A stretch of DNA of 64,000 nt from Pseudomonas sp. R84. GTDB taxonomy: Bacteria; Pseudomonadota; Gammaproteobacteria; Pseudomonadales; Pseudomonadaceae. Positions 1 through 64,000 of this stretch are shown piece after piece (position 1 is the first letter of the stretch; every line of letters starts with the position of its first letter). A program made the translations under genes and the position numbers. The stretch lies in the NCBI RefSeq assembly GCF_009834515.1, contig NZ_CP019426.1, forward strand, positions 2,717,501 through 2,781,500, given 5' to 3'. Below the pieces are notes generated by a model that saw only the letters and a program-made list of their open reading frames with translations, did not search any database and was not told the DNA's origin.

Positions 1-3000
1 GCACCAGCAAGTCGAGGTTGTAAGCCTGGGCGATCTTGCGGAAGGTGTCGCCGGTGGCCGAGCCGATCAAGGCACTGAGTCGCGCCCAGCGTTGATACTC
101 GGCATATGCCGAGGCAATCTGCTGCGCCAGTGCCTGATTGGCGTTCTGCCGGCGCTGGTCTTCGACCTGTTCGGCGCGCAATTCGGCGCACTGCTGTTCG
201 CTGACGGTGAACTGGTTTTGCAGGTCCGCGAGGGCGCTGGCCAGTTGTTCGGCATCCAGATTGCCGTTGTGCTGCGCCTGATGATCGAGCAGACGCTGGT
301 CACGCTCCTGCAACAACACCTTGGCCTGTTCGATGGCTTTTTCGTTGTGCTGCAAGCGCTGGCGCAGCTCGGCGACCTGCCCGTCGTCGACCCGCAACAG
401 GTCTTCGAGGCCGCCGTCATCCAGTTCAGGATGGCGAGCGCGCCAGTCGGCAATCTTGCTGGCCAGATCCTGGTCTTCGCTTTGCAGCGCCTGCAAACGT
501 TCCTGCTGCGCCTTGAGTTCGGCGGCGATCTGCACGAGTTGCGTGCGCACGTTCTGCAGTTCCTGCGCGGTACCGGTTTCGGCATTGCGCGCCTGCTCAA
601 CCGCTTGCTCAAGCTGCTGCTGCCAGTGTTCGGCGCTGCTGTGCTCGCCGAGCAACTGTGCAAGTTTTTGCTGGCAGGCTTGCTGTTGCTCAGTGAGCGC
701 GGCGAATTGCTGTTCGGCGCTGAGCAACTGCTGTGCGCGGGTCTGCTGGCGATCCTGCTCCTTCTCCAGCGTCTGCTGACGTTGTTGCTGTTCGGTCTGC
801 TCCTCCTTCTGCTGATCGACCTGCGCCAGGCGCTCGGCAATCTGCCGGTCGAGCTGCATGAAGGTCGCCGCCGGTTCCTGGCGCAAGGCCTCAAGGGTGT
901 CGGCCGGCAGTAGACTGCCGAACGCAGTGAGTTCTTCGTCGAGGCGCTGACGGTCGCTGCTCAGCTCGCGCTGCTGATTGCTCAGGTGCTGCGCCGCTTG
1001 TTGATGCGTAGTTTCGGCCTGACGCAATTGCTGGGTCAGACGCGCGGCATCCTGTTGCAGGGTGAGCAGGGCGCTCTGGCGTTGTTCGTCCTGAGTGATG
1101 CTCTGGTTCAGTTGCTCGTTTTGCCGGGCGAGCCAGCCATCGCGCTTGTCGGCGTCCTGATTGAACAACTGCGCGGACAGCGGATGCGCGTCGAGGCTTG
1201 GCGCCAACGCTTGTTGCTGAGTGGCCAGTTGTTCCTGCTGTTGCAGTAATTCTTTTTGCTGAGCTATCACGCCACCGACTTCGGCGCGCAGTTCGATGAG
1301 TTTTTCCTTGAGCTGATCGACTACTTGCTGAGCGTTGGCCTGTTCGCTTTCGTCGTGGCGGCCGAGGCTTTGCAACAGCGCTTCGGGCTGATGATACGGA
1401 TGCTCGTTGCTGCCGCAGACCGGACACGGCTGATCATCCTGCAACTGCGCGCGCAACTCTTCGACGCTGGCACTGCGCGCCAGCCGCTGACGTTCAAGCA
1501 GCTCGCGAGTGACGTTGAGGGTTTGCTCGGCAACGGTCAGCTCGGCCTTGGTTTTTATGCCGTCCTGAGTCAGCCGCTCGCGTTCCAGCTGGGCGCTGAG
1601 CTGGCGTTGTTGCAGTTCGCTGCTGCGCTTGTCGAGATCTTGCTGCGTGGCCCACAGACGCGACAGGTCTTCGAAGGCGCGCAGTTGTTTACGGTTGTCC
1701 TGCAACAGCGTGCTGAGGAGGCCGATCTGTTCGGCGACGGCATCAGGTTCGGCGCCGGCCTCCTTGAATAGCATTTCCAGTTGCTGCTTTTGCGTGGTCA
1801 GCTCTGCGGCGCTGCGAGTGGCGTTTTCTTCGAGGCTCGCCAGTTCCGCCTGACCCTTGTTCAAGCGATTGCCGATCAACATCAACTGTTGCAGGCGATC
1901 GCGGTAGGCATTCCACGCATCACTCAGCGGTGCCAGATGGGTACTTTGCTCCAGCTCAGCGGCGATGCGTTGTAGGCGTTCGGCGACTTGGGTCTGTTTA
2001 TCCAGCAAGGCTTGAATGGCATTCTGGCCCTCGGTGCAAGCCTGCTGCGCATTGAGCTTGGCTTCGGTACTTTGCGCGACATCCTTGGCCAGACGGGCGA
2101 GGGTGCTTTGCTCATCAAAGGCCTGACGCAACAGCGGCGCGTTTTCACTTTGCCGTTGCTGCGCTTCGCTCAGGGCAACTTTCGCCGCTTCCAGAGTTTG
2201 CTCCAGTTGCGTCTGGCGCTCAGTCAGTTCGGCATGTTGCCGGGTGTGCGCGGCAATTTGCGCGGCCAGTGGCGTCAGCAGGGCATCGAGTTCGCTTTTG
2301 CGCGCGAACTGATGCCGCTGCGGGCCGAGCTGCTCCAGCCGCGTCAGTTTCACCCGTTCGCCGGCCAGACTGTCGGATTGCTGCTGTGCGCTGTGCAATT
2401 GCTCGGTGGCAGCTTGCTGCGCGTCCTGCAACACACGCAAATCCTTGAGCCAGCTGTGTTGTTGCTCAAGTTGTTTGAGCTGCGCCTGCTGCAACTTCAT
2501 TTGCTGTTGTGCAGCATTGAAACGCTCATCCAGCTCGGCCCGGGCTTCAGGTGCCAACGGGGTCACGCCGGTGGCCTGATCCTGCAACAGCTTGTGCGCT
2601 TCGCGGGCCTCTTTGGTCTTGTCGAAGGCGCGGCGGCCGAGGCGGGTGTACAGCGCGGTGTCGGTGAGCTTTTCCAGCAGCTCGCTGCGGTCGTTGTCGT
2701 CAGCCTTGAGGAATGCGCTGAACTCGCTCTGGGCCAGCAGCACGGCGCGGGTGAACTGTTCGAAGTTCAGGCCGAGCGCAGCTTCCAGTTGAGTTTTGTA
2801 TTCGCCTTTTTGGCTGGCGAGCAGTTGATCCTGATCGATGTCGCGCAGGCTCTGACGGCTGGCCTGCAGCTTGCCGCCGGCCTTCTCGCGGGCGCGGTTG
2901 GCCTCCCAGCGCGCACGATAACGACGGCCATCGACACCGACGAAATCCACTTCGGCATAACCTTCGCCGGTACCGCGACGCAGCAGAGTGCGCGGGTCGC

Positions 3001-3238
3001 CGGTGGCGATTTCACCGTCGGCATCCGGGACTTTGGCGTCACGTCCGGTGTTGTTCAGACGCGGCACAGCGCCAAACAACGCCAGGCACAACGCGTCGAG
3101 CAGGGTGCTTTTACCGGCGCCGGTCGGGCCGGTGATCGCGAACAAACCGGCGCTGGCCAATGGTTCACCGGTGAAATCGATTTCGAACGGGCCGGCCAGC
3201 GAGGCCAGGTTCTTCAAGCGAATGGCGAGAATCTTCAT
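1..3238 (-). CDS. sbcC: SbcC, large subunit of the SbcCD nuclease (C-terminus off window)
   Basis: SMC/Rad50-like ATPase that pairs with SbcD to cleave DNA hairpins and process double-strand ends. The frame opens at the ATG read on the minus strand at 3238 (MKILAIRLKN) and stays open to base 1, giving about 1079 codons. The family is usually near 1200 residues, so the C-terminal ATPase lobe with Walker B is outside. An N-terminal Walker A (GPTGAGKST) is followed by a long Gln/Glu/Leu-rich coiled coil. Near residue 605 the motif CPVCG marks the zinc hook. The start overlaps the sbcD stop by 4 bases, which indicates translational coupling. Both other frames show long shadow ORFs, as expected for GC-rich coiled-coil DNA. 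Confidence 0.95.
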   Translation of the reverse strand, partial: MKILAIRLKNLASLAGPFEIDFTGEPLASAGLFAITGPTGAGKSTLLDALCLALFGAVPRLNNTGRDAKVPDADGEIATGDPRTLLRRGTGEGYAEVDFVGVDGRRYRARWEANRAREKAGGKLQASRQSLRDIDQDQLLASQKGEYKTQLEAALGLNFEQFTRAVLLAQSEFSAFLKADDNDRSELLEKLTDTALYTRLGRRAFDKTKEAREAHKLLQDQATGVTPLAPEARAELDERFNAAQQQMKLQQAQLKQLEQQHSWLKDLRVLQDAQQAATEQLHSAQQQSDSLAGERVKLTRLEQLGPQRHQFARKSELDALLTPLAAQIAAHTRQHAELTERQTQLEQTLEAAKVALSEAQQRQSENAPLLRQAFDEQSTLARLAKDVAQSTEAKLNAQQACTEGQNAIQALLDKQTQVAERLQRIAAELEQSTHLAPLSDAWNAYRDRLQQLMLIGNRLNKGQAELASLEENATRSAAELTTQKQQLEMLFKEAGAEPDAVAEQIGLLSTLLQDNRKQLRAFEDLSRLWATQQDLDKRSSELQQRQLSAQLERERLTQDGIKTKAELTVAEQTLNVTRELLERQRLARSASVEELRAQLQDDQPCPVCGSNEHPYHQPEALLQSLGRHDESEQANAQQVVDQLKEKLIELRAEVGGVIAQQKELLQQQEQLATQQQALAPSLDAHPLSAQLFNQDADKRDGWLARQNEQLNQSITQDEQRQSALLTLQQDAARLTQQLRQAETTHQQAAQHLSNQQRELSSDRQRLDEELTAFGSLLPADTLEALRQEPAATFMQLDRQIAERLAQVDQQKEEQTEQQQRQQTLEKEQDRQQTRAQQLLSAEQQFAALTEQQQACQQKLAQLLGEHSSAEHWQQQLEQAVEQARNAETGTAQELQNVRTQLVQIAAELKAQQERLQALQSEDQDLASKIADWRARHPELDDGGLEDLLRVDDGQVAELRQRLQHNEKAIEQAKVLLQERDQRLLDHQAQHNGNLDAEQLASALADLQNQFTVSEQQCAELRAEQVEDQRRQNANQALAQQIASAYAEYQRWARLSALIGSATGDTFRKIAQAYNLDLLV

Positions 3239-4479
3239 GGCTGCTCGCCCTCCAGTTGTACGTCCTGCAGCAATTCGGCAAAGTCCTTCAGCGTCTGCTC
3301 ATCGACCTCGTTGCCGTAGTTGTCGAGCCAGGCGCGGCTGAACAGTTCTTGCGGAGTAAGTTGGTCGAGTTCGATCAGTGCGGCGCCGTCTTCGGTACCG
3401 TCAGCTCCACGATTGCCGGCGTATTCGGCGGCGATGCGCACCAGGCGCACGGCTTTGCCTTGCAGGGCGCTTTCGACTTGATGGCGCAAATCCGGCTGCG
3501 GCTCGTCGAGGGTTACCCGTACTTCCAGCCACGGTTGACGCTGGGTTTCGGCGAGCAGGTCGATGTTCGGCAGATCGGCCAGTTGCAGCAGAATCTCGGC
3601 CAGCGGTGCCGGGCCGATGCGTTGCAGATTGACCGAGCGCGGGATCAGTTTCGGCTCGACGCTGACCAGGGTTTCACCGTCGAGAATGACGTCGAGGATC
3701 TGGTGCTGATAGCCAATCTCCGAAAACGACAACGGAATCGGCGAGCCGCTATAACGAATGCGTTCTTCACCGTTGACCTTCTGCGGCTTGTGCAAATGGC
3801 CGAGGGCGACATAGCTGATGCTCGGCCCGAACAGGCTGGCGGGCAGGGCTTCGGCGTTGCCGATGATCAGGCTGCGCTCGGAGTCTTCCGACACCGAACC
3901 GCCGGCCATGTGCGCGTGGCTGATGGCGATCAGCGCCTGACCGGGTTTGCGCTTGGCGTTGGCCGCTTCGATCAGCCATTCATGCACCTGACCGATGCCG
4001 CGCAGATAGTTGTCGCCCAGATGCGCGCCAGTCACCTCCGCCGGACGCAGGAACGGCAGCGCCAGACACCACGCAGCAATTTCGCCTTGGGCATTGGGCA
4101 ACGGCAGCAGCAGACGCTCGGCATCGAGTTGACCGTCATCCAGCCACAGCACCCGACCCAGCGCATGGGTGCGCAAACGGCGCATCAGCGGCGCGGGCAG
4201 TTCGATCCGCGAGCCGGAATCGTGGTTGCCGGCAATCATCACGATGGTCAGCAACGGCTGCTGTTCGTGGGCGCTGACGATGAAATCGTAGAGGCGTTCC
4301 TGGGCTTTGACCGGCGGATTGACCGTGTCGAAGATGTCCCCGGCAATCAGCAGCACATCCGGCTGCGCCAGTTGCAGTTGGCGCAGCAGCCATTCGAGGA
4401 AGCACGCATGCTCGAAATCGCGCTCCTGGCCGTGCAGGTTTTGCCCAAGGTGCCAGTCGGAGGTGTGGAACAGACGCAA
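3235..4479 (-). CDS. sbcD: SbcD, nuclease subunit of SbcCD
   Basis: Mre11-type metallophosphoesterase, 414 residues, the usual family length. Metal-binding motifs appear in order: HTSDWHLG near the N-terminus, GDIFDTVN, AGNHDSGSR, SHAHMAGG and GHLHKPQ. These supply the Asp, His and Asn ligands of the two-metal nuclease centre. The C-terminal part is the SbcD capping domain. It is the first gene of an sbcD-sbcC operon and overlaps sbcC by 4 bases. The promoter should lie in the 200 bases above 4479, shared divergently with the small-gene island. Family and start are clear. Confidence 0.95.
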   Translation of the reverse strand: MRLFHTSDWHLGQNLHGQERDFEHACFLEWLLRQLQLAQPDVLLIAGDIFDTVNPPVKAQERLYDFIVSAHEQQPLLTIVMIAGNHDSGSRIELPAPLMRRLRTHALGRVLWLDDGQLDAERLLLPLPNAQGEIAAWCLALPFLRPAEVTGAHLGDNYLRGIGQVHEWLIEAANAKRKPGQALIAISHAHMAGGSVSEDSERSLIIGNAEALPASLFGPSISYVALGHLHKPQKVNGEERIRYSGSPIPLSFSEIGYQHQILDVILDGETLVSVEPKLIPRSVNLQRIGPAPLAEILLQLADLPNIDLLAETQRQPWLEVRVTLDEPQPDLRHQVESALQGKAVRLVRIAAEYAGNRGADGTEDGAALIELDQLTPQELFSRAWLDNYGNEVDEQTLKDFAELLQDVQLEGEQP

Positions 4480-4691
4480 GGTGGACTCCGCAACAATTAA
4501 AGAGGTGATGGCCGCGAAGAAATGAAGGGCGGCGAAAGAGGGGAGAGTTTACAGATTATTGCGGTGGGAGGGCTTGTCCGGACGGCACGCGGCCGGGCAT
4601 TTCGATGAATCCCTTGATTGACGCCCAAACAGCAGCTATCTAGTATCTGGCCATCATATTGATATCACCTCGGATGCATGGAGCAAACGCA

Positions 4692-5237
4692 GTGCAACTG
4701 ATCAACTCTATACCCCCGGTCATCGACACTGAACAATATGACGCCTGGAAGAAACAGTGGGCGAATCAGGAAGGCCTGGATATCCATTCTTACATCCATG
4801 ATCAATGCCACCCGGAACAGATGCTGGTGTTTTCGACATTGTTCTTCCCGACGTTCGTCATGTCTCAAGGGGGCGTTTTTCTAGAGCGAAATTTTTCAGT
4901 AGAAACGTTCGCGCGCTGCTTGAGTCTGGCCTCTCACGACATGGCAGAGGCTGAGCGACTGTTGAATTATGTGAAGCTCTACGATGTTTTTGGTCAATAC
5001 GGGGATGGCGTATCAGCAAGCATATTTCTGCAGTTGTGCGAGGTCATTGGTTTTGCCTGGCGCATGGTGCTGAAGGAAAAATTCCCGGACAAATCATTTA
5101 GTGTCGAGGTCTCGAACTCCGACGAAAATTACGGTCCGGTGATTACGTTTTATCAGGTGAAGCAATTATTGATAGTGGGTCGGCAGGCTTTCCGCCCGGA
5201 GAATCCGGACAGTGAAGATACTTTGCCCGAGGTGTGA
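4692..5237 (+). CDS. Hypothetical protein, first gene of an immunity-like island
   Basis: 181 residues beginning at GTG 4692 (MQLINSIPPV). GGAG at 4679-4682 sits about nine bases ahead and decided this start. An in-frame ATG at 4674 and a TTG at 4659 are alternatives with poorer spacing. I do not recognise a family. The protein is soluble and mildly acidic, with aromatic-rich helices (FFPTFVMSQGG), no signal peptide and no membrane segment. It opens a run of small same-strand genes that resemble toxin immunity proteins, and overlaps the next gene by 26 bases. Its role as an immunity protein is inferred from context only. Confidence 0.65.
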   Translation: MQLINSIPPVIDTEQYDAWKKQWANQEGLDIHSYIHDQCHPEQMLVFSTLFFPTFVMSQGGVFLERNFSVETFARCLSLASHDMAEAERLLNYVKLYDVFGQYGDGVSASIFLQLCEVIGFAWRMVLKEKFPDKSFSVEVSNSDENYGPVITFYQVKQLLIVGRQAFRPENPDSEDTLPEV

Positions 5238-5430
5238 GCAGGACCACATTGTCGGTGCCAGTATCAGGGCTACCGGGACTGAGTTATTTATATGCCCAGA
5301 GTGTGACGCCATCTGGTTTTCAATTGAGAAAATCGGCGTTGGACCTTTTATGGATTATGGTACTTACATGCAAAGCATGGGGCTTTCAATGCTGTGGGAC
5401 GAGTTGGACGTCATTTCCGAAGAGCCATAG
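5212..5430 (+). CDS. Small zinc-ribbon protein
   Basis: 72 residues from GTG 5212. Two cysteine pairs, CPRC near the N-terminus and CPEC about 22 residues later, form a rubredoxin-like zinc knuckle, followed by an acidic helix (MDYGTYMQSMGLSMLWDELD). Small proteins with this layout are commonly found in orphan immunity loci of proteobacteria; their biochemical role is unknown to me. It overlaps the preceding gene by 26 bases, so the two are probably co-translated. A degenerate palindromic repeat begins ten bases after its stop. Confidence 0.65.
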   Translation: MKILCPRCEQDHIVGASIRATGTELFICPECDAIWFSIEKIGVGPFMDYGTYMQSMGLSMLWDELDVISEEP

Positions 5431-5439
5431 GTGGTGAAT

Positions 5440-5474
5440 GGGATAGACCACGTTTAAATAAACGTTGTCATTCC
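5440..5474. repeat. Degenerate GGGRYAGACCAC palindrome, copy 1
   Basis: Imperfect inverted repeat with left arm GGGATAGACCACGTTTA and a right arm whose reverse complement is GGGAATGACAACGTTTA, 14 of 17 positions matching. Related palindromes recur at 7660-7707 and 8711-8748, always between island genes. The sequence class resembles the GGGGACAGACCAC palindromes scattered in many proteobacteria; this assignment is from memory. Confidence 0.6.
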
Positions 5475-5538
5475 CCGGTTCTCCAGCCTTTCCGGGGGGG
5501 GTGGAATTGCTGTTGATGAGAAATGGAAGGAAGAGTCG

Positions 5539-5748
5539 TTGGGCGCAAAAGACGCATTGTTTTCCGGTGAGAAGAATACTGGTTTGCTTGAGGTTTTGAG
5601 GTCTTGCTTTCCTGCTATCAACCTTGCGTTCGTGCTGGATTGGGTTCCTGAACAAGGGGAAGATATCTATTGGTTGCTGGTTGATAACTCAAGAGTAGCC
5701 ATGATTGAAAGATTTGAACTGGGTGAAGGATTAGCTAATGAGTTTTGA
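5539..5748 (+). CDS. Small immunity-like protein, possibly N-terminally truncated
   Basis: At least 69 residues from TTG 5539, with an AAGGA ribosome-binding site seven bases upstream. The same frame is open back to 5458 through a run of eight G, so the coding part probably once started earlier: the residues just before 5539 (DEKWKEES) read like real protein. A characteristic segment is FVLDWVPEQGEDIYWLL. I think this is an orphan immunity relative but cannot name a family. It overlaps the next gene by 11 bases. It lies 64 bases after palindrome copy 1, which may mark a recombination point that removed the original start. Confidence 0.5.
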   Translation: MGAKDALFSGEKNTGLLEVLRSCFPAINLAFVLDWVPEQGEDIYWLLVDNSRVAMIERFELGEGLANEF

Positions 5749-6193
5749 AATCCTGCTGGAAAAAGAGCCTTTCGAGCACTTTGGAACCCAGGCCTTACGT
5801 GGATTGATACGACTGGGTGACGAAGAGGAAAACTTCTTTGCTCCGATCTCCTTCTGGGGCAGGCAGGAATACGTGAGTAGCTGGTACTCATCGCTTTGTC
5901 TCGGTCTCGAAAGGAGACAGCATTCTGTATTAGTCACTTCAATGCTTGATCCAGACTCCGCAAATTTTCTGATGGTCTGGGTTTTATACTTTGTTGGAGA
6001 GTCTGTTCACATTCAGAATAATGTGGTTTTTCTAGACTACGTTGTTTCCGGGTTCAATCTGGATGATGTTAATTCTTACGTCGGTGCACGAGAGGTCGTT
6101 AACGAAGATGGCGACAGGATTTCCGAGTGGGTCGTCCCTCTGTCGGAGGTGCTCAGTTTCAAAGAAAAGTTGAAGATGGAAGTCGATGCTTGA
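5738..6193 (+). CDS. CdiI-like contact-dependent inhibition immunity protein
   Basis: 151 residues from ATG 5738, overlapping the previous stop by 11 bases. Sequence signs are a small soluble protein with SFWGRQEYVSSW, a DP motif followed by F-x-x-V-W-x-L-Y, then VHIQNNVVF and a C-terminal NEDGDRISEWVVPL. From memory this resembles the proteins annotated as contact-dependent growth inhibition immunity (CdiI-type), which bind and neutralise the C-terminal toxin domain of a delivered effector. No CdiA or Rhs gene is in the window, so its partner toxin is unknown. Family recognition is moderately secure; the exact toxin class is not. Confidence 0.6.
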   Translation: MSFEILLEKEPFEHFGTQALRGLIRLGDEEENFFAPISFWGRQEYVSSWYSSLCLGLERRQHSVLVTSMLDPDSANFLMVWVLYFVGESVHIQNNVVFLDYVVSGFNLDDVNSYVGAREVVNEDGDRISEWVVPLSEVLSFKEKLKMEVDA

Positions 6194-6271
6194 GCGCCGA
6201 AGAGCTACTAAACAGTCGCTTCGCGAAACGTAACAGTCAGAGTCGTACTGGAGATAAGGTTGAAGATTGAG

Positions 6272-6613
6272 ATGAATGATTTCGAGGCGGTGAAAGACCT
6301 GATCATCCAGTTGGTGAAAGAAAAAACCGGTGATTTTGATGCCGACAGTTGGGAGGCTGATTACAAGCTGAATTGGGAGTCCGAGTTGGCGGAAAGGCTT
6401 GAGAGCGCTCTTTTCAGTATGTCTAAAATGGCCTCCGCGAGGGAGAGTGGCGATGGTGTCATGTTGACGGCGGCGCTGGTGCATTCCCGGATGAATTTCA
6501 TGGACCTCGCAAATTTTTTCAGGGACATCTTTGACGATCTCGATGCACTGCTGGTAAAACCAGTCTGGCCGGATATTCCTGAAGGGTTTGATTACGGAAA
6601 AAGCGCAAATTAA
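6272..6613 (+). CDS. Immunity-like protein, family A copy 1
   Basis: 113 residues starting at ATG 6272 (MNDFEAVKDL). The start was chosen over TTG 6260 because the paralogue at 7732 begins at the matching ATG and the two share the upstream bases ATTGAG. The protein is highly acidic and helical with the conserved stretch FMDLANFFRDI and a C-terminal KPVWPDIPEGF. It is 65% identical (74 of 113, counted by eye) to the copy at 7732-8073. I do not recognise the family. Duplication and neighbours suggest an immunity role, which is inference. Confidence 0.6.
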   Translation: MNDFEAVKDLIIQLVKEKTGDFDADSWEADYKLNWESELAERLESALFSMSKMASARESGDGVMLTAALVHSRMNFMDLANFFRDIFDDLDALLVKPVWPDIPEGFDYGKSAN

Positions 6614-6692
6614 CGGGTCGTGCGGTTTTACCCTGATGGAATCCTGGCACAACGTTTTTCCCGTCTATGAATCCTAAATATCGGGCACATTC

Positions 6693-7106
6693 ATGGAGCT
6701 GAAGTTTTTTTATCACTCGGCCGGTCCTCACCCTGTTTTGGGCGAGGTCTTTTATGAAATGGCGCAAGTGAGCTCGGGGCAGGAGGGGGCTCAACGCTAT
6801 GAGCTTTATGTCTGCAGCGTGCTGGGCGCCGTTGCGCAAACCCCGGCCAGTTGTGATCGAATGCTTGGGTATCTGGCGGCTGTACTGGATGGCACAGAGC
6901 GATCAATTTGTGCGGGTGGAAACGACGTTGTTTTGAATATTGATACAGCGGGTGTGCAGGTTGACATTTCGATCAATGACGACTGGATCGGTCAGCCAGA
7001 AAGCAAATTCACCTTGCAGGAATGGCAAAAAATTCTTGAGGGCTGGAAACACCTTTTGGAGTTGCCCCAGGGGTCAGATGAGGTTGTGTTAGTCCAACTG
7101 CCATAG
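6693..7106 (+). CDS. Immunity-like protein, family B copy 1
   Basis: 137 residues from ATG 6693 (MELKFFYHSA). It is paralogous to the next gene; shared blocks are YVCSVL, GGNDV, GVQVDI, INDDW, GQP and a C-terminal EW-x-KIL-x-x-WKH-x-LELP. The pattern of a beta-rich middle and an amphipathic C-terminal helix is common in small immunity proteins, but I cannot name the family. Family A copy 1 lies 79 bases upstream, and the next copy starts 57 bases downstream across a small hairpin (7120-7139). Confidence 0.6.
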   Translation: MELKFFYHSAGPHPVLGEVFYEMAQVSSGQEGAQRYELYVCSVLGAVAQTPASCDRMLGYLAAVLDGTERSICAGGNDVVLNIDTAGVQVDISINDDWIGQPESKFTLQEWQKILEGWKHLLELPQGSDEVVLVQLP

Positions 7107-7119
7107 AAAATTTTGACCC

Positions 7120-7139
7120 TCAGCACACGCGCTGAGGAG
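7120..7139. other. Small hairpin between the two family B genes
   Basis: CCTCAGC and GCTGAGG form a perfect 7-base stem around ACACGC. There is no T-run, so it is not a standard terminator. It sits in the 56-base gap between two paralogous genes and could stabilise or process the message. Function unknown. Confidence 0.4.
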
Positions 7140-7162
7140 TAGTCGTAAATTCCAAGGCATTT

Positions 7163-7573
7163 ATGGAACTGAAATTTTATCAAACCGCCGGCGGTATCTA
7201 CCCCGAAGGACAGTTGTTTCACGCGATCGTTGAAGTGAATTGTGATCAGGAAGACGCGCAACGCTACCAGCTTTATGTATGCAGTGTTCTTGATGCCATC
7301 GCACAAGTTCCGGAGGATTGTGATCGTCTGCTGGCAGCTATTTCAACAGTAGAGCGGGGCGCGCAAACCTCAGTCACTGAAGGGGGAAACGATGTTCTGC
7401 TGAATATGAGCTCCGAGGGAGTACAGGTGGATATTCTGATCAACGATGACTGGACTGGTCAGCCGCAAAGCTGGTTTACGTTGGAGGAGTGGCGCAAGAT
7501 CCTGAAACAATGGAAGCATACTTTAGAGCTGCCAAAAGCTTCCGATGAGGTTGTGATACTGAAATTGCCATAG
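7163..7573 (+). CDS. Immunity-like protein, family B copy 2
   Basis: 136 residues from ATG 7163 (MELKFYQTAG). Roughly half identical to the gene just upstream, with all of the blocks listed there conserved and the differences clustered in residues 10-35 and 60-75. Divergence concentrated in surface patches is what one expects when duplicated immunity genes follow different toxins, but that is inference. Together with the flanking family A genes it makes an A-B-B'-A' order. Palindrome copy 2 lies 87 bases downstream, before the second family A gene. Confidence 0.6.
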   Translation: MELKFYQTAGGIYPEGQLFHAIVEVNCDQEDAQRYQLYVCSVLDAIAQVPEDCDRLLAAISTVERGAQTSVTEGGNDVLLNMSSEGVQVDILINDDWTGQPQSWFTLEEWRKILKQWKHTLELPKASDEVVILKLP

Positions 7574-7659
7574 TTGAAAAATGAATCAGGGGAGAGCGGC
7601 ACAGAGAGTTCTTACCGTTGAATCGAGTGACAATTTCTTGAGACATACGAGTAAATGAT

Positions 7660-7707
7660 GGGGACAGACCACTTTTAGAAAGTACTCCGAAAACGTAGTC
7701 TGTCCCC
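7660..7707. repeat. GGGGACAGACCAC palindrome, copy 2 (best preserved)
   Basis: Left arm GGGGACAGACCACTTTT and right arm AAAACGTAGTCTGTCCCC match at 16 of about 18 positions around a 13-base loop. The element lies in the 158-base gap between family B copy 2 and family A copy 2. The right arm is followed by GTTTTAC, so weak transcription termination on the plus strand is possible. It is the clearest of three related copies in the island. Confidence 0.7.
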
Positions 7708-7731
7708 GTTTTACTATGAGAGAAAATTGAG

Positions 7732-8073
7732 ATGAATGATTTTGAGTCGGTGAAACAGCTGATCATCGAGCTGATGAAAGAAAAGGCGGGTAGCTTTGAT
7801 GGCAATAGTTTGGAGGCCGATTACAAGCTGGACTGGGAGGTTGAACTTTCCGAAAGGTTGGGAAACGCTCTCTACAATATGTCCAGAGCGGCATCCGCCA
7901 AGGAAAATGCAGACGATGTCATGTTGAAAGTTGCGCTGATGAATTCACGTGTGGACTTCATGGATCTGGCTAATTTTTTCCGCGATATTTATGACGATCT
8001 CGATGCGCTGGTAAAAAAACCTATTTGGCCGGAAATCCCCAAAGGTTTTGTTTACGAAAAAGTTTCGGATTAA
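7732..8073 (+). CDS. Immunity-like protein, family A copy 2
   Basis: 113 residues from ATG 7732 (MNDFESVKQL), paralogous to 6272-6613 with 65% identity and no gaps. The FMDLANFFRDI block and the DDLDAL segment after it are unchanged; substitutions concentrate in residues 15-65. The upstream junction bases ATTGAG are shared with copy 1, so the duplicated unit included the start region. The next gene begins 35 bases downstream. No domain assignment can be made from sequence alone. Confidence 0.6.
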   Translation: MNDFESVKQLIIELMKEKAGSFDGNSLEADYKLDWEVELSERLGNALYNMSRAASAKENADDVMLKVALMNSRVDFMDLANFFRDIYDDLDALVKKPIWPEIPKGFVYEKVSD

Positions 8074-8108
8074 GAGGCCGCTGGCTGGGGTGTAAACGGG
8101 GGGGTAGG

Positions 8109-8453
8109 ATGAGTGAAGACGAAATTTATCGCCAGATCGGCCAAATTCTGATTAACACTGCTCCTGATACAGCGAGTGCGGTTATCGTTGAGGCTGAACT
8201 TTCACCCGAGGATGATCATTGTAAGTTGTTGTTTGACTATATTGATGAGAATGGAAAGAAAGATTGGTTCAGCCCAGGCAGCCCAGAGGTCGATGTTGGT
8301 ATTCATGAAAACCTGATAGCGCTGAGGAATCTCTATAAAGCGCAAAACATGACATCCGGGCTACCGGTTTGGAACAGCTGTGTTATCACGTTGGATACCG
8401 TGCTGGGGAAGTTGAAAATTGATTTCAACTACATTGCGCCAGAAGAAGGTTGA
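8109..8453 (+). CDS. YezG-like (DUF600) immunity protein
   Basis: 114 residues. Start is ATG 8109 (MSEDEIYRQI) with GGGTAGG directly before it; the frame is open upstream but the earlier region matches nothing. The layout fits the YezG/DUF600 family of antitoxins for LXG-type or other polymorphic toxins: an N-terminal IYRQIGQIL helix, a beta strand ending FDYIDENGKK, a middle helix LIALRNLYKAQ, and the ending VLGKLKIDFNY that corresponds to the family's KF-x-x-DF-x-Y tail. YezG in Bacillus neutralises the nuclease YeeF. No toxin gene is adjacent here. Confidence 0.6.
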   Translation: MSEDEIYRQIGQILINTAPDTASAVIVEAELSPEDDHCKLLFDYIDENGKKDWFSPGSPEVDVGIHENLIALRNLYKAQNMTSGLPVWNSCVITLDTVLGKLKIDFNYIAPEEG

Positions 8454-8474
8454 GTGTTTTTTTCCTGTAAAGCC

Positions 8475-8505
8475 CTGGGAGATTTACTCAACGTAAATCT
8501 CCCAG
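8475..8505. other. Perfect 13-base inverted repeat
   Basis: CTGGGAGATTTAC, loop TCAAC, GTAAATCTCCCAG. The stem is perfect and lies 22 bases after the DUF600-like gene. It lacks a downstream T-run on either strand, so it is at best a weak terminator. It may end the plus-strand message by RNA structure or be a binding site. Confidence 0.55.
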
Positions 8506-8539
8506 GTTCAGTGCTATCTCCATGAAGTGGTGGAATCTT

Positions 8540-8707
8540 TTATCGTTCATGGCATCCGCAGGATTTTGTCTCATTATCATACCGATCATGATGCCGCACC
8601 CACTCCATGATCTCGTCCTCATTTCTGCCCTTGGGCGTGAGGTCGAGGTAGTTGTAGGCGCCGACCAGCATGTCCAGACTACGGGCATAGGTTGAATAGG
8701 CGGAGGA
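8540..8707 (-). pseudogene. C-terminal gene remnant, family unknown
   Basis: Read on the minus strand, one frame carries SLDMLVGAYNYLDLTPKGRN followed by an acidic helix ending WVRHHDRYDNE and a stop at 8540-8542. It has the composition of real protein but no plausible start: the frame runs straight into palindrome copy 3 at 8711. I interpret it as the tail of a gene whose front was lost. It is the only minus-strand coding trace in the island, and I cannot name the parent family. Confidence 0.45.
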
Positions 8708-8710
8708 TAA

Positions 8711-8748
8711 CGGGACAGACCTCTTTTAAAAAAAAACGTGGACTGTCC
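8711..8748. repeat. Degenerate GGGACAGACC palindrome, copy 3
   Basis: Left arm CGGGACAGACCTCTTTTAA, right arm AAAAACGTGGACTGTCCAT. It resembles copies at 5440 and 7660 but is more eroded. It abuts the front of the truncated minus-strand gene remnant. The 371-base stretch 8454-8824 holds only this, the remnant and the hairpin at 8475-8505. Confidence 0.55.
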
Positions 8749-8824
8749 ATGAGGGATCTTTCGTGGGTGTGACTCCAAAATCGCCATAAGGCAACTTGAA
8801 CAGAAAAAGGACACTTCAGTAGCC

Positions 8825-9082
8825 ATGCCAAAATTTGCTTGTGTATGCGGTCACGTCATTAACCTGTCTCAAGGGACGTCCGAGTGTGAAATGTCTCTGG
8901 TCGCTGAACAGAAGATAGATGAAATTGGCTATGCGCTATCAAATCGCTGGCTGTCTGAAGACGAATTCTACGAAGCGATAGACCAAGGGGCTGTTACGGT
9001 TTATCGATGCCAGCAGTGCGGGCGGCTGCACGTGGACCAAGGTGGTGGACAGTTTTCTTCCTATATAAAGGAAGTGAATTAG
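8825..9082 (+). CDS. Small protein with two zinc-ribbon cysteine pairs
   Basis: 85 residues from ATG 8825. CVCG at residues 6-9 and CQQCGRLHV near residue 62 form the two halves of a zinc ribbon. Between them is a helix-rich SEDEFYEAI segment. I recall this layout in small uncharacterised proteins beside orphan immunity genes in Proteobacteria. The start follows GACACTTCAGTAGCC with no strong ribosome-binding site, so expression may be weak. No enzymatic motif is present. Confidence 0.6.
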   Translation: MPKFACVCGHVINLSQGTSECEMSLVAEQKIDEIGYALSNRWLSEDEFYEAIDQGAVTVYRCQQCGRLHVDQGGGQFSSYIKEVN

Positions 9083-9198
9083 TTGCTTGGGATTGGGCGA
9101 TTGAAGTTGACAGGATGTCGAGGCCAACTGTGTCGAGCTTTTCCGCGCACACTTAAAAGAGGGGATGATTGGAACAATAAATTTCCGGAGGTCAGAGA

Positions 9199-9501
9199 GT
9201 GATTGCTGAAGATTTTGAACTTGTGACAGCCATTTTTCAGCTGGTTGAGGCCGGAATTGTTCACGGTTATGACGCCTTTCGATACCGCGTTGAATGGGGG
9301 GGGAACTATATGGAGGCAGACCTCGCCGTTGAAAAAAATGGCTCAGAAATCTGGGACGCTGAAACTGATTTCAACCATTCGAAAATCTATGCGCTTGTAG
9401 AAAAATTACACGAGCGTGCGGTCGCTCGCGGTGAACCCTGGAAGGCATTTGTTCTCTCCTATCGCGAAGGCGAACAAGTGAAAACGAAATTCGACTATTG
9501 A
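9199..9501 (+). CDS. Small acidic immunity-like protein
   Basis: 100 residues from GTG 9199, preceded by GGAGGT at seven bases, one of the best ribosome-binding sites in the island. The C-terminal half (KIYALVEKLHERA, then WKAFVLSYREGEQVKTKFDY) has the helix-then-two-strand ending seen in YezG/DUF600-type immunity proteins, though the N-terminal part is shorter and different. It is the last gene of the island; a REPIN palindrome follows before the convergent BatD gene. Immunity function is tentative. Confidence 0.55.
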   Translation: MIAEDFELVTAIFQLVEAGIVHGYDAFRYRVEWGGNYMEADLAVEKNGSEIWDAETDFNHSKIYALVEKLHERAVARGEPWKAFVLSYREGEQVKTKFDY

Positions 9502-9541
9502 TTCCGATTGTTTTCAGCCTTTTTTCCCTAAAGTAGAATCG

Positions 9542-9608
9542 AAAGATCGCAGCCTTCGGCAGCGCCTACACATACCCTCTGTAGGAGTTGCCGAAGGCTG
9601 CGATCTTT
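9542..9608. repeat. REPIN (GATCGCAGCCTTCGGCAG type)
   Basis: Two 29-base arms, 9542-9570 and 9580-9608, are near-perfect inverted copies of the Pseudomonas REP core GATCGCAGCCTTCGGC around a 9-base loop. It sits between convergent genes and may also end transcription from both sides. A second copy of this type is at 39581-39658. Confidence 0.85.
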
Positions 9609-9613
9609 TGCTT

Positions 9614-11251
9614 TTACTTCGGATAAAGCGGCGGCAACCCGCTGTCACCCACCGGGTCCTGCACCCGTTCCGCCGCCGGAATAGTCCGGATCGCCCGCCA
9701 CAAATCCTCACCCTGCCAATGCTGCCCCGTCTCGCTGTACAGCGCACCATTAAGCCCATCCAGCGCATCCGACAACGGCACAAACCGCGCCGCCATGTCC
9801 GCCAATGTCTCCGGCTGCTGACGCGCCCACGCATCCAGCGCCTGCCGCGTTGCCTGTGGATCATTGGCCTGGCTCGCCCGCTTGATGTCATCCATCAACG
9901 TGCGCGGGCTCGGGCCGGTTTGGGCAGCGCGATGCACTGCCGGTTGCCAGCGCGCGCGCCACCACAGGCCGAAGCCGAGCAGGGTGGTGCAGGCGAGGAT
10001 CAGCGTGCTGAGTTTCCACCACCACAACACATCGTTATCGACGGCGCTCACTTGCAGATTGCCGGCCGGGGTGTCGACTTGCAGGCTCGGGTTGTTGGCC
10101 ACTTGCAGGGTGCGTGCGGGCAGGCTGCTGTGTTCCAGATGGTCTTCGAAGGTGTTCCACCAGACCACGTCCACCGTCGGCAAGTCGATGGCGCCGCTGC
10201 GACTTGGTACCAGCGCTTCGCGTTCTTCGCGGCTGCCGACAATACCGCGGTCGGTGCTCTGGTTACTCAGCACCGGTTGATCGGGGTAGCGGCGCAGGCC
10301 GTTGACGTCGGTGGCGGGCAGCGCTGGCAGTTGCGAGCTGGCGAGGCCTTCGACTTTCAACGTCAGGCTGCGTGTCAGGGAATCACCGACCTGGGTGTGC
10401 TCCGGCTCCGGGTTCCAGCTTTCGCTCAGGCTCAGGCTGCGCGCGGGCAGCCAAGGCGCGTCGACGGGATAGGTCAGCGGTTTGGGTTTGACCGTCAGGG
10501 GGATTTCGGACGAACTGACGCGCATCAGTTTGCCCGGCTTGGGGCCCTGCGCATTCGCGTCCTGAGACGGCTGCGTGTCGACCAGCGTCGCGCTGAACGT
10601 TTGCGGCGCAATGGTCAGCAAACCGCTGTGCTGCGGGTAGATCGCATAGCGCATCTCGATCACGCCGTGGCGCACACCGTTGAGGTCTTTTTCGTAGGTG
10701 CGCGTGTCGCCGAGTTGCTCGATGCGCGCATCGGCGATTTGCAGCGGCGTCAGGCTGCTGTCGTCGTAAAGCGACACCGAATGGTAGATACGCAGGGTCA
10801 GAATTGCCTGTGCCTGCACATACACGCTGGACTGATCGAGGCTGGCCTCGATGAACACCGGATCAAGGCTGTTCTTATTCTCGCGGGTGTCGCTTTCGAC
10901 CACTTGTACGGTGATCGGCTGGCTCTGCGCGTCGCCCAATTGCAGCGGCGGGATCACCACGCTGCCGTTCTCTTTGGGCAGCAGGGTGATGATCCAGCGC
11001 GTGGTCGCGGGGTTGTCACCATTGAGGGTGTTGAGCTGGTTGACCTGCCGCGTGCCGCGCACTTCGAACAACGCTTCCAGCGCAGTCAGGTCGGGTTTGC
11101 CGAACTGGGTGACGTCGTTGGTTTCGAGGGTGAGTTCGACCGTCTCGCCGGAGTTCAGGCGACTGCGATCCACACTGGCGGTCAGCTCGGCCGCCTGGGC
11201 GGTGGCCGTGCAGAGCAGCAGGGGCAGCAAGAGAGCGGTGAAGCGGGTCAT
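9614..11251 (-). CDS. BatD-type membrane protein
   Basis: 545 residues with an N-terminal signal peptide (FTALLLPLLLCTATAQA), a long periplasmic beta-sandwich region beginning ELTASVDRSRLNSGETVEL, and one C-terminal membrane helix (LILACTTLLGFGLWW) followed by a cytoplasmic tail. This is the BatD architecture; Bat proteins were linked to aerotolerance in Bacteroides and act with MoxR ATPases at the envelope. The start overlaps the upstream gene's stop by 4 bases. It is the last gene of a six-gene operon, closed by a REPIN. Confidence 0.85.
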   Translation of the reverse strand: MTRFTALLLPLLLCTATAQAAELTASVDRSRLNSGETVELTLETNDVTQFGKPDLTALEALFEVRGTRQVNQLNTLNGDNPATTRWIITLLPKENGSVVIPPLQLGDAQSQPITVQVVESDTRENKNSLDPVFIEASLDQSSVYVQAQAILTLRIYHSVSLYDDSSLTPLQIADARIEQLGDTRTYEKDLNGVRHGVIEMRYAIYPQHSGLLTIAPQTFSATLVDTQPSQDANAQGPKPGKLMRVSSSEIPLTVKPKPLTYPVDAPWLPARSLSLSESWNPEPEHTQVGDSLTRSLTLKVEGLASSQLPALPATDVNGLRRYPDQPVLSNQSTDRGIVGSREEREALVPSRSGAIDLPTVDVVWWNTFEDHLEHSSLPARTLQVANNPSLQVDTPAGNLQVSAVDNDVLWWWKLSTLILACTTLLGFGLWWRARWQPAVHRAAQTGPSPRTLMDDIKRASQANDPQATRQALDAWARQQPETLADMAARFVPLSDALDGLNGALYSETGQHWQGEDLWRAIRTIPAAERVQDPVGDSGLPPLYPK

Positions 11252-12984
11252 CGAGTGTTTTCCTGATCCTGATGTTGTTGCTGTTCGTACCAGAATTTGC
11301 GTCGCAGCAATTCGCCCGGATCATCCGGGATCTTGCCCAGCCATTGTTCCAGCGCCTGGCGTTGCTCGCCTTCGAGGTTGTCTTCACTCTGGCGCAGCGT
11401 CGGCACGGTGTCCGTCTGTTCTTCCTCGTCGCTGCCCGGCACTTCGTTGGGGCCTGGCTGCGGCGGCGTGGTCGGTGGCGGTTCGCTGGCCGATTCGCTC
11501 GGTTGCGCTTCGCTGTGGGTTTCACTTTTTACCGCCGGTGGTGGTGCGGTTGCAGGCGGTGGTTCGTCGCCGGGCAGGCTCTGTTCGGTCGATTTGTTGT
11601 CCGGTTCGGCGGGCGGCGGCGTGTTTTTCTGTTTGAGCAGGTTTTCCACCAACGCCTTGTTGGTCTGCGCCGGGCGCAAATCCGGTTGCAGTTCCAGTGC
11701 CTGTTCATAGGCGTCGATTGCCGCTTCCAGCTCACCGCTTTTCGCTAAAGCGTTGCCGCGATTGTAGTGGGCGCGGGCATCGCTGCCTTCGGCGAAACGC
11801 TGAGCGGCGCCACTGTAGTCGCCGGCCTCGTACAACGCCACCCCTTGCCATTGGTGATCGTCAAAATGCTGCGCGGCTTCGGCCGGACGCTTCTGTTTGA
11901 GCAAGTGCAGGCCCTGTTGATCGGGGCGCAGCCACAAGTCCTCAAAATCAAAAGCGTAGCTCGGCTGTGGCAAGCACAGCAGCAACGGCAGGCAGAACAA
12001 CCAGCCACGACGCCCGGCACACGCGGCGAGCAACAACAGCGGCAACAGCAGCCAGTAACCCTGATCTGCCCAGGTATCGAGGCGCACGGTCTGGCCATCA
12101 TCGCGCAGACTGCGCGGGCCGTTGAGCAGGCCGAGCGCGCCAAGATCCGCTTCGTCGAGGCGCGCAGGGTGGTATTCGCCACCGACGCTGTTGAGGAAAG
12201 CGCTCAGGCCCGGACTGTCGAGTTGCGGCACGCGAATCGCGCCTTGTTCGTCCTTGAGGAAACTGCCGTCCTCTTGAGCGATTGGCGCACCTTCGGCGGT
12301 GCCGACGCCGAGCATCAATAACTGCGCCGATTGTCCGCTGAGTGCGCGGCGAATGCCTTGGCGTTCTTCTTCATCGAGCGATGAGCCGATCAGCAAAATC
12401 CGCCCCTGACCGAGTGCACCCTGTTTCAGCAGCGCCAGCGCTTTACTCACGGCGAGATCGGCACGGTGGCCGCTTTCCGGCATCAGCGAAGGCTTGAGCG
12501 CATCGAGCAAATTGCGACTGGTCGCCAGGTCATCCGACAGCGGCACCAGCGTGTGCGCGCTACCGGCGTAGACGACGATCGCGGTCTGCGCATCGCTGCG
12601 CGCCTGCAACAGGTCGAAGAGCTTGCGCCGCGCCTGTTCCAGTCGCGTTGGCGGCGAGTCGGTGGCGAGCATTTCCGGGGTCAGTTCCAGCACCACCACC
12701 AACGGATCGGCGGGTTTCTGGCTGGTCTGTTCGACGCGTTCCCAGCTCGGCCCGAGCAGCGCCAGGACCGTCAGCAACCACGCCACGCCGAGGGCGACCC
12801 ACGGCAGTTTGCTGTCGCGACCATTGCCGCCGCTGAGCAGGGTGGCATGAAACGCTGGCGGCAAGATCATCTGCCAGCGCCCGGCACGTTTCTGTCGGTG
12901 CCAGAGTTGCCAGATCAGCCAGCCCAGCAGCGGCAGCAACAGCAGCCACCACGGACGAAACCAGTGCGGCCAGAGCGCGATCAT
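11248..12984 (-). CDS. BatB/BatC fusion: VWA domain plus TPR
   Basis: 578 residues. Two N-terminal membrane helices (about 12-28 and 62-80) are followed by a von Willebrand A domain, a third hydrophobic segment, TPR repeats (AHYNRGNALAKSGELEAAID) and a long Pro/Thr/Glu-rich tail. It thus joins the BatB and BatC functions, a common arrangement in proteobacteria. The metal site where a DxSxS motif is expected reads VVVLELTPEMLATD, so the normal metal ligands are replaced and it may not bind metal. It overlaps its neighbours by 4 bases at each end. Confidence 0.85.
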   Translation of the reverse strand: MIALWPHWFRPWWLLLLPLLGWLIWQLWHRQKRAGRWQMILPPAFHATLLSGGNGRDSKLPWVALGVAWLLTVLALLGPSWERVEQTSQKPADPLVVVLELTPEMLATDSPPTRLEQARRKLFDLLQARSDAQTAIVVYAGSAHTLVPLSDDLATSRNLLDALKPSLMPESGHRADLAVSKALALLKQGALGQGRILLIGSSLDEEERQGIRRALSGQSAQLLMLGVGTAEGAPIAQEDGSFLKDEQGAIRVPQLDSPGLSAFLNSVGGEYHPARLDEADLGALGLLNGPRSLRDDGQTVRLDTWADQGYWLLLPLLLLAACAGRRGWLFCLPLLLCLPQPSYAFDFEDLWLRPDQQGLHLLKQKRPAEAAQHFDDHQWQGVALYEAGDYSGAAQRFAEGSDARAHYNRGNALAKSGELEAAIDAYEQALELQPDLRPAQTNKALVENLLKQKNTPPPAEPDNKSTEQSLPGDEPPPATAPPPAVKSETHSEAQPSESASEPPPTTPPQPGPNEVPGSDEEEQTDTVPTLRQSEDNLEGEQRQALEQWLGKIPDDPGELLRRKFWYEQQQHQDQENTR

Positions 12985-14060
12985 CGGCGCCTCCGCAGAC
13001 GCAGGCGCTTGAGGCGCTCGCGCCAGTCAGGCAGCGGACTTTGCAGATACAGCTCCTTGGTGAACAGGCGTTGCAGCGGGTTGTCCGGCCACAATTCCCG
13101 GGCGACCAGCAACAGGCTCAGCCACAACGCCAGCGCCAGAGGCCAGTGATACAAGGCTTGCGCCGGGCGTGCCTGAGTCGGTTGCTGGGTGACTGGCTCG
13201 AGTTGATCGAGGGTGTCTTTGATCGCTTGCAGTTCCTTGCCGTCGTGGGCGCGGAAATACTGGCCGCCGGTGACTTCGGCGATGGCTTTGAGCGCCGGTT
13301 CGTCGAGGTCCAGGCTCGGATTGACGCCGAGCAGGCCGGTTGAACCGCTGTCCTCCGGATTGGCGCCGATGCCGATCGGGTAAATCTTCACGCCTTCGCT
13401 AGCGGCCAGTTTTGCCGCCGTCAGCGGATCGATTTCGCCGCCGTTGTTCGCGCCGTCAGTGACCAGAATCAGCACGCGACTTTGCGCCGGGCGCATGCGC
13501 AGGCGTTTCAGCGCCAGACCGATGGCATCGCCGATGGCGGTGTTTTTGCCGGCAATGCCGATGCGCGCTTCGTCGAGCCAGACGCGCACGGTGTGGCGAT
13601 CAAAGGTCAGCGGCGCTTGCAGATAAGCCTGACTGCCGAACAGGATCAGGCCGACACGGTCGCCATCGCGGCTTTCAAGGAAATCACCGAGCAGATGCTG
13701 CACCAGCGTCAGGCGACTGACCTCTTCGTCCTGCCACTGCATATCGGGGAAATCCATCGAGCCGGACACATCCACCGCCACCAGCAGATCACGCCCACTG
13801 GCAGCAATCGGCAGTGGTTCGCCGAGCCATTGCGGGCGCGCGGCGGCGGTCAGCAGCAACAGCCACAACAGCATGAACGGTGCTTGTTGGCGCCATGCGG
13901 GGAGATTGGCGCGAGCGCGACGGCGGGCAAGGCCTTCGAGGTCGGACAAGAAACTGACTTTCAGTGCCGGTTCGCCGCTGTCGGCCACTGGCAATACGAG
14001 GCGCATCAGCCACGGCAGCGGCACCAGCACGAAGATCCACGGCCAGGCGAACTCAAACAT
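12981..14060 (-). CDS. BatA-type VWA membrane protein
   Basis: 359 residues with membrane helices at about 5-25 and 60-75, a VWA domain, and a C-terminal helix (WPLALALWLSLLLVA). The metal-ion site DVSGSMD at about 97-103 is intact, followed by LVTDGANNGG further along, so unlike the next gene it should bind metal and ligand. Partners are the MoxR ATPase and the other Bat proteins. The start lies 8 bases inside the upstream DUF4381 gene and the stop overlaps the following gene by 4 bases. Confidence 0.9.
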   Translation of the reverse strand: MFEFAWPWIFVLVPLPWLMRLVLPVADSGEPALKVSFLSDLEGLARRRARANLPAWRQQAPFMLLWLLLLTAAARPQWLGEPLPIAASGRDLLVAVDVSGSMDFPDMQWQDEEVSRLTLVQHLLGDFLESRDGDRVGLILFGSQAYLQAPLTFDRHTVRVWLDEARIGIAGKNTAIGDAIGLALKRLRMRPAQSRVLILVTDGANNGGEIDPLTAAKLAASEGVKIYPIGIGANPEDSGSTGLLGVNPSLDLDEPALKAIAEVTGGQYFRAHDGKELQAIKDTLDQLEPVTQQPTQARPAQALYHWPLALALWLSLLLVARELWPDNPLQRLFTKELYLQSPLPDWRERLKRLRLRRRR

Positions 14061-14550
14061 GTTTGCGAATCCACGTGTCGACAGCCTGGGTCAGGCCGGC
14101 GATGGCTTTGTCGTCGAGTTTGCATTCTGGTTTGTACGCGCCTTCGACCAGCACCATCCAGCGCGTCAGGCCCGCCGCCGGGCAGCGGTTGTCGAGGAAC
14201 GCCAGCCATTTGCGCCCGTTGAGGGTATGGCTCTGGCTGTAGGGATAGTGGTTGCGGCACAGGCGTTTGAGCAGGCCGTTGAGTTGCTGCAGCCACGCGC
14301 CAGCCGGAGCGCCGTCGTAGGGTTTGGGCATTTGCGCCAGTTCGGCGAGGGCGGCGATGCGCACGGGGTCGAGCGGCTGTTCGGCGCGCACGATCGGGCG
14401 CTTTTTCATCGGAAAGAAACGGCGCAGACGCCACGCGGCATAACCGAGCAGCGGCAGCAACAGAAGCAGCAGCCACCAACCCGGCGCCGGCGGCCAGAAG
14501 GCGATCGGTGGCGGCGAGATCAGTGGTTGCAGTTGTTCGAGGCCGCTCAT
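14053..14550 (-). CDS. DUF4381 membrane protein
   Basis: 165 residues. One membrane helix near the N-terminus (WWLLLLLLPLLGYAAW) precedes a soluble domain with LDPVRIAALAELAQMPKPYDG and WLAFLDNRCP, the pattern of the DUF4381 family found between DUF58 and BatA genes. Its molecular function is not known. It overlaps DUF58 by 4 bases and BatA by 8, so it is translated with them. Position and length match the family. Confidence 0.8.
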   Translation of the reverse strand: MSGLEQLQPLISPPPIAFWPPAPGWWLLLLLLPLLGYAAWRLRRFFPMKKRPIVRAEQPLDPVRIAALAELAQMPKPYDGAPAGAWLQQLNGLLKRLCRNHYPYSQSHTLNGRKWLAFLDNRCPAAGLTRWMVLVEGAYKPECKLDDKAIAGLTQAVDTWIRKHV

Positions 14551-15500
14551 CGACCTTTCCCCGGTCGCTGCGGATTGAGGAATTCGCGCATCTGCTCGAC
14601 CATTTCGCTTTGCGTGCTTAGCGGCATCAGCAGCACCCGTAGCTTTTGCGCGAGCAGTTCCCAGCGAGCGATGCGCGCTTCGGCCTGGGCGCGATAGGTC
14701 TGGCGCAGGTCGAAGTTGAGGGTGTCGAGTTCAAGCTGCGCGCCACGTTCAGCGAACCGTAGAAGGCCGGCGGCGGGCAGGGCGTGATCAAGGGGATCGG
14801 ACAGCGGCAACATCAGCAGATCGCAATGGCGCGACAGGAGGCTCAGTTGCTGTTCGGCGCTATCGGACAGCGCGCGTTCATCGCAGATGACGATCACTAG
14901 ACTGCCCGGGCGCAGCACTTCACGGGCGCGGCGCAAGGCCACGCCGAACGCATCGCGATCCGGTTCACGCTCGCTGTGCAGCGACTGATTGACCTTGACC
15001 AGACGATTGAGCAATTGCAGCAGGCTCTGTTTGCTGCGCCGTGGCTTGATTTCGTAGTGCTCGTTGTCGCCGAACACCAGCCCGCCAACGCGGTCGTTAT
15101 GGCCGAGCGCGGCCCAACCGATCAACGCCGCGACTTGCGCCGCCAGTACCGATTTGAACATCAGCCCGGAGCCGAAAAACAGCCGCGTGCTTTGCTCGAC
15201 CATGATGAAAATCGGCCGTTCGCGTTCTTCATGGAACAGCTTGGTGTGCGGCTCTTGCGTGCGCGCCGTCACGCGCCAGTCGATGGTGCGCACGTCGTCG
15301 CCGGCCTGATAGACCCGCACTTGATCGAAATCGACGCCGCGGCCACGGAATTTCGAGTGATGCAGGCCGATCAGCGGGCTGCGCTGACTCGGCGTGGAAA
15401 ACAGCTGCACTTCACGTACGCGGTGACGCATCTCGATCAGCTCGGCGAGGCTGACGCGGATGCCCGGTTCGGACGGCAGGGAGGCGTTCATGGGGGTCAA
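14547..15500 (-). CDS. DUF58 protein of the MoxR/Bat operon
   Basis: 317 residues, soluble. The DUF58 signature is intact: RGVDFDQVRVYQAGDDVRTI followed by DWRVTARTQEPHTKLF. These proteins carry a VWA-like fold and act as partners of MoxR AAA+ ATPases; the exact task is unknown. It overlaps the MoxR gene by 4 bases and DUF4381 by 4 bases. The start ATG at 15500 is supported by this coupling. Confidence 0.88.
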   Translation of the reverse strand: MTPMNASLPSEPGIRVSLAELIEMRHRVREVQLFSTPSQRSPLIGLHHSKFRGRGVDFDQVRVYQAGDDVRTIDWRVTARTQEPHTKLFHEERERPIFIMVEQSTRLFFGSGLMFKSVLAAQVAALIGWAALGHNDRVGGLVFGDNEHYEIKPRRSKQSLLQLLNRLVKVNQSLHSEREPDRDAFGVALRRAREVLRPGSLVIVICDERALSDSAEQQLSLLSRHCDLLMLPLSDPLDHALPAAGLLRFAERGAQLELDTLNFDLRQTYRAQAEARIARWELLAQKLRVLLMPLSTQSEMVEQMREFLNPQRPGKGR

Positions 15501-16456
15501 GCGACGGCTACGACGTCGAGAATCCGCTGCACCACCCGATCCTGATCGATGCCGGCGGCTTCGGCTTCAAACGACAAAATGATGCGGTGACGCAACACAT
15601 CGAACAGCACCGCCTGAATGTCTTCCGGGCTGACGAAGTCGCGACCGGCCAGCCAGGCATGAGCGCGGGCGCAGCGGTCGAGGGCAATCGAACCGCGCGG
15701 GCTGGCGCCGTAAGCGATCCACTCGGCCATTTCCGGGTCGAACTTGGCCGGGTTGCGCGTGGCCATGACCAGTTGCACGAGGTATTCCTCCACGGCGTCG
15801 GCCATGTACAGACCGAGGATTTCCTTGCGCGCGGCGAAGATTGCCTGCTGGCTGACGCGGCGCTCGGGTTTTGTTTCGCCGTTCAACGCTTCGCCACGGG
15901 CCTGCTGGAGGATGCGGCGCTCGACGGCGGCGTCCGGGAAACCGATTTTTACGTGCATCAGGAAACGATCGAGCTGGGCCTCCGGCAGCGGATACGTGCC
16001 TTCCTGCTCGATCGGGTTCTGCGTGGCCATCACCAGAAACAGCGGCGACAGCTCGTAAGTGCTGCGGCCGACACTGACCTGACGCTCGGCCATGGCTTCG
16101 AGCAGCGCCGATTGCACCTTGGCCGGGGCGCGGTTGATTTCGTCCGCCAGCACCAGGTTGTGGAAGATCGGCCCTTGCTGGAACACGAAACTGCCGGTTT
16201 CCGGGCGATAGATCTCGGTGCCGGTGATGTCGGCCGGCAGCAGGTCAGGGGTGAACTGAATGCGATGGAACTGGGCTTCGATGCCCTCGGCGAGTTCTTT
16301 GATCGCTTTGGTTTTGGCCAGACCCGGAGCGCCCTCGACCAGCATGTGGCCGTCGGCGAGCAGGGCGATGAGCAAACGCTCGATGAGTTTTTCCTGGCCG
16401 AGAATCTGCGTTGAAAGAAAGGTTCGCAGCGCCAGCAGCGCTTCACGATGTTCCAT
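15497..16456 (-). CDS. MoxR-family AAA+ ATPase
   Basis: 319 residues from the ATG at 16456 (MEHREALLAL), chosen because AGGAAC lies about eight bases upstream; the frame is open to a GTG at 16486. Walker A is GAPGLAKTK at about 42-50, Walker B is LVLADEINRAP, and the sensor region reads ATQNPIEQEGTYPLPEAQLD. MoxR ATPases act as chaperones that remodel or load metal into partner proteins together with VWA proteins. It is the first gene of the Bat operon and thus probably next to its promoter. Confidence 0.92.
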   Translation of the reverse strand: MEHREALLALRTFLSTQILGQEKLIERLLIALLADGHMLVEGAPGLAKTKAIKELAEGIEAQFHRIQFTPDLLPADITGTEIYRPETGSFVFQQGPIFHNLVLADEINRAPAKVQSALLEAMAERQVSVGRSTYELSPLFLVMATQNPIEQEGTYPLPEAQLDRFLMHVKIGFPDAAVERRILQQARGEALNGETKPERRVSQQAIFAARKEILGLYMADAVEEYLVQLVMATRNPAKFDPEMAEWIAYGASPRGSIALDRCARAHAWLAGRDFVSPEDIQAVLFDVLRHRIILSFEAEAAGIDQDRVVQRILDVVAVA

Positions 16457-16638
16457 CGGTGACTGTTCCTGGAAAGGGGTGGCCACGCGCGTTCGGATAA
16501 CGCCGGGGCTGGGGGCGTTACTTTAATCCATCGCGGGGGGTGGCGACTAACGGCATTTTGCGCAAAGTGCGGGAAATGACTGGGGGAATTGTTGGGTTTT
16601 TGTAGTGCCGGGGGAGGGGCTGTGTTCTTCAGGGTCCC

Positions 16639-16710
16639 TTCGCGAGCAAGCTCGCTCCCACATTGACGGTGTACACGCAGTTCAAATGTGGGAGCGAGCT
16701 TGCTCGCGAA
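16639..16710. repeat. REPIN (CGCGAGCAAGCTCGCTCCCAC type)
   Basis: Inverted arms 16639-16663 and 16686-16710 of the Pseudomonas REP with core GAGCAAGCTCGCTCCCACA, separated by 22 bases. Further copies are at 24733, 26289 (single arm), 38652, and with a variant core at 44584 and 46015. It lies between the MoxR promoter region and the end of the acidic protein gene. Confidence 0.85.
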
Positions 16711-16729
16711 GAGGCCTATTCAGAAACCA

Positions 16730-17083
16730 TCAAACTTCGTTAATGAAGGTGCCAGTCCCGTCGAGGATATTCGTCAAGGTCTCGACAACCTCATCCATAT
16801 CCACCATATCCGGGTTAAAGCTGATCTCCAGTACATCATCCCCATTCAACGCATCAGCATCCGCCGCCGCAATCTCGATCTTCAGCAGCGTCGAGGTCAA
16901 AGTAATTTTTACGCCGTCGAGCGTCGAAGGCTCGCCATCCAGGGTGATCTCCAGCTCATCCTCATCCGGATAGCGGCTCATCAGGAACATGTCGCCCTTG
17001 TCGCTGTGGCAGCAGAGCATGGCCATGTTGTCTTCTTCGTCATCGCACGGGTTGACGATCAGTAGGGCGGTGGTCATTTGCAT
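16730..17083 (-). CDS. Small acidic protein, possibly Imm10-like
   Basis: 117 residues from ATG 17083 (MQMTTALLIV), with AGGAAT eleven bases before; an upstream in-frame ATG at 17110 lacks such a site. It is very acidic (CDDEEDN, YPDEDELE, DADALNGDD). The ending VLEISFN followed by a leucine/valine helix recalls Imm10-type immunity proteins, in which a strand-strand-helix tail closes the fold. I hold this loosely. It lies 71 bases downstream of the colicin-type immunity gene on the same strand, so it may belong to that bacteriocin locus. Confidence 0.55.
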   Translation of the reverse strand: MQMTTALLIVNPCDDEEDNMAMLCCHSDKGDMFLMSRYPDEDELEITLDGEPSTLDGVKITLTSTLLKIEIAAADADALNGDDVLEISFNPDMVDMDEVVETLTNILDGTGTFINEV

Positions 17084-17153
17084 CGGGGTATTCCTAGTTG
17101 GCGCGGACAAAATGTAATTTTGCCACCCTAAAAAAGTTTTTGCTGCTATTGCT

Positions 17154-17720
17154 TCACGCTTTTTCTCTAGAGTTCCACCACCTTTTTAGAATGCGACATG
17201 GGATGTAATACAAGCAGCGTTGCACCATAAATGGTACAACGAGAAATGGAAATAAAGACATGGCCACGTTGTGGGCGGAAAAGAAAAAGACATTAAGTCC
17301 GAACAAATTTCCGTATTTGCCTTTGGTTGTTCCGAGGTCTGTTGATGTCAAATAAAAACACCAGATAAAAAGTGCTGAGAGAGCTACGCCTGCGAAAAGC
17401 AAGGTCAGATATCGTCTAAGTGTCATTTGATCGAACTGCGTTGAGTCGAACTTTTCCGTGAAGGCATAAAAAGTTGAGACAGCAGCGAGCAGGGGGGCAA
17501 AAAGCGCAATATAATTTGCAGTCGCTTTTGAGCTGAAAGGAAATAAGGATGACCAGAAACCAATCAGTCCGAATAGCTGATTGTCCAGAAAGTGATCAAT
17601 CGCCATATCCAAGTTGGACTGAGGGTGGGCGGGAAGGATCAGGTTAATTAGAAAAATTGGCGTCGCGAACAGTCCGAATGCAATCAAAGGTAAAGGTTGA
17701 TCTGGTTTTTTACTCGTCAT
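17154..17720 (-). CDS. Colicin-type immunity protein (four membrane helices)
   Basis: 188 residues from ATG 17720 (MTSKKPDQPL); a GTG at 17729 is an alternative. Four hydrophobic helices are visible: LIAFGLFATPIFLINLIL, YIALFAPLLAAVSTFYAF, YLTLLFAGVALSALFIWCF and VAMSLFPFLVVPFMVQ, with a basic C-terminus. This is the topology of immunity proteins against pore-forming colicins, which sit in the inner membrane and block the channel's voltage-dependent opening. It lies 81 bases downstream of a pore-forming toxin gene on the same strand. Immunity to that toxin is inferred from topology and position. Confidence 0.75.
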   Translation of the reverse strand: MTSKKPDQPLPLIAFGLFATPIFLINLILPAHPQSNLDMAIDHFLDNQLFGLIGFWSSLFPFSSKATANYIALFAPLLAAVSTFYAFTEKFDSTQFDQMTLRRYLTLLFAGVALSALFIWCFYLTSTDLGTTKGKYGNLFGLNVFFFSAHNVAMSLFPFLVVPFMVQRCLYYIPCRILKRWWNSREKA

Positions 17721-17763
17721 GAACTGCACTCTTTGGAATCGAGGTTTATGCCGCTTTGGTAAT

Positions 17764-17792
17764 CGGGGTCTGGCTAGGCGTGCTCGACCCCG
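17764..17792 (-). other. Hairpin between bacteriocin and immunity genes
   Basis: CGGGGTC and GACCCCG form a perfect 7-base stem with a 15-base loop in the gap between the toxin stop and the immunity start. There is no U-run, so it is not a clear terminator. It could set the ratio of toxin to immunity message. Confidence 0.4.
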
Positions 17793-17801
17793 ACAGTGAC
17801 T

Positions 17802-19001
17802 TTAGCGCTGATCTTTCAGTGCAGTTTCTAGGTGGTCAGCGATGAAAGCGTTTATTTTTTCTACATTATTGGCATTTAAAAGAGATGCGATTGTGGCAAT
17901 CGCTACGCCAACGGCAACGATACCTATTGCGCTAGCGGCGAAACCCGGGCTGAACACTGCGAGCAATGTCGCCACCGCCGCGCCAGCACCCACGCCGAGC
18001 GCGATACTCTCAAGCTCCAGAATCAAGGGCTTCCAGTTACCGTCCCGGAAGCCAATGACCGTCTTTTCGATCACCGAATGGGCCTGAACGATTTTTCCGG
18101 TCACGCCAAACCCCTTGGCGAGCTTATTGACACTGTCCATATAGGTCGCTTTATCCAGCGCATTGAGCGCGTCCACAACCGCACGCGTATCCTGCGGACT
18201 GAGCCGCGCATTGGGATTGGTCCGCACTGTCTCGAAAGTCTGCATCGCCTCCGCATAGCTTCTGATCTTCTTCCCCGAAATATCCTTTTGAAGATCCATG
18301 ACCACCTGGTGCAGATTGGCGCCATATTTCTCGAAGATGTATTTGTTCGCGTCGGCGACGAAAGCCACCGCGCGTTTGTAGTCATCAATGCGTTTGGCTT
18401 CTGCTTCGGCCGCAATTCGCTTTTTTTCGTCGTCCTGTCGTTGAGCTTCCGCCAGAGCGGCTAAATGAGCTTGTTCTGCCGCGTGTCTCTGAGCTTCTTC
18501 AGCACGTCGCGCCGCTTCGGCAGCCTGTTGTTGCGCAAGCGCCTCGGCCTGTCGACGGGCTATCTCGGCATACAGTTGTGCTTGTCTTGATTGAAGGCTG
18601 GAAATTTGCGCATTCAACAGCATCGCATCATAAGTCGCTTGCAACTTTGCATGCTGTCGAGAAGTCTGCACGTCTCTCAGCTTTTGTTGCAGTGCCGTAT
18701 TCTTCTGAAAGAGTAACTCGTTGACGGTGTTGGTTGCTCTGTCGAGCCATGCTTGCGGGGTTGCATCAATCAATGGTGGCTGTCGGCTGTCTGCCAGATT
18801 GAGCTCTATTTGCAAGTTGTGCTCAAGGTTTTGTTGTTGCGCGAGATAGTCGCTTTCGATGGCCAGTGTAAATCCATGCATTGGATTACCAAGCGGATAA
18901 TTCTTTAGAATGTCACCGCGAATGGAGCCTGGGTTCAGATTGATTATTTCCCATGTGCCGTCGCCATAAAATACAGTTGTCGGAAGTTCCAGTTGTCTCA
19001 T
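17802..19001 (-). CDS. Compact pore-forming bacteriocin (colicin-like)
   Basis: 399 residues from the ATG at 19001, with GGAG eight bases upstream. Residues 1-95 form an unfamiliar N-terminal domain. Residues 100-210 are an Ala/Gln/Glu/Arg-rich coiled coil. Residues about 205-399 match the colicin pore-forming domain: amphipathic helices with a GKKIRSYAEAMQTFE block, FGVTGKIVQAHSVIEKT, DGNWKPLILELESIALGVGA, then a hydrophobic hairpin at about 334-375. Colicins of this class kill by opening a channel in the inner membrane. There is no signal peptide, no recognised pyocin translocation domain and no lysis gene. It is short compared with pyocin S5 (about 500 residues). Confidence 0.8.
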   Translation of the reverse strand: MRQLELPTTVFYGDGTWEIINLNPGSIRGDILKNYPLGNPMHGFTLAIESDYLAQQQNLEHNLQIELNLADSRQPPLIDATPQAWLDRATNTVNELLFQKNTALQQKLRDVQTSRQHAKLQATYDAMLLNAQISSLQSRQAQLYAEIARRQAEALAQQQAAEAARRAEEAQRHAAEQAHLAALAEAQRQDDEKKRIAAEAEAKRIDDYKRAVAFVADANKYIFEKYGANLHQVVMDLQKDISGKKIRSYAEAMQTFETVRTNPNARLSPQDTRAVVDALNALDKATYMDSVNKLAKGFGVTGKIVQAHSVIEKTVIGFRDGNWKPLILELESIALGVGAGAAVATLLAVFSPGFAASAIGIVAVGVAIATIASLLNANNVEKINAFIADHLETALKDQR

Positions 19002-19756
19002 GTGCTGACTCCTGTTCCTGATAAAGAACCTGTTCCGTGGTTCGGTCTCATATTAATAGCGCTGCTGGCAGAAATATTCTGTAGGGTCCGGTCTTTTAGT
19101 TTTGTGAGACAATTCTTGTCGGGTTGTAAGTTTTTATAAAAGCTTTTTGGTGGTCGTTATTTTTGGTGTTTTTTTGATTTAAAAAGAGCTGCGGTAGAAA
19201 TATCCTGCGATATTTTCTTATTGTTGGAGATGAAATTGCTGACGCGAAGGTAGGATTTTTTACGTGGCGGGACTGATCCGCGTCAACCGCTCGCGCTGAA
19301 CCCGATGCCACGCTCAAGGTCGATAGAACGGCCTTGGGCGTTTTGGTTTCTGGATATGTAGAGGGAAAAGGTCTGCACTTGGGACGGATGTCCCGTAAAT
19401 ACGGGCATGTAGCCCGGCGTTTTCCGCCACGACTGCTAGTGTTTACCGGTGCCAAACCCTTGGTTTACGTGCCAATGACCGAATATGTCGCAGCACCGCA
19501 AGCAGACACATTGTCGCACCCTTTAAGCTGCGCAACGGATGAGCACCCGTAAAGGCATTGTCGGCACCGCTGGCAGTCGCTTTTGCAGATGCCCATTCAA
19601 TGGAAGGTGAATGTGACCTGAGTGTCCCGTCCAGCTTCACCCACCTGTCCCCCTGTTTCCTCTGCCCGAGAATCAGGAACAGGGCGACACAAGCCCCGAA
19701 AGGGGTGTTGCACGCGACGCTTTCCATCAATAACAAGCTTAAGCGGAGTACCACAG
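19002..19756. other. 755-base gene-free stretch between bacteriocin and gdhB
   Basis: 19002-19200 is AT-rich and should hold the minus-strand bacteriocin promoter; it contains the palindrome CAGAAATATTCTG (19069-19081), but I see no clear LexA or PrtN box. Around 19381-19405 two hairpins overlap and exclude each other (GGGAC/GTCCC and CCCGT/ACGGG). The minus-strand frame at 19240-19455 recalls a short sequence repeated in other Pseudomonas genomes, probably not a gene. 19460-19756 is the gdhB leader, with a GAAA-looped hairpin at 19694-19705. Confidence 0.5.
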
Positions 19757-22700
19757 ATGGCGTTCTTCACCGCAGCCAGCAAAGCCGACTTCCAGCACCA
19801 ACTGCAAGCGGCACTGGCGCAGCACATCAGTGAACAGGCACTGCCACAAGTGGCGCTGTTCGCTGAACAATTCTTCGGCATCATTTCCCTGGACGAGCTG
19901 ACTCAACGTCGCCTCTCCGACCTCGCTGGCTGTACTCTTTCCGCGTGGCGCTTGCTTGAGCGCTTCGATCACGCGCAACCGCAAGTGCGCGTCTACAACC
20001 CCGATTACGAGCGTCATGGCTGGCAGTCGACCCACACCGCGGTCGAAGTCCTGCACCATGACCTGCCATTTCTGGTCGACTCGGTTCGTACCGAGCTGAA
20101 CCGTCGCGGCTACAGCATCCACACCCTGCAAACCACCGTGCTCAGCGTGCGTCGTGGCAGCAAGGGCGAGTTGCTGGAAATCCTGCCGAAGGGCAGCACC
20201 GGCGAAGGCGTTCTGCATGAATCGCTGATGTACCTGGAAATCGACCGCTGCGCCAACGCGGCCGAACTGAATGTGCTGAGCAAAGAGCTGGAACAGGTTC
20301 TCGGTGAAGTCCGCGTCGCGGTCGCCGATTTCGAACCGATGAAAGCCAAGGTGCAGGACATCCTCACCCAGCTCGATAACAGCGCGTTCGCCGTTGATGC
20401 CGACGAAAAGAACGAAATCAAAAGCTTCCTGGAATGGCTGGTGGGCAACCACTTCACCTTCCTCGGCTACGAAGAATTCGTGGTCACCGATCAGGCCGAT
20501 GGCGGCCACATCGAGTACGACCAGAACTCCTTCCTTGGCCTGACCAAACTGCTGCGCACCGGCCTGACCTACGAAGACCTGCGCATCGAAGACTACGCCG
20601 TTGCCTACCTGCGCGAACCGACTCTGCTGTCATTCGCCAAGGCTGCGCACCCGAGCCGTGTCCACCGTCCGGCGTACCCGGACTACGTGTCGATCCGTGA
20701 AATCGACGCTGACGGCAAAGTCATCAAGGAACACCGTTTCATGGGCCTGTACACCTCGTCGGTGTATGGCGAGAGCGTGCGGGTCATCCCGTTCATCCGC
20801 CGCAAGGTCGAAGAAATCGAAACGCGCTCCGGCTTCCAGTCCAAGGCTCACCTGGGCAAGGAACTGGCGCAGGTTCTCGAAGTGCTGCCGCGTGATGACC
20901 TGTTCCAGACCCCGGTCGACGAACTGTTCACCACCGTGATGTCGATCGTGCAGATCCAGGAACGCAACAAGATCCGCGTGTTCCTGCGCAAAGACCCGTA
21001 CGGGCGTTTCTGCTACTGCCTGGCCTACGTGCCGCGCGACATCTACTCCACCGAAGTTCGTCAGAAGATCCAGCAAGTGCTGATGGAGCGCCTGAAGGCT
21101 TCCGATTGCGAATTCTGGACGTTCTTCTCCGAATCCGTGCTGGCGCGCGTGCAGTTGATCCTGCGTGTCGACCCGAAAAACCGTCTCGACATCGACCCGG
21201 TGCTGCTGGAAAAAGAAGTCGTTCAAGCCTGCCGCAGCTGGCAGGACGATTACGCCGCACTGACCGTCGAGAGCTTCGGCGAAGCCCACGGCACCAACGT
21301 GCTGGCCGACTTCCCGAAAGGCTTCCCGGCTGGCTACCGCGAGCGTTTTGCCGCGCATTCGGCCGTGGTCGACATGCAGCACCTGCTGAGCCTCAACGAA
21401 AAAAATCCGTTGGTGATGAGCTTCTACCAGCCGCTCGGTCAGGTCTCCGGCCAGCGCGAGCTGCATTGCAAGCTGTATCACGCCGACACGCCGCTGGCGC
21501 TGTCCGACGTGTTGCCGATTCTGGAAAACCTCGGCCTGCGCGTACTGGGTGAATTCCCGTACCGTCTGCGTCACACCAATGGCCGCGAGTTCTGGATTCA
21601 CGACTTCGCGTTCACTGCCGCTGAAGGCCTCGACCTCGACATTCAGCAACTCAACGACACCCTGCAGGACGCGTTCGTCCACATCGTTCGCGGCGACGCC
21701 GAAAACGATGCGTTCAACCGTCTGGTACTGACCGCCGGCCTGCCATGGCGCGACGTGGCGCTGCTGCGTGCTTACGCGCGTTACCTGAAGCAGATTCGTC
21801 TGGGCTTCGACCTCGGTTATATCGCCAGCACCCTGAACAACCACACCGACATCGCTCGCGAGCTGACCCGGTTGTTCAAGACCCGCTTCTATCTGGCGCG
21901 CAAACTCAGCGACGACGATCTGGAAGACAAGCAACTGCGTCTGGAACAAGCGATTCTGACCGCACTGGACGACGTCCAGGTGCTCAACGAAGACCGCATC
22001 CTGCGTCGTTACCTCGACCTGATCAAAGCCACCCTGCGGACCAACTTCTATCAGACTGACGCCAACGGCCAGAACAAGTCGTACTTCAGCTTCAAGTTCA
22101 ACCCGCACGCGATCCCTGAACTGCCGAAGCCAGTGCCGAAGTTCGAAATTTTCGTTTACTCGCCACGCGTTGAAGGCGTGCACCTGCGCTTCGGTAACGT
22201 CGCCCGTGGTGGTCTGCGCTGGTCCGACCGTGAAGAAGACTTCCGTACTGAAGTCCTCGGCCTGGTAAAAGCCCAGCAAGTGAAGAACTCGGTCATCGTG
22301 CCAGTGGGCGCGAAGGGCGGCTTCCTGCCGCGTCGCCTGCCACTGGGCGGCAGCCGTGACGAGATCGCAGCCGAGGGCATCGCCTGCTATCGCATCTTCA
22401 TTTCCGGTCTGTTGGACATCACCGACAACCTGAAAGACGGCGCGCTGGTACCGCCATTGAACGTGGTTCGCCACGACGATGACGACCCGTACCTGGTGGT
22501 CGCAGCGGACAAGGGCACTGCAACCTTCTCCGACATCGCCAACGGCATCGCCATCGATTACGGCTTCTGGCTGGGTGACGCGTTTGCGTCCGGTGGTTCG
22601 GCCGGTTACGACCACAAGAAAATGGGCATTACCGCCAAAGGCGCGTGGGTCGGCGTACAACGCCACTTCCGCGAGCGCGGCATCAATGTTCAGGAAGACA

Positions 22701-24652
22701 GCATCACCGTAGTGGGCGTCGGCGACATGGCCGGTGACGTGTTCGGTAACGGCCTGTTGATGTCGGACAAGCTGCAACTGGTCGCGGCCTTCAACCACAT
22801 GCACATCTTCATCGACCCGAACCCGAATCCGGCGACCAGCTTCGTCGAGCGTCAGCGCATGTTCGACCTGCCGCGTTCGGCCTGGACCGACTACGACACC
22901 AGCATCATGTCCGAAGGTGGCGGTATCTTCTCGCGCAGCGCGAAGAGCATCGCGATCTCCCCGCAAATGCAGGAACGCTTCGACATCAAGGCTGACAAGC
23001 TGACCCCGACCGAACTGCTGAACGCCTTGCTCAAGGCGCCGGTGGATCTGCTGTGGAACGGCGGTATCGGTACTTACGTCAAGGCCAGCACCGAAAGCCA
23101 CGCCGATGTCGGCGACAAGGCCAACGACGCGCTGCGCGTGAACGGTAACGAACTGCGCTGCAAAGTCGTTGGCGAGGGCGGTAACCTCGGCATGACCCAA
23201 CTGGGTCGTGTGGAGTTCGGTCTGAATGGCGGCGGTTCCAACACCGACTTCATCGACAACGCCGGTGGCGTGGACTGCTCCGACCACGAAGTGAACATCA
23301 AGATCCTGCTGAACGAAGTGGTTCAGGCCGGTGACATGACCGACAAGCAACGCAACCAGTTGCTGGCGAGCATGACCGACGAAGTCGGTAATCTGGTGCT
23401 GGGCAACAACTACAAGCAGACTCAGGCCCTGTCCCTGGCGGCGCGCCGTGCCTATGCGCGCATCGCTGAGTACAAGCGTCTGATGGGCGATCTGGAAGGC
23501 CGTGGCAAGCTGGACCGTGCCATCGAGTTCCTGCCGACCGAAGAGCAACTGGCCGAGCGTATTGCTGAAGGCCACGGTCTGACCCGTCCTGAGCTGTCCG
23601 TGCTGATCTCCTACAGCAAGATCGACCTCAAAGAGCAGCTGTTGGGCTCGCTGGTTCCGGACGACGATTACCTGACCCGCGACATGGAAACGGCGTTCCC
23701 GCCGACCCTGGTCAGCAAGTTCTCCGAAGCCATGCGTCGTCACCGTCTGAAGCGCGAAATCGTCAGCACCCAGATCGCCAACGACCTGGTCAACCACATG
23801 GGCATCACCTTCGTTCAACGACTCAAAGAGTCGACCGGCATGAGCCCGGCGAACGTGGCGGGTGCTTATGTGATCGTGCGCGACATCTTCCACCTCCCGC
23901 ACTGGTTCCGTCAGATCGAAGCGCTGGACTATCAGGTATCCGCTGACGTGCAGCTGGAGCTGATGGATGAGCTGATGCGTCTGGGCCGTCGCGCCACGCG
24001 CTGGTTCCTGCGTGCCCGCCGCAACGAGCAGAACGCTGCCCGTGACGTCGCGCACTTCGGTCCGCACCTGAAAGAGCTGGGTCTTAAGCTCGACGAACTG
24101 CTGAGCGGCGAAATCCGTGAAAACTGGCAGGCGCGTTATCAGGCTTACGTCGAAGCCGGTGTACCGGAATTGCTGGCGCGTATGGTCGCGGGCACCTCGC
24201 ACCTGTACACGCTGCTGCCGATCATCGAAGCCTCCGACGTGACTGGCCAGAACCCTGCTGAAGTGGCCAAGGCCTACTTCGCTGTGGGCAGTGCGCTGGA
24301 CATCACCTGGTACCTGCAACAGATCAGCGCGCTGCCGGTTGAAAACAACTGGCAAGCCCTGGCTCGTGAAGCGTTCCGTGACGATGTCGACTGGCAGCAA
24401 CGTGCGATCACCATCTCCGTCCTGCAACAGGGCGACGGCACGCTGGATGTGGAAGCACGTCTGGCGCTGTGGATGGAACAGCACGAAAGCATGATCTCGC
24501 GCTGGCGCGCCATGCTGGTGGAAATCCGTGCGGCGAGCGGCACGGACTACGCCATGTATGCAGTGGCCAACCGGGAACTGCTGGATCTGGCGTTGAGCGG
24601 GCAAGCGGTAGTGCCTGCGGTTGCTGCGAATGCCGAGCTTGAACTGGCGTAA
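19757..24652 (+). CDS. gdhB: NAD-dependent glutamate dehydrogenase, large type
   Basis: 1631 residues. ATG 19757 (MAFFTAASKA) is preceded by GGAG at nine bases; the frame is open further upstream but that part is not protein-like. The enzyme oxidatively deaminates glutamate to 2-oxoglutarate with NAD. The long N-terminal region carries ACT-like regulatory parts; the catalytic core includes RGGLRWSDREEDFRTEVLGL and VPVGAKGGF with its active-site lysine, then a nucleotide-binding part (VVGVGDMAGDVFGNG). Length and motifs fit the 180-kDa class described in Streptomyces and Pseudomonas aeruginosa, where it serves arginine and glutamate catabolism. A good terminator follows. Confidence 0.97.
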   Translation: MAFFTAASKADFQHQLQAALAQHISEQALPQVALFAEQFFGIISLDELTQRRLSDLAGCTLSAWRLLERFDHAQPQVRVYNPDYERHGWQSTHTAVEVLHHDLPFLVDSVRTELNRRGYSIHTLQTTVLSVRRGSKGELLEILPKGSTGEGVLHESLMYLEIDRCANAAELNVLSKELEQVLGEVRVAVADFEPMKAKVQDILTQLDNSAFAVDADEKNEIKSFLEWLVGNHFTFLGYEEFVVTDQADGGHIEYDQNSFLGLTKLLRTGLTYEDLRIEDYAVAYLREPTLLSFAKAAHPSRVHRPAYPDYVSIREIDADGKVIKEHRFMGLYTSSVYGESVRVIPFIRRKVEEIETRSGFQSKAHLGKELAQVLEVLPRDDLFQTPVDELFTTVMSIVQIQERNKIRVFLRKDPYGRFCYCLAYVPRDIYSTEVRQKIQQVLMERLKASDCEFWTFFSESVLARVQLILRVDPKNRLDIDPVLLEKEVVQACRSWQDDYAALTVESFGEAHGTNVLADFPKGFPAGYRERFAAHSAVVDMQHLLSLNEKNPLVMSFYQPLGQVSGQRELHCKLYHADTPLALSDVLPILENLGLRVLGEFPYRLRHTNGREFWIHDFAFTAAEGLDLDIQQLNDTLQDAFVHIVRGDAENDAFNRLVLTAGLPWRDVALLRAYARYLKQIRLGFDLGYIASTLNNHTDIARELTRLFKTRFYLARKLSDDDLEDKQLRLEQAILTALDDVQVLNEDRILRRYLDLIKATLRTNFYQTDANGQNKSYFSFKFNPHAIPELPKPVPKFEIFVYSPRVEGVHLRFGNVARGGLRWSDREEDFRTEVLGLVKAQQVKNSVIVPVGAKGGFLPRRLPLGGSRDEIAAEGIACYRIFISGLLDITDNLKDGALVPPLNVVRHDDDDPYLVVAADKGTATFSDIANGIAIDYGFWLGDAFASGGSAGYDHKKMGITAKGAWVGVQRHFRERGINVQEDSITVVGVGDMAGDVFGNGLLMSDKLQLVAAFNHMHIFIDPNPNPATSFVERQRMFDLPRSAWTDYDTSIMSEGGGIFSRSAKSIAISPQMQERFDIKADKLTPTELLNALLKAPVDLLWNGGIGTYVKASTESHADVGDKANDALRVNGNELRCKVVGEGGNLGMTQLGRVEFGLNGGGSNTDFIDNAGGVDCSDHEVNIKILLNEVVQAGDMTDKQRNQLLASMTDEVGNLVLGNNYKQTQALSLAARRAYARIAEYKRLMGDLEGRGKLDRAIEFLPTEEQLAERIAEGHGLTRPELSVLISYSKIDLKEQLLGSLVPDDDYLTRDMETAFPPTLVSKFSEAMRRHRLKREIVSTQIANDLVNHMGITFVQRLKESTGMSPANVAGAYVIVRDIFHLPHWFRQIEALDYQVSADVQLELMDELMRLGRRATRWFLRARRNEQNAARDVAHFGPHLKELGLKLDELLSGEIRENWQARYQAYVEAGVPELLARMVAGTSHLYTLLPIIEASDVTGQNPAEVAKAYFAVGSALDITWYLQQISALPVENNWQALAREAFRDDVDWQQRAITISVLQQGDGTLDVEARLALWMEQHESMISRWRAMLVEIRAASGTDYAMYAVANRELLDLALSGQAVVPAVAANAELELA

Positions 24653-24671
24653 GTAGTGCTTGAATGAGAAA

Positions 24672-24703
24672 GCCCCAGCGTCGAGAGATGCTGGGGCTTT
24701 TTT
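24672..24703 (+). terminator. Terminator of gdhB
   Basis: GCCCCAGC and GCTGGGGC form a perfect 8-base stem around a 10-base loop, followed by TTTTTTAT, 20 bases after the gdhB stop. Confidence 0.9.
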
Positions 24704-24732
24704 ATGTCTGAGGGGGTTGTAGTGTTAGGTCT

Positions 24733-24809
24733 GGCCCCTTCGCGAGCAGGCTCGCTCCCACATTTGGAATGCGTTCCCCTGTGGGAGCGAGCTTGCTCGC
24801 GAAGAGGCC
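24733..24809. repeat. REPIN (CGCGAGCAGGCTCGCTCCCAC type)
   Basis: Inverted arms starting GGCCCCTTCGCGAGCAGG and ending CGCGAAGAGGCC around a short spacer. Located between gdhB and the convergent lipoprotein gene. Confidence 0.85.
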
Positions 24810-24816
24810 CTTACTG

Positions 24817-25530
24817 TCAATACAACTTCTGACCTTGTTTACTATCCAGCATCGACACTTTATCCGCAGGCCGCGCGACTAAATTGTTGAGCGACTGGTC
24901 AAACTTCTGCAGCGCCCGAACTTGCACATCCTGCTGCTGATTAATATCGGCAACTATCTCTTCCGACCGCTTGAAGTCCGCCCATACTGGCGTCAACTCT
25001 CTCGCCTCGGAACCTTTCGCCGTACCGATATAGTTCAACTGCGCATCATAAAAGTCGGCACTGACATCGGCCTTGATATCGGAACTGCGCGAAGTGATCA
25101 ACTGACTGTGGGTGTCGACGATTGCTACCACATCCGGCCTGGCCGCACGCAGGCTTTGCATATTCGGATACACCGTCACCGAGCCGAACTGGCGTTGCAA
25201 GGATGCGTTGACCCATTCCACCGCCATGTCTGGTTTCGAGCTGGCGACGTAGGCGTCATGGATCGGTTGCACCAGCAGGCTCTGGCCAAAACCGGTGCCA
25301 GCGTTGGCCTGATAGTCGCGCAGGTATTCGCGGTTGGTCTGGGTGCTTGGGCTGTAGATCACGCCCAAGGACACGCCGGGACCGCTTTTCACTTGCGCGG
25401 CGCTGCTGCGGCCGGTGGGATGGGGGAGCAGGGTATCCAGTGAGGAAACGGCTTGCGGCGCGGTGGGTACCGAACAGGCGGACAGAGCCAAAACCGATAT
25501 CGCCAGTACACTGGTGAACGCAAGTTTCAT
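24817..25530 (-). CDS. Hypothetical lipoprotein
   Basis: 237 residues from ATG 25530 (MKLAFTSVLA). The signal ends in the lipobox LSAC, so the mature protein should be anchored by a cysteine at about residue 19. The mature part begins SVPTAPQAVSSLDTLLPHP and includes a DYQANAGTGFGQSLLVQPI stretch and an ADVSADFYDAQLNYIGTAKG segment that looks like a periplasmic beta domain. I do not recognise the family. An ATG eight codons earlier exists but the lipoprotein signal fixes the start used here. It appears to be a single gene. Confidence 0.7.
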   Translation of the reverse strand: MKLAFTSVLAISVLALSACSVPTAPQAVSSLDTLLPHPTGRSSAAQVKSGPGVSLGVIYSPSTQTNREYLRDYQANAGTGFGQSLLVQPIHDAYVASSKPDMAVEWVNASLQRQFGSVTVYPNMQSLRAARPDVVAIVDTHSQLITSRSSDIKADVSADFYDAQLNYIGTAKGSEARELTPVWADFKRSEEIVADINQQQDVQVRALQKFDQSLNNLVARPADKVSMLDSKQGQKLY

Positions 25531-25691
25531 GGTGTTTCTCCCGTGAAACAACATCAGTCGGAAAGTTTGAAATGCCGTCGGCGACGACAGTTAATTCAGA
25601 CTAAACCCGCCAAGCTGACAATTTGCTGTAATAAAACCAGAGCAATAGTTTGATTGGCTTTAACCCGTAGCGGCTAATTGCGCAGGGAAAT

Positions 25692-25720
25692 AAAAAGGCG
25701 CTAATCGTCGATTTGCGCCC
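25692..25720 (-). terminator. Terminator of the cupin gene
   Basis: On the minus strand GGCGC, an AAATCG...ATT inner pairing and GCGCC are followed by TTTTTAT, 28 bases past the cupin stop. Confidence 0.7.
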
Positions 25721-25747
25721 GTTTATTTATGGCTGATTAAACAGCCA

Positions 25748-26152
25748 TCAGTTTTTCAGCGGGATCAACACCTGTTCATCCGGGGACAGCACCAAGAACA
25801 CCAGCAACTTGGCAGGTTTGCTTTTGCTGGCATTTTTTGACACCAGATGTTCGGAGCCGGCGGGCTCGTACCAGAACTGGCCTTTCTTGTAGGTGATCGC
25901 CTGTTCACCTTTGACCTGGGAAATCACTTCACCTTCGAGCACGTAAGCCATGGCGGTGCCGTCGTGTTTGTGGGCAATGGAAGACTGGCCGGGTTTGTAG
26001 TCGACCTCGATCATCATGGCTTTTTTGCCCGGGGCGTTTTTCAGCATCTGGTCTTGCAGGACGGTGACTTTTTCCGAGGGATCGTGAGCGAAAGCGGCCG
26101 AGGTGCAAAGGCTCAGGGCGAGGGCGGCGGCGAAGAAGGGCAGGGCTTTCAT
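25748..26152 (-). CDS. Secreted cupin-domain protein
   Basis: 134 residues: a signal peptide (FFAAALALSLCTSAAFA) and one cupin barrel. The motif AHKHDGTAMAYVLEGE supplies two His and one Glu of the cupin metal site, and FWYEPAGSEHLV the last His. Substrate is unknown; small periplasmic cupins may bind metals or small ligands or be enzymes. It has its own terminator and stands alone between a lipoprotein gene and fabI. Confidence 0.8.
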   Translation of the reverse strand: MKALPFFAAALALSLCTSAAFAHDPSEKVTVLQDQMLKNAPGKKAMMIEVDYKPGQSSIAHKHDGTAMAYVLEGEVISQVKGEQAITYKKGQFWYEPAGSEHLVSKNASKSKPAKLLVFLVLSPDEQVLIPLKN

Positions 26153-26288
26153 GGCAGGCTACCTGTGAGGGTTGGGAGTGCAATCACAGTAGTCCGCAGG
26201 GTGGCGCATTCAAACGGCCAATATTCGGAAAGATCAGGTGACCAATCGGCGGCGCGTCAGAAAGGTTATCGGTGTGGCGGAATACGTC

Positions 26289-26312
26289 TTCGCGAGCAAG
26301 CTCGCTCCCACA
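26289..26312. repeat. Single REP arm (GAGCAAGCTCGCTCCCACA)
   Basis: One arm of the REP family found paired elsewhere in the window, here without its inverted partner, 20 bases before the fabI terminator. Confidence 0.8.
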
Positions 26313-26333
26313 GGGGACAGTGTTTCGGCCAAT

Positions 26334-26362
26334 AAAAAACCCGCCTGAAAGGCGGGTTTTTT
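26334..26362. terminator. Bidirectional terminator at the fabI 3' end
   Basis: AAAAAACCCGCC, TGAAA, GGCGGGTTTTTT: a symmetrical hairpin with A- and T-runs, 17 bases beyond the fabI stop on the minus strand. Confidence 0.9.
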
Positions 26363-26378
26363 ATTGGCTAAGCGAAGA

Positions 26379-27173
26379 TCACTCTTCGATGTTGCCCATG
26401 GCGGTGGTGTTGAAGCCACCGTCGACGTACATGATTTCACCGCTGATGCCCGACGCCAGGTCGGAGCACAGGAAGGCGCCGGCGTTGCCGACTTCGTCGA
26501 TGGTGACGTTGCGACGCAGCGGGGTTTGCGCTTCGTTGGCGGCCAGCATCTTGCGGAAGTTCTTGATGCCGGAGGCTGCCAGGGTACGGATCGGGCCAGC
26601 CGATACGCAGTTGACGCGGGTGCCGTCCGGGCCCAGAGAGCCGGCCAGGTAACGCACGCCAGCTTCCAGCGAAGCCTTGGCCATGCCCATGACGTTGTAG
26701 TTCGGCATGGTGCGCTCGGCGCCCAGGTACGACAGGGTCAGCAGGCTGCCGTTGCGACCTTTCATCATTTCGCGGCCGGCTTTGGCCAGGGCCACGAAGC
26801 TGTAGGCGCTGATGTCGTGAGCGATGCGGAAACCGTCACGGGTGGTGGCTTCGGTGAAGTCGCCGTCCAGTTGGTCGCCCGGGGCGAAACCAACGGAGTG
26901 AACGATGCAGTCCAGGCCGTCCCACTTCTTGCTCAGTGCTTCGAAGACCTTGGCGATTTCTTCATCGCTGGCCACGTCGCACGGGAAGCACAGCTCAGGG
27001 CTCGAACCCCAGCCTTGGGCGAATTCTTCAACACGACCTTTCAGTTTGTCGTTCTGATAAGTGAAGGCAAGCTCAGCGCCCTCGCGATGCATGGCGGCAG
27101 CAATGCCGGATGCGATGGACAGCTTGCTGGCGACACCGACGATCAGTACGCGCTTACCGGCGAGAAAACCCAT
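26379..27173 (-). CDS. fabI: Enoyl-[acyl-carrier-protein] reductase (NADH)
   Basis: 264 residues from ATG 27173 ([10 protein letters not shown]). Last step of each fatty-acid elongation cycle: it reduces trans-2-enoyl-ACP with NADH. The glycine-rich cofactor site lies in [14 protein letters not shown], and the FabI catalytic pair is Tyr and Lys six residues apart in YNVMGMAKA, preceded by [12 protein letters not shown]. This enzyme is the target of triclosan in other bacteria. It sits 19 bases after the ATP-binding gene of the peptide transporter on the same strand, the order seen in P. aeruginosa (PA1807-PA1806). Confidence 0.97.
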
Positions 27174-27192
27174 GTGTTGCTCCTCTTTCAGG

Positions 27193-28803
27193 TTATTGCG
27201 CAGTGGCTGGTGCCAAAAAAGCGGCTTCCAGCAACTGCTGTGTATACGGATGTTGGGGGGCGGCAAAAATACTTTGCGCGTCTCCCTGTTCGACCACTTG
27301 GCCATGCTTGACCACCATCAACTGGTGGCTCAGCGCTTTGACGACAGCCAGGTCATGGCTGATGAACAAATACGTCAGGTTGTACTTGGCTTGCAGTGAA
27401 CGCAACAGCTCCACCACTTGCCGCTGCACCGTCCGGTCGAGCGCCGAAGTCGGCTCGTCCAGCAGGATCAGCGCCGGTTTCAGCACCAAGGCCCGGGCAA
27501 TGGCGATTCGTTGCCGTTGCCCACCGGAAAATTCGTGGGGGTAGCGGTGCCGGGTTTCCGGATCCAGACCTACCTCCTTCAATGCCGCAATAATCGCCGC
27601 TTCTTGCTCCTCGGCGCTGCCCATCTTGTGAATCCGCAGGCCTTCGCCAACGATATCGCCGACGCACATGCGCGGGCTCAGGCTGCCAAACGGGTCCTGA
27701 AACACGACCTGCATCTCCCGCCGCAACGGGCGAACCTCGTTCTGCGTCAGGCAGTCTAGCTGCTTGCCCTCAAAGCGGATCGCGCCTTTGCTACCGATCA
27801 GCCGCAAAATCGCCAGACCCAGCGTGGATTTGCCGGAACCGCTTTCCCCGACAATCCCCAAGGTCTGACCCTGGGGCAGGCTGAAATTGATGCCGTCCAC
27901 TGCCTTGACGTGATCCACCGTGCGTTTGAGCAGGCCTTTCTTGATCGGGAACCAGACTTTCAGGTCCTCGACTTCAAGCAGCGGCGCGCCGATTTTATTG
28001 CTCGCCGGGCCTCCGCTGGGCTCCGCGCCGAGCAATTCGCGAGTGTACGGATGCTGCGGCGAACGGAACAGCTCTGCGCACGATGCCTGTTCGACGATGC
28101 AACCGCGCTGCATGACACATACGCGATGCGCAATTCTTCGCACGAGGTTCAAATCGTGACTGATCAGTAACAGCGACATGCCCAATCGGGCCTGCAATTG
28201 CTTGAGCAAATCGAGGATTTTCAGCTGAACGGTCACGTCCAGCGCCGTGGTCGGTTCGTCGGCAATCAGCAGTTCCGGTTCATTGGCCAAAGCCATGGCG
28301 ATCATCACCCGCTGACGCTGGCCGCCGGACAATTCGTGGGGCAGGGCCTTGAGGCGCTTGTGCGGCTCGGGAATGCCGACCATCTCCAGCAGCTCCAGCG
28401 TGCGCTTGGTCGCGACTTTACCGGTCAGGCCTTTGTGGATGCCGAGCACTTCGTTGATCTGCTTCTCGATCGAGTGCAGCGGGTTCAGCGAAGTCATCGG
28501 CTCCTGAAAGATCATCGCGATGCGGTTGCCGCGAATATGCCGGATGGTCTTTTCGCTGAGGCCCAGCAGGTTTTGCCCGGCATAGTTGATGCTGCCGGCG
28601 GGATGACGGGCCATCGGGTAGGGCAGCAGGCGCAGGATCGAGTGCGCGGTCACCGATTTGCCCGAGCCGGATTCGCCCACCAGCGCCAGGGTTTCACCGC
28701 GCTTGATGTCGAAACTCACGCCTTCGACGACCCGGTGCACGCGCTCGCCGAAACCGAATTCGACGGCGAGGTCACGCACTTCGATCAGATTGTCCTGATT
28801 CAT
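27193..28803 (-). CDS. Peptide ABC transporter, double ATP-binding protein (NppD/YejF-like)
   Basis: 536 residues from ATG 28803 (MNQDNLIEV). It is a duplicated ABC ATPase: Walker A appears twice ([13 protein letters not shown] and [13 protein letters not shown]), each followed by a signature ([24 protein letters not shown]) and a Walker B ([24 protein letters not shown]). Such fused ATPases drive Yej/Npp-type oligopeptide importers. It ends a five-gene operon whose order matches P. aeruginosa nppA1A2BCD, an importer of peptidyl-nucleoside antibiotics. One base separates it from the permease gene. Confidence 0.92.
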
Positions 28804-28804
28804 T

Positions 28805-29824
28805 TCACTTCCTCGGGTCGAAGGCATCGCGAGCGGACTCGCCGATAAACACCAGCAAACTCAACATCAGCGCCAGCACGGCAAAGGCACTCATGCCCAG
28901 CCACGGCGCTTGCAGGTTGGATTTGCCCTGCGCGACCAGTTCACCCAGCGACGGACTGCCGGCCGGCAAGCCGAAACCAAGGAAGTCCAGCGCGGTGAGG
29001 GTGCCGATGGCGCCGGTGAGGATGAACGGCATAAACGTCATGGTCGAGACCATCGCGTTGGGCAGGATATGGCGGAACATGATCGCGCCGTTCTGCATGC
29101 CCAGCGCCCGCGCCGCACGCACGTATTCAAGGTTACGTCCACGGAGGAACTCGGCGCGCACCACGTCGACCAGGCTCATCCACGAGAACAGCAGCATGAT
29201 CCCCAGCAACCACCAGAAATTCGGCTGGACGAAACTGGCGAGAATGATCAGCAGATACAGCACCGGCAGCCCCGACCAGATCTCCAGAAAACGCTGCCCG
29301 GCCAGATCGACCCAGCCGCCATAGAAGCCCTGCAACGCACCGGCAATCACGCCGATGATCGAACTCAACACAGTCAAGGTCAGCGCAAACAGCACGGAAA
29401 TGCGGAAGCCGTAAATCACCCGCGCCAGTACGTCGCGGCCCTGATCGTCGGTACCGAGCAGGTTGTCCGCCGAGGGCGGGGCCGGGGCCGGGACTTTCAG
29501 GTCGTAGTTGATGCTCTGGTAGCTGTAGGGAATCGGCGCCCACAGCACCCACGCGTCCTTGGCCTTGAGCAATTCGCGGATGTACGGGCTCTTGTAGTTG
29601 GCTTCCAGCGGGAATTCGCCGCCGAAGGTGGTTTCCGGGTAGCGTTTGATCGCCGGGAAGTACCAGTTGTTGTCGTAATGCACCACCAATGGCTTGTCGT
29701 TGGCGATCAGCTCGGCGCCGAGGCTCAGGCCGAACAGGATCAGAAACAGCCACAGCGACCACCAGCCACGCTTGTTGGCCTTGAACAGTTCGAAGCGGCG
29801 GCGGTTGAGAGGGGACAGGTTCAT
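28805..29824 (-). CDS. Peptide ABC transporter permease (NppC/YejE-like)
   Basis: 339 residues. One N-terminal helix (WWSLWLFLILFGLSLGAEL), a long periplasmic loop, then five helices including the EAA-type coupling loop AARALGMQNGAIMFRHILPN. The big loop after the first helix is typical of YejE. It forms the inner-membrane channel with the next gene and is energised by the double ATPase. It starts one base from the upstream permease stop, so translation is coupled. Confidence 0.92.
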   Translation of the reverse strand: MNLSPLNRRRFELFKANKRGWWSLWLFLILFGLSLGAELIANDKPLVVHYDNNWYFPAIKRYPETTFGGEFPLEANYKSPYIRELLKAKDAWVLWAPIPYSYQSINYDLKVPAPAPPSADNLLGTDDQGRDVLARVIYGFRISVLFALTLTVLSSIIGVIAGALQGFYGGWVDLAGQRFLEIWSGLPVLYLLIILASFVQPNFWWLLGIMLLFSWMSLVDVVRAEFLRGRNLEYVRAARALGMQNGAIMFRHILPNAMVSTMTFMPFILTGAIGTLTALDFLGFGLPAGSPSLGELVAQGKSNLQAPWLGMSAFAVLALMLSLLVFIGESARDAFDPRK

Positions 29825-29825
29825 C

Positions 29826-30899
29826 TCAATGCTCCCGGCTTTCGAAGTCGATGCGCGGATCGACCAGGGTGTAGGTGAGGTCGCCGATCAGTTTCACCAC
29901 CAGCCCGAGCAGGGTGAAGATGAACAGGGTACCGAACACCACCGGGTAGTCGCGGTTGATCGCCGCTTCGAAACTCATCAGCCCGAGGCCGTCGAGGGAG
30001 AAAATCACTTCCACCAGCAGAGAGCCTGTGAAGAAAATGCCGATGAACGCCGACGGGAACCCGGCAATTACCAGCAGCATGGCGTTGCGGAACACGTGGC
30101 CGTAGAGCACGCGATGACGGGTCAGGCCTTTGGCCTTGGCGGTGACCACGTATTGTTTGTTGATCTCGTCGAGGAAGCTGTTTTTCGTCAGCAGGGTCAT
30201 GGTCGCAAAGTTGCCGATCACCAGTGCCGTCACCGGCAGCGCCAAGTGCCAGAAGTAATCGAGGATCTTGCCGCCAAAACTCAGTTCATCAAAGTTGTTC
30301 GAGGTCAGTCCGCGTAATGGAAACCAGTCGAGATAACTGCCGCCGGCAAACACCACGATCAGCAGAATCGCAAAGAGGAACGCCGGGATCGCGTAGCCGA
30401 CGATGATCGCCGAACTGGTCCACACATCGAAGTGGCTGCCGTGTCGCGTGGCCTTGGCGATCCCCAGCGGGATCGACACCAGGTACATGATCAGCGTGCT
30501 CCACAGCCCCAGCGAGATCGACACTGGCATCTTTTCCTTGATCAGGTCGATGACCTTGGCGTCGCGGAAAAAGCTGTCGCCGAAATCCAGCGTCGCGTAG
30601 TTCTTGACCATGATCCACAGGCGTTCCGGGGCCGATTTGTCGAACCCGTACATGTGCTCGATTTCCTTGATCAGCGCCGGATCCAGACCCTGCGCGCCGC
30701 GATAGGACGAACCGGCCACGGACACCTCGGCACCGCCGCCGGCAATCCGGCTGGTGGCGCCTTCGAAGCCTTCGAGCTTGGCGATCATCTGTTCCACCGG
30801 GCCACCGGGCGCGGCCTGAATGATCACGAAGTTGATCAGCAAGATGCCGAACAGCGTCGGGATGATCAGCAGCAGTCGCCGAAAAATATACGCCAGCAT
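29826..30899 (-). CDS. Peptide ABC transporter permease (NppB/YejB-like)
   Basis: 357 residues. N-terminal helix ([19 protein letters not shown]), a periplasmic segment with [15 protein letters not shown], then helices carrying the EAA loop [20 protein letters not shown]. This is the DppB/YejB fold. It pairs with the adjacent YejE-like permease. It lies four bases after the second binding-protein gene on the same strand. Confidence 0.92.
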
Positions 30900-30903
30900 C
30901 TGA

Positions 30904-32745
30904 TTACTCCGTGCCCACAGGGTCGGTTTGCAGTTTGGTTTCGACTTCTATCGCCGGTTTCGCGTCCGGCTTGATCCACCAGGTATTGATGCCGATGTCA
31001 TATTTTGGTGAGACCTTCGGGTGACCGATGTGATTCCAGTAAGCCACGCGCCAGGTCTTGATGTGCCAGTTGGGCACGACGTAATAACCCCATTGCAGCA
31101 CTCGATCGAGTGCACGGGCGTGGGCCACCAGGCTTTTGCGCGAGTCGGCGTTGATCAGGTTCTCGACCAGTTGATCGACGATCGGATCCTTCAAGCCCAT
31201 GGTGTTGCGGCTGCTCGGTTTATCGGCGGCGGCACTCATCCAGTATTCGCGCTGTTCGTTGCCCGGCGAGTTGGACTGCGGGAAGCTGCCGACCATCAAG
31301 TCGAAATCACGCGAACGCACGCGGTTGATGTACTGCGAAACGTCGACGCGGCGGATTACCAGATCGATGCCGAGGTCGCTGAGGTTGCGCTTGAACGGCA
31401 GCAGTACGCGTTCGAATTCGGTCTGCGCGAGCAGGAACTCGATCACCACGGGTTTGCCGGTGGCGTCGACCATTTTGTCGTCGACGATCTTCCAGCCGGC
31501 TTCCTGCACCAGTTGATAGGCCTCGCGCTGCTGGGCGCGGATCATGCCGCTGGCATCGGTCTTCGGGTTTTCGAAGGCTTCGCTGAACACTTGCGCCGGC
31601 AGTTTGCTGCGGAACGGGTCGAGGATCGCCAGTTGATCGGCATCGGGCAGGCCGGTGGCGGCCATTTCCGAGTTCTCGAAATAGCTGCGAGTGCGGAAGT
31701 AGGCACCGTTGAACAGCTGTTTATTGGTCCACTCGAAATCGAACAGCAGACCCAGCGCCTGACGCACTCGCGCGTCCTGGAACAGCGGGCGGCGCAGATT
31801 GAAGACGAAACCCTGCATGCCGGTCGGGTTGCTGTTGGCGATCTGTTCCTTGATCAGGCGACCTTCGGTGACCGCCGGAATGTTGTAGGCGTTGGCCCAG
31901 TTCTTCGCGGTCATTTCAAGCCAGTAATCGAACTGCCCGGCCTTCAGCGCTTCGAGGGCGACGGTGTTGTCGCGGTAGTAATCGGTGGTCATCGTGTCGA
32001 AATTGTAGAAGCCACGGTTGACCGGCAGGTCCTTGCCCCAGTAATCCTTGACCCGCTCGTAACGCACCGAACGGCCAGCCTTCACTTCGGCGACCTTGTA
32101 CGGGCCGCTACCGAGCGGGATTTCCAGGTTGCCCTTGTTGAAATCGCGATCGGCCCACCAGTGTTTCGGCAGCACCGGTAACTGGCCGAGGATCAGTGGC
32201 AATTCGCGGTTGTTGCTGTGTTTGAACTTGAACAGCACTTTCAGCGGGTCTTCGGCGATCACTTCGGATACGTCGCTGTAGTAGCCGCGAAACATCGGCG
32301 AGCCTTCCTTGGTCAGCGTATTGAAGCTGAATACTACGTCGTCGGCGCGCACCGGGTGGCCGTCATGGAAACGTGCTTCGGGGCGCAGGTAGAAACGCAC
32401 CCAGCTGTTGTCCGGGGCTTTTTCGATTTTGCCGGCGATCAGGCCGTATTCGGTGAACGGCTCGTCGAGGCTGTGTTTGGTCAGGGTGTCGTAGATCTGC
32501 CCGACGTCATCGGCTGGCACACCTTTGCTGATAAACGGGTTGAGGCTGTCGAAGCCGCCGAATCCGGCCTGACGAAAAACGCCGCCCTTGGGCGCATCGG
32601 GATTCACGTAATCGAACTGCTTGAAATCAGCCGGGTATTTCGGTGGCTCGTTGTACAGGGTCACGGCGTGTTGCGGGGCGGCAAAGGCCAGCCCGGCGAA
32701 CAGCAAGCCGCTGGCCTGGACGAGCAGGGCGCGGATGGGTTTCAT
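30904..32745 (-). CDS. Peptide ABC transporter binding protein 2 (NppA2/YejA-like)
   Basis: 613 residues from ATG 32745 ([10 protein letters not shown]). A signal peptide (LLFAGLAFA) leads into the SBP_bac_5 fold: [39 protein letters not shown] and [15 protein letters not shown] are family hallmarks. The protein binds oligopeptides in the periplasm and delivers them to the YejBE-like channel. The ATG overlaps the stop of the first binding protein by 4 bases. It is clearly paralogous to that gene (shared [15 protein letters not shown] and FDFEWTN blocks). Confidence 0.92.
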
Positions 32746-34574
32746 CGATCTTTCTCCGAAGACTTCAGCCACCATGCGCTCAGGCCCAGGGTGTAGGGCG
32801 GCGTGGTGACGAAGGCCAACCGGTTGCGGTAGGCCAGACGGTGATAATTGAGGTACCAGTTGGGAATGCTGTAATGCTGCCAGAGCAGCACGCGGTCGAG
32901 CGCCTTGCCAGCGGCGACCTGTTCGTCGCGAGTGCGCGCGGCGAGCAATTGTTCGAGCAGGTGATCGACCACCGGGTTGGCGATGCCCGCGTAATTCTTG
33001 CTGCCCTTGACGTTCACCTGACTGGAGTGGAAGTACTGCCACTGCTCAAGGCCCGGGCTTAGGGTCTGGTTGAGCGTCATCGAGATCATGTCGAAATCGA
33101 ATTGATCGAGGCGCTGTTTGTATTGCGCCCGATCCACGGTGCGCAGGCGCGCGTCGATGCCAATGCTGTTGAGGTTCTCGATGTAGGGTTGGTACAGGCG
33201 CTCCAGGTTCGGATTGACCAGCAGCAGCTCGAACCGCAGCGGTTGGCCGTTAGCGTTTTGCAGGCGCTGGCCGTTGAGCTTCCAGCCGGCTTCGGCGAGC
33301 AATGCCAACGCCTTGCGCATGGTTTCCCGGGGAATGCCGCGCCCGTCGGTTTTTGGCAGGGTGAACGGCTCGGTGAACAGCTTGGCCGGCAGTTGTTCCT
33401 TGTACGGCTTGAGCATCAGCCATTCACCCCCGACCGGCAGGCCGGAGGTTGTGAATTCACTGTTGGGGTAGTAACTGGTGGTGCGTTTGTAGGCATCGCT
33501 GAACAGTGCGCGGTTGGTCCACTCGAAATCGAACATCAGGCCCAGCGCTTCACGGGTCTTAACGTCCGAGAACGTCGCACGGCGGGTGTTCATGAACAGG
33601 CCCTGACTCTGGGTCGGGATCTGATGCGGGATCTGTGCCTTGATCACATCGCCACGGCGTATGGCCGGGAAGTTGTAGCCGTTGGCCCAGTTCTTCGCCT
33701 GATGCTCGATGTAGATGTCGAACTCGCCAGCCTTGAACGCTTCGAAGGCGACATCGCTGTCACGGTAGAACTCGACTTCCATGCGATCGAAGTTGTACTT
33801 GCCGCGATTGACCGGCAAGTCCTTGCCCCAGTAATCCTTGACCCGTTCGAAGATCAACTGTCGACCCGGCGTCACCGAAGTGATGCGATAGGGGCCACTG
33901 CCCAGTGGCGGTTCGAAGGTGGTGGCCTTGAAGTCGCGGTCTTTCCAGTAATGTTGCGGCAGCACCGGTAACTCACCGAGGCGCAGGATCAGCAGCGGAT
34001 TGCCCGAGCGCTTGAGCACGAAGCGGATGCGCTGTTTGTTGAGAATGTCGACCCGCAGTACTTCCTGCAACGCAGTGCGGTACAGCGGATGGCCGTCCTT
34101 GAGCAGCGTTCGATAGGAGAACGCTACGTCATAAGCGGTGATCGGCGTGCCGTCGTGAAAACGCGCCTCAGGACGCAGGTTGAAGACGACCCAGCTGCGA
34201 TCTTCGCTGTACTCCACCGATTGCGCGATCAAGCCGTAGCTCGACGCCGGCTCGTCGCCGGACGGCGAATATTGACCGGTACCGACCATCAGCGGCTCGT
34301 TCAGCTCATTGATGCCGTACTGGAGGAAATTCGCTGTGGTGACCGGGCTGGTGCCTTTGAACGTGTACGGGTTGACCGTATCGAAGGTGCCGAACGCCAT
34401 CACCCGCAACGTACCGCCCTTGGGCGCTTGCGGGTTGACCCAGTCGAAGTGGGTAAATCTGGCCGGGTACTTGAGCGTGCCGAATTGCGCATAACCGTGA
34501 CTTTGGGTAATCGTCGCGCTTGCGGTTGAGCTCAAGGCCAGGCTGATCAGGAGCAGGAGGAGGGGACGCTTCAA
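32742..34574 (-). CDS. Peptide ABC transporter binding protein 1 (NppA1/YejA-like)
   Basis: 610 residues with a signal peptide (PLLLLLISLALSSTASA) and the same SBP_bac_5 layout as the next gene: [56 protein letters not shown]. It is the first gene of the operon, and its promoter should lie in the stretch above 34574. Having two divergent binding proteins for one channel suggests a wider substrate range. In P. aeruginosa the corresponding pair (NppA1, NppA2) is needed for uptake of peptidyl nucleoside antibiotics; by synteny this is the same system. Confidence 0.92.
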   Translation of the reverse strand: MKRPLLLLLISLALSSTASATITQSHGYAQFGTLKYPARFTHFDWVNPQAPKGGTLRVMAFGTFDTVNPYTFKGTSPVTTANFLQYGINELNEPLMVGTGQYSPSGDEPASSYGLIAQSVEYSEDRSWVVFNLRPEARFHDGTPITAYDVAFSYRTLLKDGHPLYRTALQEVLRVDILNKQRIRFVLKRSGNPLLILRLGELPVLPQHYWKDRDFKATTFEPPLGSGPYRITSVTPGRQLIFERVKDYWGKDLPVNRGKYNFDRMEVEFYRDSDVAFEAFKAGEFDIYIEHQAKNWANGYNFPAIRRGDVIKAQIPHQIPTQSQGLFMNTRRATFSDVKTREALGLMFDFEWTNRALFSDAYKRTTSYYPNSEFTTSGLPVGGEWLMLKPYKEQLPAKLFTEPFTLPKTDGRGIPRETMRKALALLAEAGWKLNGQRLQNANGQPLRFELLLVNPNLERLYQPYIENLNSIGIDARLRTVDRAQYKQRLDQFDFDMISMTLNQTLSPGLEQWQYFHSSQVNVKGSKNYAGIANPVVDHLLEQLLAARTRDEQVAAGKALDRVLLWQHYSIPNWYLNYHRLAYRNRLAFVTTPPYTLGLSAWWLKSSEKDR

Positions 34575-34680
34575 GTCAGATCCGATCCAGGCGGCTTGGG
34601 CTTAGTGGGCCGTACAGTAACAGCTTGTCTGGACAGGAAAAAGATGCGGGTTAATGCGCGGTTAATCGTTTGCGCGAAGA

Positions 34681-34841
34681 GCCCCTCACCCTAACCCTCT
34701 CCCGGGGGGAGAGGGGACTGTTTGCGGTGTTTGCGAGAGTTGCACCGACGTGCAATACCGAGTCGAACTCACGTTTTGAAAAGCCCTCGATCGGCTCCCT
34801 TTCCCCCTCGCCCCCGTGGGGAGAGGGCTGGGGTGAGGGGG
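34681..34841. repeat. About 160-base MITE-like repeat, copy 1
   Basis: Ends are imperfect inverted repeats (CCCCTCACCCTAACCCTCTC and GAGAGGGCTGGGGTGAGGGG), with a shared interior (GAGTCGAACTC, TTTTGAA, GATCGGCTCCCTTTCCCCCT). A second copy is at 53698-53860. No ORF is inside. With the mltD terminator it fills most of the 334-base gap 34575-34908; the part beside 34574 would hold the transporter promoter. Confidence 0.8.
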
Positions 34842-34872
34842 ATGGATCTAAAGCACACCACAAAAACATCAC

Positions 34873-34902
34873 CAAAAAAAAGCCCCCGAAATCTCAGGGG
34901 CT
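34873..34902 (-). terminator. Terminator of mltD
   Basis: On the minus strand AGCCCCTGAGATTTCGGGGGCT is followed by a run of eight T, seven bases past the mltD stop. Confidence 0.9.
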
Positions 34903-34908
34903 CATCTG

Positions 34909-36372
34909 TCAGTGCGGCTGATAAACCGTGAGCATCTGCCCCGGCTTCAGTGCTTTACCCGCACCCGGATTCCAGCGCTTGAGATGCTGCATCTCAACGT
35001 TGAAGCGCTTGGCCACCACGTACAGCGTGTCGCCGCGCTTGACCTTGTACTGAGTCTGCTGCGCGCTGTCGTCTTTGCCTTTGCTCTTGCTGTTGGCCGC
35101 AACCACCGTGTTGACCCGGCCGGACTTGCGAGCCGGTGCGCGTTTGGTGGTGTCCTGCATGACCAGGGTCTGGCCGACCTTGAGGTTCTTGCCGGTCAGC
35201 TTGTTCCAGCGTTGCAGATCCTTGACTTCGACCTTGTTGGCCTTGGCAATGGAACCGAGGTTATCGCCACGCTTCACGCGATAAGCACGCTTGAGTTTTG
35301 CCACTTCGGAAGGATCGGCACCCTCGAACACCGGCTTCAGCGAGCGCGGGCTGATCAGTTCGTCAGGCCGCATGGTCTGCAAACTGGCAGTGAGCAATTG
35401 CGCCTTCGACGTTGGCACCAGCAAATGCTGAGGACCGTCGATGGTGGTGCGCTGCTTGAAGGCCGGGTTGAGCTGGAACAGTTCGTCTTCGTCGATGTTG
35501 GCCACCGCAGCAACTTTCGACAGGTCCATGCGCTGGTTGATTTCGACGACCTGGAAGTACGGTTCGTTGGCGATCGGGTTGAGGTTCACGCCGTAGGCTT
35601 CCGGCGCCAGTACCACTTGCGACAATGCCAGCAGTTTCGGCACGTACGCCTGGGTTTCCGCCGGCAGCGGCAGGTTCCAGTAGTCGGTTGGCAGGCCAAG
35701 CTTTTCGTTACGTTCGATCGCGCGGCTGACGGTACCTTCACCGGCGTTATACGCCGCCAGGGCCAGCAACCAGTCGCCGTTGAACATGTCGTGCAGGCGG
35801 GTCAGGTAGTCCATGGCTGCCGTGGTCGAAGCGGTGATATCGCGACGGCCATCATAGAAGCGGGTCTGACGCAGGTTGAAGTAACGCCCGGTGGAAGGAA
35901 TGAACTGCCACAGCCCTACAGCATCGGCCCGTGAATAGGCCATCGGGTTGTAGGCGCTTTCAATCACTGGCAGCAGGGCCAGTTCCAGCGGCATGTTGCG
36001 TTCTTCGAGGCGTTCGACGATGTAGTGAATATAGAGACTGCCGCGTTCGCCGGCGTTCTCGAGGAAAGAGGGATTGCTGGCGAACCACAGGCGCTGCTGC
36101 TCGATGCGCGGGTTGACGCCGAGGCCTTCCTGCAGCTGAAAGCCCTGGCGCATGCGTTCCCAGATGTCCTGAGGAACCTGTGGGCTGGGCTTTTCGGTCA
36201 GCCAGATCGGCTTCTGCTTGGCTCGCGCAGCAATGTTCGGCGTATGGGTCGCTTCAGTCTGCGGAGCATGGCTGGAACAGCCCGCCAGCGTGGCGGACAC
36301 AGCCACCGCGATGGCTTGCGCCAGGCGGGTCAATGCGTCTGAATTGACGGACTTACGTATGGATGACGACAT
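34909..36372 (-). CDS. mltD: Membrane-bound lytic murein transglycosylase D
   Basis: 487 residues from ATG 36372 (MSSSIRKSVN). The lipobox LAGC anchors it to the outer membrane. A lytic transglycosylase domain carries the catalytic glutamate in LLPVIESAYNP, followed by ADAVGLWQFIPSTGRYF. Two C-terminal LysM domains (YRVKRGDNLGSIAKANKVEV and YKVKRGDTLYVVAKRFNVEM) bind peptidoglycan. The enzyme cleaves the glycan strand with 1,6-anhydro product. It lies upstream of the peptide transporter on the same strand, as PA1812 does in P. aeruginosa, with its own terminator. An earlier in-frame start at 36396 is less likely. Confidence 0.95.
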   Translation of the reverse strand: MSSSIRKSVNSDALTRLAQAIAVAVSATLAGCSSHAPQTEATHTPNIAARAKQKPIWLTEKPSPQVPQDIWERMRQGFQLQEGLGVNPRIEQQRLWFASNPSFLENAGERGSLYIHYIVERLEERNMPLELALLPVIESAYNPMAYSRADAVGLWQFIPSTGRYFNLRQTRFYDGRRDITASTTAAMDYLTRLHDMFNGDWLLALAAYNAGEGTVSRAIERNEKLGLPTDYWNLPLPAETQAYVPKLLALSQVVLAPEAYGVNLNPIANEPYFQVVEINQRMDLSKVAAVANIDEDELFQLNPAFKQRTTIDGPQHLLVPTSKAQLLTASLQTMRPDELISPRSLKPVFEGADPSEVAKLKRAYRVKRGDNLGSIAKANKVEVKDLQRWNKLTGKNLKVGQTLVMQDTTKRAPARKSGRVNTVVAANSKSKGKDDSAQQTQYKVKRGDTLYVVAKRFNVEMQHLKRWNPGAGKALKPGQMLTVYQPH

Positions 36373-36471
36373 TGGCTGGAAGTAAGTTCCGGGCAAAAAT
36401 GTCGGGCGATTCTAGAAAGCGCACCCCCCTAGGTCAACCATTCAGAATTTTTGTATCAAGTGCTGGGTCAC

Positions 36472-37239
36472 TTAGAACGTATCTTTCCAGGCCCGCAGAG
36501 CCGCAAATACCTCGCTCGGCGCCCGGTTTTGAGCGCCTGCCCGTTCGTCCACTTTTTGTGTAACTAATGTTTCAGTGGTGCGCAAAAACGGGTTGGTGAG
36601 TTTTTCCAGGGCCAGGGTCGAAGGCAGGGTCATCACGCCGTTTTGCCGTTGCTGGGTGACTTTTTCCAGACGGGCGGCAATGTCCGGGTTGCCCGGCTCG
36701 ACGGCGGCGGCAAACTTCAGATTGCTCAGAGTGTATTCATGGGTGCAGTAGATCAGCGTATCTTCCGGTAACGCGGCGAGGCGGCTGAGCGAGTGGTGCA
36801 TTTGCTCCGGCGTGCCTTCGAACAAACGTCCGCAACCGGCAGCGAACAGCGTGTCGCCGCAGAACAGCAGACCGTGGTGGTAATAGGCAATGTGTCCCAG
36901 GGTGTGACCGGGCACCGCATAGACGTCGAAGTCCCAGCCGAGCACGCTGACTGTGTCGTTATCCTTGAGCGCCACATCGCGTCCCGGAATGTTTTCGCTG
37001 GCCGGCCCGTAGACCTTGGCGCCGGTCGCCGCTTTCAGGCGTTCGACGCCGCCGACGTGATCATGATGGTGGTGGGTGATCAGGATATCGCTCAACACCC
37101 AGCCCGGATGCGCTGCAAGCCACGCCTGAACCGGCGCGGCATCGCCCGGGTCGACCACAGCGCAGCGCTGGGTGCGGTGATCCTGTAACAACCAGATGTA
37201 GTTGTCGGTGAACGCGGGCAGGGCACTGATCTGTATCAT
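36472..37239 (-). CDS. gloB: Hydroxyacylglutathione hydrolase (glyoxalase II)
   Basis: 255 residues from ATG 37239 ([10 protein letters not shown]). Metallo-beta-lactamase fold with the two-metal motif [10 protein letters not shown] and the further ligands in AVPGHTLGH and GDTLF. It hydrolyses S-lactoylglutathione to lactate and glutathione, completing methylglyoxal removal. It is divergent from the methyltransferase gene, a neighbourhood conserved as gloB-yafS-rnhA-dnaQ in E. coli and here. Confidence 0.95.
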
Positions 37240-37305
37240 TGTCGGAATTCGCCAAGCGGGAAACATTGGCGCATCTTAGTAGTTCCTGGCGCTTTGGAGA
37301 ATGCG

Positions 37306-38064
37306 ATGAGTGATAAAGCGTTCGCACAGGCTGATCCTGACTGGCTGGCCTTGATCGGTGCAGCCCGTGAATGGCTGTCCGGCCCGCTCGGGCAATTTCT
37401 GCTCGATGAAGAGCGGCGCATGCTCGAAGACGAGTTGGGTCGGTTCTTTGGCGGTTATCTGGTGCATTACGGGCCGTCGGCCGAAACCCCGCCGGCGGCG
37501 CCGCAAGTGCAGCGTAATGTGCGCCTTGGCGCGCCGTTGCCCGGCGTCGAGATCGTCTGCGAAGAACAGGCCTGGCCGCTGAGCGAGCATGCTGCCGACG
37601 TGGTAGTGATGCAGCACGGTCTGGATTTCTGCCTGTCGCCCCATGGTTTGCTGCGTGAAGCGGCGAGCAGTGTGCGCCCCGGCGGGCATTTGCTGATCAT
37701 CGGCATCAACCCGTGGAGCACCTGGGGATTGCGCCATGTTTTCGCCCACGACGCCTTGCGCCAGGCACGCTGCATCTCGCCGTCGCGGGTTGCTGACTGG
37801 CTCAATCTGCTGGGCTTCGCGCTGGAGAAACGCCGCTTCGGGTGCTATCGTCCGCCGCTCGCGTCACCCAAGTGGCAGGCCCGTCTGGCCGGCTGGGAAC
37901 GCAAGGCCGGTGACTGGCAGTTGTCGGGCGGCGGCTTCTATTTACTGGTCGCGCGCAAGATCGTGGTTGGGTTGCGGCCGCTGCGTCAGGAGCGTCGCGA
38001 GCCGATGGGCAAGCTGATTCCGCTGCCCATGGCCAAGGTCAATCGCCGGCGCATCGAACCGTAA
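37306..38064 (+). CDS. YafS-like SAM-dependent methyltransferase
   Basis: 252 residues from ATG 37306 (MSDKAFAQAD), with GGAG upstream. The core shows a degenerate class I fold: VRLGAPLPGVEIVCEEQAWPL, then ADVVVMQHGLDF for the adenosine site, then SSVRPGGHLLIIGINPWSTW. The substrate is unknown. Position between gloB and rnhA matches E. coli yafS and P. aeruginosa PA1814. It is divergent from gloB with a 66-base gap. Confidence 0.85.
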   Translation: MSDKAFAQADPDWLALIGAAREWLSGPLGQFLLDEERRMLEDELGRFFGGYLVHYGPSAETPPAAPQVQRNVRLGAPLPGVEIVCEEQAWPLSEHAADVVVMQHGLDFCLSPHGLLREAASSVRPGGHLLIIGINPWSTWGLRHVFAHDALRQARCISPSRVADWLNLLGFALEKRRFGCYRPPLASPKWQARLAGWERKAGDWQLSGGGFYLLVARKIVVGLRPLRQERREPMGKLIPLPMAKVNRRRIEP

Positions 38065-38153
38065 ACCTTCTTTATTTGTGGTCGGGCTTGTCCCGGCCTC
38101 GGTCATTGTCGGTCCGTGATCGGCAAGACAGGCATTTTTCTGGATAGATTGGC

Positions 38154-38624
38154 ATGAGCGAAAGCGTTGAAAGCGTCGACACCGTAGAACTGTTCACTGA
38201 CGGCGCCTGCAAGGGCAATCCCGGCCCGGGCGGCTGGGGCGCCTTGCTGGTGTGCAAGGGCGTCGAAAAGGAACTGTGGGGCGGCGAAGCCAATACCACC
38301 AACAACCGCATGGAACTGCTCGGCGCGATTCGTGGCCTCGAAGCCTTGAAGCGTCCGTGTGAAGTGCTGTTGGTGACCGACTCGCAGTACGTGATGAAGG
38401 GCATCAACGAGTGGATGGCCAACTGGAAAAAGCGTGGCTGGAAAACCGCCGCGAAAGAACCGGTAAAGAACGCTGATCTGTGGAAAGAACTGGACGAGCA
38501 GGTCAACCGCCACAAGGTCACCTGGAAATGGGTGCGTGGGCATATTGGCCATCATGGTAACGAGCGGGCGGACCAGTTGGCTAATCGTGGGGTGGATGAG
38601 GTCCGCGGTTACAAGCAGAGCTGA
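38154..38624 (+). CDS. rnhA: Ribonuclease HI
   Basis: 156 residues. All four catalytic acids are present: Asp in [17 protein letters not shown], Glu in [13 protein letters not shown], Asp in [13 protein letters not shown], and Asp in NERADQLAN. It removes RNA from RNA-DNA hybrids. The start ATG 38154 lies 89 bases after the methyltransferase stop. The downstream gap to dnaQ (193 bases) contains a REPIN. Confidence 0.96.
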
Positions 38625-38651
38625 TTTCGCCTCTGAACCGTGGTGCGGCCC

Positions 38652-38727
38652 TTCGCGAGCAAGCTCGCTCCCACACTGGGTCGTGTTCACAACACAAATC
38701 CATTGTGGGAGCGAGCTTGCTCGCGAA
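38652..38727. repeat. REPIN (CGCGAGCAAGCTCGCTCCCAC type)
   Basis: Arms 38652-38675 and 38704-38727 in inverted order, with about 28 bases between. Located in the rnhA-dnaQ gap. Confidence 0.85.
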
Positions 38728-38817
38728 TGGGACGCCACGGTCTGACTGAAACACCCCGCCGAGCGTGTTAACATCCGCGTTTTTTTGCAAGAACGACCCG
38801 TTGAGAGCTGAACACTG

Positions 38818-39576
38818 ATGGCCACCAGATCCGTTGTACTCGATACCGAAACCACCGGCATGCCGGTGACCGATGGTCACCGGATCATTGAAATCGGCTG
38901 TGTCGAACTGATCGGCCGACGCCTGACCGGCCGGCATTTTCACGTTTACCTGCAACCGGATCGCGAGAGTGATGAAGGCGCCATCGGCGTTCACGGCATC
39001 ACCAACGAATTCCTGGTCGGCAAGCCGCGTTTTGCCGAAGTCGCCGATGAGTTTTTCGAGTTCATCAAAGGCGCGCAGCTGATCATCCACAACGCGGCGT
39101 TCGACGTTGGCTTCATCAACAACGAATTCGCCTTGATGGGCCAGCAGGATCGCGCTGACATCACGCAGCACTGCTCGATCCTCGACACCCTGATGATGGC
39201 CCGGGAACGTCACCCGGGGCAGCGCAACAGCCTCGATGCCTTGTGCAAACGTTATGGCGTCGACAACTCCGGCCGTGAACTGCACGGCGCCTTGCTCGAC
39301 TCGGAGATTCTCGCCGACGTCTACCTGACCATGACCGGTGGCCAGACCAGTCTGTCGCTGGCGGGCAATGCGTCTGACGGCAATGGCACCGGCGATGGCG
39401 CGGACAACTCGGCGACCGAGATTCGTCGTTTGCCGGCGGATCGTCAGCCAGCGCGGATCATTCGTGCGACGGAAGATGAACTGGCGGCGCATCTGGCGCG
39501 GTTGGAAATTATTGCCAAGTCTGCCGGTGGCCCGGCGATGTGGACGCAAATCGCCGAGGCGGACGCTCAGGCTTGA
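38818..39576 (+). CDS. dnaQ: DNA polymerase III epsilon subunit (3'-5' exonuclease)
   Basis: 252 residues. ExoI motif VVLDTETTG supplies the first Asp and Glu; NAAFDVGFINNEF gives ExoII; the HGALLDSEILADVY stretch holds the ExoIII His and Asp. It proofreads during replication as part of the polymerase core; the C-terminal part would bind the alpha subunit. ATG 38818 starts the exonuclease domain directly. Order rnhA-dnaQ is as in E. coli, but both genes run in the same direction here. Confidence 0.96.
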   Translation: MATRSVVLDTETTGMPVTDGHRIIEIGCVELIGRRLTGRHFHVYLQPDRESDEGAIGVHGITNEFLVGKPRFAEVADEFFEFIKGAQLIIHNAAFDVGFINNEFALMGQQDRADITQHCSILDTLMMARERHPGQRNSLDALCKRYGVDNSGRELHGALLDSEILADVYLTMTGGQTSLSLAGNASDGNGTGDGADNSATEIRRLPADRQPARIIRATEDELAAHLARLEIIAKSAGGPAMWTQIAEADAQA

Positions 39577-39580
39577 AAAT

Positions 39581-39658
39581 CAAAAGATCGCAGCCTTCGG
39601 CAGCTCCTACATTGGAATGCGATCCTCTGTAGGAGCTGCCGAAGGCTGCGATCTTTTG
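39581..39658. repeat. REPIN (GATCGCAGCCTTCGGCAG type)
   Basis: Perfect inverted arms 39581-39611 and 39628-39658 with core GATCGCAGCCTTCGGCAGCT and a 16-base loop, just after the dnaQ stop. It probably also acts as an RNA stem ending the dnaQ message. Confidence 0.9.
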
Positions 39659-39765
39659 TTTTTGGCGGTATGAAGCCAAGTGGCCACCCTCGCCACATTC
39701 GCCGCAACCCTCTACCCTGAGTGCATTGGCAGACATTGAGCCGCCGCCTCAGGACACTGAGCCCC

Positions 39766-42021
39766 ATGTACAAAGATTTGAAGTTTCCGGTGTTGATCGT
39801 CCATCGCGACATCAAAGCCGACACGGTCGCCGGTGACCGTATCCGTGGCATCGCCCGGGAGTTGGAGCAGGAAGGTTTCAATATCGTTTCGGCTATCGAC
39901 TACACTGAAGGGCGGTTGGTGGCGTCGACCCACCACGGCCTCGCGTGCATGCTGATTGCCGCCGAGGACGCCAGCACCAATTCCCATCTGCTGCAGAACA
40001 TGGCCGAACTGATTGGTCTCGCGCGGGTGCGCGCACCGGATTTGCCAATCTTTGCCTTGGGCGAGCAAGTTACCCTGGAAAATGCCCCGGCCGATGCCAT
40101 GGCCGAGCTCAATCAACTGCGCGGCATTCTCTATCTGTTTGAAGACACCGTGCCGTTTCTGGCCCGGCAAGTGGCGCGGGCGGCGCGCAAGTATCTGGAC
40201 GGCTTGCTGCCGCCGTTTTTCAAAGCGTTGGTGCAGCACACCGCCGATTCCAATTATTCCTGGCACACCCCCGGCCATGGTGGTGGCGTGGCGTATCACA
40301 AGAGTCCGGTGGGGCAGGCGTTTCACCAGTTTTTTGGCGAAAACACCTTGCGTTCGGACTTGTCGGTGTCGGTGCCGGAGCTTGGCTCGCTGCTCGATCA
40401 CACCGGGCCGCTCGCCGAAGCCGAAGAGCGTGCGGCGCGCAATTTCGGCGCCGATCACACCTTTTTCGTGATAAATGGCACCTCGACCGCCAACAAGATT
40501 GTCTGGCATTCGATGGTTGGCCGCGATGATCTGGTGTTGGTCGATCGCAACTGCCACAAGTCGGTGTTGCACGCGATCATCATGACCGGCGCGATTCCGT
40601 TGTACCTGTGCCCGGAGCGTAATGAACTGGGAATTATCGGCCCGATCCCACTGAGCGAATTCAGCCGCGAATCGATTCAGGCGAAGATCGATGCCAGCCC
40701 GCTGACCAAGGACCGTGCGCCGAAAGTCAAACTCGCGGTGGTCACCAACTCGACCTACGACGGCCTCTGCTACAACGCCGAACTGATCAAGCAAAGCCTC
40801 GGCAACAGTGTCGAAGTACTGCATTTCGACGAAGCCTGGTACGCCTACGCGGCGTTTCACGAATTCTTCGCCGGGCGCTATGGTATGGCCACCTCGCGCA
40901 GCGCAGACAGCCCGCTGGTGTTCACCACCCATTCCACGCACAAATTGCTTGCCGCGTTTAGTCAGGCGTCGATGATTCATGTGCAGGACGGCGGCGCGCG
41001 GCAACTGGATCGCGATCGTTTCAATGAAGCGTTCATGATGCATATCTCGACGTCGCCGCAGTACAGCATCATTGCCTCGCTGGACGTTGCCTCGGCGATG
41101 ATGGAAGGCCCGGCCGGGCGTTCGCTGTTGCAGGAAACCTTCGATGAAGCGCTGAGCTTCCGCCGCGCGCTGGCCAATCTGCGCCAGCATATCGACGCTG
41201 ATGACTGGTGGTTTTCGATCTGGCAGCCGCCGGGTGTCGAGGGCATTGACCGCGTACAGACGGAGGACTGGCTGCTGCAACCGCAGGCCGACTGGCACGG
41301 TTTTGGTGAAGTCAGTGACGATTACGTCCTGCTCGATCCGATCAAGGTCACGCTGGTAATGCCGGGGCTGAACGCCGGCGGTGCACTGAGCGAGAAGGGC
41401 ATCCCGGCGGCGGTGGTCAGCAAGTTTCTGTGGGAGCGTGGCCTGGTTGTTGAAAAAACCGGTCTGTATTCATTTCTGGTGTTGTTCTCCATGGGCATCA
41501 CCAAGGGCAAATGGAGCACGCTGCTCACCGAGTTGCTGGAATTCAAACGCAGTTACGATGCCAACGTGCGTCTGGAAACCTGCCTGCCGTGCGTGGCACA
41601 AGAAGACACCGCGCGTTATCGCGGCATGGGCCTGCGCGATTTGTGTGATCAACTGCACGCCTGCTATCGCAGCAACGCCACGGCCAAACACCTTAAACGC
41701 ATGTACACCGTGCTACCGGAAATTGCTATGAAACCGGCTCATGCCTACGATCATCTGGTACGTGGTGAAGTCGAAGCGGTGCCCATCGATGAGCTCGAAG
41801 GACGCATTGCCGCAGTGATGCTGGTGCCGTATCCGCCGGGGATTCCGCTGATCATGCCCGGCGAACGCTTTACCGAATCGACGCGCTCGATCATTGATTA
41901 CCTGAAATTTGCTCGCACGTTCGATAGCAGCTTCCCCGGTTTTGTCGTGGATGTGCATGGATTGCAGCACGAAGACGAAGGCAATGGACGGCAATACACC
42001 GTCGATTGCGTCAAGGAATGA
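39766..42021 (+). CDS. ldcA: PLP-dependent lysine/arginine/ornithine decarboxylase (LdcA-like)
   Basis: 751 residues from ATG 39766 (MYKDLKFPVL). Group III basic amino-acid decarboxylase: an N-terminal response-regulator-like wing domain, then the PLP domain with TPGHGGGVAYHKSPVG, LVDRNCHKSVLHA, and the Schiff-base lysine at about 393 in STHKLLAAFS. The C-terminal domain completes the active site. P. aeruginosa LdcA (PA1818) has the same length and start and decarboxylates lysine to cadaverine; the neighbours rnhA and dnaQ are also near it there. Substrate preference is inferred from that similarity. It lies 14 bases before a GNAT gene. Confidence 0.9.
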   Translation: MYKDLKFPVLIVHRDIKADTVAGDRIRGIARELEQEGFNIVSAIDYTEGRLVASTHHGLACMLIAAEDASTNSHLLQNMAELIGLARVRAPDLPIFALGEQVTLENAPADAMAELNQLRGILYLFEDTVPFLARQVARAARKYLDGLLPPFFKALVQHTADSNYSWHTPGHGGGVAYHKSPVGQAFHQFFGENTLRSDLSVSVPELGSLLDHTGPLAEAEERAARNFGADHTFFVINGTSTANKIVWHSMVGRDDLVLVDRNCHKSVLHAIIMTGAIPLYLCPERNELGIIGPIPLSEFSRESIQAKIDASPLTKDRAPKVKLAVVTNSTYDGLCYNAELIKQSLGNSVEVLHFDEAWYAYAAFHEFFAGRYGMATSRSADSPLVFTTHSTHKLLAAFSQASMIHVQDGGARQLDRDRFNEAFMMHISTSPQYSIIASLDVASAMMEGPAGRSLLQETFDEALSFRRALANLRQHIDADDWWFSIWQPPGVEGIDRVQTEDWLLQPQADWHGFGEVSDDYVLLDPIKVTLVMPGLNAGGALSEKGIPAAVVSKFLWERGLVVEKTGLYSFLVLFSMGITKGKWSTLLTELLEFKRSYDANVRLETCLPCVAQEDTARYRGMGLRDLCDQLHACYRSNATAKHLKRMYTVLPEIAMKPAHAYDHLVRGEVEAVPIDELEGRIAAVMLVPYPPGIPLIMPGERFTESTRSIIDYLKFARTFDSSFPGFVVDVHGLQHEDEGNGRQYTVDCVKE

Positions 42022-42035
42022 GGACATTTCCCAGT

Positions 42036-42650
42036 ATGCAACCGGTCATGAATCCGAAATACCCAGGGCTGTCGGTGCGTGTCGCCGATGAAGGCTTTGC
42101 GCCGTATATCTGGGGCAGCGACTTCAGTTTCGAAGTCGCCGCCTATGGCGCGGCCGTGATTGGCCAGCCGGTCGAGCAATGGCGGGTGACGCCGATCATC
42201 CCGTACCGCAAGTGTTACGGCATCGATCCGGAGGAGTTCAGCGCCTTTCACAACGCGCCGGACAGCGCGATTTTCATGGCCTATCTCGACGATGAGCCGG
42301 TTGGCCATCTGGTGATCAGCACCAACTGGAACGGCTTCGCGCATATCGACGAGCTGGCGGTGCACGCGCCGGCTCGTCGGCATGGTGTGGCCAAGGCGTT
42401 GCTCGATGTCGCGCAGTTCTGGAGCCGCAAGAAAAAGCTGCCGGGGATCATGCTCGAAACCCAGAACAACAACCTCGGCGCCTGTCGGTTGTATGAGCGC
42501 TGCGGCTACGTGATTGGTGGCGTGGACCAGTTGCGCTATCGCGGCATTGATCCGAACACCGCCGAAGTGGCGCTGTTCTGGTACCGATTGTTCGATAATC
42601 CACTGGAAAACCCGCTCAGTTCGACAGCATCGCCTCGGCTTGTTCCGTGA
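42036..42650 (+). CDS. GNAT-family N-acetyltransferase
   Basis: 204 residues from ATG 42036 (MQPVMNPKYPG), preceded by GAGGA; ATG 42018 and 42048 are alternatives. The acetyl-CoA site lies in VHAPARRHGVAKALLDVAQF, preceded by the core strand AHIDELAV and followed by MLETQNNNLGACRLYERCGY. The acceptor is unknown; the close spacing to the decarboxylase suggests an amine or amino acid, but this is inference. Its last 35 bases overlap the 3' end of the convergent LysR gene. Confidence 0.85.
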   Translation: MQPVMNPKYPGLSVRVADEGFAPYIWGSDFSFEVAAYGAAVIGQPVEQWRVTPIIPYRKCYGIDPEEFSAFHNAPDSAIFMAYLDDEPVGHLVISTNWNGFAHIDELAVHAPARRHGVAKALLDVAQFWSRKKKLPGIMLETQNNNLGACRLYERCGYVIGGVDQLRYRGIDPNTAEVALFWYRLFDNPLENPLSSTASPRLVP

Positions 42651-43509
42651 CGATGGCGAGCAGGGTCTGAATCGCCGCTGACGGCGCGGCGTGCTTGAAG
42701 GTCAGGGCGTACAGGCTGATCGGCACCGCTGGCGACAGCGGGCAGACATCCAGCCCGGCAGAGCGTGCGCCCAATGCAGTGAACGGGTCGACGATGGCCA
42801 GGCCTTCGCCGGCCTCGACCATGCTGCGCATCATCTGATGGGTTTGCACGCGGGTCTGGATGCTTGGCGCCGGGCGCAAGGCCTGCAGCTTGTTTTCCAG
42901 CGCCGGGCTCAGCGGGTCCTGACCTTCTAGGCCGACCATCGCCTGGCCAGCGAGATCCTGCAAAGAAATGTATTTCTGCTTCGGTTGCAACCAACCGTGG
43001 GGCGCGAGCAATTGCAGCTTGCCCTGGGCCAGTGGCCGGCAATCAATGTCGGGGTGTTCGGGATCGTGCAGGCTCAAGCCCAGATCGCTCTCGCGCAGCA
43101 ACAGGCTGCGGACGATGTCGCGGGTCGGCGCGCTGAGCAGGCTGCACGGTGCGTCGGGCAGACGTCGGCGCAGGGCGGCGAGACTTTGCGGGAGTAACTG
43201 TTGCGCCAGCGGCGGGGTGCCGATGATGCGCAGTGGCGGGGCGAGGTATTGCTTGAGGCTGCTGGCCAACCGTTGCACGGGTTCCAGAGCTTCATAAACG
43301 TGGGCGATTTCCACCTGCAACGCCCGTGCTTCGGGCGTCGATTGCAGGCGTCCGCGCACGCTGGCGAACAGCATGAACCCCAACTGACTCTCGGCTTCGC
43401 GCAAACGCTCTTCGACCTCGGCCACCGGCAACTGCAGCCATTCGGCGGCGGTGCCCAGGTGACCGGTCTGCAAGAGCGCCTGAATCACTTCGATATGACG
43501 TAAACGCAT
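42616..43509 (-). CDS. LysR-type transcriptional regulator
   Basis: 297 residues. The N-terminal helix-turn-helix begins MRLRHIEVIQALLQTGHLGT and continues AAEWLQLPVAEVEERLREAE; the rest is a periplasmic-binding-like effector domain with LRIIGTPPLAQQLLP. The recognition helix is unusual for LysR proteins: it has VAEVEERL where many have QPALSRQI. The gene is convergent with the GNAT gene and overlaps it by 35 bases; target genes are not evident. It may control the decarboxylase region. Confidence 0.85.
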   Translation of the reverse strand: MRLRHIEVIQALLQTGHLGTAAEWLQLPVAEVEERLREAESQLGFMLFASVRGRLQSTPEARALQVEIAHVYEALEPVQRLASSLKQYLAPPLRIIGTPPLAQQLLPQSLAALRRRLPDAPCSLLSAPTRDIVRSLLLRESDLGLSLHDPEHPDIDCRPLAQGKLQLLAPHGWLQPKQKYISLQDLAGQAMVGLEGQDPLSPALENKLQALRPAPSIQTRVQTHQMMRSMVEAGEGLAIVDPFTALGARSAGLDVCPLSPAVPISLYALTFKHAAPSAAIQTLLAIVTEQAEAMLSN

Positions 43510-43594
43510 GCGTGAAGTCCATGTTCAGCAGGTGGGGTCAGTGGCTGAATCCTACCCCAAGTCTGCGCATATGACTTCTGCTCATAACGGCCAG

Positions 43595-43825
43595 TTATGA
43601 AGCGATGGTTGGCTCGGGTTCGCGGATCAGGGTGATGCCGGACTGAACCAGTTCGAATGTCTGGTCATCGATCTTTTTAATGCGATCGCCAATGGCCAGT
43701 CGGTAAATCGGCTCCGAGCCAGTGAGACCGTCGTCCGACGGGGTGGATTCCTGGAACTCATGCACGGAATAAACGCGGCCTTCCGCATCTCTTGCATGGA
43801 ACTGACCGACGAGTACTGCTGCCAT
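43595..43825 (-). CDS. Small conserved hypothetical protein
   Basis: 76 residues from ATG 43825. Sequence is a compact beta-rich protein (FHARDAEGRVYSVHEFQ; IYRLAIGDRIKKIDDQTFEL; SGITLIREP) with no signal peptide or membrane helix. Small proteins of this kind are annotated as hypothetical in Pseudomonas. It sits alone between a LysR gene and the FMN reductase. Function unknown. Confidence 0.75.
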   Translation of the reverse strand: MAAVLVGQFHARDAEGRVYSVHEFQESTPSDDGLTGSEPIYRLAIGDRIKKIDDQTFELVQSGITLIREPEPTIAS

Positions 43826-44009
43826 CTGCTTAGAACCTCTGGAGATAAAACGCTTGATTTGCGGCTTGGTAGACCGCCATCAAGGCCTGTAAGTTTTCCT
43901 ACAGGAAAAAAATAATCAGCGCGCGGGAATTTCCCATTGTGTGCTGGTGGAATCGTCACCGGATCATCTATAACTACTGGCTCCTCCCACGGACCATCGA
44001 GAGTCTTCC

Positions 44010-44567
44010 ATGAGCAATGTCTACAACGTCGCTGTAGTGGTCGGTAGCCTGCGTAAAGCATCGATCAATCGCAAGGTCGCCCTGGCACTGGCGGAGCTGG
44101 CACCGGCGAACCTCAAACTTGAGATTGTCGAAATTGGCGATCTGCCACTTTACAACGAAGACATCGACGGTGATTCACCGCCGGCAGCCTACAGCACTTT
44201 CCGGGAAAAAGTGGGTTCATCCGACGCGGTGCTGTTTGTCACGCCCGAATACAACCGTTCGGTGCCGGCGCCGTTGAAAAACGCCATTGACGTCGGTTCG
44301 CGGCCTTATGGCAAAGCTGTCTGGAGTGGTAAGCCGGGCGCGGTGATCAGTGTATCGCCCGGCGCTATCGGTGGTTTCGGCGCGAACCAGCATCTGCGCC
44401 AGTCGTTCGTATTTCTCAATGTGCCGTGCATGCAGCAGCCAGAAGCGTACCTGGGCGGCGCGGGTTCGGCGTTTGATGAGGCGGGAAAATTGAGCGAATC
44501 GGTGAAACCTTTTCTGCAGAGTTTTATCAATGCGTACGGACAATTCGTAGAACAACACAAGAAGTAA
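44010..44567 (+). CDS. NADPH-dependent FMN reductase / quinone-chromate reductase family
   Basis: 185 residues, flavodoxin-like. The FMN phosphate loop is VVVGSLRKASINRK, and the isoalloxazine site is TPEYNRSVPAPLKNAID; SPGAIGGFGANQHLRQ follows. Relatives such as ChrR reduce quinones and chromate by two electrons to avoid semiquinone stress. The true substrate cannot be read from sequence. It stands alone, followed by a long REPIN before the ArsB-like gene. Confidence 0.88.
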   Translation: MSNVYNVAVVVGSLRKASINRKVALALAELAPANLKLEIVEIGDLPLYNEDIDGDSPPAAYSTFREKVGSSDAVLFVTPEYNRSVPAPLKNAIDVGSRPYGKAVWSGKPGAVISVSPGAIGGFGANQHLRQSFVFLNVPCMQQPEAYLGGAGSAFDEAGKLSESVKPFLQSFINAYGQFVEQHKK

Positions 44568-44583
44568 CCTGTACACGGAACAA

Positions 44584-44672
44584 TGTAGGAGTGAGCCTGC
44601 TCGCGATAGCGGTGTGTCAGTCGACCAATTGGTAACTGACAGTCCGCTATCGCGAGCAGGCTCACTCCTACA
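44584..44672. repeat. Long REPIN (GAGTGAGCCTGCTCGCGATAG type)
   Basis: Arms 44584-44612 and 44644-44672 are inverted, with an inner inverted GTCAGT/ACTGAC that extends the symmetry. This variant has GTGAGCCTGC where others have GCGAGCTTGC; a sister copy is at 46015. Confidence 0.85.
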
Positions 44673-44720
44673 GGTTTTGTGTTGGCTTCATAACCCCATT
44701 TCAATTTAAGGCTGTTGCGG

Positions 44721-46004
44721 ATGCTCGCTGCGTCACTGATTTTCCTGCTGACCATTACCCTTGTGATCTGGCAGCCCAAAGGCCTCGGCGTCGGCTGGAG
44801 TGCGACGCTTGGCGCGGTGCTGGCGCTGATCTTCGGCGTTGTGCACCTGAGCGATATCCCGCTGGTGTGGCAGATCATCTGGAATGCCACCGGCACCTTC
44901 GTCGCGCTGATCATCATCAGTCTGTTGCTCGACGAAGCCGGGTTCTTCAACTGGGCCGCGCTGCATGTGGCGCGCTGGGGACGCGGCAGTGGGCGCAAGC
45001 TTTTTGCCTTCATGGTGCTGCTCGGCGCGCTGGTGTCGGCGTTGTTTGCCAATGACGGCGCGGCGCTGATCCTCACCCCGATCGTGATTTCGATGTTGCT
45101 CGCGCTACGGTTTTCCCCGGCGGCGACGCTGGCCTTCGTCATGGGCGCGGGGTTTATCGCGGACACCGCGAGCCTGCCGCTGGTGGTGTCGAACCTGGTC
45201 AACATCGTTTCGGCGGACTTCTTTCACATCGGCTTCAACCGCTATGCAGCGGTGATGGTGCCGGTCAACTTCGTCAGCGTCGCGGCGACGCTGGGCATGC
45301 TGCTGTGGTTTTTCCGCCGCGACATTCCATCGACGTATGACCCTGAGCAACTTGAGCATCCAGAAACCGCGATCCATGACAAAGCCACGTTTTATACCGG
45401 CTGGGCGGTGTTGGTGATTCTGCTGATCGGTTGTTTTGCGCTGGAGCCGCTGGGCATTCCGATCAGTGCGATATCCGCCGTGTGCGCCGCACTGCTGTTG
45501 GGCATCGCCGCTCGCGGTCACAAGATTTCCACGCGCAAGGTGATGAAAGAAGCGCCGTGGCAGATCGTGATTTTCTCGCTCGGCATGTACCTGGTGGTGT
45601 ATGGCCTGCGCAACGCCGGACTGACCGGGTATCTGGCCGGTTGGCTGGATGTCTTCGCCGGTCATGGTGTTTGGGGCGCGGCCATGGGCACCGGGGTGCT
45701 GACGGCGTTGCTGTCGTCGATCATGAATAACTTGCCGACGGTGTTGATTGGCTTGTTGTCGATCGATGCCAGTCAGGCGAGCGGGGTGGTCAAGGAAGCG
45801 ATGATCTATGCCAACGTGATTGGCAGCGATCTGGGGCCGAAGATTACGCCGATTGGCAGTCTGGCCACGTTGTTGTGGCTGCATGTGCTGGAGCGCAAGG
45901 GGATTCACATTGGCTGGGGCTATTACTTCCGGGTCGGGATTGTGCTGACGGTGCCGGTGTTGTTGGTGACGTTGGCGGCTTTGGCTTTGCGGCTTTCCCT
46001 TTAG
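44721..46004 (+). CDS. ArsB-family arsenite/anion transporter
   Basis: 427 residues from ATG 44721. About eleven membrane helices; the conserved [13 protein letters not shown] (ArsB/NhaD-type Asn-Asp motif) and [13 protein letters not shown], characteristic of arsenite permeases, are intact, and the ending [20 protein letters not shown] is also typical. It would export arsenite using the proton gradient or with an ArsA ATPase. No arsR, arsC or arsH lies nearby, so arsenic resistance is inferred from the family only. Confidence 0.88.
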
Positions 46005-46014
46005 ACCGAGGTGA

Positions 46015-46086
46015 CCCTATCGCGAGCAGGCTCACTCCTACAGGGGAACGCATTCCAATGTAGGAGTGAGCCTGCTCGCGATAGGG
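46015..46086. repeat. REPIN (GAGTGAGCCTGCTCGCGATAG type)
   Basis: Inverted arms 46015-46042 and 46059-46086 with a 16-base spacer, between the ArsB-like gene and the convergent DUF1853 gene. Confidence 0.85.
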
Positions 46087-46109
46087 CCTGTACAAACGCC
46101 ACAAAAACT

Positions 46110-47060
46110 TCAGGGCTGGCCGGGTACATTCGGCCAAAGATCGGAGACCAGAAACAACCGCTCAGCCTCTTCCCATTCCCCCTGCGAATTCTCGATCAGG
46201 CGCACCATCAGCTGTGCCGGTGCCAGCGGCTCGAGGTCTTCCAGCCACATCCGTAAATGCTCCAATGTCCAGGTCTGATCCGCCGGGTAATGCGCCGGCG
46301 CCAGCCATGCATGGCGGGGCAGGGGTTGCCAGCGTCCGGCCGGACGTTGCGCAACAAATGCCGGCCAATCCTTCTGATGCAACCAGCTCCCGCGTAAATG
46401 CTGCGGATGCGCACCGTTCGGTGATTCAGCCTGCCCGGGCCACGGGTACAGCAAATAACCACCCAGCCACAGCTGCGCGCTGAACACCTCGATATCCAGC
46501 GCCGCCAGCACTTCGCGGCTTTCCGGACGCGCGGAGATCGGCAGTTGATGCTCGGCCAGATGCGCTAGTTTGCGATCCAGCCGATCATGACAACCCGGGC
46601 CTAGCCACTGCGCGGGATCACGACCGTCGCCATTTTGCGGGCCCAGATAAAGCTTGATCGCCAGTTCCAGGTGATGCACGCCGTCGCGGTCACGCAACAG
46701 CATGTCCAGCTCGCCGAGGGTGTGGCCCTCGCGGCGGATCGGCAGGTTGGCGGCGATCAGTTCAATGCCCGGCGCATGCTCCACGGCAAACTGCCACAGC
46801 CGTTCGTAATACAAGCCCAGACGCCGCGTGCGCGCCTGCGACAGCCAATGCAATAAGCCATAACTGTCGCGGTCGAGCTGGCGCAACCAGTGCTCCAGTC
46901 GCTGCGGGTCATGCACCCAATCGCTGCCCGCCAGCGGATGGCGCTGCGGCCACGGCGTGGTAGCAAGCATCGGCGGGGCGAGGATCACCCACGCCAGATC
47001 GCGCACTTCCGGATGGCGTAATTGGTGAGGCAACTGAAGCAAGTCGGGAAATAGGATCAT
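46110..47060 (-). CDS. DUF1853 family protein
   Basis: 316 residues. The N-terminal [17 protein letters not shown] and the [10 protein letters not shown] segment with [12 protein letters not shown] are the hallmarks of DUF1853. The E-D and E-x-K arrangement resembles a PD-(D/E)xK nuclease-like core, which would make it a possible nuclease; that is inference. It is divergent from nadK, the same neighbourhood as PA3089-PA3088 in P. aeruginosa. Confidence 0.85.
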
Positions 47061-47175
47061 CTTGCGAGCATAGCCGTAAACACGAGCACACCCTTGAGGC
47101 TGAAAGGATTTTGTCTAACCGGCGCTTTCGCCCATAATCGGGTTTTTCGCGTTTTCGATTGTCCGCAGAGGTCCC

Positions 47176-48066
47176 ATGGAGCAATTTCGTAATATCGGCA
47201 TCATCGGTCGCCTGGGCAGTTCCCAGGTGCTGGATACCGTCCGCCGACTGAAACGGTTTCTGCTCGATCGTCACCTGCATGTGATCCTCGAAGACACCAT
47301 CGCCGAAGTCCTGCCGGGCCACGGCCTGCAAACCTCGTCGCGCAAGATGCTCGGCGAAGTCTGCGACATGGTCATCGTCGTTGGCGGTGACGGCAGCCTG
47401 CTCGGTGCCGCGCGAGCGCTGGCCAAACACAATATTCCGGTGCTGGGGATCAACCGTGGCAGCCTCGGTTTCCTCACCGATATTCGCCCGGATGAGCTGG
47501 AAGTCGAAGTCGCCAAGGTGCTCGACGGCCACTATCTGGTGGAAAACCGCTTCCTGCTGCAAGCCGAAGTGCGCCGCCACGCCGAGGCCATTGGTCAGGG
47601 CGATGCGCTCAACGATGTCGTGCTGCACCCCGGCAAATCAACGCGGATGATCGAGTTCGAGCTGTACATCGACGGTCAGTTCGTCTGCAGCCAGAAGGCC
47701 GACGGCCTGATCGTCGCCACGCCGACCGGTTCCACCGCGTACGCGCTGTCTGCCGGCGGGCCGATCATGCATCCCAAGCTCGATGCCATTGTGATTGTGC
47801 CGATGTACCCCCATATGTTGTCGAGCAGGCCAATTGTGGTCGATGGCAACAGTGAGCTGAAAATCGTCGTGTCGAAAAACATGCAGATTTACCCGCAAGT
47901 CTCCTGTGACGGGCAGAACCATTTCACCTGCGCGCCGGGCGACACCATCACCGTCAGCAAGAAAGCGCAGAAGCTGCGCCTGATTCACCCGCTTGATCAC
48001 AACTACTACGAAGTCTGCCGCACCAAGCTCGGCTGGGGCAGCAAGCTGGGCGGTGGAGGCGACTGA
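47176..48066 (+). CDS. nadK: NAD kinase
   Basis: 296 residues. The family signature GGDGSLLGAAR with its catalytic Asp, the NRGSLGFLTD loop and TGSTAYALSAGGPI are intact. It makes NADP from NAD and ATP. The stop overlaps the next ATG by one base (TGATG), so the phosphatase is co-translated. The operon runs nadK-phosphatase-rhomboid-DUF1315-DUF2797-pepN and matches PA3088-PA3083. Confidence 0.97.
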   Translation: MEQFRNIGIIGRLGSSQVLDTVRRLKRFLLDRHLHVILEDTIAEVLPGHGLQTSSRKMLGEVCDMVIVVGGDGSLLGAARALAKHNIPVLGINRGSLGFLTDIRPDELEVEVAKVLDGHYLVENRFLLQAEVRRHAEAIGQGDALNDVVLHPGKSTRMIEFELYIDGQFVCSQKADGLIVATPTGSTAYALSAGGPIMHPKLDAIVIVPMYPHMLSSRPIVVDGNSELKIVVSKNMQIYPQVSCDGQNHFTCAPGDTITVSKKAQKLRLIHPLDHNYYEVCRTKLGWGSKLGGGGD

Positions 48067-49037
48067 TGCTCGATCCCGCGCGCAGTTATGACCTGATTGG
48101 TGACGTGCACGGATGCGCCCTGACCCTCGAACACTTGCTCGACCGCCTCGGTTATCACAAGCAGGGCGGGGTCTGGCGGCATCCATCGCGCATGGCCGTG
48201 TTCGTCGGCGACATCATCGACCGTGGCCCGCGCATTCGCGAGGCGCTGCACATCGTTCACGACATGGTCGAGGCCGGACAGGCCTTGTGCATCATGGGCA
48301 ACCACGAATTCAACGCCCTCGGCTGGAGCACGCCGGCGCCGCCGGGCAGCGGCAAGCAGTTCGTCCGCGAACACACGCCGCGCCATGCGCGTCTGCTGCA
48401 CGAAACCCTGACCCAGTTCGAAGACCATCCAGGCGACTGGCATGATTTCCAGCGCTGGTTCTATGAGCTGCCGCTGTTTGTCGACGCCGGACGTTTCCGC
48501 GTCGTGCATGCCTGTTGGGATGCCGGACTGATCGAACCGTTGCGCGCGCTGTTCCCCAACGGCTGCATCGATGAACACTTCCTGCAGGCCTCGGCGGTGC
48601 CGGACAGTTTCGCCTGCACCGTGTTCGACCGCCTGTTGCGCGGCACCGACATGCGTCTGCCGGATGGTCTGACCATGACCAGCGGCGATGGCCTGGTGCG
48701 TTCGTTCTTCCGCACCAAGTTCTGGGAAGACGATCCGAAGACCTACGGCGATATCGTCTTCCAGCCCGATGCGCTGCCCGATCCGGTGGCGCAGAAGCCG
48801 CTGACCTCCAGCGAAAAAAATAACCTGCTGCGCTACGGTGTCGACGAGCCGTTGCTGTTCGTCGGCCACTACTGGCGCAGCGGCAAACCGGCGCCGATCC
48901 GCCCGAACCTCGCGTGTCTGGATTACAGCGCGGTGCTCTACGGCAAACTGGTGGCCTATCGTCTGGATCAGGAAACACGTCTGGATCCGCATAAATTTGT
49001 CTGGGTCGATGTCGAGCGGCCGGAGGTGCTGCAATGA
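48066..49037 (+). CDS. Metallophosphatase (PrpE/calcineurin-like)
   Basis: 323 residues. Metal motifs are GDVHGCALTLE, FVGDIIDRGPRI and IMGNHEFNALGW, the GDxHG/GDxxDRG/GNHE set of Ser/Thr or diadenosine-polyphosphate phosphatases. The substrate is unknown. The start overlaps nadK by one base and the stop overlaps the rhomboid gene by four, pointing to a shared role or at least shared expression. Confidence 0.88.
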   Translation: MLDPARSYDLIGDVHGCALTLEHLLDRLGYHKQGGVWRHPSRMAVFVGDIIDRGPRIREALHIVHDMVEAGQALCIMGNHEFNALGWSTPAPPGSGKQFVREHTPRHARLLHETLTQFEDHPGDWHDFQRWFYELPLFVDAGRFRVVHACWDAGLIEPLRALFPNGCIDEHFLQASAVPDSFACTVFDRLLRGTDMRLPDGLTMTSGDGLVRSFFRTKFWEDDPKTYGDIVFQPDALPDPVAQKPLTSSEKNNLLRYGVDEPLLFVGHYWRSGKPAPIRPNLACLDYSAVLYGKLVAYRLDQETRLDPHKFVWVDVERPEVLQ

Positions 49038-49903
49038 GTGCGGTAGCAGTATTGCGTCTGCCGTTGGCGGTGGACTTGAGTGGTTTCGTCAAACTGCTGC
49101 AACGCATGCAAGTGCCGCATCGCGTCAGCGAAGAGGCCGGCGAACAAGTGCTGTGGGCACCGGCGGAAATCAGCGAAGACGTGCGCTCGCTGTACGAGCG
49201 CTTCCCGGCAGGTGATCCCGATCAGCAAATGGACATCCCCGCCGCGCCAACCTTCAAGCGACCGAGCTTCGCCGAGCAACTGAAATACGCCAAGGCCACC
49301 GGGTTCATCCTGTTGTTGTGCCTGATCGTTGGCGGATTGACATACCTCGGTGAGAACCTGCAGACCTTGCGCTGGCTGACGTTCCTCGATTTTCAGGTGG
49401 TCGGCGAGTACATCCATTTCACGCCGTTGGCCGACAGTCTGGCGGCGGGGCAGTGGTGGCGTCTGGTCACACCGATGCTGATCCACTTCGGCATCCTCCA
49501 TCTGGCCATGAACGGCATGTGGTACTGGGAGCTGGGGCGGCGCATCGAGTCGCGTCAGGGCAGCATCAACCTGATCGGGCTGACGCTGCTGTTCAGCCTC
49601 GTTTCCAACTACGCGCAGTTTGTCTGGAGCGGCGCGACCTTGTTCGGCGGGCTGTCCGGCGTACTTTACGGCTTGCTCGGGCACTGCTGGATCTTCCAGC
49701 TGCTGGCGCCGAACCCGGCCTATCGCCTGCCGCGTGGCGTGCTGGTGATGATGCTGGTGTGGTTGCTGGTGTGCATGTCGGGGCTGATCTCGGTAATCGG
49801 CTTCGGCGAAATCGCCAACGCCGCGCATGTCAGCGGGTTACTCATCGGATGCTTCACCGGTTTGTTGGGCGGTTTGTATAACCGCCGTAAACTGGCCGCC
49901 TAA
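49034..49903 (+). CDS. Rhomboid-family intramembrane serine protease
   Basis: 289 residues. After a soluble N-terminal domain of about 100 residues come six membrane helices. The catalytic serine is in GLSGVLYGLLGH, with the histidine in NAAHVSGLLIGC, giving the Ser-His dyad; HLAMNGMWYWELG is the conserved rhomboid loop. It cleaves membrane proteins within the bilayer. The extra N-terminal domain is also seen in relatives in this genus. It overlaps the phosphatase gene by four bases. Confidence 0.9.
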   Translation: MSAVAVLRLPLAVDLSGFVKLLQRMQVPHRVSEEAGEQVLWAPAEISEDVRSLYERFPAGDPDQQMDIPAAPTFKRPSFAEQLKYAKATGFILLLCLIVGGLTYLGENLQTLRWLTFLDFQVVGEYIHFTPLADSLAAGQWWRLVTPMLIHFGILHLAMNGMWYWELGRRIESRQGSINLIGLTLLFSLVSNYAQFVWSGATLFGGLSGVLYGLLGHCWIFQLLAPNPAYRLPRGVLVMMLVWLLVCMSGLISVIGFGEIANAAHVSGLLIGCFTGLLGGLYNRRKLAA

Positions 49904-49937
49904 AATTTTTCTGTAGATAAAGAGCACGGAGACCCTG

Positions 49938-50198
49938 ATGTCCTCTTTTAACGACATGATCAACAACATCACCCCGGACATCTACGAGAGCCTGAAGCTG
50001 GCCGTGGAAATCGGCAAATGGTCCGACGGTGGCAAGCTCACCGCCGAGCAGCGCGAGCTGTCGTTGCAGGCGATGATCGCCTGGGAAATCCAGAACCTGC
50101 CTGAAGACCAGCGCACCGGTTACATGGGCCCGCAGGAATGTGCATCGAAGTCGATCGAAGTGCCGAACATCCTGTTCAAGTCGGATGCCATCCATTGA
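49938..50198 (+). CDS. DUF1315 protein (YeaC-like)
   Basis: 86 residues. The family block DIYESLKLAVEIGKWSDGG is present, followed by QRELSLQAMIAWE. The function of DUF1315 is unknown. It is 34 bases after the rhomboid gene and its stop overlaps the TTG start of the next gene. Confidence 0.88.
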   Translation: MSSFNDMINNITPDIYESLKLAVEIGKWSDGGKLTAEQRELSLQAMIAWEIQNLPEDQRTGYMGPQECASKSIEVPNILFKSDAIH

Positions 50199-51025
50199 TC
50201 GAGATTGGCCGCGGTGCAATCAGCAAAATGTCGGCGCGCCTGGACGGGCCGAATGTGCAATACGCGTTTCGTCTGGATGACGTCGAGGTGCCGGTCAACC
50301 CGTTGATCGGCACCACGGTGCGTCTGGAGTACCTGGGGGCGATTCACTGCACCCATTGTGGGCGTAAAACCAAGACCAGTTTCAGTCAGGGCTATTGCTA
50401 CCCGTGCATGACCAAACTGGCGCAGTGCGACCTGTGCATCATGAGCCCGGAGCGCTGCCACTATGACGCCGGCACGTGCCGCGATCCTGCGTGGGGCGAG
50501 CAGTTCTGCATGACCGATCACGTGGTTTACCTGTCCAACTCGTCTGGCATCAAGGTTGGCATCACCCGTGCAACGCAACTGCCGACCCGCTGGATCGATC
50601 AGGGCGCGTGTCAGGCCTTGCCGATCATGCGCGTTTCGACGCGGCAGCAGTCGGGCTTCGTCGAAGATTTGTTCCGCAGCCAAGTGGCCGACAAGACCAA
50701 CTGGCGCGCGTTGCTCAAGGGCGATGCGGTGGCGGTCAATCTGGCACAAGTGCGCGATCAACTGTTCGACAGTTGCGCTGAAGGTCTGCAAGGCCTGCAA
50801 GAGCGATTCGGCCTGCAGGCGATTCAGACCATTGCCGATGTCGAACCGCTGGAAATCCGCTATCCGGTCGAGCAATACCCGGCCAAAATCGTCAGCTTCA
50901 ACCTGGACAAGAACCCGATTGCCGAAGGCACGTTGTTGGGGATCAAAGGCCAGTACCTGATCTTCGATACCGGCGTGATCAATATTCGCAAGTACACGGC
51001 TTATCAGCTCGCCGTGCATCAATAA
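50195..51025 (+). CDS. DUF2797 protein with cysteine clusters
   Basis: 276 residues from TTG 50195 (read MIEIGRGAIS), chosen because it overlaps the DUF1315 stop by 4 bases; ATG 50228 is the next option. Four cysteine groups (CTHCG, CYPCM, CDLC, then ERCHYDAGTC) could hold two zinc ions. The remainder is DUF2797-like, with TDHVVYLSNSSGIKVGI. Its function is unknown. Only ten bases separate it from pepN. Confidence 0.85.
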   Translation: MIEIGRGAISKMSARLDGPNVQYAFRLDDVEVPVNPLIGTTVRLEYLGAIHCTHCGRKTKTSFSQGYCYPCMTKLAQCDLCIMSPERCHYDAGTCRDPAWGEQFCMTDHVVYLSNSSGIKVGITRATQLPTRWIDQGACQALPIMRVSTRQQSGFVEDLFRSQVADKTNWRALLKGDAVAVNLAQVRDQLFDSCAEGLQGLQERFGLQAIQTIADVEPLEIRYPVEQYPAKIVSFNLDKNPIAEGTLLGIKGQYLIFDTGVINIRKYTAYQLAVHQ

Positions 51026-51035
51026 GGACCCCAGC

Positions 51036-53693
51036 ATGCGCACCGAACAACCGAAGATGATTTACCTGAAGGACTATCAGGCGCCCGAGTACCTGATCGA
51101 CGAAACACACCTGACCTTCGAGTTGTTCGAGGATCACAGCCTGGTGCACGCGCAGTTGGTCATGCGCCGCAACCCGGCACGTGGCCCGGGCCTGCCGCCG
51201 CTGGTGCTCGATGGCCAGCAGTTGGAGTTGTTGTCGGTGACGCTGGCTGATAAAGAGCTTGGCGCTGCTGACTATGAATTGTCCGAGAATCATCTGACCC
51301 TGCAGCCGACCGCCGAAACCTTCACAGTCGACACCAGCGTCAGGATCCACCCGGAAACCAACACTGCGCTTGAAGGCCTGTACAAGTCCGGCACGATGTT
51401 CTGCACCCAGTGCGAGGCTGAAGGTTTCCGCAAGATCACTTACTACCTTGACCGCCCGGACGTGATGAGCAAGTTCACCACCACCGTGGTCGCCGAGCAG
51501 CACAGCTATCCGGTATTGCTCTCCAACGGCAACCCGATCGCCTCGGGCCCGGGCGAAGACGGCCGGCACTGGGCGACGTGGGAAGACCCGTTCATGAAAC
51601 CGGCGTACCTGTTTGCGCTGGTGGCCGGTGATTTGTGGTGCGTTGAAGACAGCTTCACCACCATGACCAACCGCGATGTTGCACTGCGCATTTACGTCGA
51701 GCCGGAAAACATCGACAAGTGCCAGCACGCGATGAACAGCCTGAAGAAGTCGATGCGCTGGGACGAAGAGGTTTACGGTCGCGAGTACGATCTGGACATC
51801 TTCATGATCGTCGCCGTCAACGACTTCAACATGGGTGCGATGGAGAACAAAGGCCTCAACATCTTCAACTCCAGCGCCGTACTGGCCCGCGCCGAAACCG
51901 CGACCGACGCCGCACACCAGCGCGTTGAAGCGATCGTCGCTCACGAATACTTCCACAACTGGTCGGGCAACCGCGTGACCTGCCGCGACTGGTTCCAGCT
52001 CTCGCTGAAAGAAGGTTTCACCGTGTTCCGTGATTCCGGCTTCTCCGCCGACATGAACTCGGCCACGGTCAAGCGCATTCAGGACGTCGCCTACCTGCGT
52101 ACCCACCAGTTCGCCGAAGATGCCGGCCCGATGGCTCACGCTGTGCGCCCGGACAGCTTTATCGAAATCTCCAACTTCTACACCCTGACTGTTTATGAGA
52201 AGGGTTCGGAAGTGGTCGGCATGATCCATACCTTGCTCGGCGCTGAAGGTTTCCGTAAGGGCAGCGATCTGTACTTTGAACGTCATGACGGCCAAGCCGT
52301 GACGTGCGACGACTTCATCAAGGCGATGGAAGATGCCAACGGCGTCGACCTGACCCAGTTCAAGCGCTGGTACAGCCAGGCCGGCACACCGCGTCTGGCG
52401 GTGAGCGAGTCTTACGACGCTGCCGCGAAAACCTACAGCCTGACCTTCCGCCAGAGCTGCCCGGAAACCCCGGACAAAGTTGAAAAACTGCCGTTCGTGA
52501 TTCCGGTCGAGTTGGGCCTGCTCGACAGCAAGGGCAACGAAATTGCCCTGCGTCTGAGCGGCGAAGCGTCGGCGCAAGGCACCACCCGCGTGATCTCGGT
52601 GACCGAAGCCGAGCAGACCTTCACTTTCGTTGACATCGCTGAACAGCCGCTGCCTTCGCTGCTGCGTGGTTTCTCGGCGCCGGTGAAACTGAGCTTCCCG
52701 TACAACCGCGATCAGTTGATGTTCCTGATGCAACACGACAGCGACGGCTTCAACCGCTGGGATGCCGGTCAGCAACTGTCAGTGCAAGTGCTGCAAGAGC
52801 TGATTGGCCAGCAGCAGAAGGGCGAAAGCCTGAAGCTCGATCCGCGTTTGGTTTCAGCGTTGCGCACGGTGCTGTCGGATGAGTCGCTGGATCAGGCGAT
52901 GGTCGCGGAAATGCTCTCGCTGCCGGGTGAGGCGTACCTCACTGAAATCAGCGAAGTGGCTGATGTCGATGCCATTCACATCGCCCGTGAGTTCGCTCGT
53001 CAGCAACTGGCGGAAGGTTTGTTCGAAGCCCTTTGGCTGCGTTATCAAGCCAATCGTGATCTGTCGAAAAAGACCCCGTATGTGGCCGAGGCCGAGCACT
53101 TTGCTCGTCGCGCGCTGCAGAACATTGCGCTGTCGTACCTGATGCTCAGCGGCAAGCCGGAAGTACTGGCGGCGGCGCTGGAGCAATTCGAAAGCGCCGA
53201 CAACATGACCGAGCGCTTGACGGCGCTGGCGGTGTTGGTCAACTCGCCGTTCGAAGAGCAGAAAGCACTGGCACTGGCCAGTTTCGCCGAGCACTTCAAG
53301 GACAATCCTCTGGTCATGGATCAGTGGTTCAGCGTGCAGGCCGGCAGTACTTTGCCAGGCGGTCTGGAGCGCGTGAAAGCGTTGATGCAGCACCCGGCGT
53401 TCAACATCAAGAACCCGAACAAGGTGCGTGCACTGGTCGGTGCATTTGCCGGACAGAACCTGATCAACTTCCACGCGGCGGACGGTTCCGGTTATCGCTT
53501 CCTCGCGGATCTGGTGATCGAGCTGAACGGCTTTAACCCGCAGATTGCATCGCGGCAACTGGCGCCGCTGACCCGCTGGCGCAAATATGACGATGCGCGT
53601 CAGGCCTTGATGAAGGGCGAGCTGGAGCGGATTCGGGCGTCGGGGCAGCTGTCGAGTGATGTGTATGAGGTGGTGAGCAAGAGCCTGGCTTGA
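51036..53693 (+). CDS. pepN: Aminopeptidase N
   Basis: 885 residues, family M1. The zinc site HEYFHNW with a later Glu in LKEGFTVFRD and the exopeptidase motif GAMENKG are intact. The long C-terminal helical domain caps the active site. It removes N-terminal residues in late steps of protein turnover. It ends the nadK operon; a MITE-like repeat and a terminator follow. Confidence 0.97.
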   Translation: MRTEQPKMIYLKDYQAPEYLIDETHLTFELFEDHSLVHAQLVMRRNPARGPGLPPLVLDGQQLELLSVTLADKELGAADYELSENHLTLQPTAETFTVDTSVRIHPETNTALEGLYKSGTMFCTQCEAEGFRKITYYLDRPDVMSKFTTTVVAEQHSYPVLLSNGNPIASGPGEDGRHWATWEDPFMKPAYLFALVAGDLWCVEDSFTTMTNRDVALRIYVEPENIDKCQHAMNSLKKSMRWDEEVYGREYDLDIFMIVAVNDFNMGAMENKGLNIFNSSAVLARAETATDAAHQRVEAIVAHEYFHNWSGNRVTCRDWFQLSLKEGFTVFRDSGFSADMNSATVKRIQDVAYLRTHQFAEDAGPMAHAVRPDSFIEISNFYTLTVYEKGSEVVGMIHTLLGAEGFRKGSDLYFERHDGQAVTCDDFIKAMEDANGVDLTQFKRWYSQAGTPRLAVSESYDAAAKTYSLTFRQSCPETPDKVEKLPFVIPVELGLLDSKGNEIALRLSGEASAQGTTRVISVTEAEQTFTFVDIAEQPLPSLLRGFSAPVKLSFPYNRDQLMFLMQHDSDGFNRWDAGQQLSVQVLQELIGQQQKGESLKLDPRLVSALRTVLSDESLDQAMVAEMLSLPGEAYLTEISEVADVDAIHIAREFARQQLAEGLFEALWLRYQANRDLSKKTPYVAEAEHFARRALQNIALSYLMLSGKPEVLAAALEQFESADNMTERLTALAVLVNSPFEEQKALALASFAEHFKDNPLVMDQWFSVQAGSTLPGGLERVKALMQHPAFNIKNPNKVRALVGAFAGQNLINFHAADGSGYRFLADLVIELNGFNPQIASRQLAPLTRWRKYDDARQALMKGELERIRASGQLSSDVYEVVSKSLA

Positions 53694-53697
53694 TGGG

Positions 53698-53860
53698 CCC
53701 CTCACCCTAACCCTCTCCCAGTGGGAGAGGGGACTGACCGAGGTGAATGTTCGAGTTACGCCGACCTGAAAGTCCGGAGTCGAACTCAGGTTTTGAACAG
53801 CACGAAGATCGGCTCCCTTTCCCCCTCGCCCCCTTGGGGGAGAGGGCTGGGGTGAGGGGG
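53698..53860. repeat. About 160-base MITE-like repeat, copy 2
   Basis: Same ends and interior as 34681-34841: CCCTCACCCTAACCCTCTCC at one end and GAGAGGGCTGGGGTGAGGGG at the other, with GGAGTCGAACTC and GATCGGCTCCCTTTCCCCCT inside. It lies between pepN and the katG terminator and contains no ORF. Confidence 0.8.
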
Positions 53861-53900
53861 TAGGATTCAAGCATCACCACAAATCCCAAACCGTACACAC

Positions 53901-53932
53901 AAAAAACGCCGCATTAATAATGCGGCGTTTTT
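53901..53932. terminator. Bidirectional terminator between pepN and katG
   Basis: AAAAAACGCCGCATTA and TAATGCGGCGTTTTT make a symmetrical hairpin with an A-run on one side and a T-run on the other, so it can serve both converging messages. Confidence 0.9.
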
Positions 53933-53944
53933 ATTGGCTAAAAG

Positions 53945-56296
<2,352 letters not shown>

Positions 56297-56299
56297 CTA

Positions 56300-56325
56300 A
56301 TAGGCCGACTATTGGACATTGATAG
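56300..56325 (-). promoter_or_regulatory. Possible OxyR site upstream of katG
   Basis: ATAG at 56300-56303 and ATAG at 56322-56325 are 22 bases apart, the in-phase spacing of OxyR half-sites, with CTAT at 56309-56312 between them. The internal CTAT is two bases off the ideal place. It lies 85-110 bases ahead of the katG start. Confidence 0.3.
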
Positions 56326-56366
56326 TCAGAACCTTTTACTGCGCGCTCGCCCGTATAGAACCTTGG

Positions 56367-58577
56367 TCAGGTGGATTGGGCGGTGTCGTCCTCCGGCACG
56401 TCGTCGAGAATATCCTCTTGCCCCGGCAATTCAGTAATCACACTGAAGTCCGTCACCTCAACCGCACCCAACCCATACCCCAGCAAATGGAAAGAAAACG
56501 CTTTGCGCTCTTGCGGGTTGTCGAAGCTGAAATTCATTTGCAGTGGCTGGTCGGCGGTTGCCACCATCTCCTGTGGCAAACCGATCTGTACGTCCTGTTC
56601 AAACTCCTTGGCCTTGAGCTGAATGTACGCAGCCTGCTGCGGGTCGACTGAACGTACGGTCAGGCGCACGCGGGTGTGCGAGCCTTTGGGCATTTCCAGG
56701 TACTGCGCGCCGATCAGATTGTCGGCCCAGTCATCCTTGATCTGCGCCTGCAGCGGGATGACGTTGGTGCTGCCGAACTGATAGCGATGATTGAGCGGCG
56801 TACGCAGCAGTGACAGGTCCAGCGCATTGGCGCGGGCGGCGATCTGCCGGGCCGGGTGGCCGCTGTAGTTGCCTTTGTATGTGGCACTTTCGGCGATGAA
56901 GCCGGCGCTTTCGTAATAGCGGCAACGGCGTGGCATGTCGCACTCGGAGAAGATCCCCTGACCGTTGTGATAACGCAGCTTGCCGTTGGTGAACGACATG
57001 ATTTCGCGGCCGCTGTCGTAGTCGCGAAACAGCGAACGACCGCTCAGCGCGGAGGGCACCGGCAAGTCGAAGTAGTCGAGGATCGAGGTGCTCAGATCGA
57101 CGTGGCCATACACGCCTTTATTCAGCCGCGGCAGCTGTTCTTGCTCCGGCGCCAAGGTCAGATTGAAGCCCCATGAAGAGGCCAGGCGCACGCCGTCGAT
57201 GCCGTGGGATTCGTCGGAAGTGATCACCACCAGCGTGTCTTTCAGAACGCCCTGATGTTCGAGGCCGCTGAGGAACTGTTCCAGCGCATCGTCGAGATAA
57301 CCGACGGCGGCTTGTTTCGGCGTTTCGTAGCGCTCCAGATATTCCTCAGGCGCGGAGTAGGGCTGATGGGTGCCGACGGTCAGCAACGTCAGCATCCACG
57401 GCTTTTTCTGCTTTTTCAGTTGGCCGACATAGTCCAGCGCGCCTTCGAAAAATGCCTTGTCATCCTTGCCCCACGGGAATTCCAGATAGTTGCTGTTGCT
57501 GAACCACTCCAGACCGTGGGTCGCATCAAAACCGATGTGCGGCATGATCTTGTCTTTGGCCATGAAACGCAGGCCGGCACCTTGCAGATAGTGCGTGCTG
57601 AAGCCGTGCTCCCGCAGTTGCGCCGGCAGGCAGGCCTGATTGCGTTCGTTGAGGGTGAGCATTTCCACGCCTTTGGGCGTGCCGTTGTTGAGTTTGTCGT
57701 AGTCACCGCAAAGCATCGCGTACAGACCGCGAATGGTCTGGTGGGTATGCAGCACGTAATCCGGGGTGTTCATGCCGCGCTCGGCCCAGCGGCTGAGGTT
57801 GGGCATCAGGTCTTCCTGATAGTGGCTGCCGATGGCCTCGCGGTTGGCGCGGATGTAGGCGCCGGGAATGCCTTCGAGGGCGATGATCAGTACGTTGCGC
57901 GCCTGACCTGGTACGGCCAGCAGTTTCTGCCCGTTGAGGTCGACGTCGGTGAGTCCGGCCATGGCCGGCGCGGGTTCTTCGACATCGCCATCGAGCCATT
58001 CCTCGGCCCGGATCTGCAGATCGGCCACTTCGGTCGCCAGCAACTGGTGCGGCAGATTGTACTGGCGCCACGGATCCGCTTCGCTTGGCCACAGGTTTTG
58101 CGCGCCCCAGTGCGCGGCGAACAGCGCCAGCGGCGCGCCCCAGACCGCGCGGGGCAGGGCTGGACGCTGCATGCCACGGCCGGCAAATTGAGTCAGCAGC
58201 CAAAACAGCAGGGCGAGCAGCAAGGTGATGCCCAATGCCGGATGCGCCAGCCCGCCGCCGGTGGAGTTCTCGACGAACTGCGGATCGATCAGGTAATGAA
58301 TATCCGAAGGTGTCGGCAGACGCCCGACCGCGCTGACCAGCTCAGCCGTCGCCACCGCCAGCAATCCCCAGAACACCAATACCGGCAAGGCCAGCCACCA
58401 CGCCCGGCGATGCAGCAACACCACCAACAGGCTGCCAATGGCCAGGTCCGACACATAGCCCAGCGGTGTTGACCAGCCCAGTGCTGCACGCAGGCACACC
58501 GGCACAATCAACACGAGAAAAATCAGCGAAAAGAGGCGGGCATACGGCTGCCGCAACCGGTTAAAAAGAGCGCTCAC
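56367..58577 (-). CDS. LTA-synthase-like sulfatase-fold transferase
   Basis: 736 residues. Five N-terminal membrane helices, then a periplasmic sulfatase-fold domain. The catalytic threonine should be in HTHQTIRGLYAMLCGD, with metal ligands in LIIALEGIPG and ITSDESHGID. Relatives include OpgB and LtaS, which move phosphoglycerol groups, and phosphoethanolamine transferases. The actual donor and acceptor cannot be told. The gene stands alone upstream of katG on the same strand, separated by 151 bases. Confidence 0.85.
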   Translation of the reverse strand: MSALFNRLRQPYARLFSLIFLVLIVPVCLRAALGWSTPLGYVSDLAIGSLLVVLLHRRAWWLALPVLVFWGLLAVATAELVSAVGRLPTPSDIHYLIDPQFVENSTGGGLAHPALGITLLLALLFWLLTQFAGRGMQRPALPRAVWGAPLALFAAHWGAQNLWPSEADPWRQYNLPHQLLATEVADLQIRAEEWLDGDVEEPAPAMAGLTDVDLNGQKLLAVPGQARNVLIIALEGIPGAYIRANREAIGSHYQEDLMPNLSRWAERGMNTPDYVLHTHQTIRGLYAMLCGDYDKLNNGTPKGVEMLTLNERNQACLPAQLREHGFSTHYLQGAGLRFMAKDKIMPHIGFDATHGLEWFSNSNYLEFPWGKDDKAFFEGALDYVGQLKKQKKPWMLTLLTVGTHQPYSAPEEYLERYETPKQAAVGYLDDALEQFLSGLEHQGVLKDTLVVITSDESHGIDGVRLASSWGFNLTLAPEQEQLPRLNKGVYGHVDLSTSILDYFDLPVPSALSGRSLFRDYDSGREIMSFTNGKLRYHNGQGIFSECDMPRRCRYYESAGFIAESATYKGNYSGHPARQIAARANALDLSLLRTPLNHRYQFGSTNVIPLQAQIKDDWADNLIGAQYLEMPKGSHTRVRLTVRSVDPQQAAYIQLKAKEFEQDVQIGLPQEMVATADQPLQMNFSFDNPQERKAFSFHLLGYGLGAVEVTDFSVITELPGQEDILDDVPEDDTAQST

Positions 58578-58995
58578 AAAAAAGACCTTCCAGCCATTAA
58601 ATCGTCATAAAAGTGTGCGCGATGATACCAAGGGTGGGCTGTCTGATCGCCCTTTTAAACGCACAGCTGATGCGCTGGTGCGCGAGCTTTCGAAGGTGAT
58701 GTCGCGTCTGCAGCCCTGACCGGCCCTCGCGTGGCACGGCAATCGACGATATTGAGGCTGGTGGATTTATTGTTTCAGGCTGTTTAACCCTTCGAGCCGC
58801 CACCGAATTCCAATGTAGGAGCTGCGGGACGCTGCGATCTTTTGATCTTGTTATCGAAACCCGGAATCAAAAGATTGCAGCCTCATTCCGCTCAACAACC
58901 CGTGCTATCGATATGCGATAAAGATATTTAATTTCTATTTTTTATAGCGATAAAGTCAGGCCTTTCAGCAAACCACCCCATGCTGCGAGGTTGTC
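58578..58995. other. 418-base gap with a degenerate REP-like element
   Basis: 58813-58905 carries TGTAGGAGCTGCGGGACGCT, GCGATCTTTTGATC and a further inverted AATCAAAAGATTGCAGCC, a worn variant of the GTAGGAGCTGC REP family. 58910-58950 is AT-rich (GATATTTAATTTCTATTTTT) and probably holds the promoter of the following binding protein. I see nothing else. Confidence 0.55.
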
Positions 58996-60012
58996 ATGGC
59001 CACACCGTTCAAACGTTCCGCACTGACTCTGCTGGCCGCTTCTCTGGCCGCGAGTGCGTTGTTCAGCACCGGCGCTCAGGCCGAAGGCAAGATCAGCATC
59101 GCCCAGCAATTCGGCATCGGTTACCTGATTCTCGATGTGGTGCGCGATCAGAACCTCATCGAAAAACACGGCAAGGAGCAGGGCCTCGATATCAAGGTCG
59201 ACTGGAACAGCATTTCCGGCGCTACAGCAATGAACGAGGCGCTGCTGACTGGTTCGCTCGATGTGGTTTCGGCGGGCGTGCCGCCGATGCTCACCGTGTG
59301 GGATCGCACCAAAGGCAAACAGAACGTCAAAGCCATCGCCGCACTGGGTTCGATGCCCAACTATTTGTTGACCAATAACCCGAACATCAAGACGCTCAAG
59401 GACTTCACCGACAAGGACCGAATTGCTGTGCCGGCCGCCGGTGTCGGCTTCCAGTCGCGTACTTTGCAGATCGAAACCGCCAAGGAGTTCGGTGACGCGC
59501 AGTACAAGAAATTCGATGACATCTCAGTCAGCCTGCCGCACCCCGATGCGACCGCCGCGCTGATCGCCGGCGGCTCGGAAATCAACTCGCACTTCTCCAG
59601 TCCGCCGTTCCAGTACCAGGCCCTGCAGAATCCCAACGTGCACAAAGTGTTGAGTTCCTACGACGTGCTTGGCGGGCAGGCGACGTTCAACGTGCTGTAC
59701 ACCACGGAAAAATTCCACGACGAAAACCCGAAAACCTACAAGGCGTTCTACGACGCTTTGGCCGAGGCCGAGAAGATTATCAAGGCTGATAAGCCGGCAG
59801 CGGCTCAGGCGTACATTCGTGTCGAGCAGTCGAAATTGCCGCTGGCCCTGGTCGAGCAAATCGTCAAAGACCCGGAAATCGATTTCACCGTGGTGCCGCA
59901 GCGCACCTTTATCTACGCCGAGAAATTGCAGGAACTGGGCGTGCTGAAGAACAAGGCCGACAGCTGGAAGGATTACTTCTTTGAAGAGGCGCATGGCGGC
60001 GCGGGGAGTTGA
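58996..60012 (+). CDS. NitT/TauT-type ABC transporter substrate-binding protein
   Basis: 338 residues from ATG 58996, with a signal peptide (LLAASLAASALFSTGAQA). The mature part begins KISIAQQFGIGYL and has the SsuA/TauA/NMT1 pattern: EALLTGSLDVVSAGVPPML, GSMPNYLLTNN, SLPHPDATAALIAGG. Substrates of this class are sulfonates, nitrate, or thiamine precursors; which one is not readable here. No permease or ATPase gene is next to it, so it is an orphan. A strong terminator follows. Confidence 0.85.
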   Translation: MATPFKRSALTLLAASLAASALFSTGAQAEGKISIAQQFGIGYLILDVVRDQNLIEKHGKEQGLDIKVDWNSISGATAMNEALLTGSLDVVSAGVPPMLTVWDRTKGKQNVKAIAALGSMPNYLLTNNPNIKTLKDFTDKDRIAVPAAGVGFQSRTLQIETAKEFGDAQYKKFDDISVSLPHPDATAALIAGGSEINSHFSSPPFQYQALQNPNVHKVLSSYDVLGGQATFNVLYTTEKFHDENPKTYKAFYDALAEAEKIIKADKPAAAQAYIRVEQSKLPLALVEQIVKDPEIDFTVVPQRTFIYAEKLQELGVLKNKADSWKDYFFEEAHGGAGS

Positions 60013-60020
60013 TACAACAG

Positions 60021-60046
60021 GGGGCAACGTGTGTTGCCCCTTTTTT
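60021..60046 (+). terminator. Terminator of the NitT/TauT-type binding protein gene
   Basis: GGGGCAAC, GTGT, GTTGCCCC, then TTTTTT: a perfect 8-base stem eight bases past the stop. Confidence 0.9.
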
Positions 60047-60049
60047 CAT

Positions 60050-60247
60050 TCAAGGTTCGCCATCATCAAAAATGCTTTCAATCGGCATCTCGAACGCCCG
60101 GGCAATCTGAAAAGCCAATGGCAGACTCGGGTCGTAGCGTTCGTTTTCAATCGCGTTGATGGTCTGACGCGACACGCTCAGGCGTTCAGCCAGATCGACT
60201 TGCGACCACTTGCGCTCGGCGCGCAATTCCTTAAGGCGGTTTTTCAT
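60050..60247 (-). CDS. Small XRE-family regulator
   Basis: 65 residues from ATG 60247. It is almost only a helix-turn-helix: LKELRAERKWSQVDLAERLS, then VSRQTINAIENERYDP and SLPLAFQIARAFEMPIESIF. The pattern matches small XRE repressors of the YozG type that are paired with a membrane protein. The start overlaps the upstream membrane-protein gene by 4 bases, so both are made together and the regulator probably controls the pair. Confidence 0.85.
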   Translation of the reverse strand: MKNRLKELRAERKWSQVDLAERLSVSRQTINAIENERYDPSLPLAFQIARAFEMPIESIFDDGEP

Positions 60248-60618
60248 TGGTAGCGGCGTCGCGCAATTTGCAGGCCGACAATCCACATCAGCCCCATCAC
60301 CGGCCACACACACGTCCACGGAATGTGCGGAGCGCCGACGTTTTCCAGAAAACCGTAGCTGAAGGTCAACAGTGCCGAGGCGGCGAAGGCGAAGCCCAGC
60401 GCTTCGAACTGGATGCGCAGATGCATTTCGTCCATGCGCCGCATGTTGCGCACAATGGCCCAGCACATCAGTCCCGCCGGAATGATCGGCGTCAGTGCGA
60501 CGGCCGAGCGCAGCACGATGGGGGCGTCCATCAGGTATTGCGAGGCAATCAATGAGGCTGTCAGGACCAGCATGTAGATGATTAATGCTGCGCCCAATTC
60601 GAGGTAGTACCGGTTCAT
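60244..60618 (-). CDS. Small membrane protein paired with the XRE regulator
   Basis: 124 residues with four hydrophobic helices (LGAALIIYMLVLTASLIASQ; LRSAVALTPIIPAGLMCWAI; ALGFAFAASALLTFSYGF; TCVWPVMGLMWIVGLQI) and a short basic end. It overlaps the XRE gene by 4 bases. Such pairs of a helical membrane protein and a tiny XRE repressor are found in many bacteria; the role is unknown. Two 20-base inverted repeats lie in its leader. Confidence 0.75.
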   Translation of the reverse strand: MNRYYLELGAALIIYMLVLTASLIASQYLMDAPIVLRSAVALTPIIPAGLMCWAIVRNMRRMDEMHLRIQFEALGFAFAASALLTFSYGFLENVGAPHIPWTCVWPVMGLMWIVGLQIARRRYQ

Positions 60619-60630
60619 TCTTCACTTCCT

Positions 60631-60650
60631 ATGTAAAAGACCCTTTACAT
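60631..60650. promoter_or_regulatory. Candidate XRE operator 1 (ATGTAAA inverted repeat)
   Basis: ATGTAAA, AGACCC, TTTACAT: perfect 7-base arms with a 6-base spacer, 13 bases upstream of the membrane-protein start. A second copy sits exactly 40 bases farther. Confidence 0.6.
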
Positions 60651-60670
60651 GGTCGCTGAAGATTTATTCG

Positions 60671-60690
60671 ATGTAAAGCACACTTTCCAT
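60671..60690. promoter_or_regulatory. Candidate XRE operator 2 (ATGTAAA inverted repeat)
   Basis: ATGTAAA, GCACAC, TTTCCAT: the same layout as operator 1 with one mismatch in the right arm. The 40-base centre-to-centre distance is close to four helical turns, suiting cooperative binding. Confidence 0.55.
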
Positions 60691-60852
60691 CATGGCTGGT
60701 AGCCTAGAACAGACTCATGCCGGAGGATTTTCGCCTAGGTCAGTAGCTTAAAAGCACGCCTTCTGGACAGCGTAATAACCACTCAGTAGCATTCGAGCCC
60801 AACGGATTATCCCTTCGCACGTCGTCCGACGTGGAACGCTCAAGGAATCGAC

Positions 60853-61353
60853 ATGCGCGACACCCGCATTGACCAAAAACGAACGGTCGTGACCCAGGTC
60901 AACGGCGAGATTCACTATGAAACCCAGATCAGTTTCAGCTCCACGTCGCTCGTCGATGGCGACATTCGGGGGCATCGTGCTGAAGGCAATCAGCTAGACA
61001 TTCCGGTGGCCGGGGCGGACTTCGCTTGGCGCATTGATCTGGATGGCGTGCATAGAGTGCCGGTGACGCAGCAGGCAGCGGTTGAACCGGTTGAACCGTT
61101 GCCTGCTGATGACAGCTTGAAGCTGTTCACCTCGAAAAACGTGTGGATCACCCTCGGGCTGTGGTTCTTCGTCAGTTCGGTGTTCGGTTGGCTGGGGATT
61201 GTGGCGGCAGGCGGATATCTCGGTTACCAGTGGCGTGAGGTGGAAAAGCGCAAGGGACAGTTGGCCAAGGCGCCCGTAGAGAAAGCCGTGACCCGTTCCG
61301 GCTCGGGGATGTCACGGGAAAGCGTGCGCAAGGCATTGGCCCGCAAGCGTTAA
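60853..61353 (+). CDS. Hypothetical membrane protein
   Basis: 166 residues from ATG 60853 (MRDTRIDQKR), with AAGGAATCG upstream. The N-terminal half is soluble (QISFSSTSLVDGDIRG); a pair of hydrophobic segments near 99-125 (WITLGLWFFVSSVFGWLGIV) follows, then a basic tail. I do not recognise a family. It is a single gene between the divergent XRE pair and the copper genes, with a shared terminator at its end. Confidence 0.65.
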   Translation: MRDTRIDQKRTVVTQVNGEIHYETQISFSSTSLVDGDIRGHRAEGNQLDIPVAGADFAWRIDLDGVHRVPVTQQAAVEPVEPLPADDSLKLFTSKNVWITLGLWFFVSSVFGWLGIVAAGGYLGYQWREVEKRKGQLAKAPVEKAVTRSGSGMSRESVRKALARKR

Positions 61354-61373
61354 TTCGGCACACATCAAAAACA

Positions 61374-61416
61374 AAAAAAGGGGCGGCCTGATCATCGATC
61401 GGGCCGCCCCTTTTTT
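61374..61416. terminator. Bidirectional terminator
   Basis: AAAAAAAGGGGCGGCC, a loop, and GGCCGCCCCTTTTTT: a 9-base GC stem flanked by A- and T-runs, between a plus-strand hypothetical gene and the minus-strand copper genes. Confidence 0.9.
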
Positions 61417-61431
61417 ACTGCCGCTCAGTGA

Positions 61432-61911
61432 TCAATGCATCTTGCTGTGATCGTGACCTTCCATGTTGGTCAGCGCACGAACCGGTGCCTTAACTTCGAT
61501 GGTTTCTTTCTCGCCCTTGGCGTTTTCCACGGTCAGGGTCAGCGGCACTGTTTCGCCTTCCTTAAGCTGACCGGTCAGGCCCATCAGCATCACGTGGTAG
61601 CCGTTCGGATCAAGCTTGACGGCTTTGCCGGCCGGCAGCTCGACGAACTTTACCGGGCCCATGCTCATGACGTCGTTCTTCATGGTCATTTCGTGGATCT
61701 GCACATCTTTGGCCACCGGCGTCGCGACGCTGAGCAACTTGCTGTCGCTGTCGGCGGTGAGGGTCATGAACGCGCCGCTGGCGGTCTGGGTTGGCACGGT
61801 GGCACGCACCCAGGCGTCGTCGACTTTGGTCTGCGCGGAGACCTGGAACGCCAGGCCCAGCAGAGACAGACCGATAACAGCGCGTTTGAGGTGGTTCAGA
61901 ACAGGTTGCAT
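61432..61911 (-). CDS. Periplasmic copper chaperone PCu(A)C
   Basis: 159 residues from ATG 61911 (MQPVLNHLKR). A signal peptide (LSLLGLAFQVSA) leads to the PCuAC fold. The copper ligands are in HEMTMKNDVMSMGPV and, further on, GYHVMLMGL, the H-M...M...H-M pattern. It hands copper to cytochrome oxidase or SCO proteins. The start overlaps the SCO gene stop by one base. The C-terminal HDHSKMH adds another possible metal site. Confidence 0.92.
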   Translation of the reverse strand: MQPVLNHLKRAVIGLSLLGLAFQVSAQTKVDDAWVRATVPTQTASGAFMTLTADSDSKLLSVATPVAKDVQIHEMTMKNDVMSMGPVKFVELPAGKAVKLDPNGYHVMLMGLTGQLKEGETVPLTLTVENAKGEKETIEVKAPVRALTNMEGHDHSKMH

Positions 61912-62516
61912 CAGCAAACCTCCATAACAGTAAGCAAATCTTCCGTGCATTGTTCTGCCGAAAGCGAGGTGGACAGACCCAGGCGCAAGCCGCCATTGGA
62001 GTCGTAAACGTAACTGGTGGCGGTGTGCGAGATGGTGTACGTGTCGCCGGCCGGGACTTTCTCGTAGAACACGTCGAATTCCTTGGCCGTGGCCGCGGTT
62101 TCCTCAAGCGTGCCGTACAGCGCAACGAAGGTCGGGTCGAAGGCTTTCATGTAGGCGTCGAGGATTTCCGGGGTGTCGCGCTCGGGATCGAGGCTGATGA
62201 AGATCACCTGCAAGCGATCGCCATCGGCGCCCATCAGTTTCTTGATTTTTGCTGCGCGGGCGAGGGTGGTCGGGCAGACCGCCGGGCACTGGGTGAAACC
62301 GAAGAAGACCATCGGCATCATGCCGCGAAAGCTCGACAGCGTCATGGTTTCGCCGTCGGTGTTCTTCAGTTTGAAGGTGCGCCCCATGATCTTGTTACTC
62401 AGATCCTTGCCGTACTTGTACGACAGTTGGCCGCGGGTGTCGCAGCCGGCGAGCAGGCCTAGCCCGAGCACGCCCATTCCCGCAAGCACCTTGCGGCGAG
62501 TCAACAAAGCCGTCAT
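61911..62516 (-). CDS. SCO1/SenC copper protein
   Basis: 201 residues. A lipoprotein signal ends in LLAGC, so it is anchored in the membrane. The thioredoxin-like fold has the copper motif CPAVC, with the third ligand His in SHTATSYVYD. Partner of PCuAC in cytochrome oxidase CuA assembly. It leads the two-gene copper operon; the next gene overlaps by one base. Confidence 0.92.
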   Translation of the reverse strand: MTALLTRRKVLAGMGVLGLGLLAGCDTRGQLSYKYGKDLSNKIMGRTFKLKNTDGETMTLSSFRGMMPMVFFGFTQCPAVCPTTLARAAKIKKLMGADGDRLQVIFISLDPERDTPEILDAYMKAFDPTFVALYGTLEETAATAKEFDVFYEKVPAGDTYTISHTATSYVYDSNGGLRLGLSTSLSAEQCTEDLLTVMEVC

Positions 62517-62672
62517 CTAATACCGCCTTTTGCAGCCCGTCAGTCAGCAGGACTGGCGGGGGGTTAACCGTAAAAGCGGCGCATGATACCAAACTGAGGG
62601 CAGAGGCCGGCCACGGATCGCCGCACGGCACAGGATCGAGCGACAAAAGGTGTAAGAAAAAGTGACGATGGC

Positions 62673-64000
62673 TCACTGCATTCGCGACTCGTCAGCGCTC
62701 CAGCCACCGCCCAGCGCGGTGTACAGATTGACCTCGGCGACCAGTTGCGCAAGGCGATCGGTGATCAGACCCTGCTGCGAACTGAACAACGAACGCTGCG
62801 CATCGAGGAACGTCAGGCTGCTGTCGACGCCATTCTGATAACGGTTCTGCGCCAGGTTGTAATAGGTCTGCGTGGCCGCGACCAGATCGCGCTGCGCCTG
62901 CAATTGCTGCTGATACGTACTGCGCGCGGCGAGGCCGTCGGCGACCTCCTGAAACGCGGTCTGAATCGATTTTTCGTATTCGGCCACTGCGACGTCTTTC
63001 TGCAACTTCGAATAATCGAGACTCGCGCGCAGGCTGCCGGCATTGAAGATCGGCAGGCTGATCTGCGGTTGAAAGCTCCACGCGCCCGAGCCACCGCCGA
63101 ACAATCCGGACAGGTCACGACTGGAGGTGCCGGCATTCGCCGTCAGGCTGACACTGGGAAAAAACGCCGCCCGCGCTGCGCCAATATTGGCGTTGGCGGC
63201 CTTGAGTTTGTATTCAGCCTGGAGAATGTCCGGACGGCGCTGCAACAGGTCCGAAGGCAGTCCGGCCGGCAGTTGTTGCACCAGATCGCTGGCCAGCGGA
63301 CGGGCGGGCAGGGCGTCCGGCACCGGTGCGCCGACCAGCAAGGTCAAGCTGTTCAAGTCTTGGGCGACCTGACGCTGGTAGCGCGCCAGATTGGCCCGGG
63401 AACTGTCGACGCTGGTCCGCGCCTGCGCCTGTTCCAGCGCCGACGATTTGCCGGCCTCGCGATTGCGCGTGGTCAGGTGCAGGCTCTGCTCATCGGCGGC
63501 AAGGGTGTCGCGGGTCAGTTCCAGCAGTTCCTGATCGGCGCGCCAGGTCAGGTAAGCGTTGGCGACGCTGGCCACCAGACTCAGCTCGGCACTGCGCCGC
63601 GCTTCTTCAGTCGAGAGCCAGGTCTGCAAGGCCTCCTCGCTGAGGCTGCGCACGCGCCCGAAGAAATCCAGTTCATAGGCGCTGATGCCGAGGTTGGCCG
63701 AGTACGTCGAGTTGATCAGCGCTTTGCCCTGGGTCACGCTCGGCGGCATCCGCTGGCGCAACTCGTTGGCGTTGGCCGACACCGCCGGGAACAGGTCGGC
63801 GCGCTGAATGCGGTATTGCGCCTGAAAGGCTTCGACGTTAAGAGCCGCTACGCGCAGGTCGCGGTTGTTGACCAAGGCGCTTTCAATCAGCTGTTGCAGC
63901 GCCGGGTCGGTGAACAGTGTGCGCCAGTCTTCGCCGTTCCTGGCCGCTTGCGTTGCTGTCGGATATTGCGCGGCGGTGGGGGATGCGGGGCGCTGATACT
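62673..64000 (-). CDS. Outer-membrane efflux factor (OprM/TtgC-like), N-terminus off window
   Basis: 442 codons are visible; the frame is open to base 64000, so only the signal and a few residues are missing. The alpha-helical barrel pattern is clear: [20 protein letters not shown], then [50 protein letters not shown] and, in the second half, [20 protein letters not shown]. It is the TolC-type channel of RND drug-efflux pumps. The ORF start at 63875 is an internal codon, not the real start. The pump genes should lie beyond 64000, upstream. Confidence 0.9.

Follow-up and report, generated by a model that had tools for sequence, protein, structure and literature searches.

The toxin and immunity genes and their surroundings

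The window, a stretch of 64,000 nucleotides from the chromosome of Pseudomonas sp. R84, carries a gene for a predicted pore-forming bacteriocin with an immunity gene directly downstream of it. Both open reading frames lie on the minus strand, where a preliminary description of this DNA had placed them. Statements on published systems refer to the accessible text of the articles cited. The features of the locus are:

17802..19001, minus strand: gene of the predicted pore-forming bacteriocin (399 aa, starting at ATG; PF01024, E 1.6e-28)
18861..19001, minus strand: toxin residues 1-47, a conserved segment at the N-terminus that opens with the TonB-box-like LELPTTVFY (unmatched by solved structures)
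18516..18860, minus strand: residues 48-162, single kinked three-helix bundle (kTHB), a homologue of pyocin S5 domain 2, which binds CPA
17847..18401, minus strand: residues 201-385, colicin channel domain of ColN/PmnH type (PF01024; tree of 70 pore domains)
17805..17999, minus strand: residues 335-399, hydrophobic hairpin and C-terminus, variable, diversifying with immunity (Mantel rho 0.75, p 0.0012, 10 loci)
17762..17794, minus strand: stem-loop in the gap that separates the toxin stop codon from the immunity start, not followed by a T-run (z -3.1)
17154..17729, minus strand: predicted immunity gene whose product has four hydrophobic segments (191 aa if started at GTG 17729, 188 aa if started at ATG 17720)
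16730..17110, minus strand: conserved 126-aa gene, one edge of the insertion site and outside the toxin system (327/398 genus genomes)
19103..19129, minus strand: element TTACAACCCGACAAGAATTGTCTCACA, conserved upstream of the toxin and possibly a promoter or a site for a regulator (14 aligned upstream regions, with some genomes probably included twice)

An HMM search assigned toxin residues 201-385 to the colicin channel family PF01024 with 100.3 bits (cut-off 23.4) over profile positions 4-184 of 185, bearing out the channel pattern that the preliminary description had read in the C-terminal half. The four-helix topology and same-strand position which it ascribed to the next gene were likewise recovered, with four segments (residues 12-35, 73-91, 106-130 and 147-173) detected by a hydropathy rule. 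The start of this gene may be ATG 17720 (188 aa) instead of GTG 17729, as in the 99%-identical entry P0045. The immunity protein itself was unmatched by Colicin_im (PF03857), three of the 12 proteins in alignment A2 were matched (best 4.6e-08), and its AlphaFold model was poor (pLDDT 56.9). A pore-forming bacteriocin with its cognate immunity protein is a well-supported prediction from these sequences.

When solved proteins were searched with phmmer, pyocin S5 was the top match of the toxin, followed by colicins Ia, Ib and N. The tree of 70 pore domains grouped the toxin with the PmnH-like P0040, ColN and ColB, and placed S5, ColIa and ColIb apart (99/95, subject to a long-branch warning), unlike the score order, which puts S5 and ColIa ahead of ColN. 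P0040, which combines colicin M and pore domains in 462 aa and so is as long as PmnH, shared 53% identity with the toxin across 44% of the query.

Database relatives comprised 29 other proteins at E ≤1.3e-112, fragments among them, several labelled 'colicin-like pore-forming protein' by NCBI. A copy with 99.7% identity occurred in a Pseudomonas chlororaphis EA105 record; this species stands among the abbreviations in PMC5358913. The 6.6 Mb chromosome held one copy of the toxin, and a single Pyocin_S match elsewhere. Plasmid and phage collections gave partial pore-domain matches only, none covering ≥80% of the toxin query, and PADLOC gave no match. G+C content was 0.46-0.54 in 500-base windows across positions 17000-19499, compared to 0.57-0.64 in the flanks (15000-16499 and 19500-21999).

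Searches for regulatory signals returned little: no sigma-70 promoter was found in a scan of positions 16500-19800, the upstream element occurred just once in the genome with ≤3 mismatches allowed, and a PyocinActivator search was silent, as was its positive control. The intergenic stem-loop was present in all 12 ColN-type loci folded (eight of the toxin family and four others: the window, L004-L007, L009-L012, L032, L034 and L037), with z from -2.2 to -6.8 against shuffled controls; its sequences differed and mostly had no T-run. This element could set the toxin:immunity ratio or protect the message.

Pore class, immunity orientation and insertion site across the genus

Matches at E ≤1e-17 were obtained in 26 of 398 genomes of Pseudomonas in the wide sense, a set which P. 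aeruginosa may fall outside, with 27 pore-former genes inside, some of them broken. An immunity candidate lay on the same strand in 12/12 genes classed as ColN-type, and a short opposite-strand gene just past the toxin stop in 15/15 ColIa-type genes. Two assignments are less secure: L012 stands between both classes in the tree, and the fragment L015 was classed by similarity alone. The opposite-strand gene of L013, L018 and L040 emerged only on re-inspection at a lower threshold, L018's gene having one segment. The simple hydropathy rule counted two to three segments in four of the 12 ColN-type immunity candidates, and the immunity frame of L015 was broken. L027-L030 and other weak matches, mostly coil or remnants, were left out of the orientation survey. 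A short-pattern scan of genome contigs recovered at least seven loci and is no census.

The preliminary description had taken the same-strand immunity gene as a sign of novelty. We rejected this, since PMC5358913 reports the same division: Pseudomonas ColN-like pore formers have an immunity protein of ~187 aa with four transmembrane helices (TMHs) encoded on the same strand, unlike the ColIa-type. The orientation is therefore a class trait. Compact size was also dropped as a distinguishing feature: pyocin S5 is indeed the longer protein (its residues run to 498, PMC7064778), but five other pore-former frames in the survey (L018, L020, L022, L024 and L026) measured 382-423 aa stop to stop. Pore formers are described as very rare outside P. 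aeruginosa (24 isolates against >800 genomes, PMC5358913), Pseudomonas pore domains have been divided into A-type and E1-type (PMC9018753), and bacteriocins of the P. fluorescens group already include S5-type pyocins (PMC3390384).

Carriers of the toxin's N-terminal delivery module with a ColN-type pore occupied one site. The 126-aa gene followed the immunity gene in 14/14 such loci (L001-L007 and L031-L037, some probably one genome twice), and a gdhB-like gene lay on the other side in 12, while the available sequence of the remaining two did not include it. Carriers of the module with a ColIa-type pore lie elsewhere, with neither neighbour in 8 kb of L045 or 5 kb of L040. Among the best 20 loci of the 126-aa gene (of 327 genomes), 16 were toxin-free; gdhB was ~475 bp away in eight of these, and in the other eight the gap was filled by an unrelated ORF of 380 aa or more on the opposite strand. 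Insertion into this gap has thus taken place more than once.

Several minor features were also observed. The gap ORF contained cysteine pairs (L049, L050, L053, L057, L059, L060, L062 and L063). In P0047, P0048 and P0049 the immunity frame stays open into the 126-aa gene that follows, so that fusion proteins of 318-334 aa are predicted. A pair of inverted 32-nt repeats, which we take to be REP-like, occupies window positions 16633-16716; a match to RF03844, an animal microRNA family, at 16631-16718 fell below the gathering score on this repeat and was discarded as surely due to chance.

Diversification of the hairpin and the immunity protein

Mean pairwise identity was unevenly distributed along the toxin: 82% for residues 1-47 (28 pairs), 66% for residues 48-165 (36 pairs), 85% for residues 206-334 and just 48% for residues 335-399, with 45% for the immunity protein (45 pairs for each of the last three). 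In Mantel tests over 10 loci, identity in residues 335-399 tracked immunity identity (rho 0.75, p 0.0012), residues 206-334 did so more weakly (rho 0.49, p 0.048), and neither residues 48-165 (0.29, p 0.16) nor residues 1-47 (-0.16, p 0.69) did; near-identical groups favour this result, and each of two broken toxins was represented by a single piece, one of them, L003, covering only part of residues 206-334. A first hairpin-immunity test on six loci, with the immunity gene missed in three of nine, did not reach significance (rho 0.30, p 0.12). As judged from the 10-locus comparison, the hairpin and the immunity protein co-diversify, and in this toxin family toxin-immunity diversification is concentrated at the hairpin while the delivery part stays constant.

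Immunity genes were also found in other arrangements. Two different ones stand in tandem behind one toxin in L002 (265-798 and 853-1425; genome G036) and in L048, the second being 61% identical to that of the window. Decayed toxins with the immunity gene retained were seen at the toxin locus in L042, L043 and L044 (G019, G105 and G375) and in P0032 and P0047 (one database contig); these genes are probably orphan immunity.

The delivery module and the proposed route of entry

Toxin residues 48-162 aligned with residues 203-316 of pyocin S5, which form its kTHB domain 2; across 108 alignment columns the identity was 37%. In the reverse search, S5 domain 2 (203-311) matched nine of 398 genus genomes, every one with the toxin's delivery module. 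According to PMC7064778, domain 2 of S5 binds CPA and its disordered N-terminus binds TonB1. The separate N-terminal transporter-binding kTHB of S5 is absent from the toxin, whose single kTHB begins after no more than 47 residues. The preliminary description had found no known pyocin domain in the N-terminal 95 residues; this has to be narrowed to approximately residues 1-47, for which no match among solved proteins was obtained. Its proposal of a new delivery or receptor type holds in part: the missing kTHB and the unmatched segment speak for it, and the homology of the remaining kTHB to the CPA-binding domain of S5 speaks against it.

The predicted model had confidence <50 across most of residues 1-36 and placed two short strands, at low confidence, at residues 9-11 and 17-19. 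Toxins of the family start with LELPTTVFY or LELPGIITY, resembling IELPPIIVTP and MEIGPVVITA of some other surveyed pore formers. A TonB-box-like pattern, composed after the sequences were seen, occurred N-terminally in 30 of 67 pore-former rows, which are related to one another, and in one of 67 internal windows. The resemblance of these first residues to a TonB box is suggestive. In PyoS2 the TonB box lies within a beta-hairpin packed against its kTHB (PMC10994204).

The same delivery module was joined to ColIa-type pores in G074 and G096, in keeping with a modular build. This combination bears on whether the short form is a shortened S5 relative that lost domain 1 and its killing activity and is retained for the immunity gene. 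Broken toxins beside immunity genes in G019, G105, P0032, P0047 and G375 would fit such decay; but the intact form of 382-399 aa recurs in many genomes, residues 1-47 are conserved and one short module serves two pore types, so the architecture looks maintained and we consider decay distinctly improbable.

Among known systems, pyocin S5 of P. aeruginosa (PDB 6THK) shares with the toxin the disordered N-terminus, CPA-type kTHB domain 2, long helix and C-terminal colicin pore, but has two kTHB domains instead of one, a ColIa/E1-type pore and a three-TMH immunity protein (PMC7064778, PMC5358913), where the toxin has a ColN-type pore and four-segment same-strand immunity. The mono ColN-like Pseudomonas pore formers with ImmN (PMC5358913) agree in pore type and in their ~187-aa, four-TMH immunity protein encoded downstream on the same strand, whereas no kTHB delivery module, fixed locus or intergenic stem-loop is described for them in the accessible text. 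PmnH/ImnH of P. synxantha BG33R has a pore domain in the toxin's clade and same-strand immunity, but differs by its colicin M domain and by using the ferrichrome transporter for entry; P0040, with the domains and length of PmnH, was not among the 27 matches of toxin residues 1-165. In pyocin S2 (PDB 5ODW, with FpvAI) the N-terminal kTHB binds the transporter, whereas the sequence of the toxin's kTHB aligns with the kTHB by which S5 binds CPA. The VIA rows listed below 6thk and 5odw had a generic helical look and were left out. The killing and immunity halves belong to a class already described, and for entry the toxin has a reduced form of the pyocin S5 half.

The most probable reading, at roughly 70%, is that the cassette encodes a diffusible bacteriocin which kills other pseudomonads by inner-membrane depolarisation, together with a membrane immunity protein protecting the producer; the sequences show its domains, the homology of its kTHB, the family to which its relatives' immunity proteins belong and the hairpin-immunity co-diversification. 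By analogy with pyocins S5 and S2 and with PmnH, the single kTHB would attach to D-rhamnose polysaccharide on the target, the conserved N-terminal segment would locate and thread through a TonB-dependent transporter, and its TonB-box-like start would engage TonB so that the protein is pulled in. The pore domain would then put its hydrophobic hairpin into the inner membrane, a step which the four-helix protein would block in the producer by recognising the hairpin region. ImnH, encoded downstream on the same strand and with four TMHs, confers full immunity to PmnH (PMC5358913).

Two other modes of delivery were weighed against a diffusible, TonB-dependent bacteriocin. A colicin N-like toxin, whose N-terminal segment binds porin and Tol and no TonB-dependent transporter, would agree with the ColN-type pore domain in the tree and with a size close to that of ColN (42 kDa, PMC12927319). 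The delivery half is homologous to that of a TonB-dependent pyocin, however, the alignment with ColN covers the pore only and the N-terminus looks TonB-box-like, so that we regard this alternative as unlikely. A contact-delivered effector (T6SS or CDI) bearing a colicin pore domain by chance would account for the lack of an identified release gene among the neighbouring ORFs, with the caveat that the search of the genome for lysis family PF02402, like its positive control, was silent. Against it stand the kTHB import domain and TonB-box-like start, and no secretion marker domain scored above cut-off in Pfam and NCBIfam scans; we find contact delivery very hard to credit.

With regard to entry itself, we tentatively propose, at somewhat under even odds, a minimal one-kTHB route in which ~47 conserved residues directly ahead of the polysaccharide-anchoring kTHB replace both the transporter-binding domain and the TonB box of S5, one fixed module serving two pore classes while hairpin and immunity diversify. 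If so short an N-terminus suffices to recognise a transporter, the module would be exceptionally small for S-type import, and the contribution of a transporter-binding kTHB could be studied cleanly with it. No description of a one-kTHB pore former was found in the accessible text of four pyocin papers that use the term kTHB (PMC7064778, PMC10422930, PMC10994204, PMC9018753), in a search mostly of open journals.
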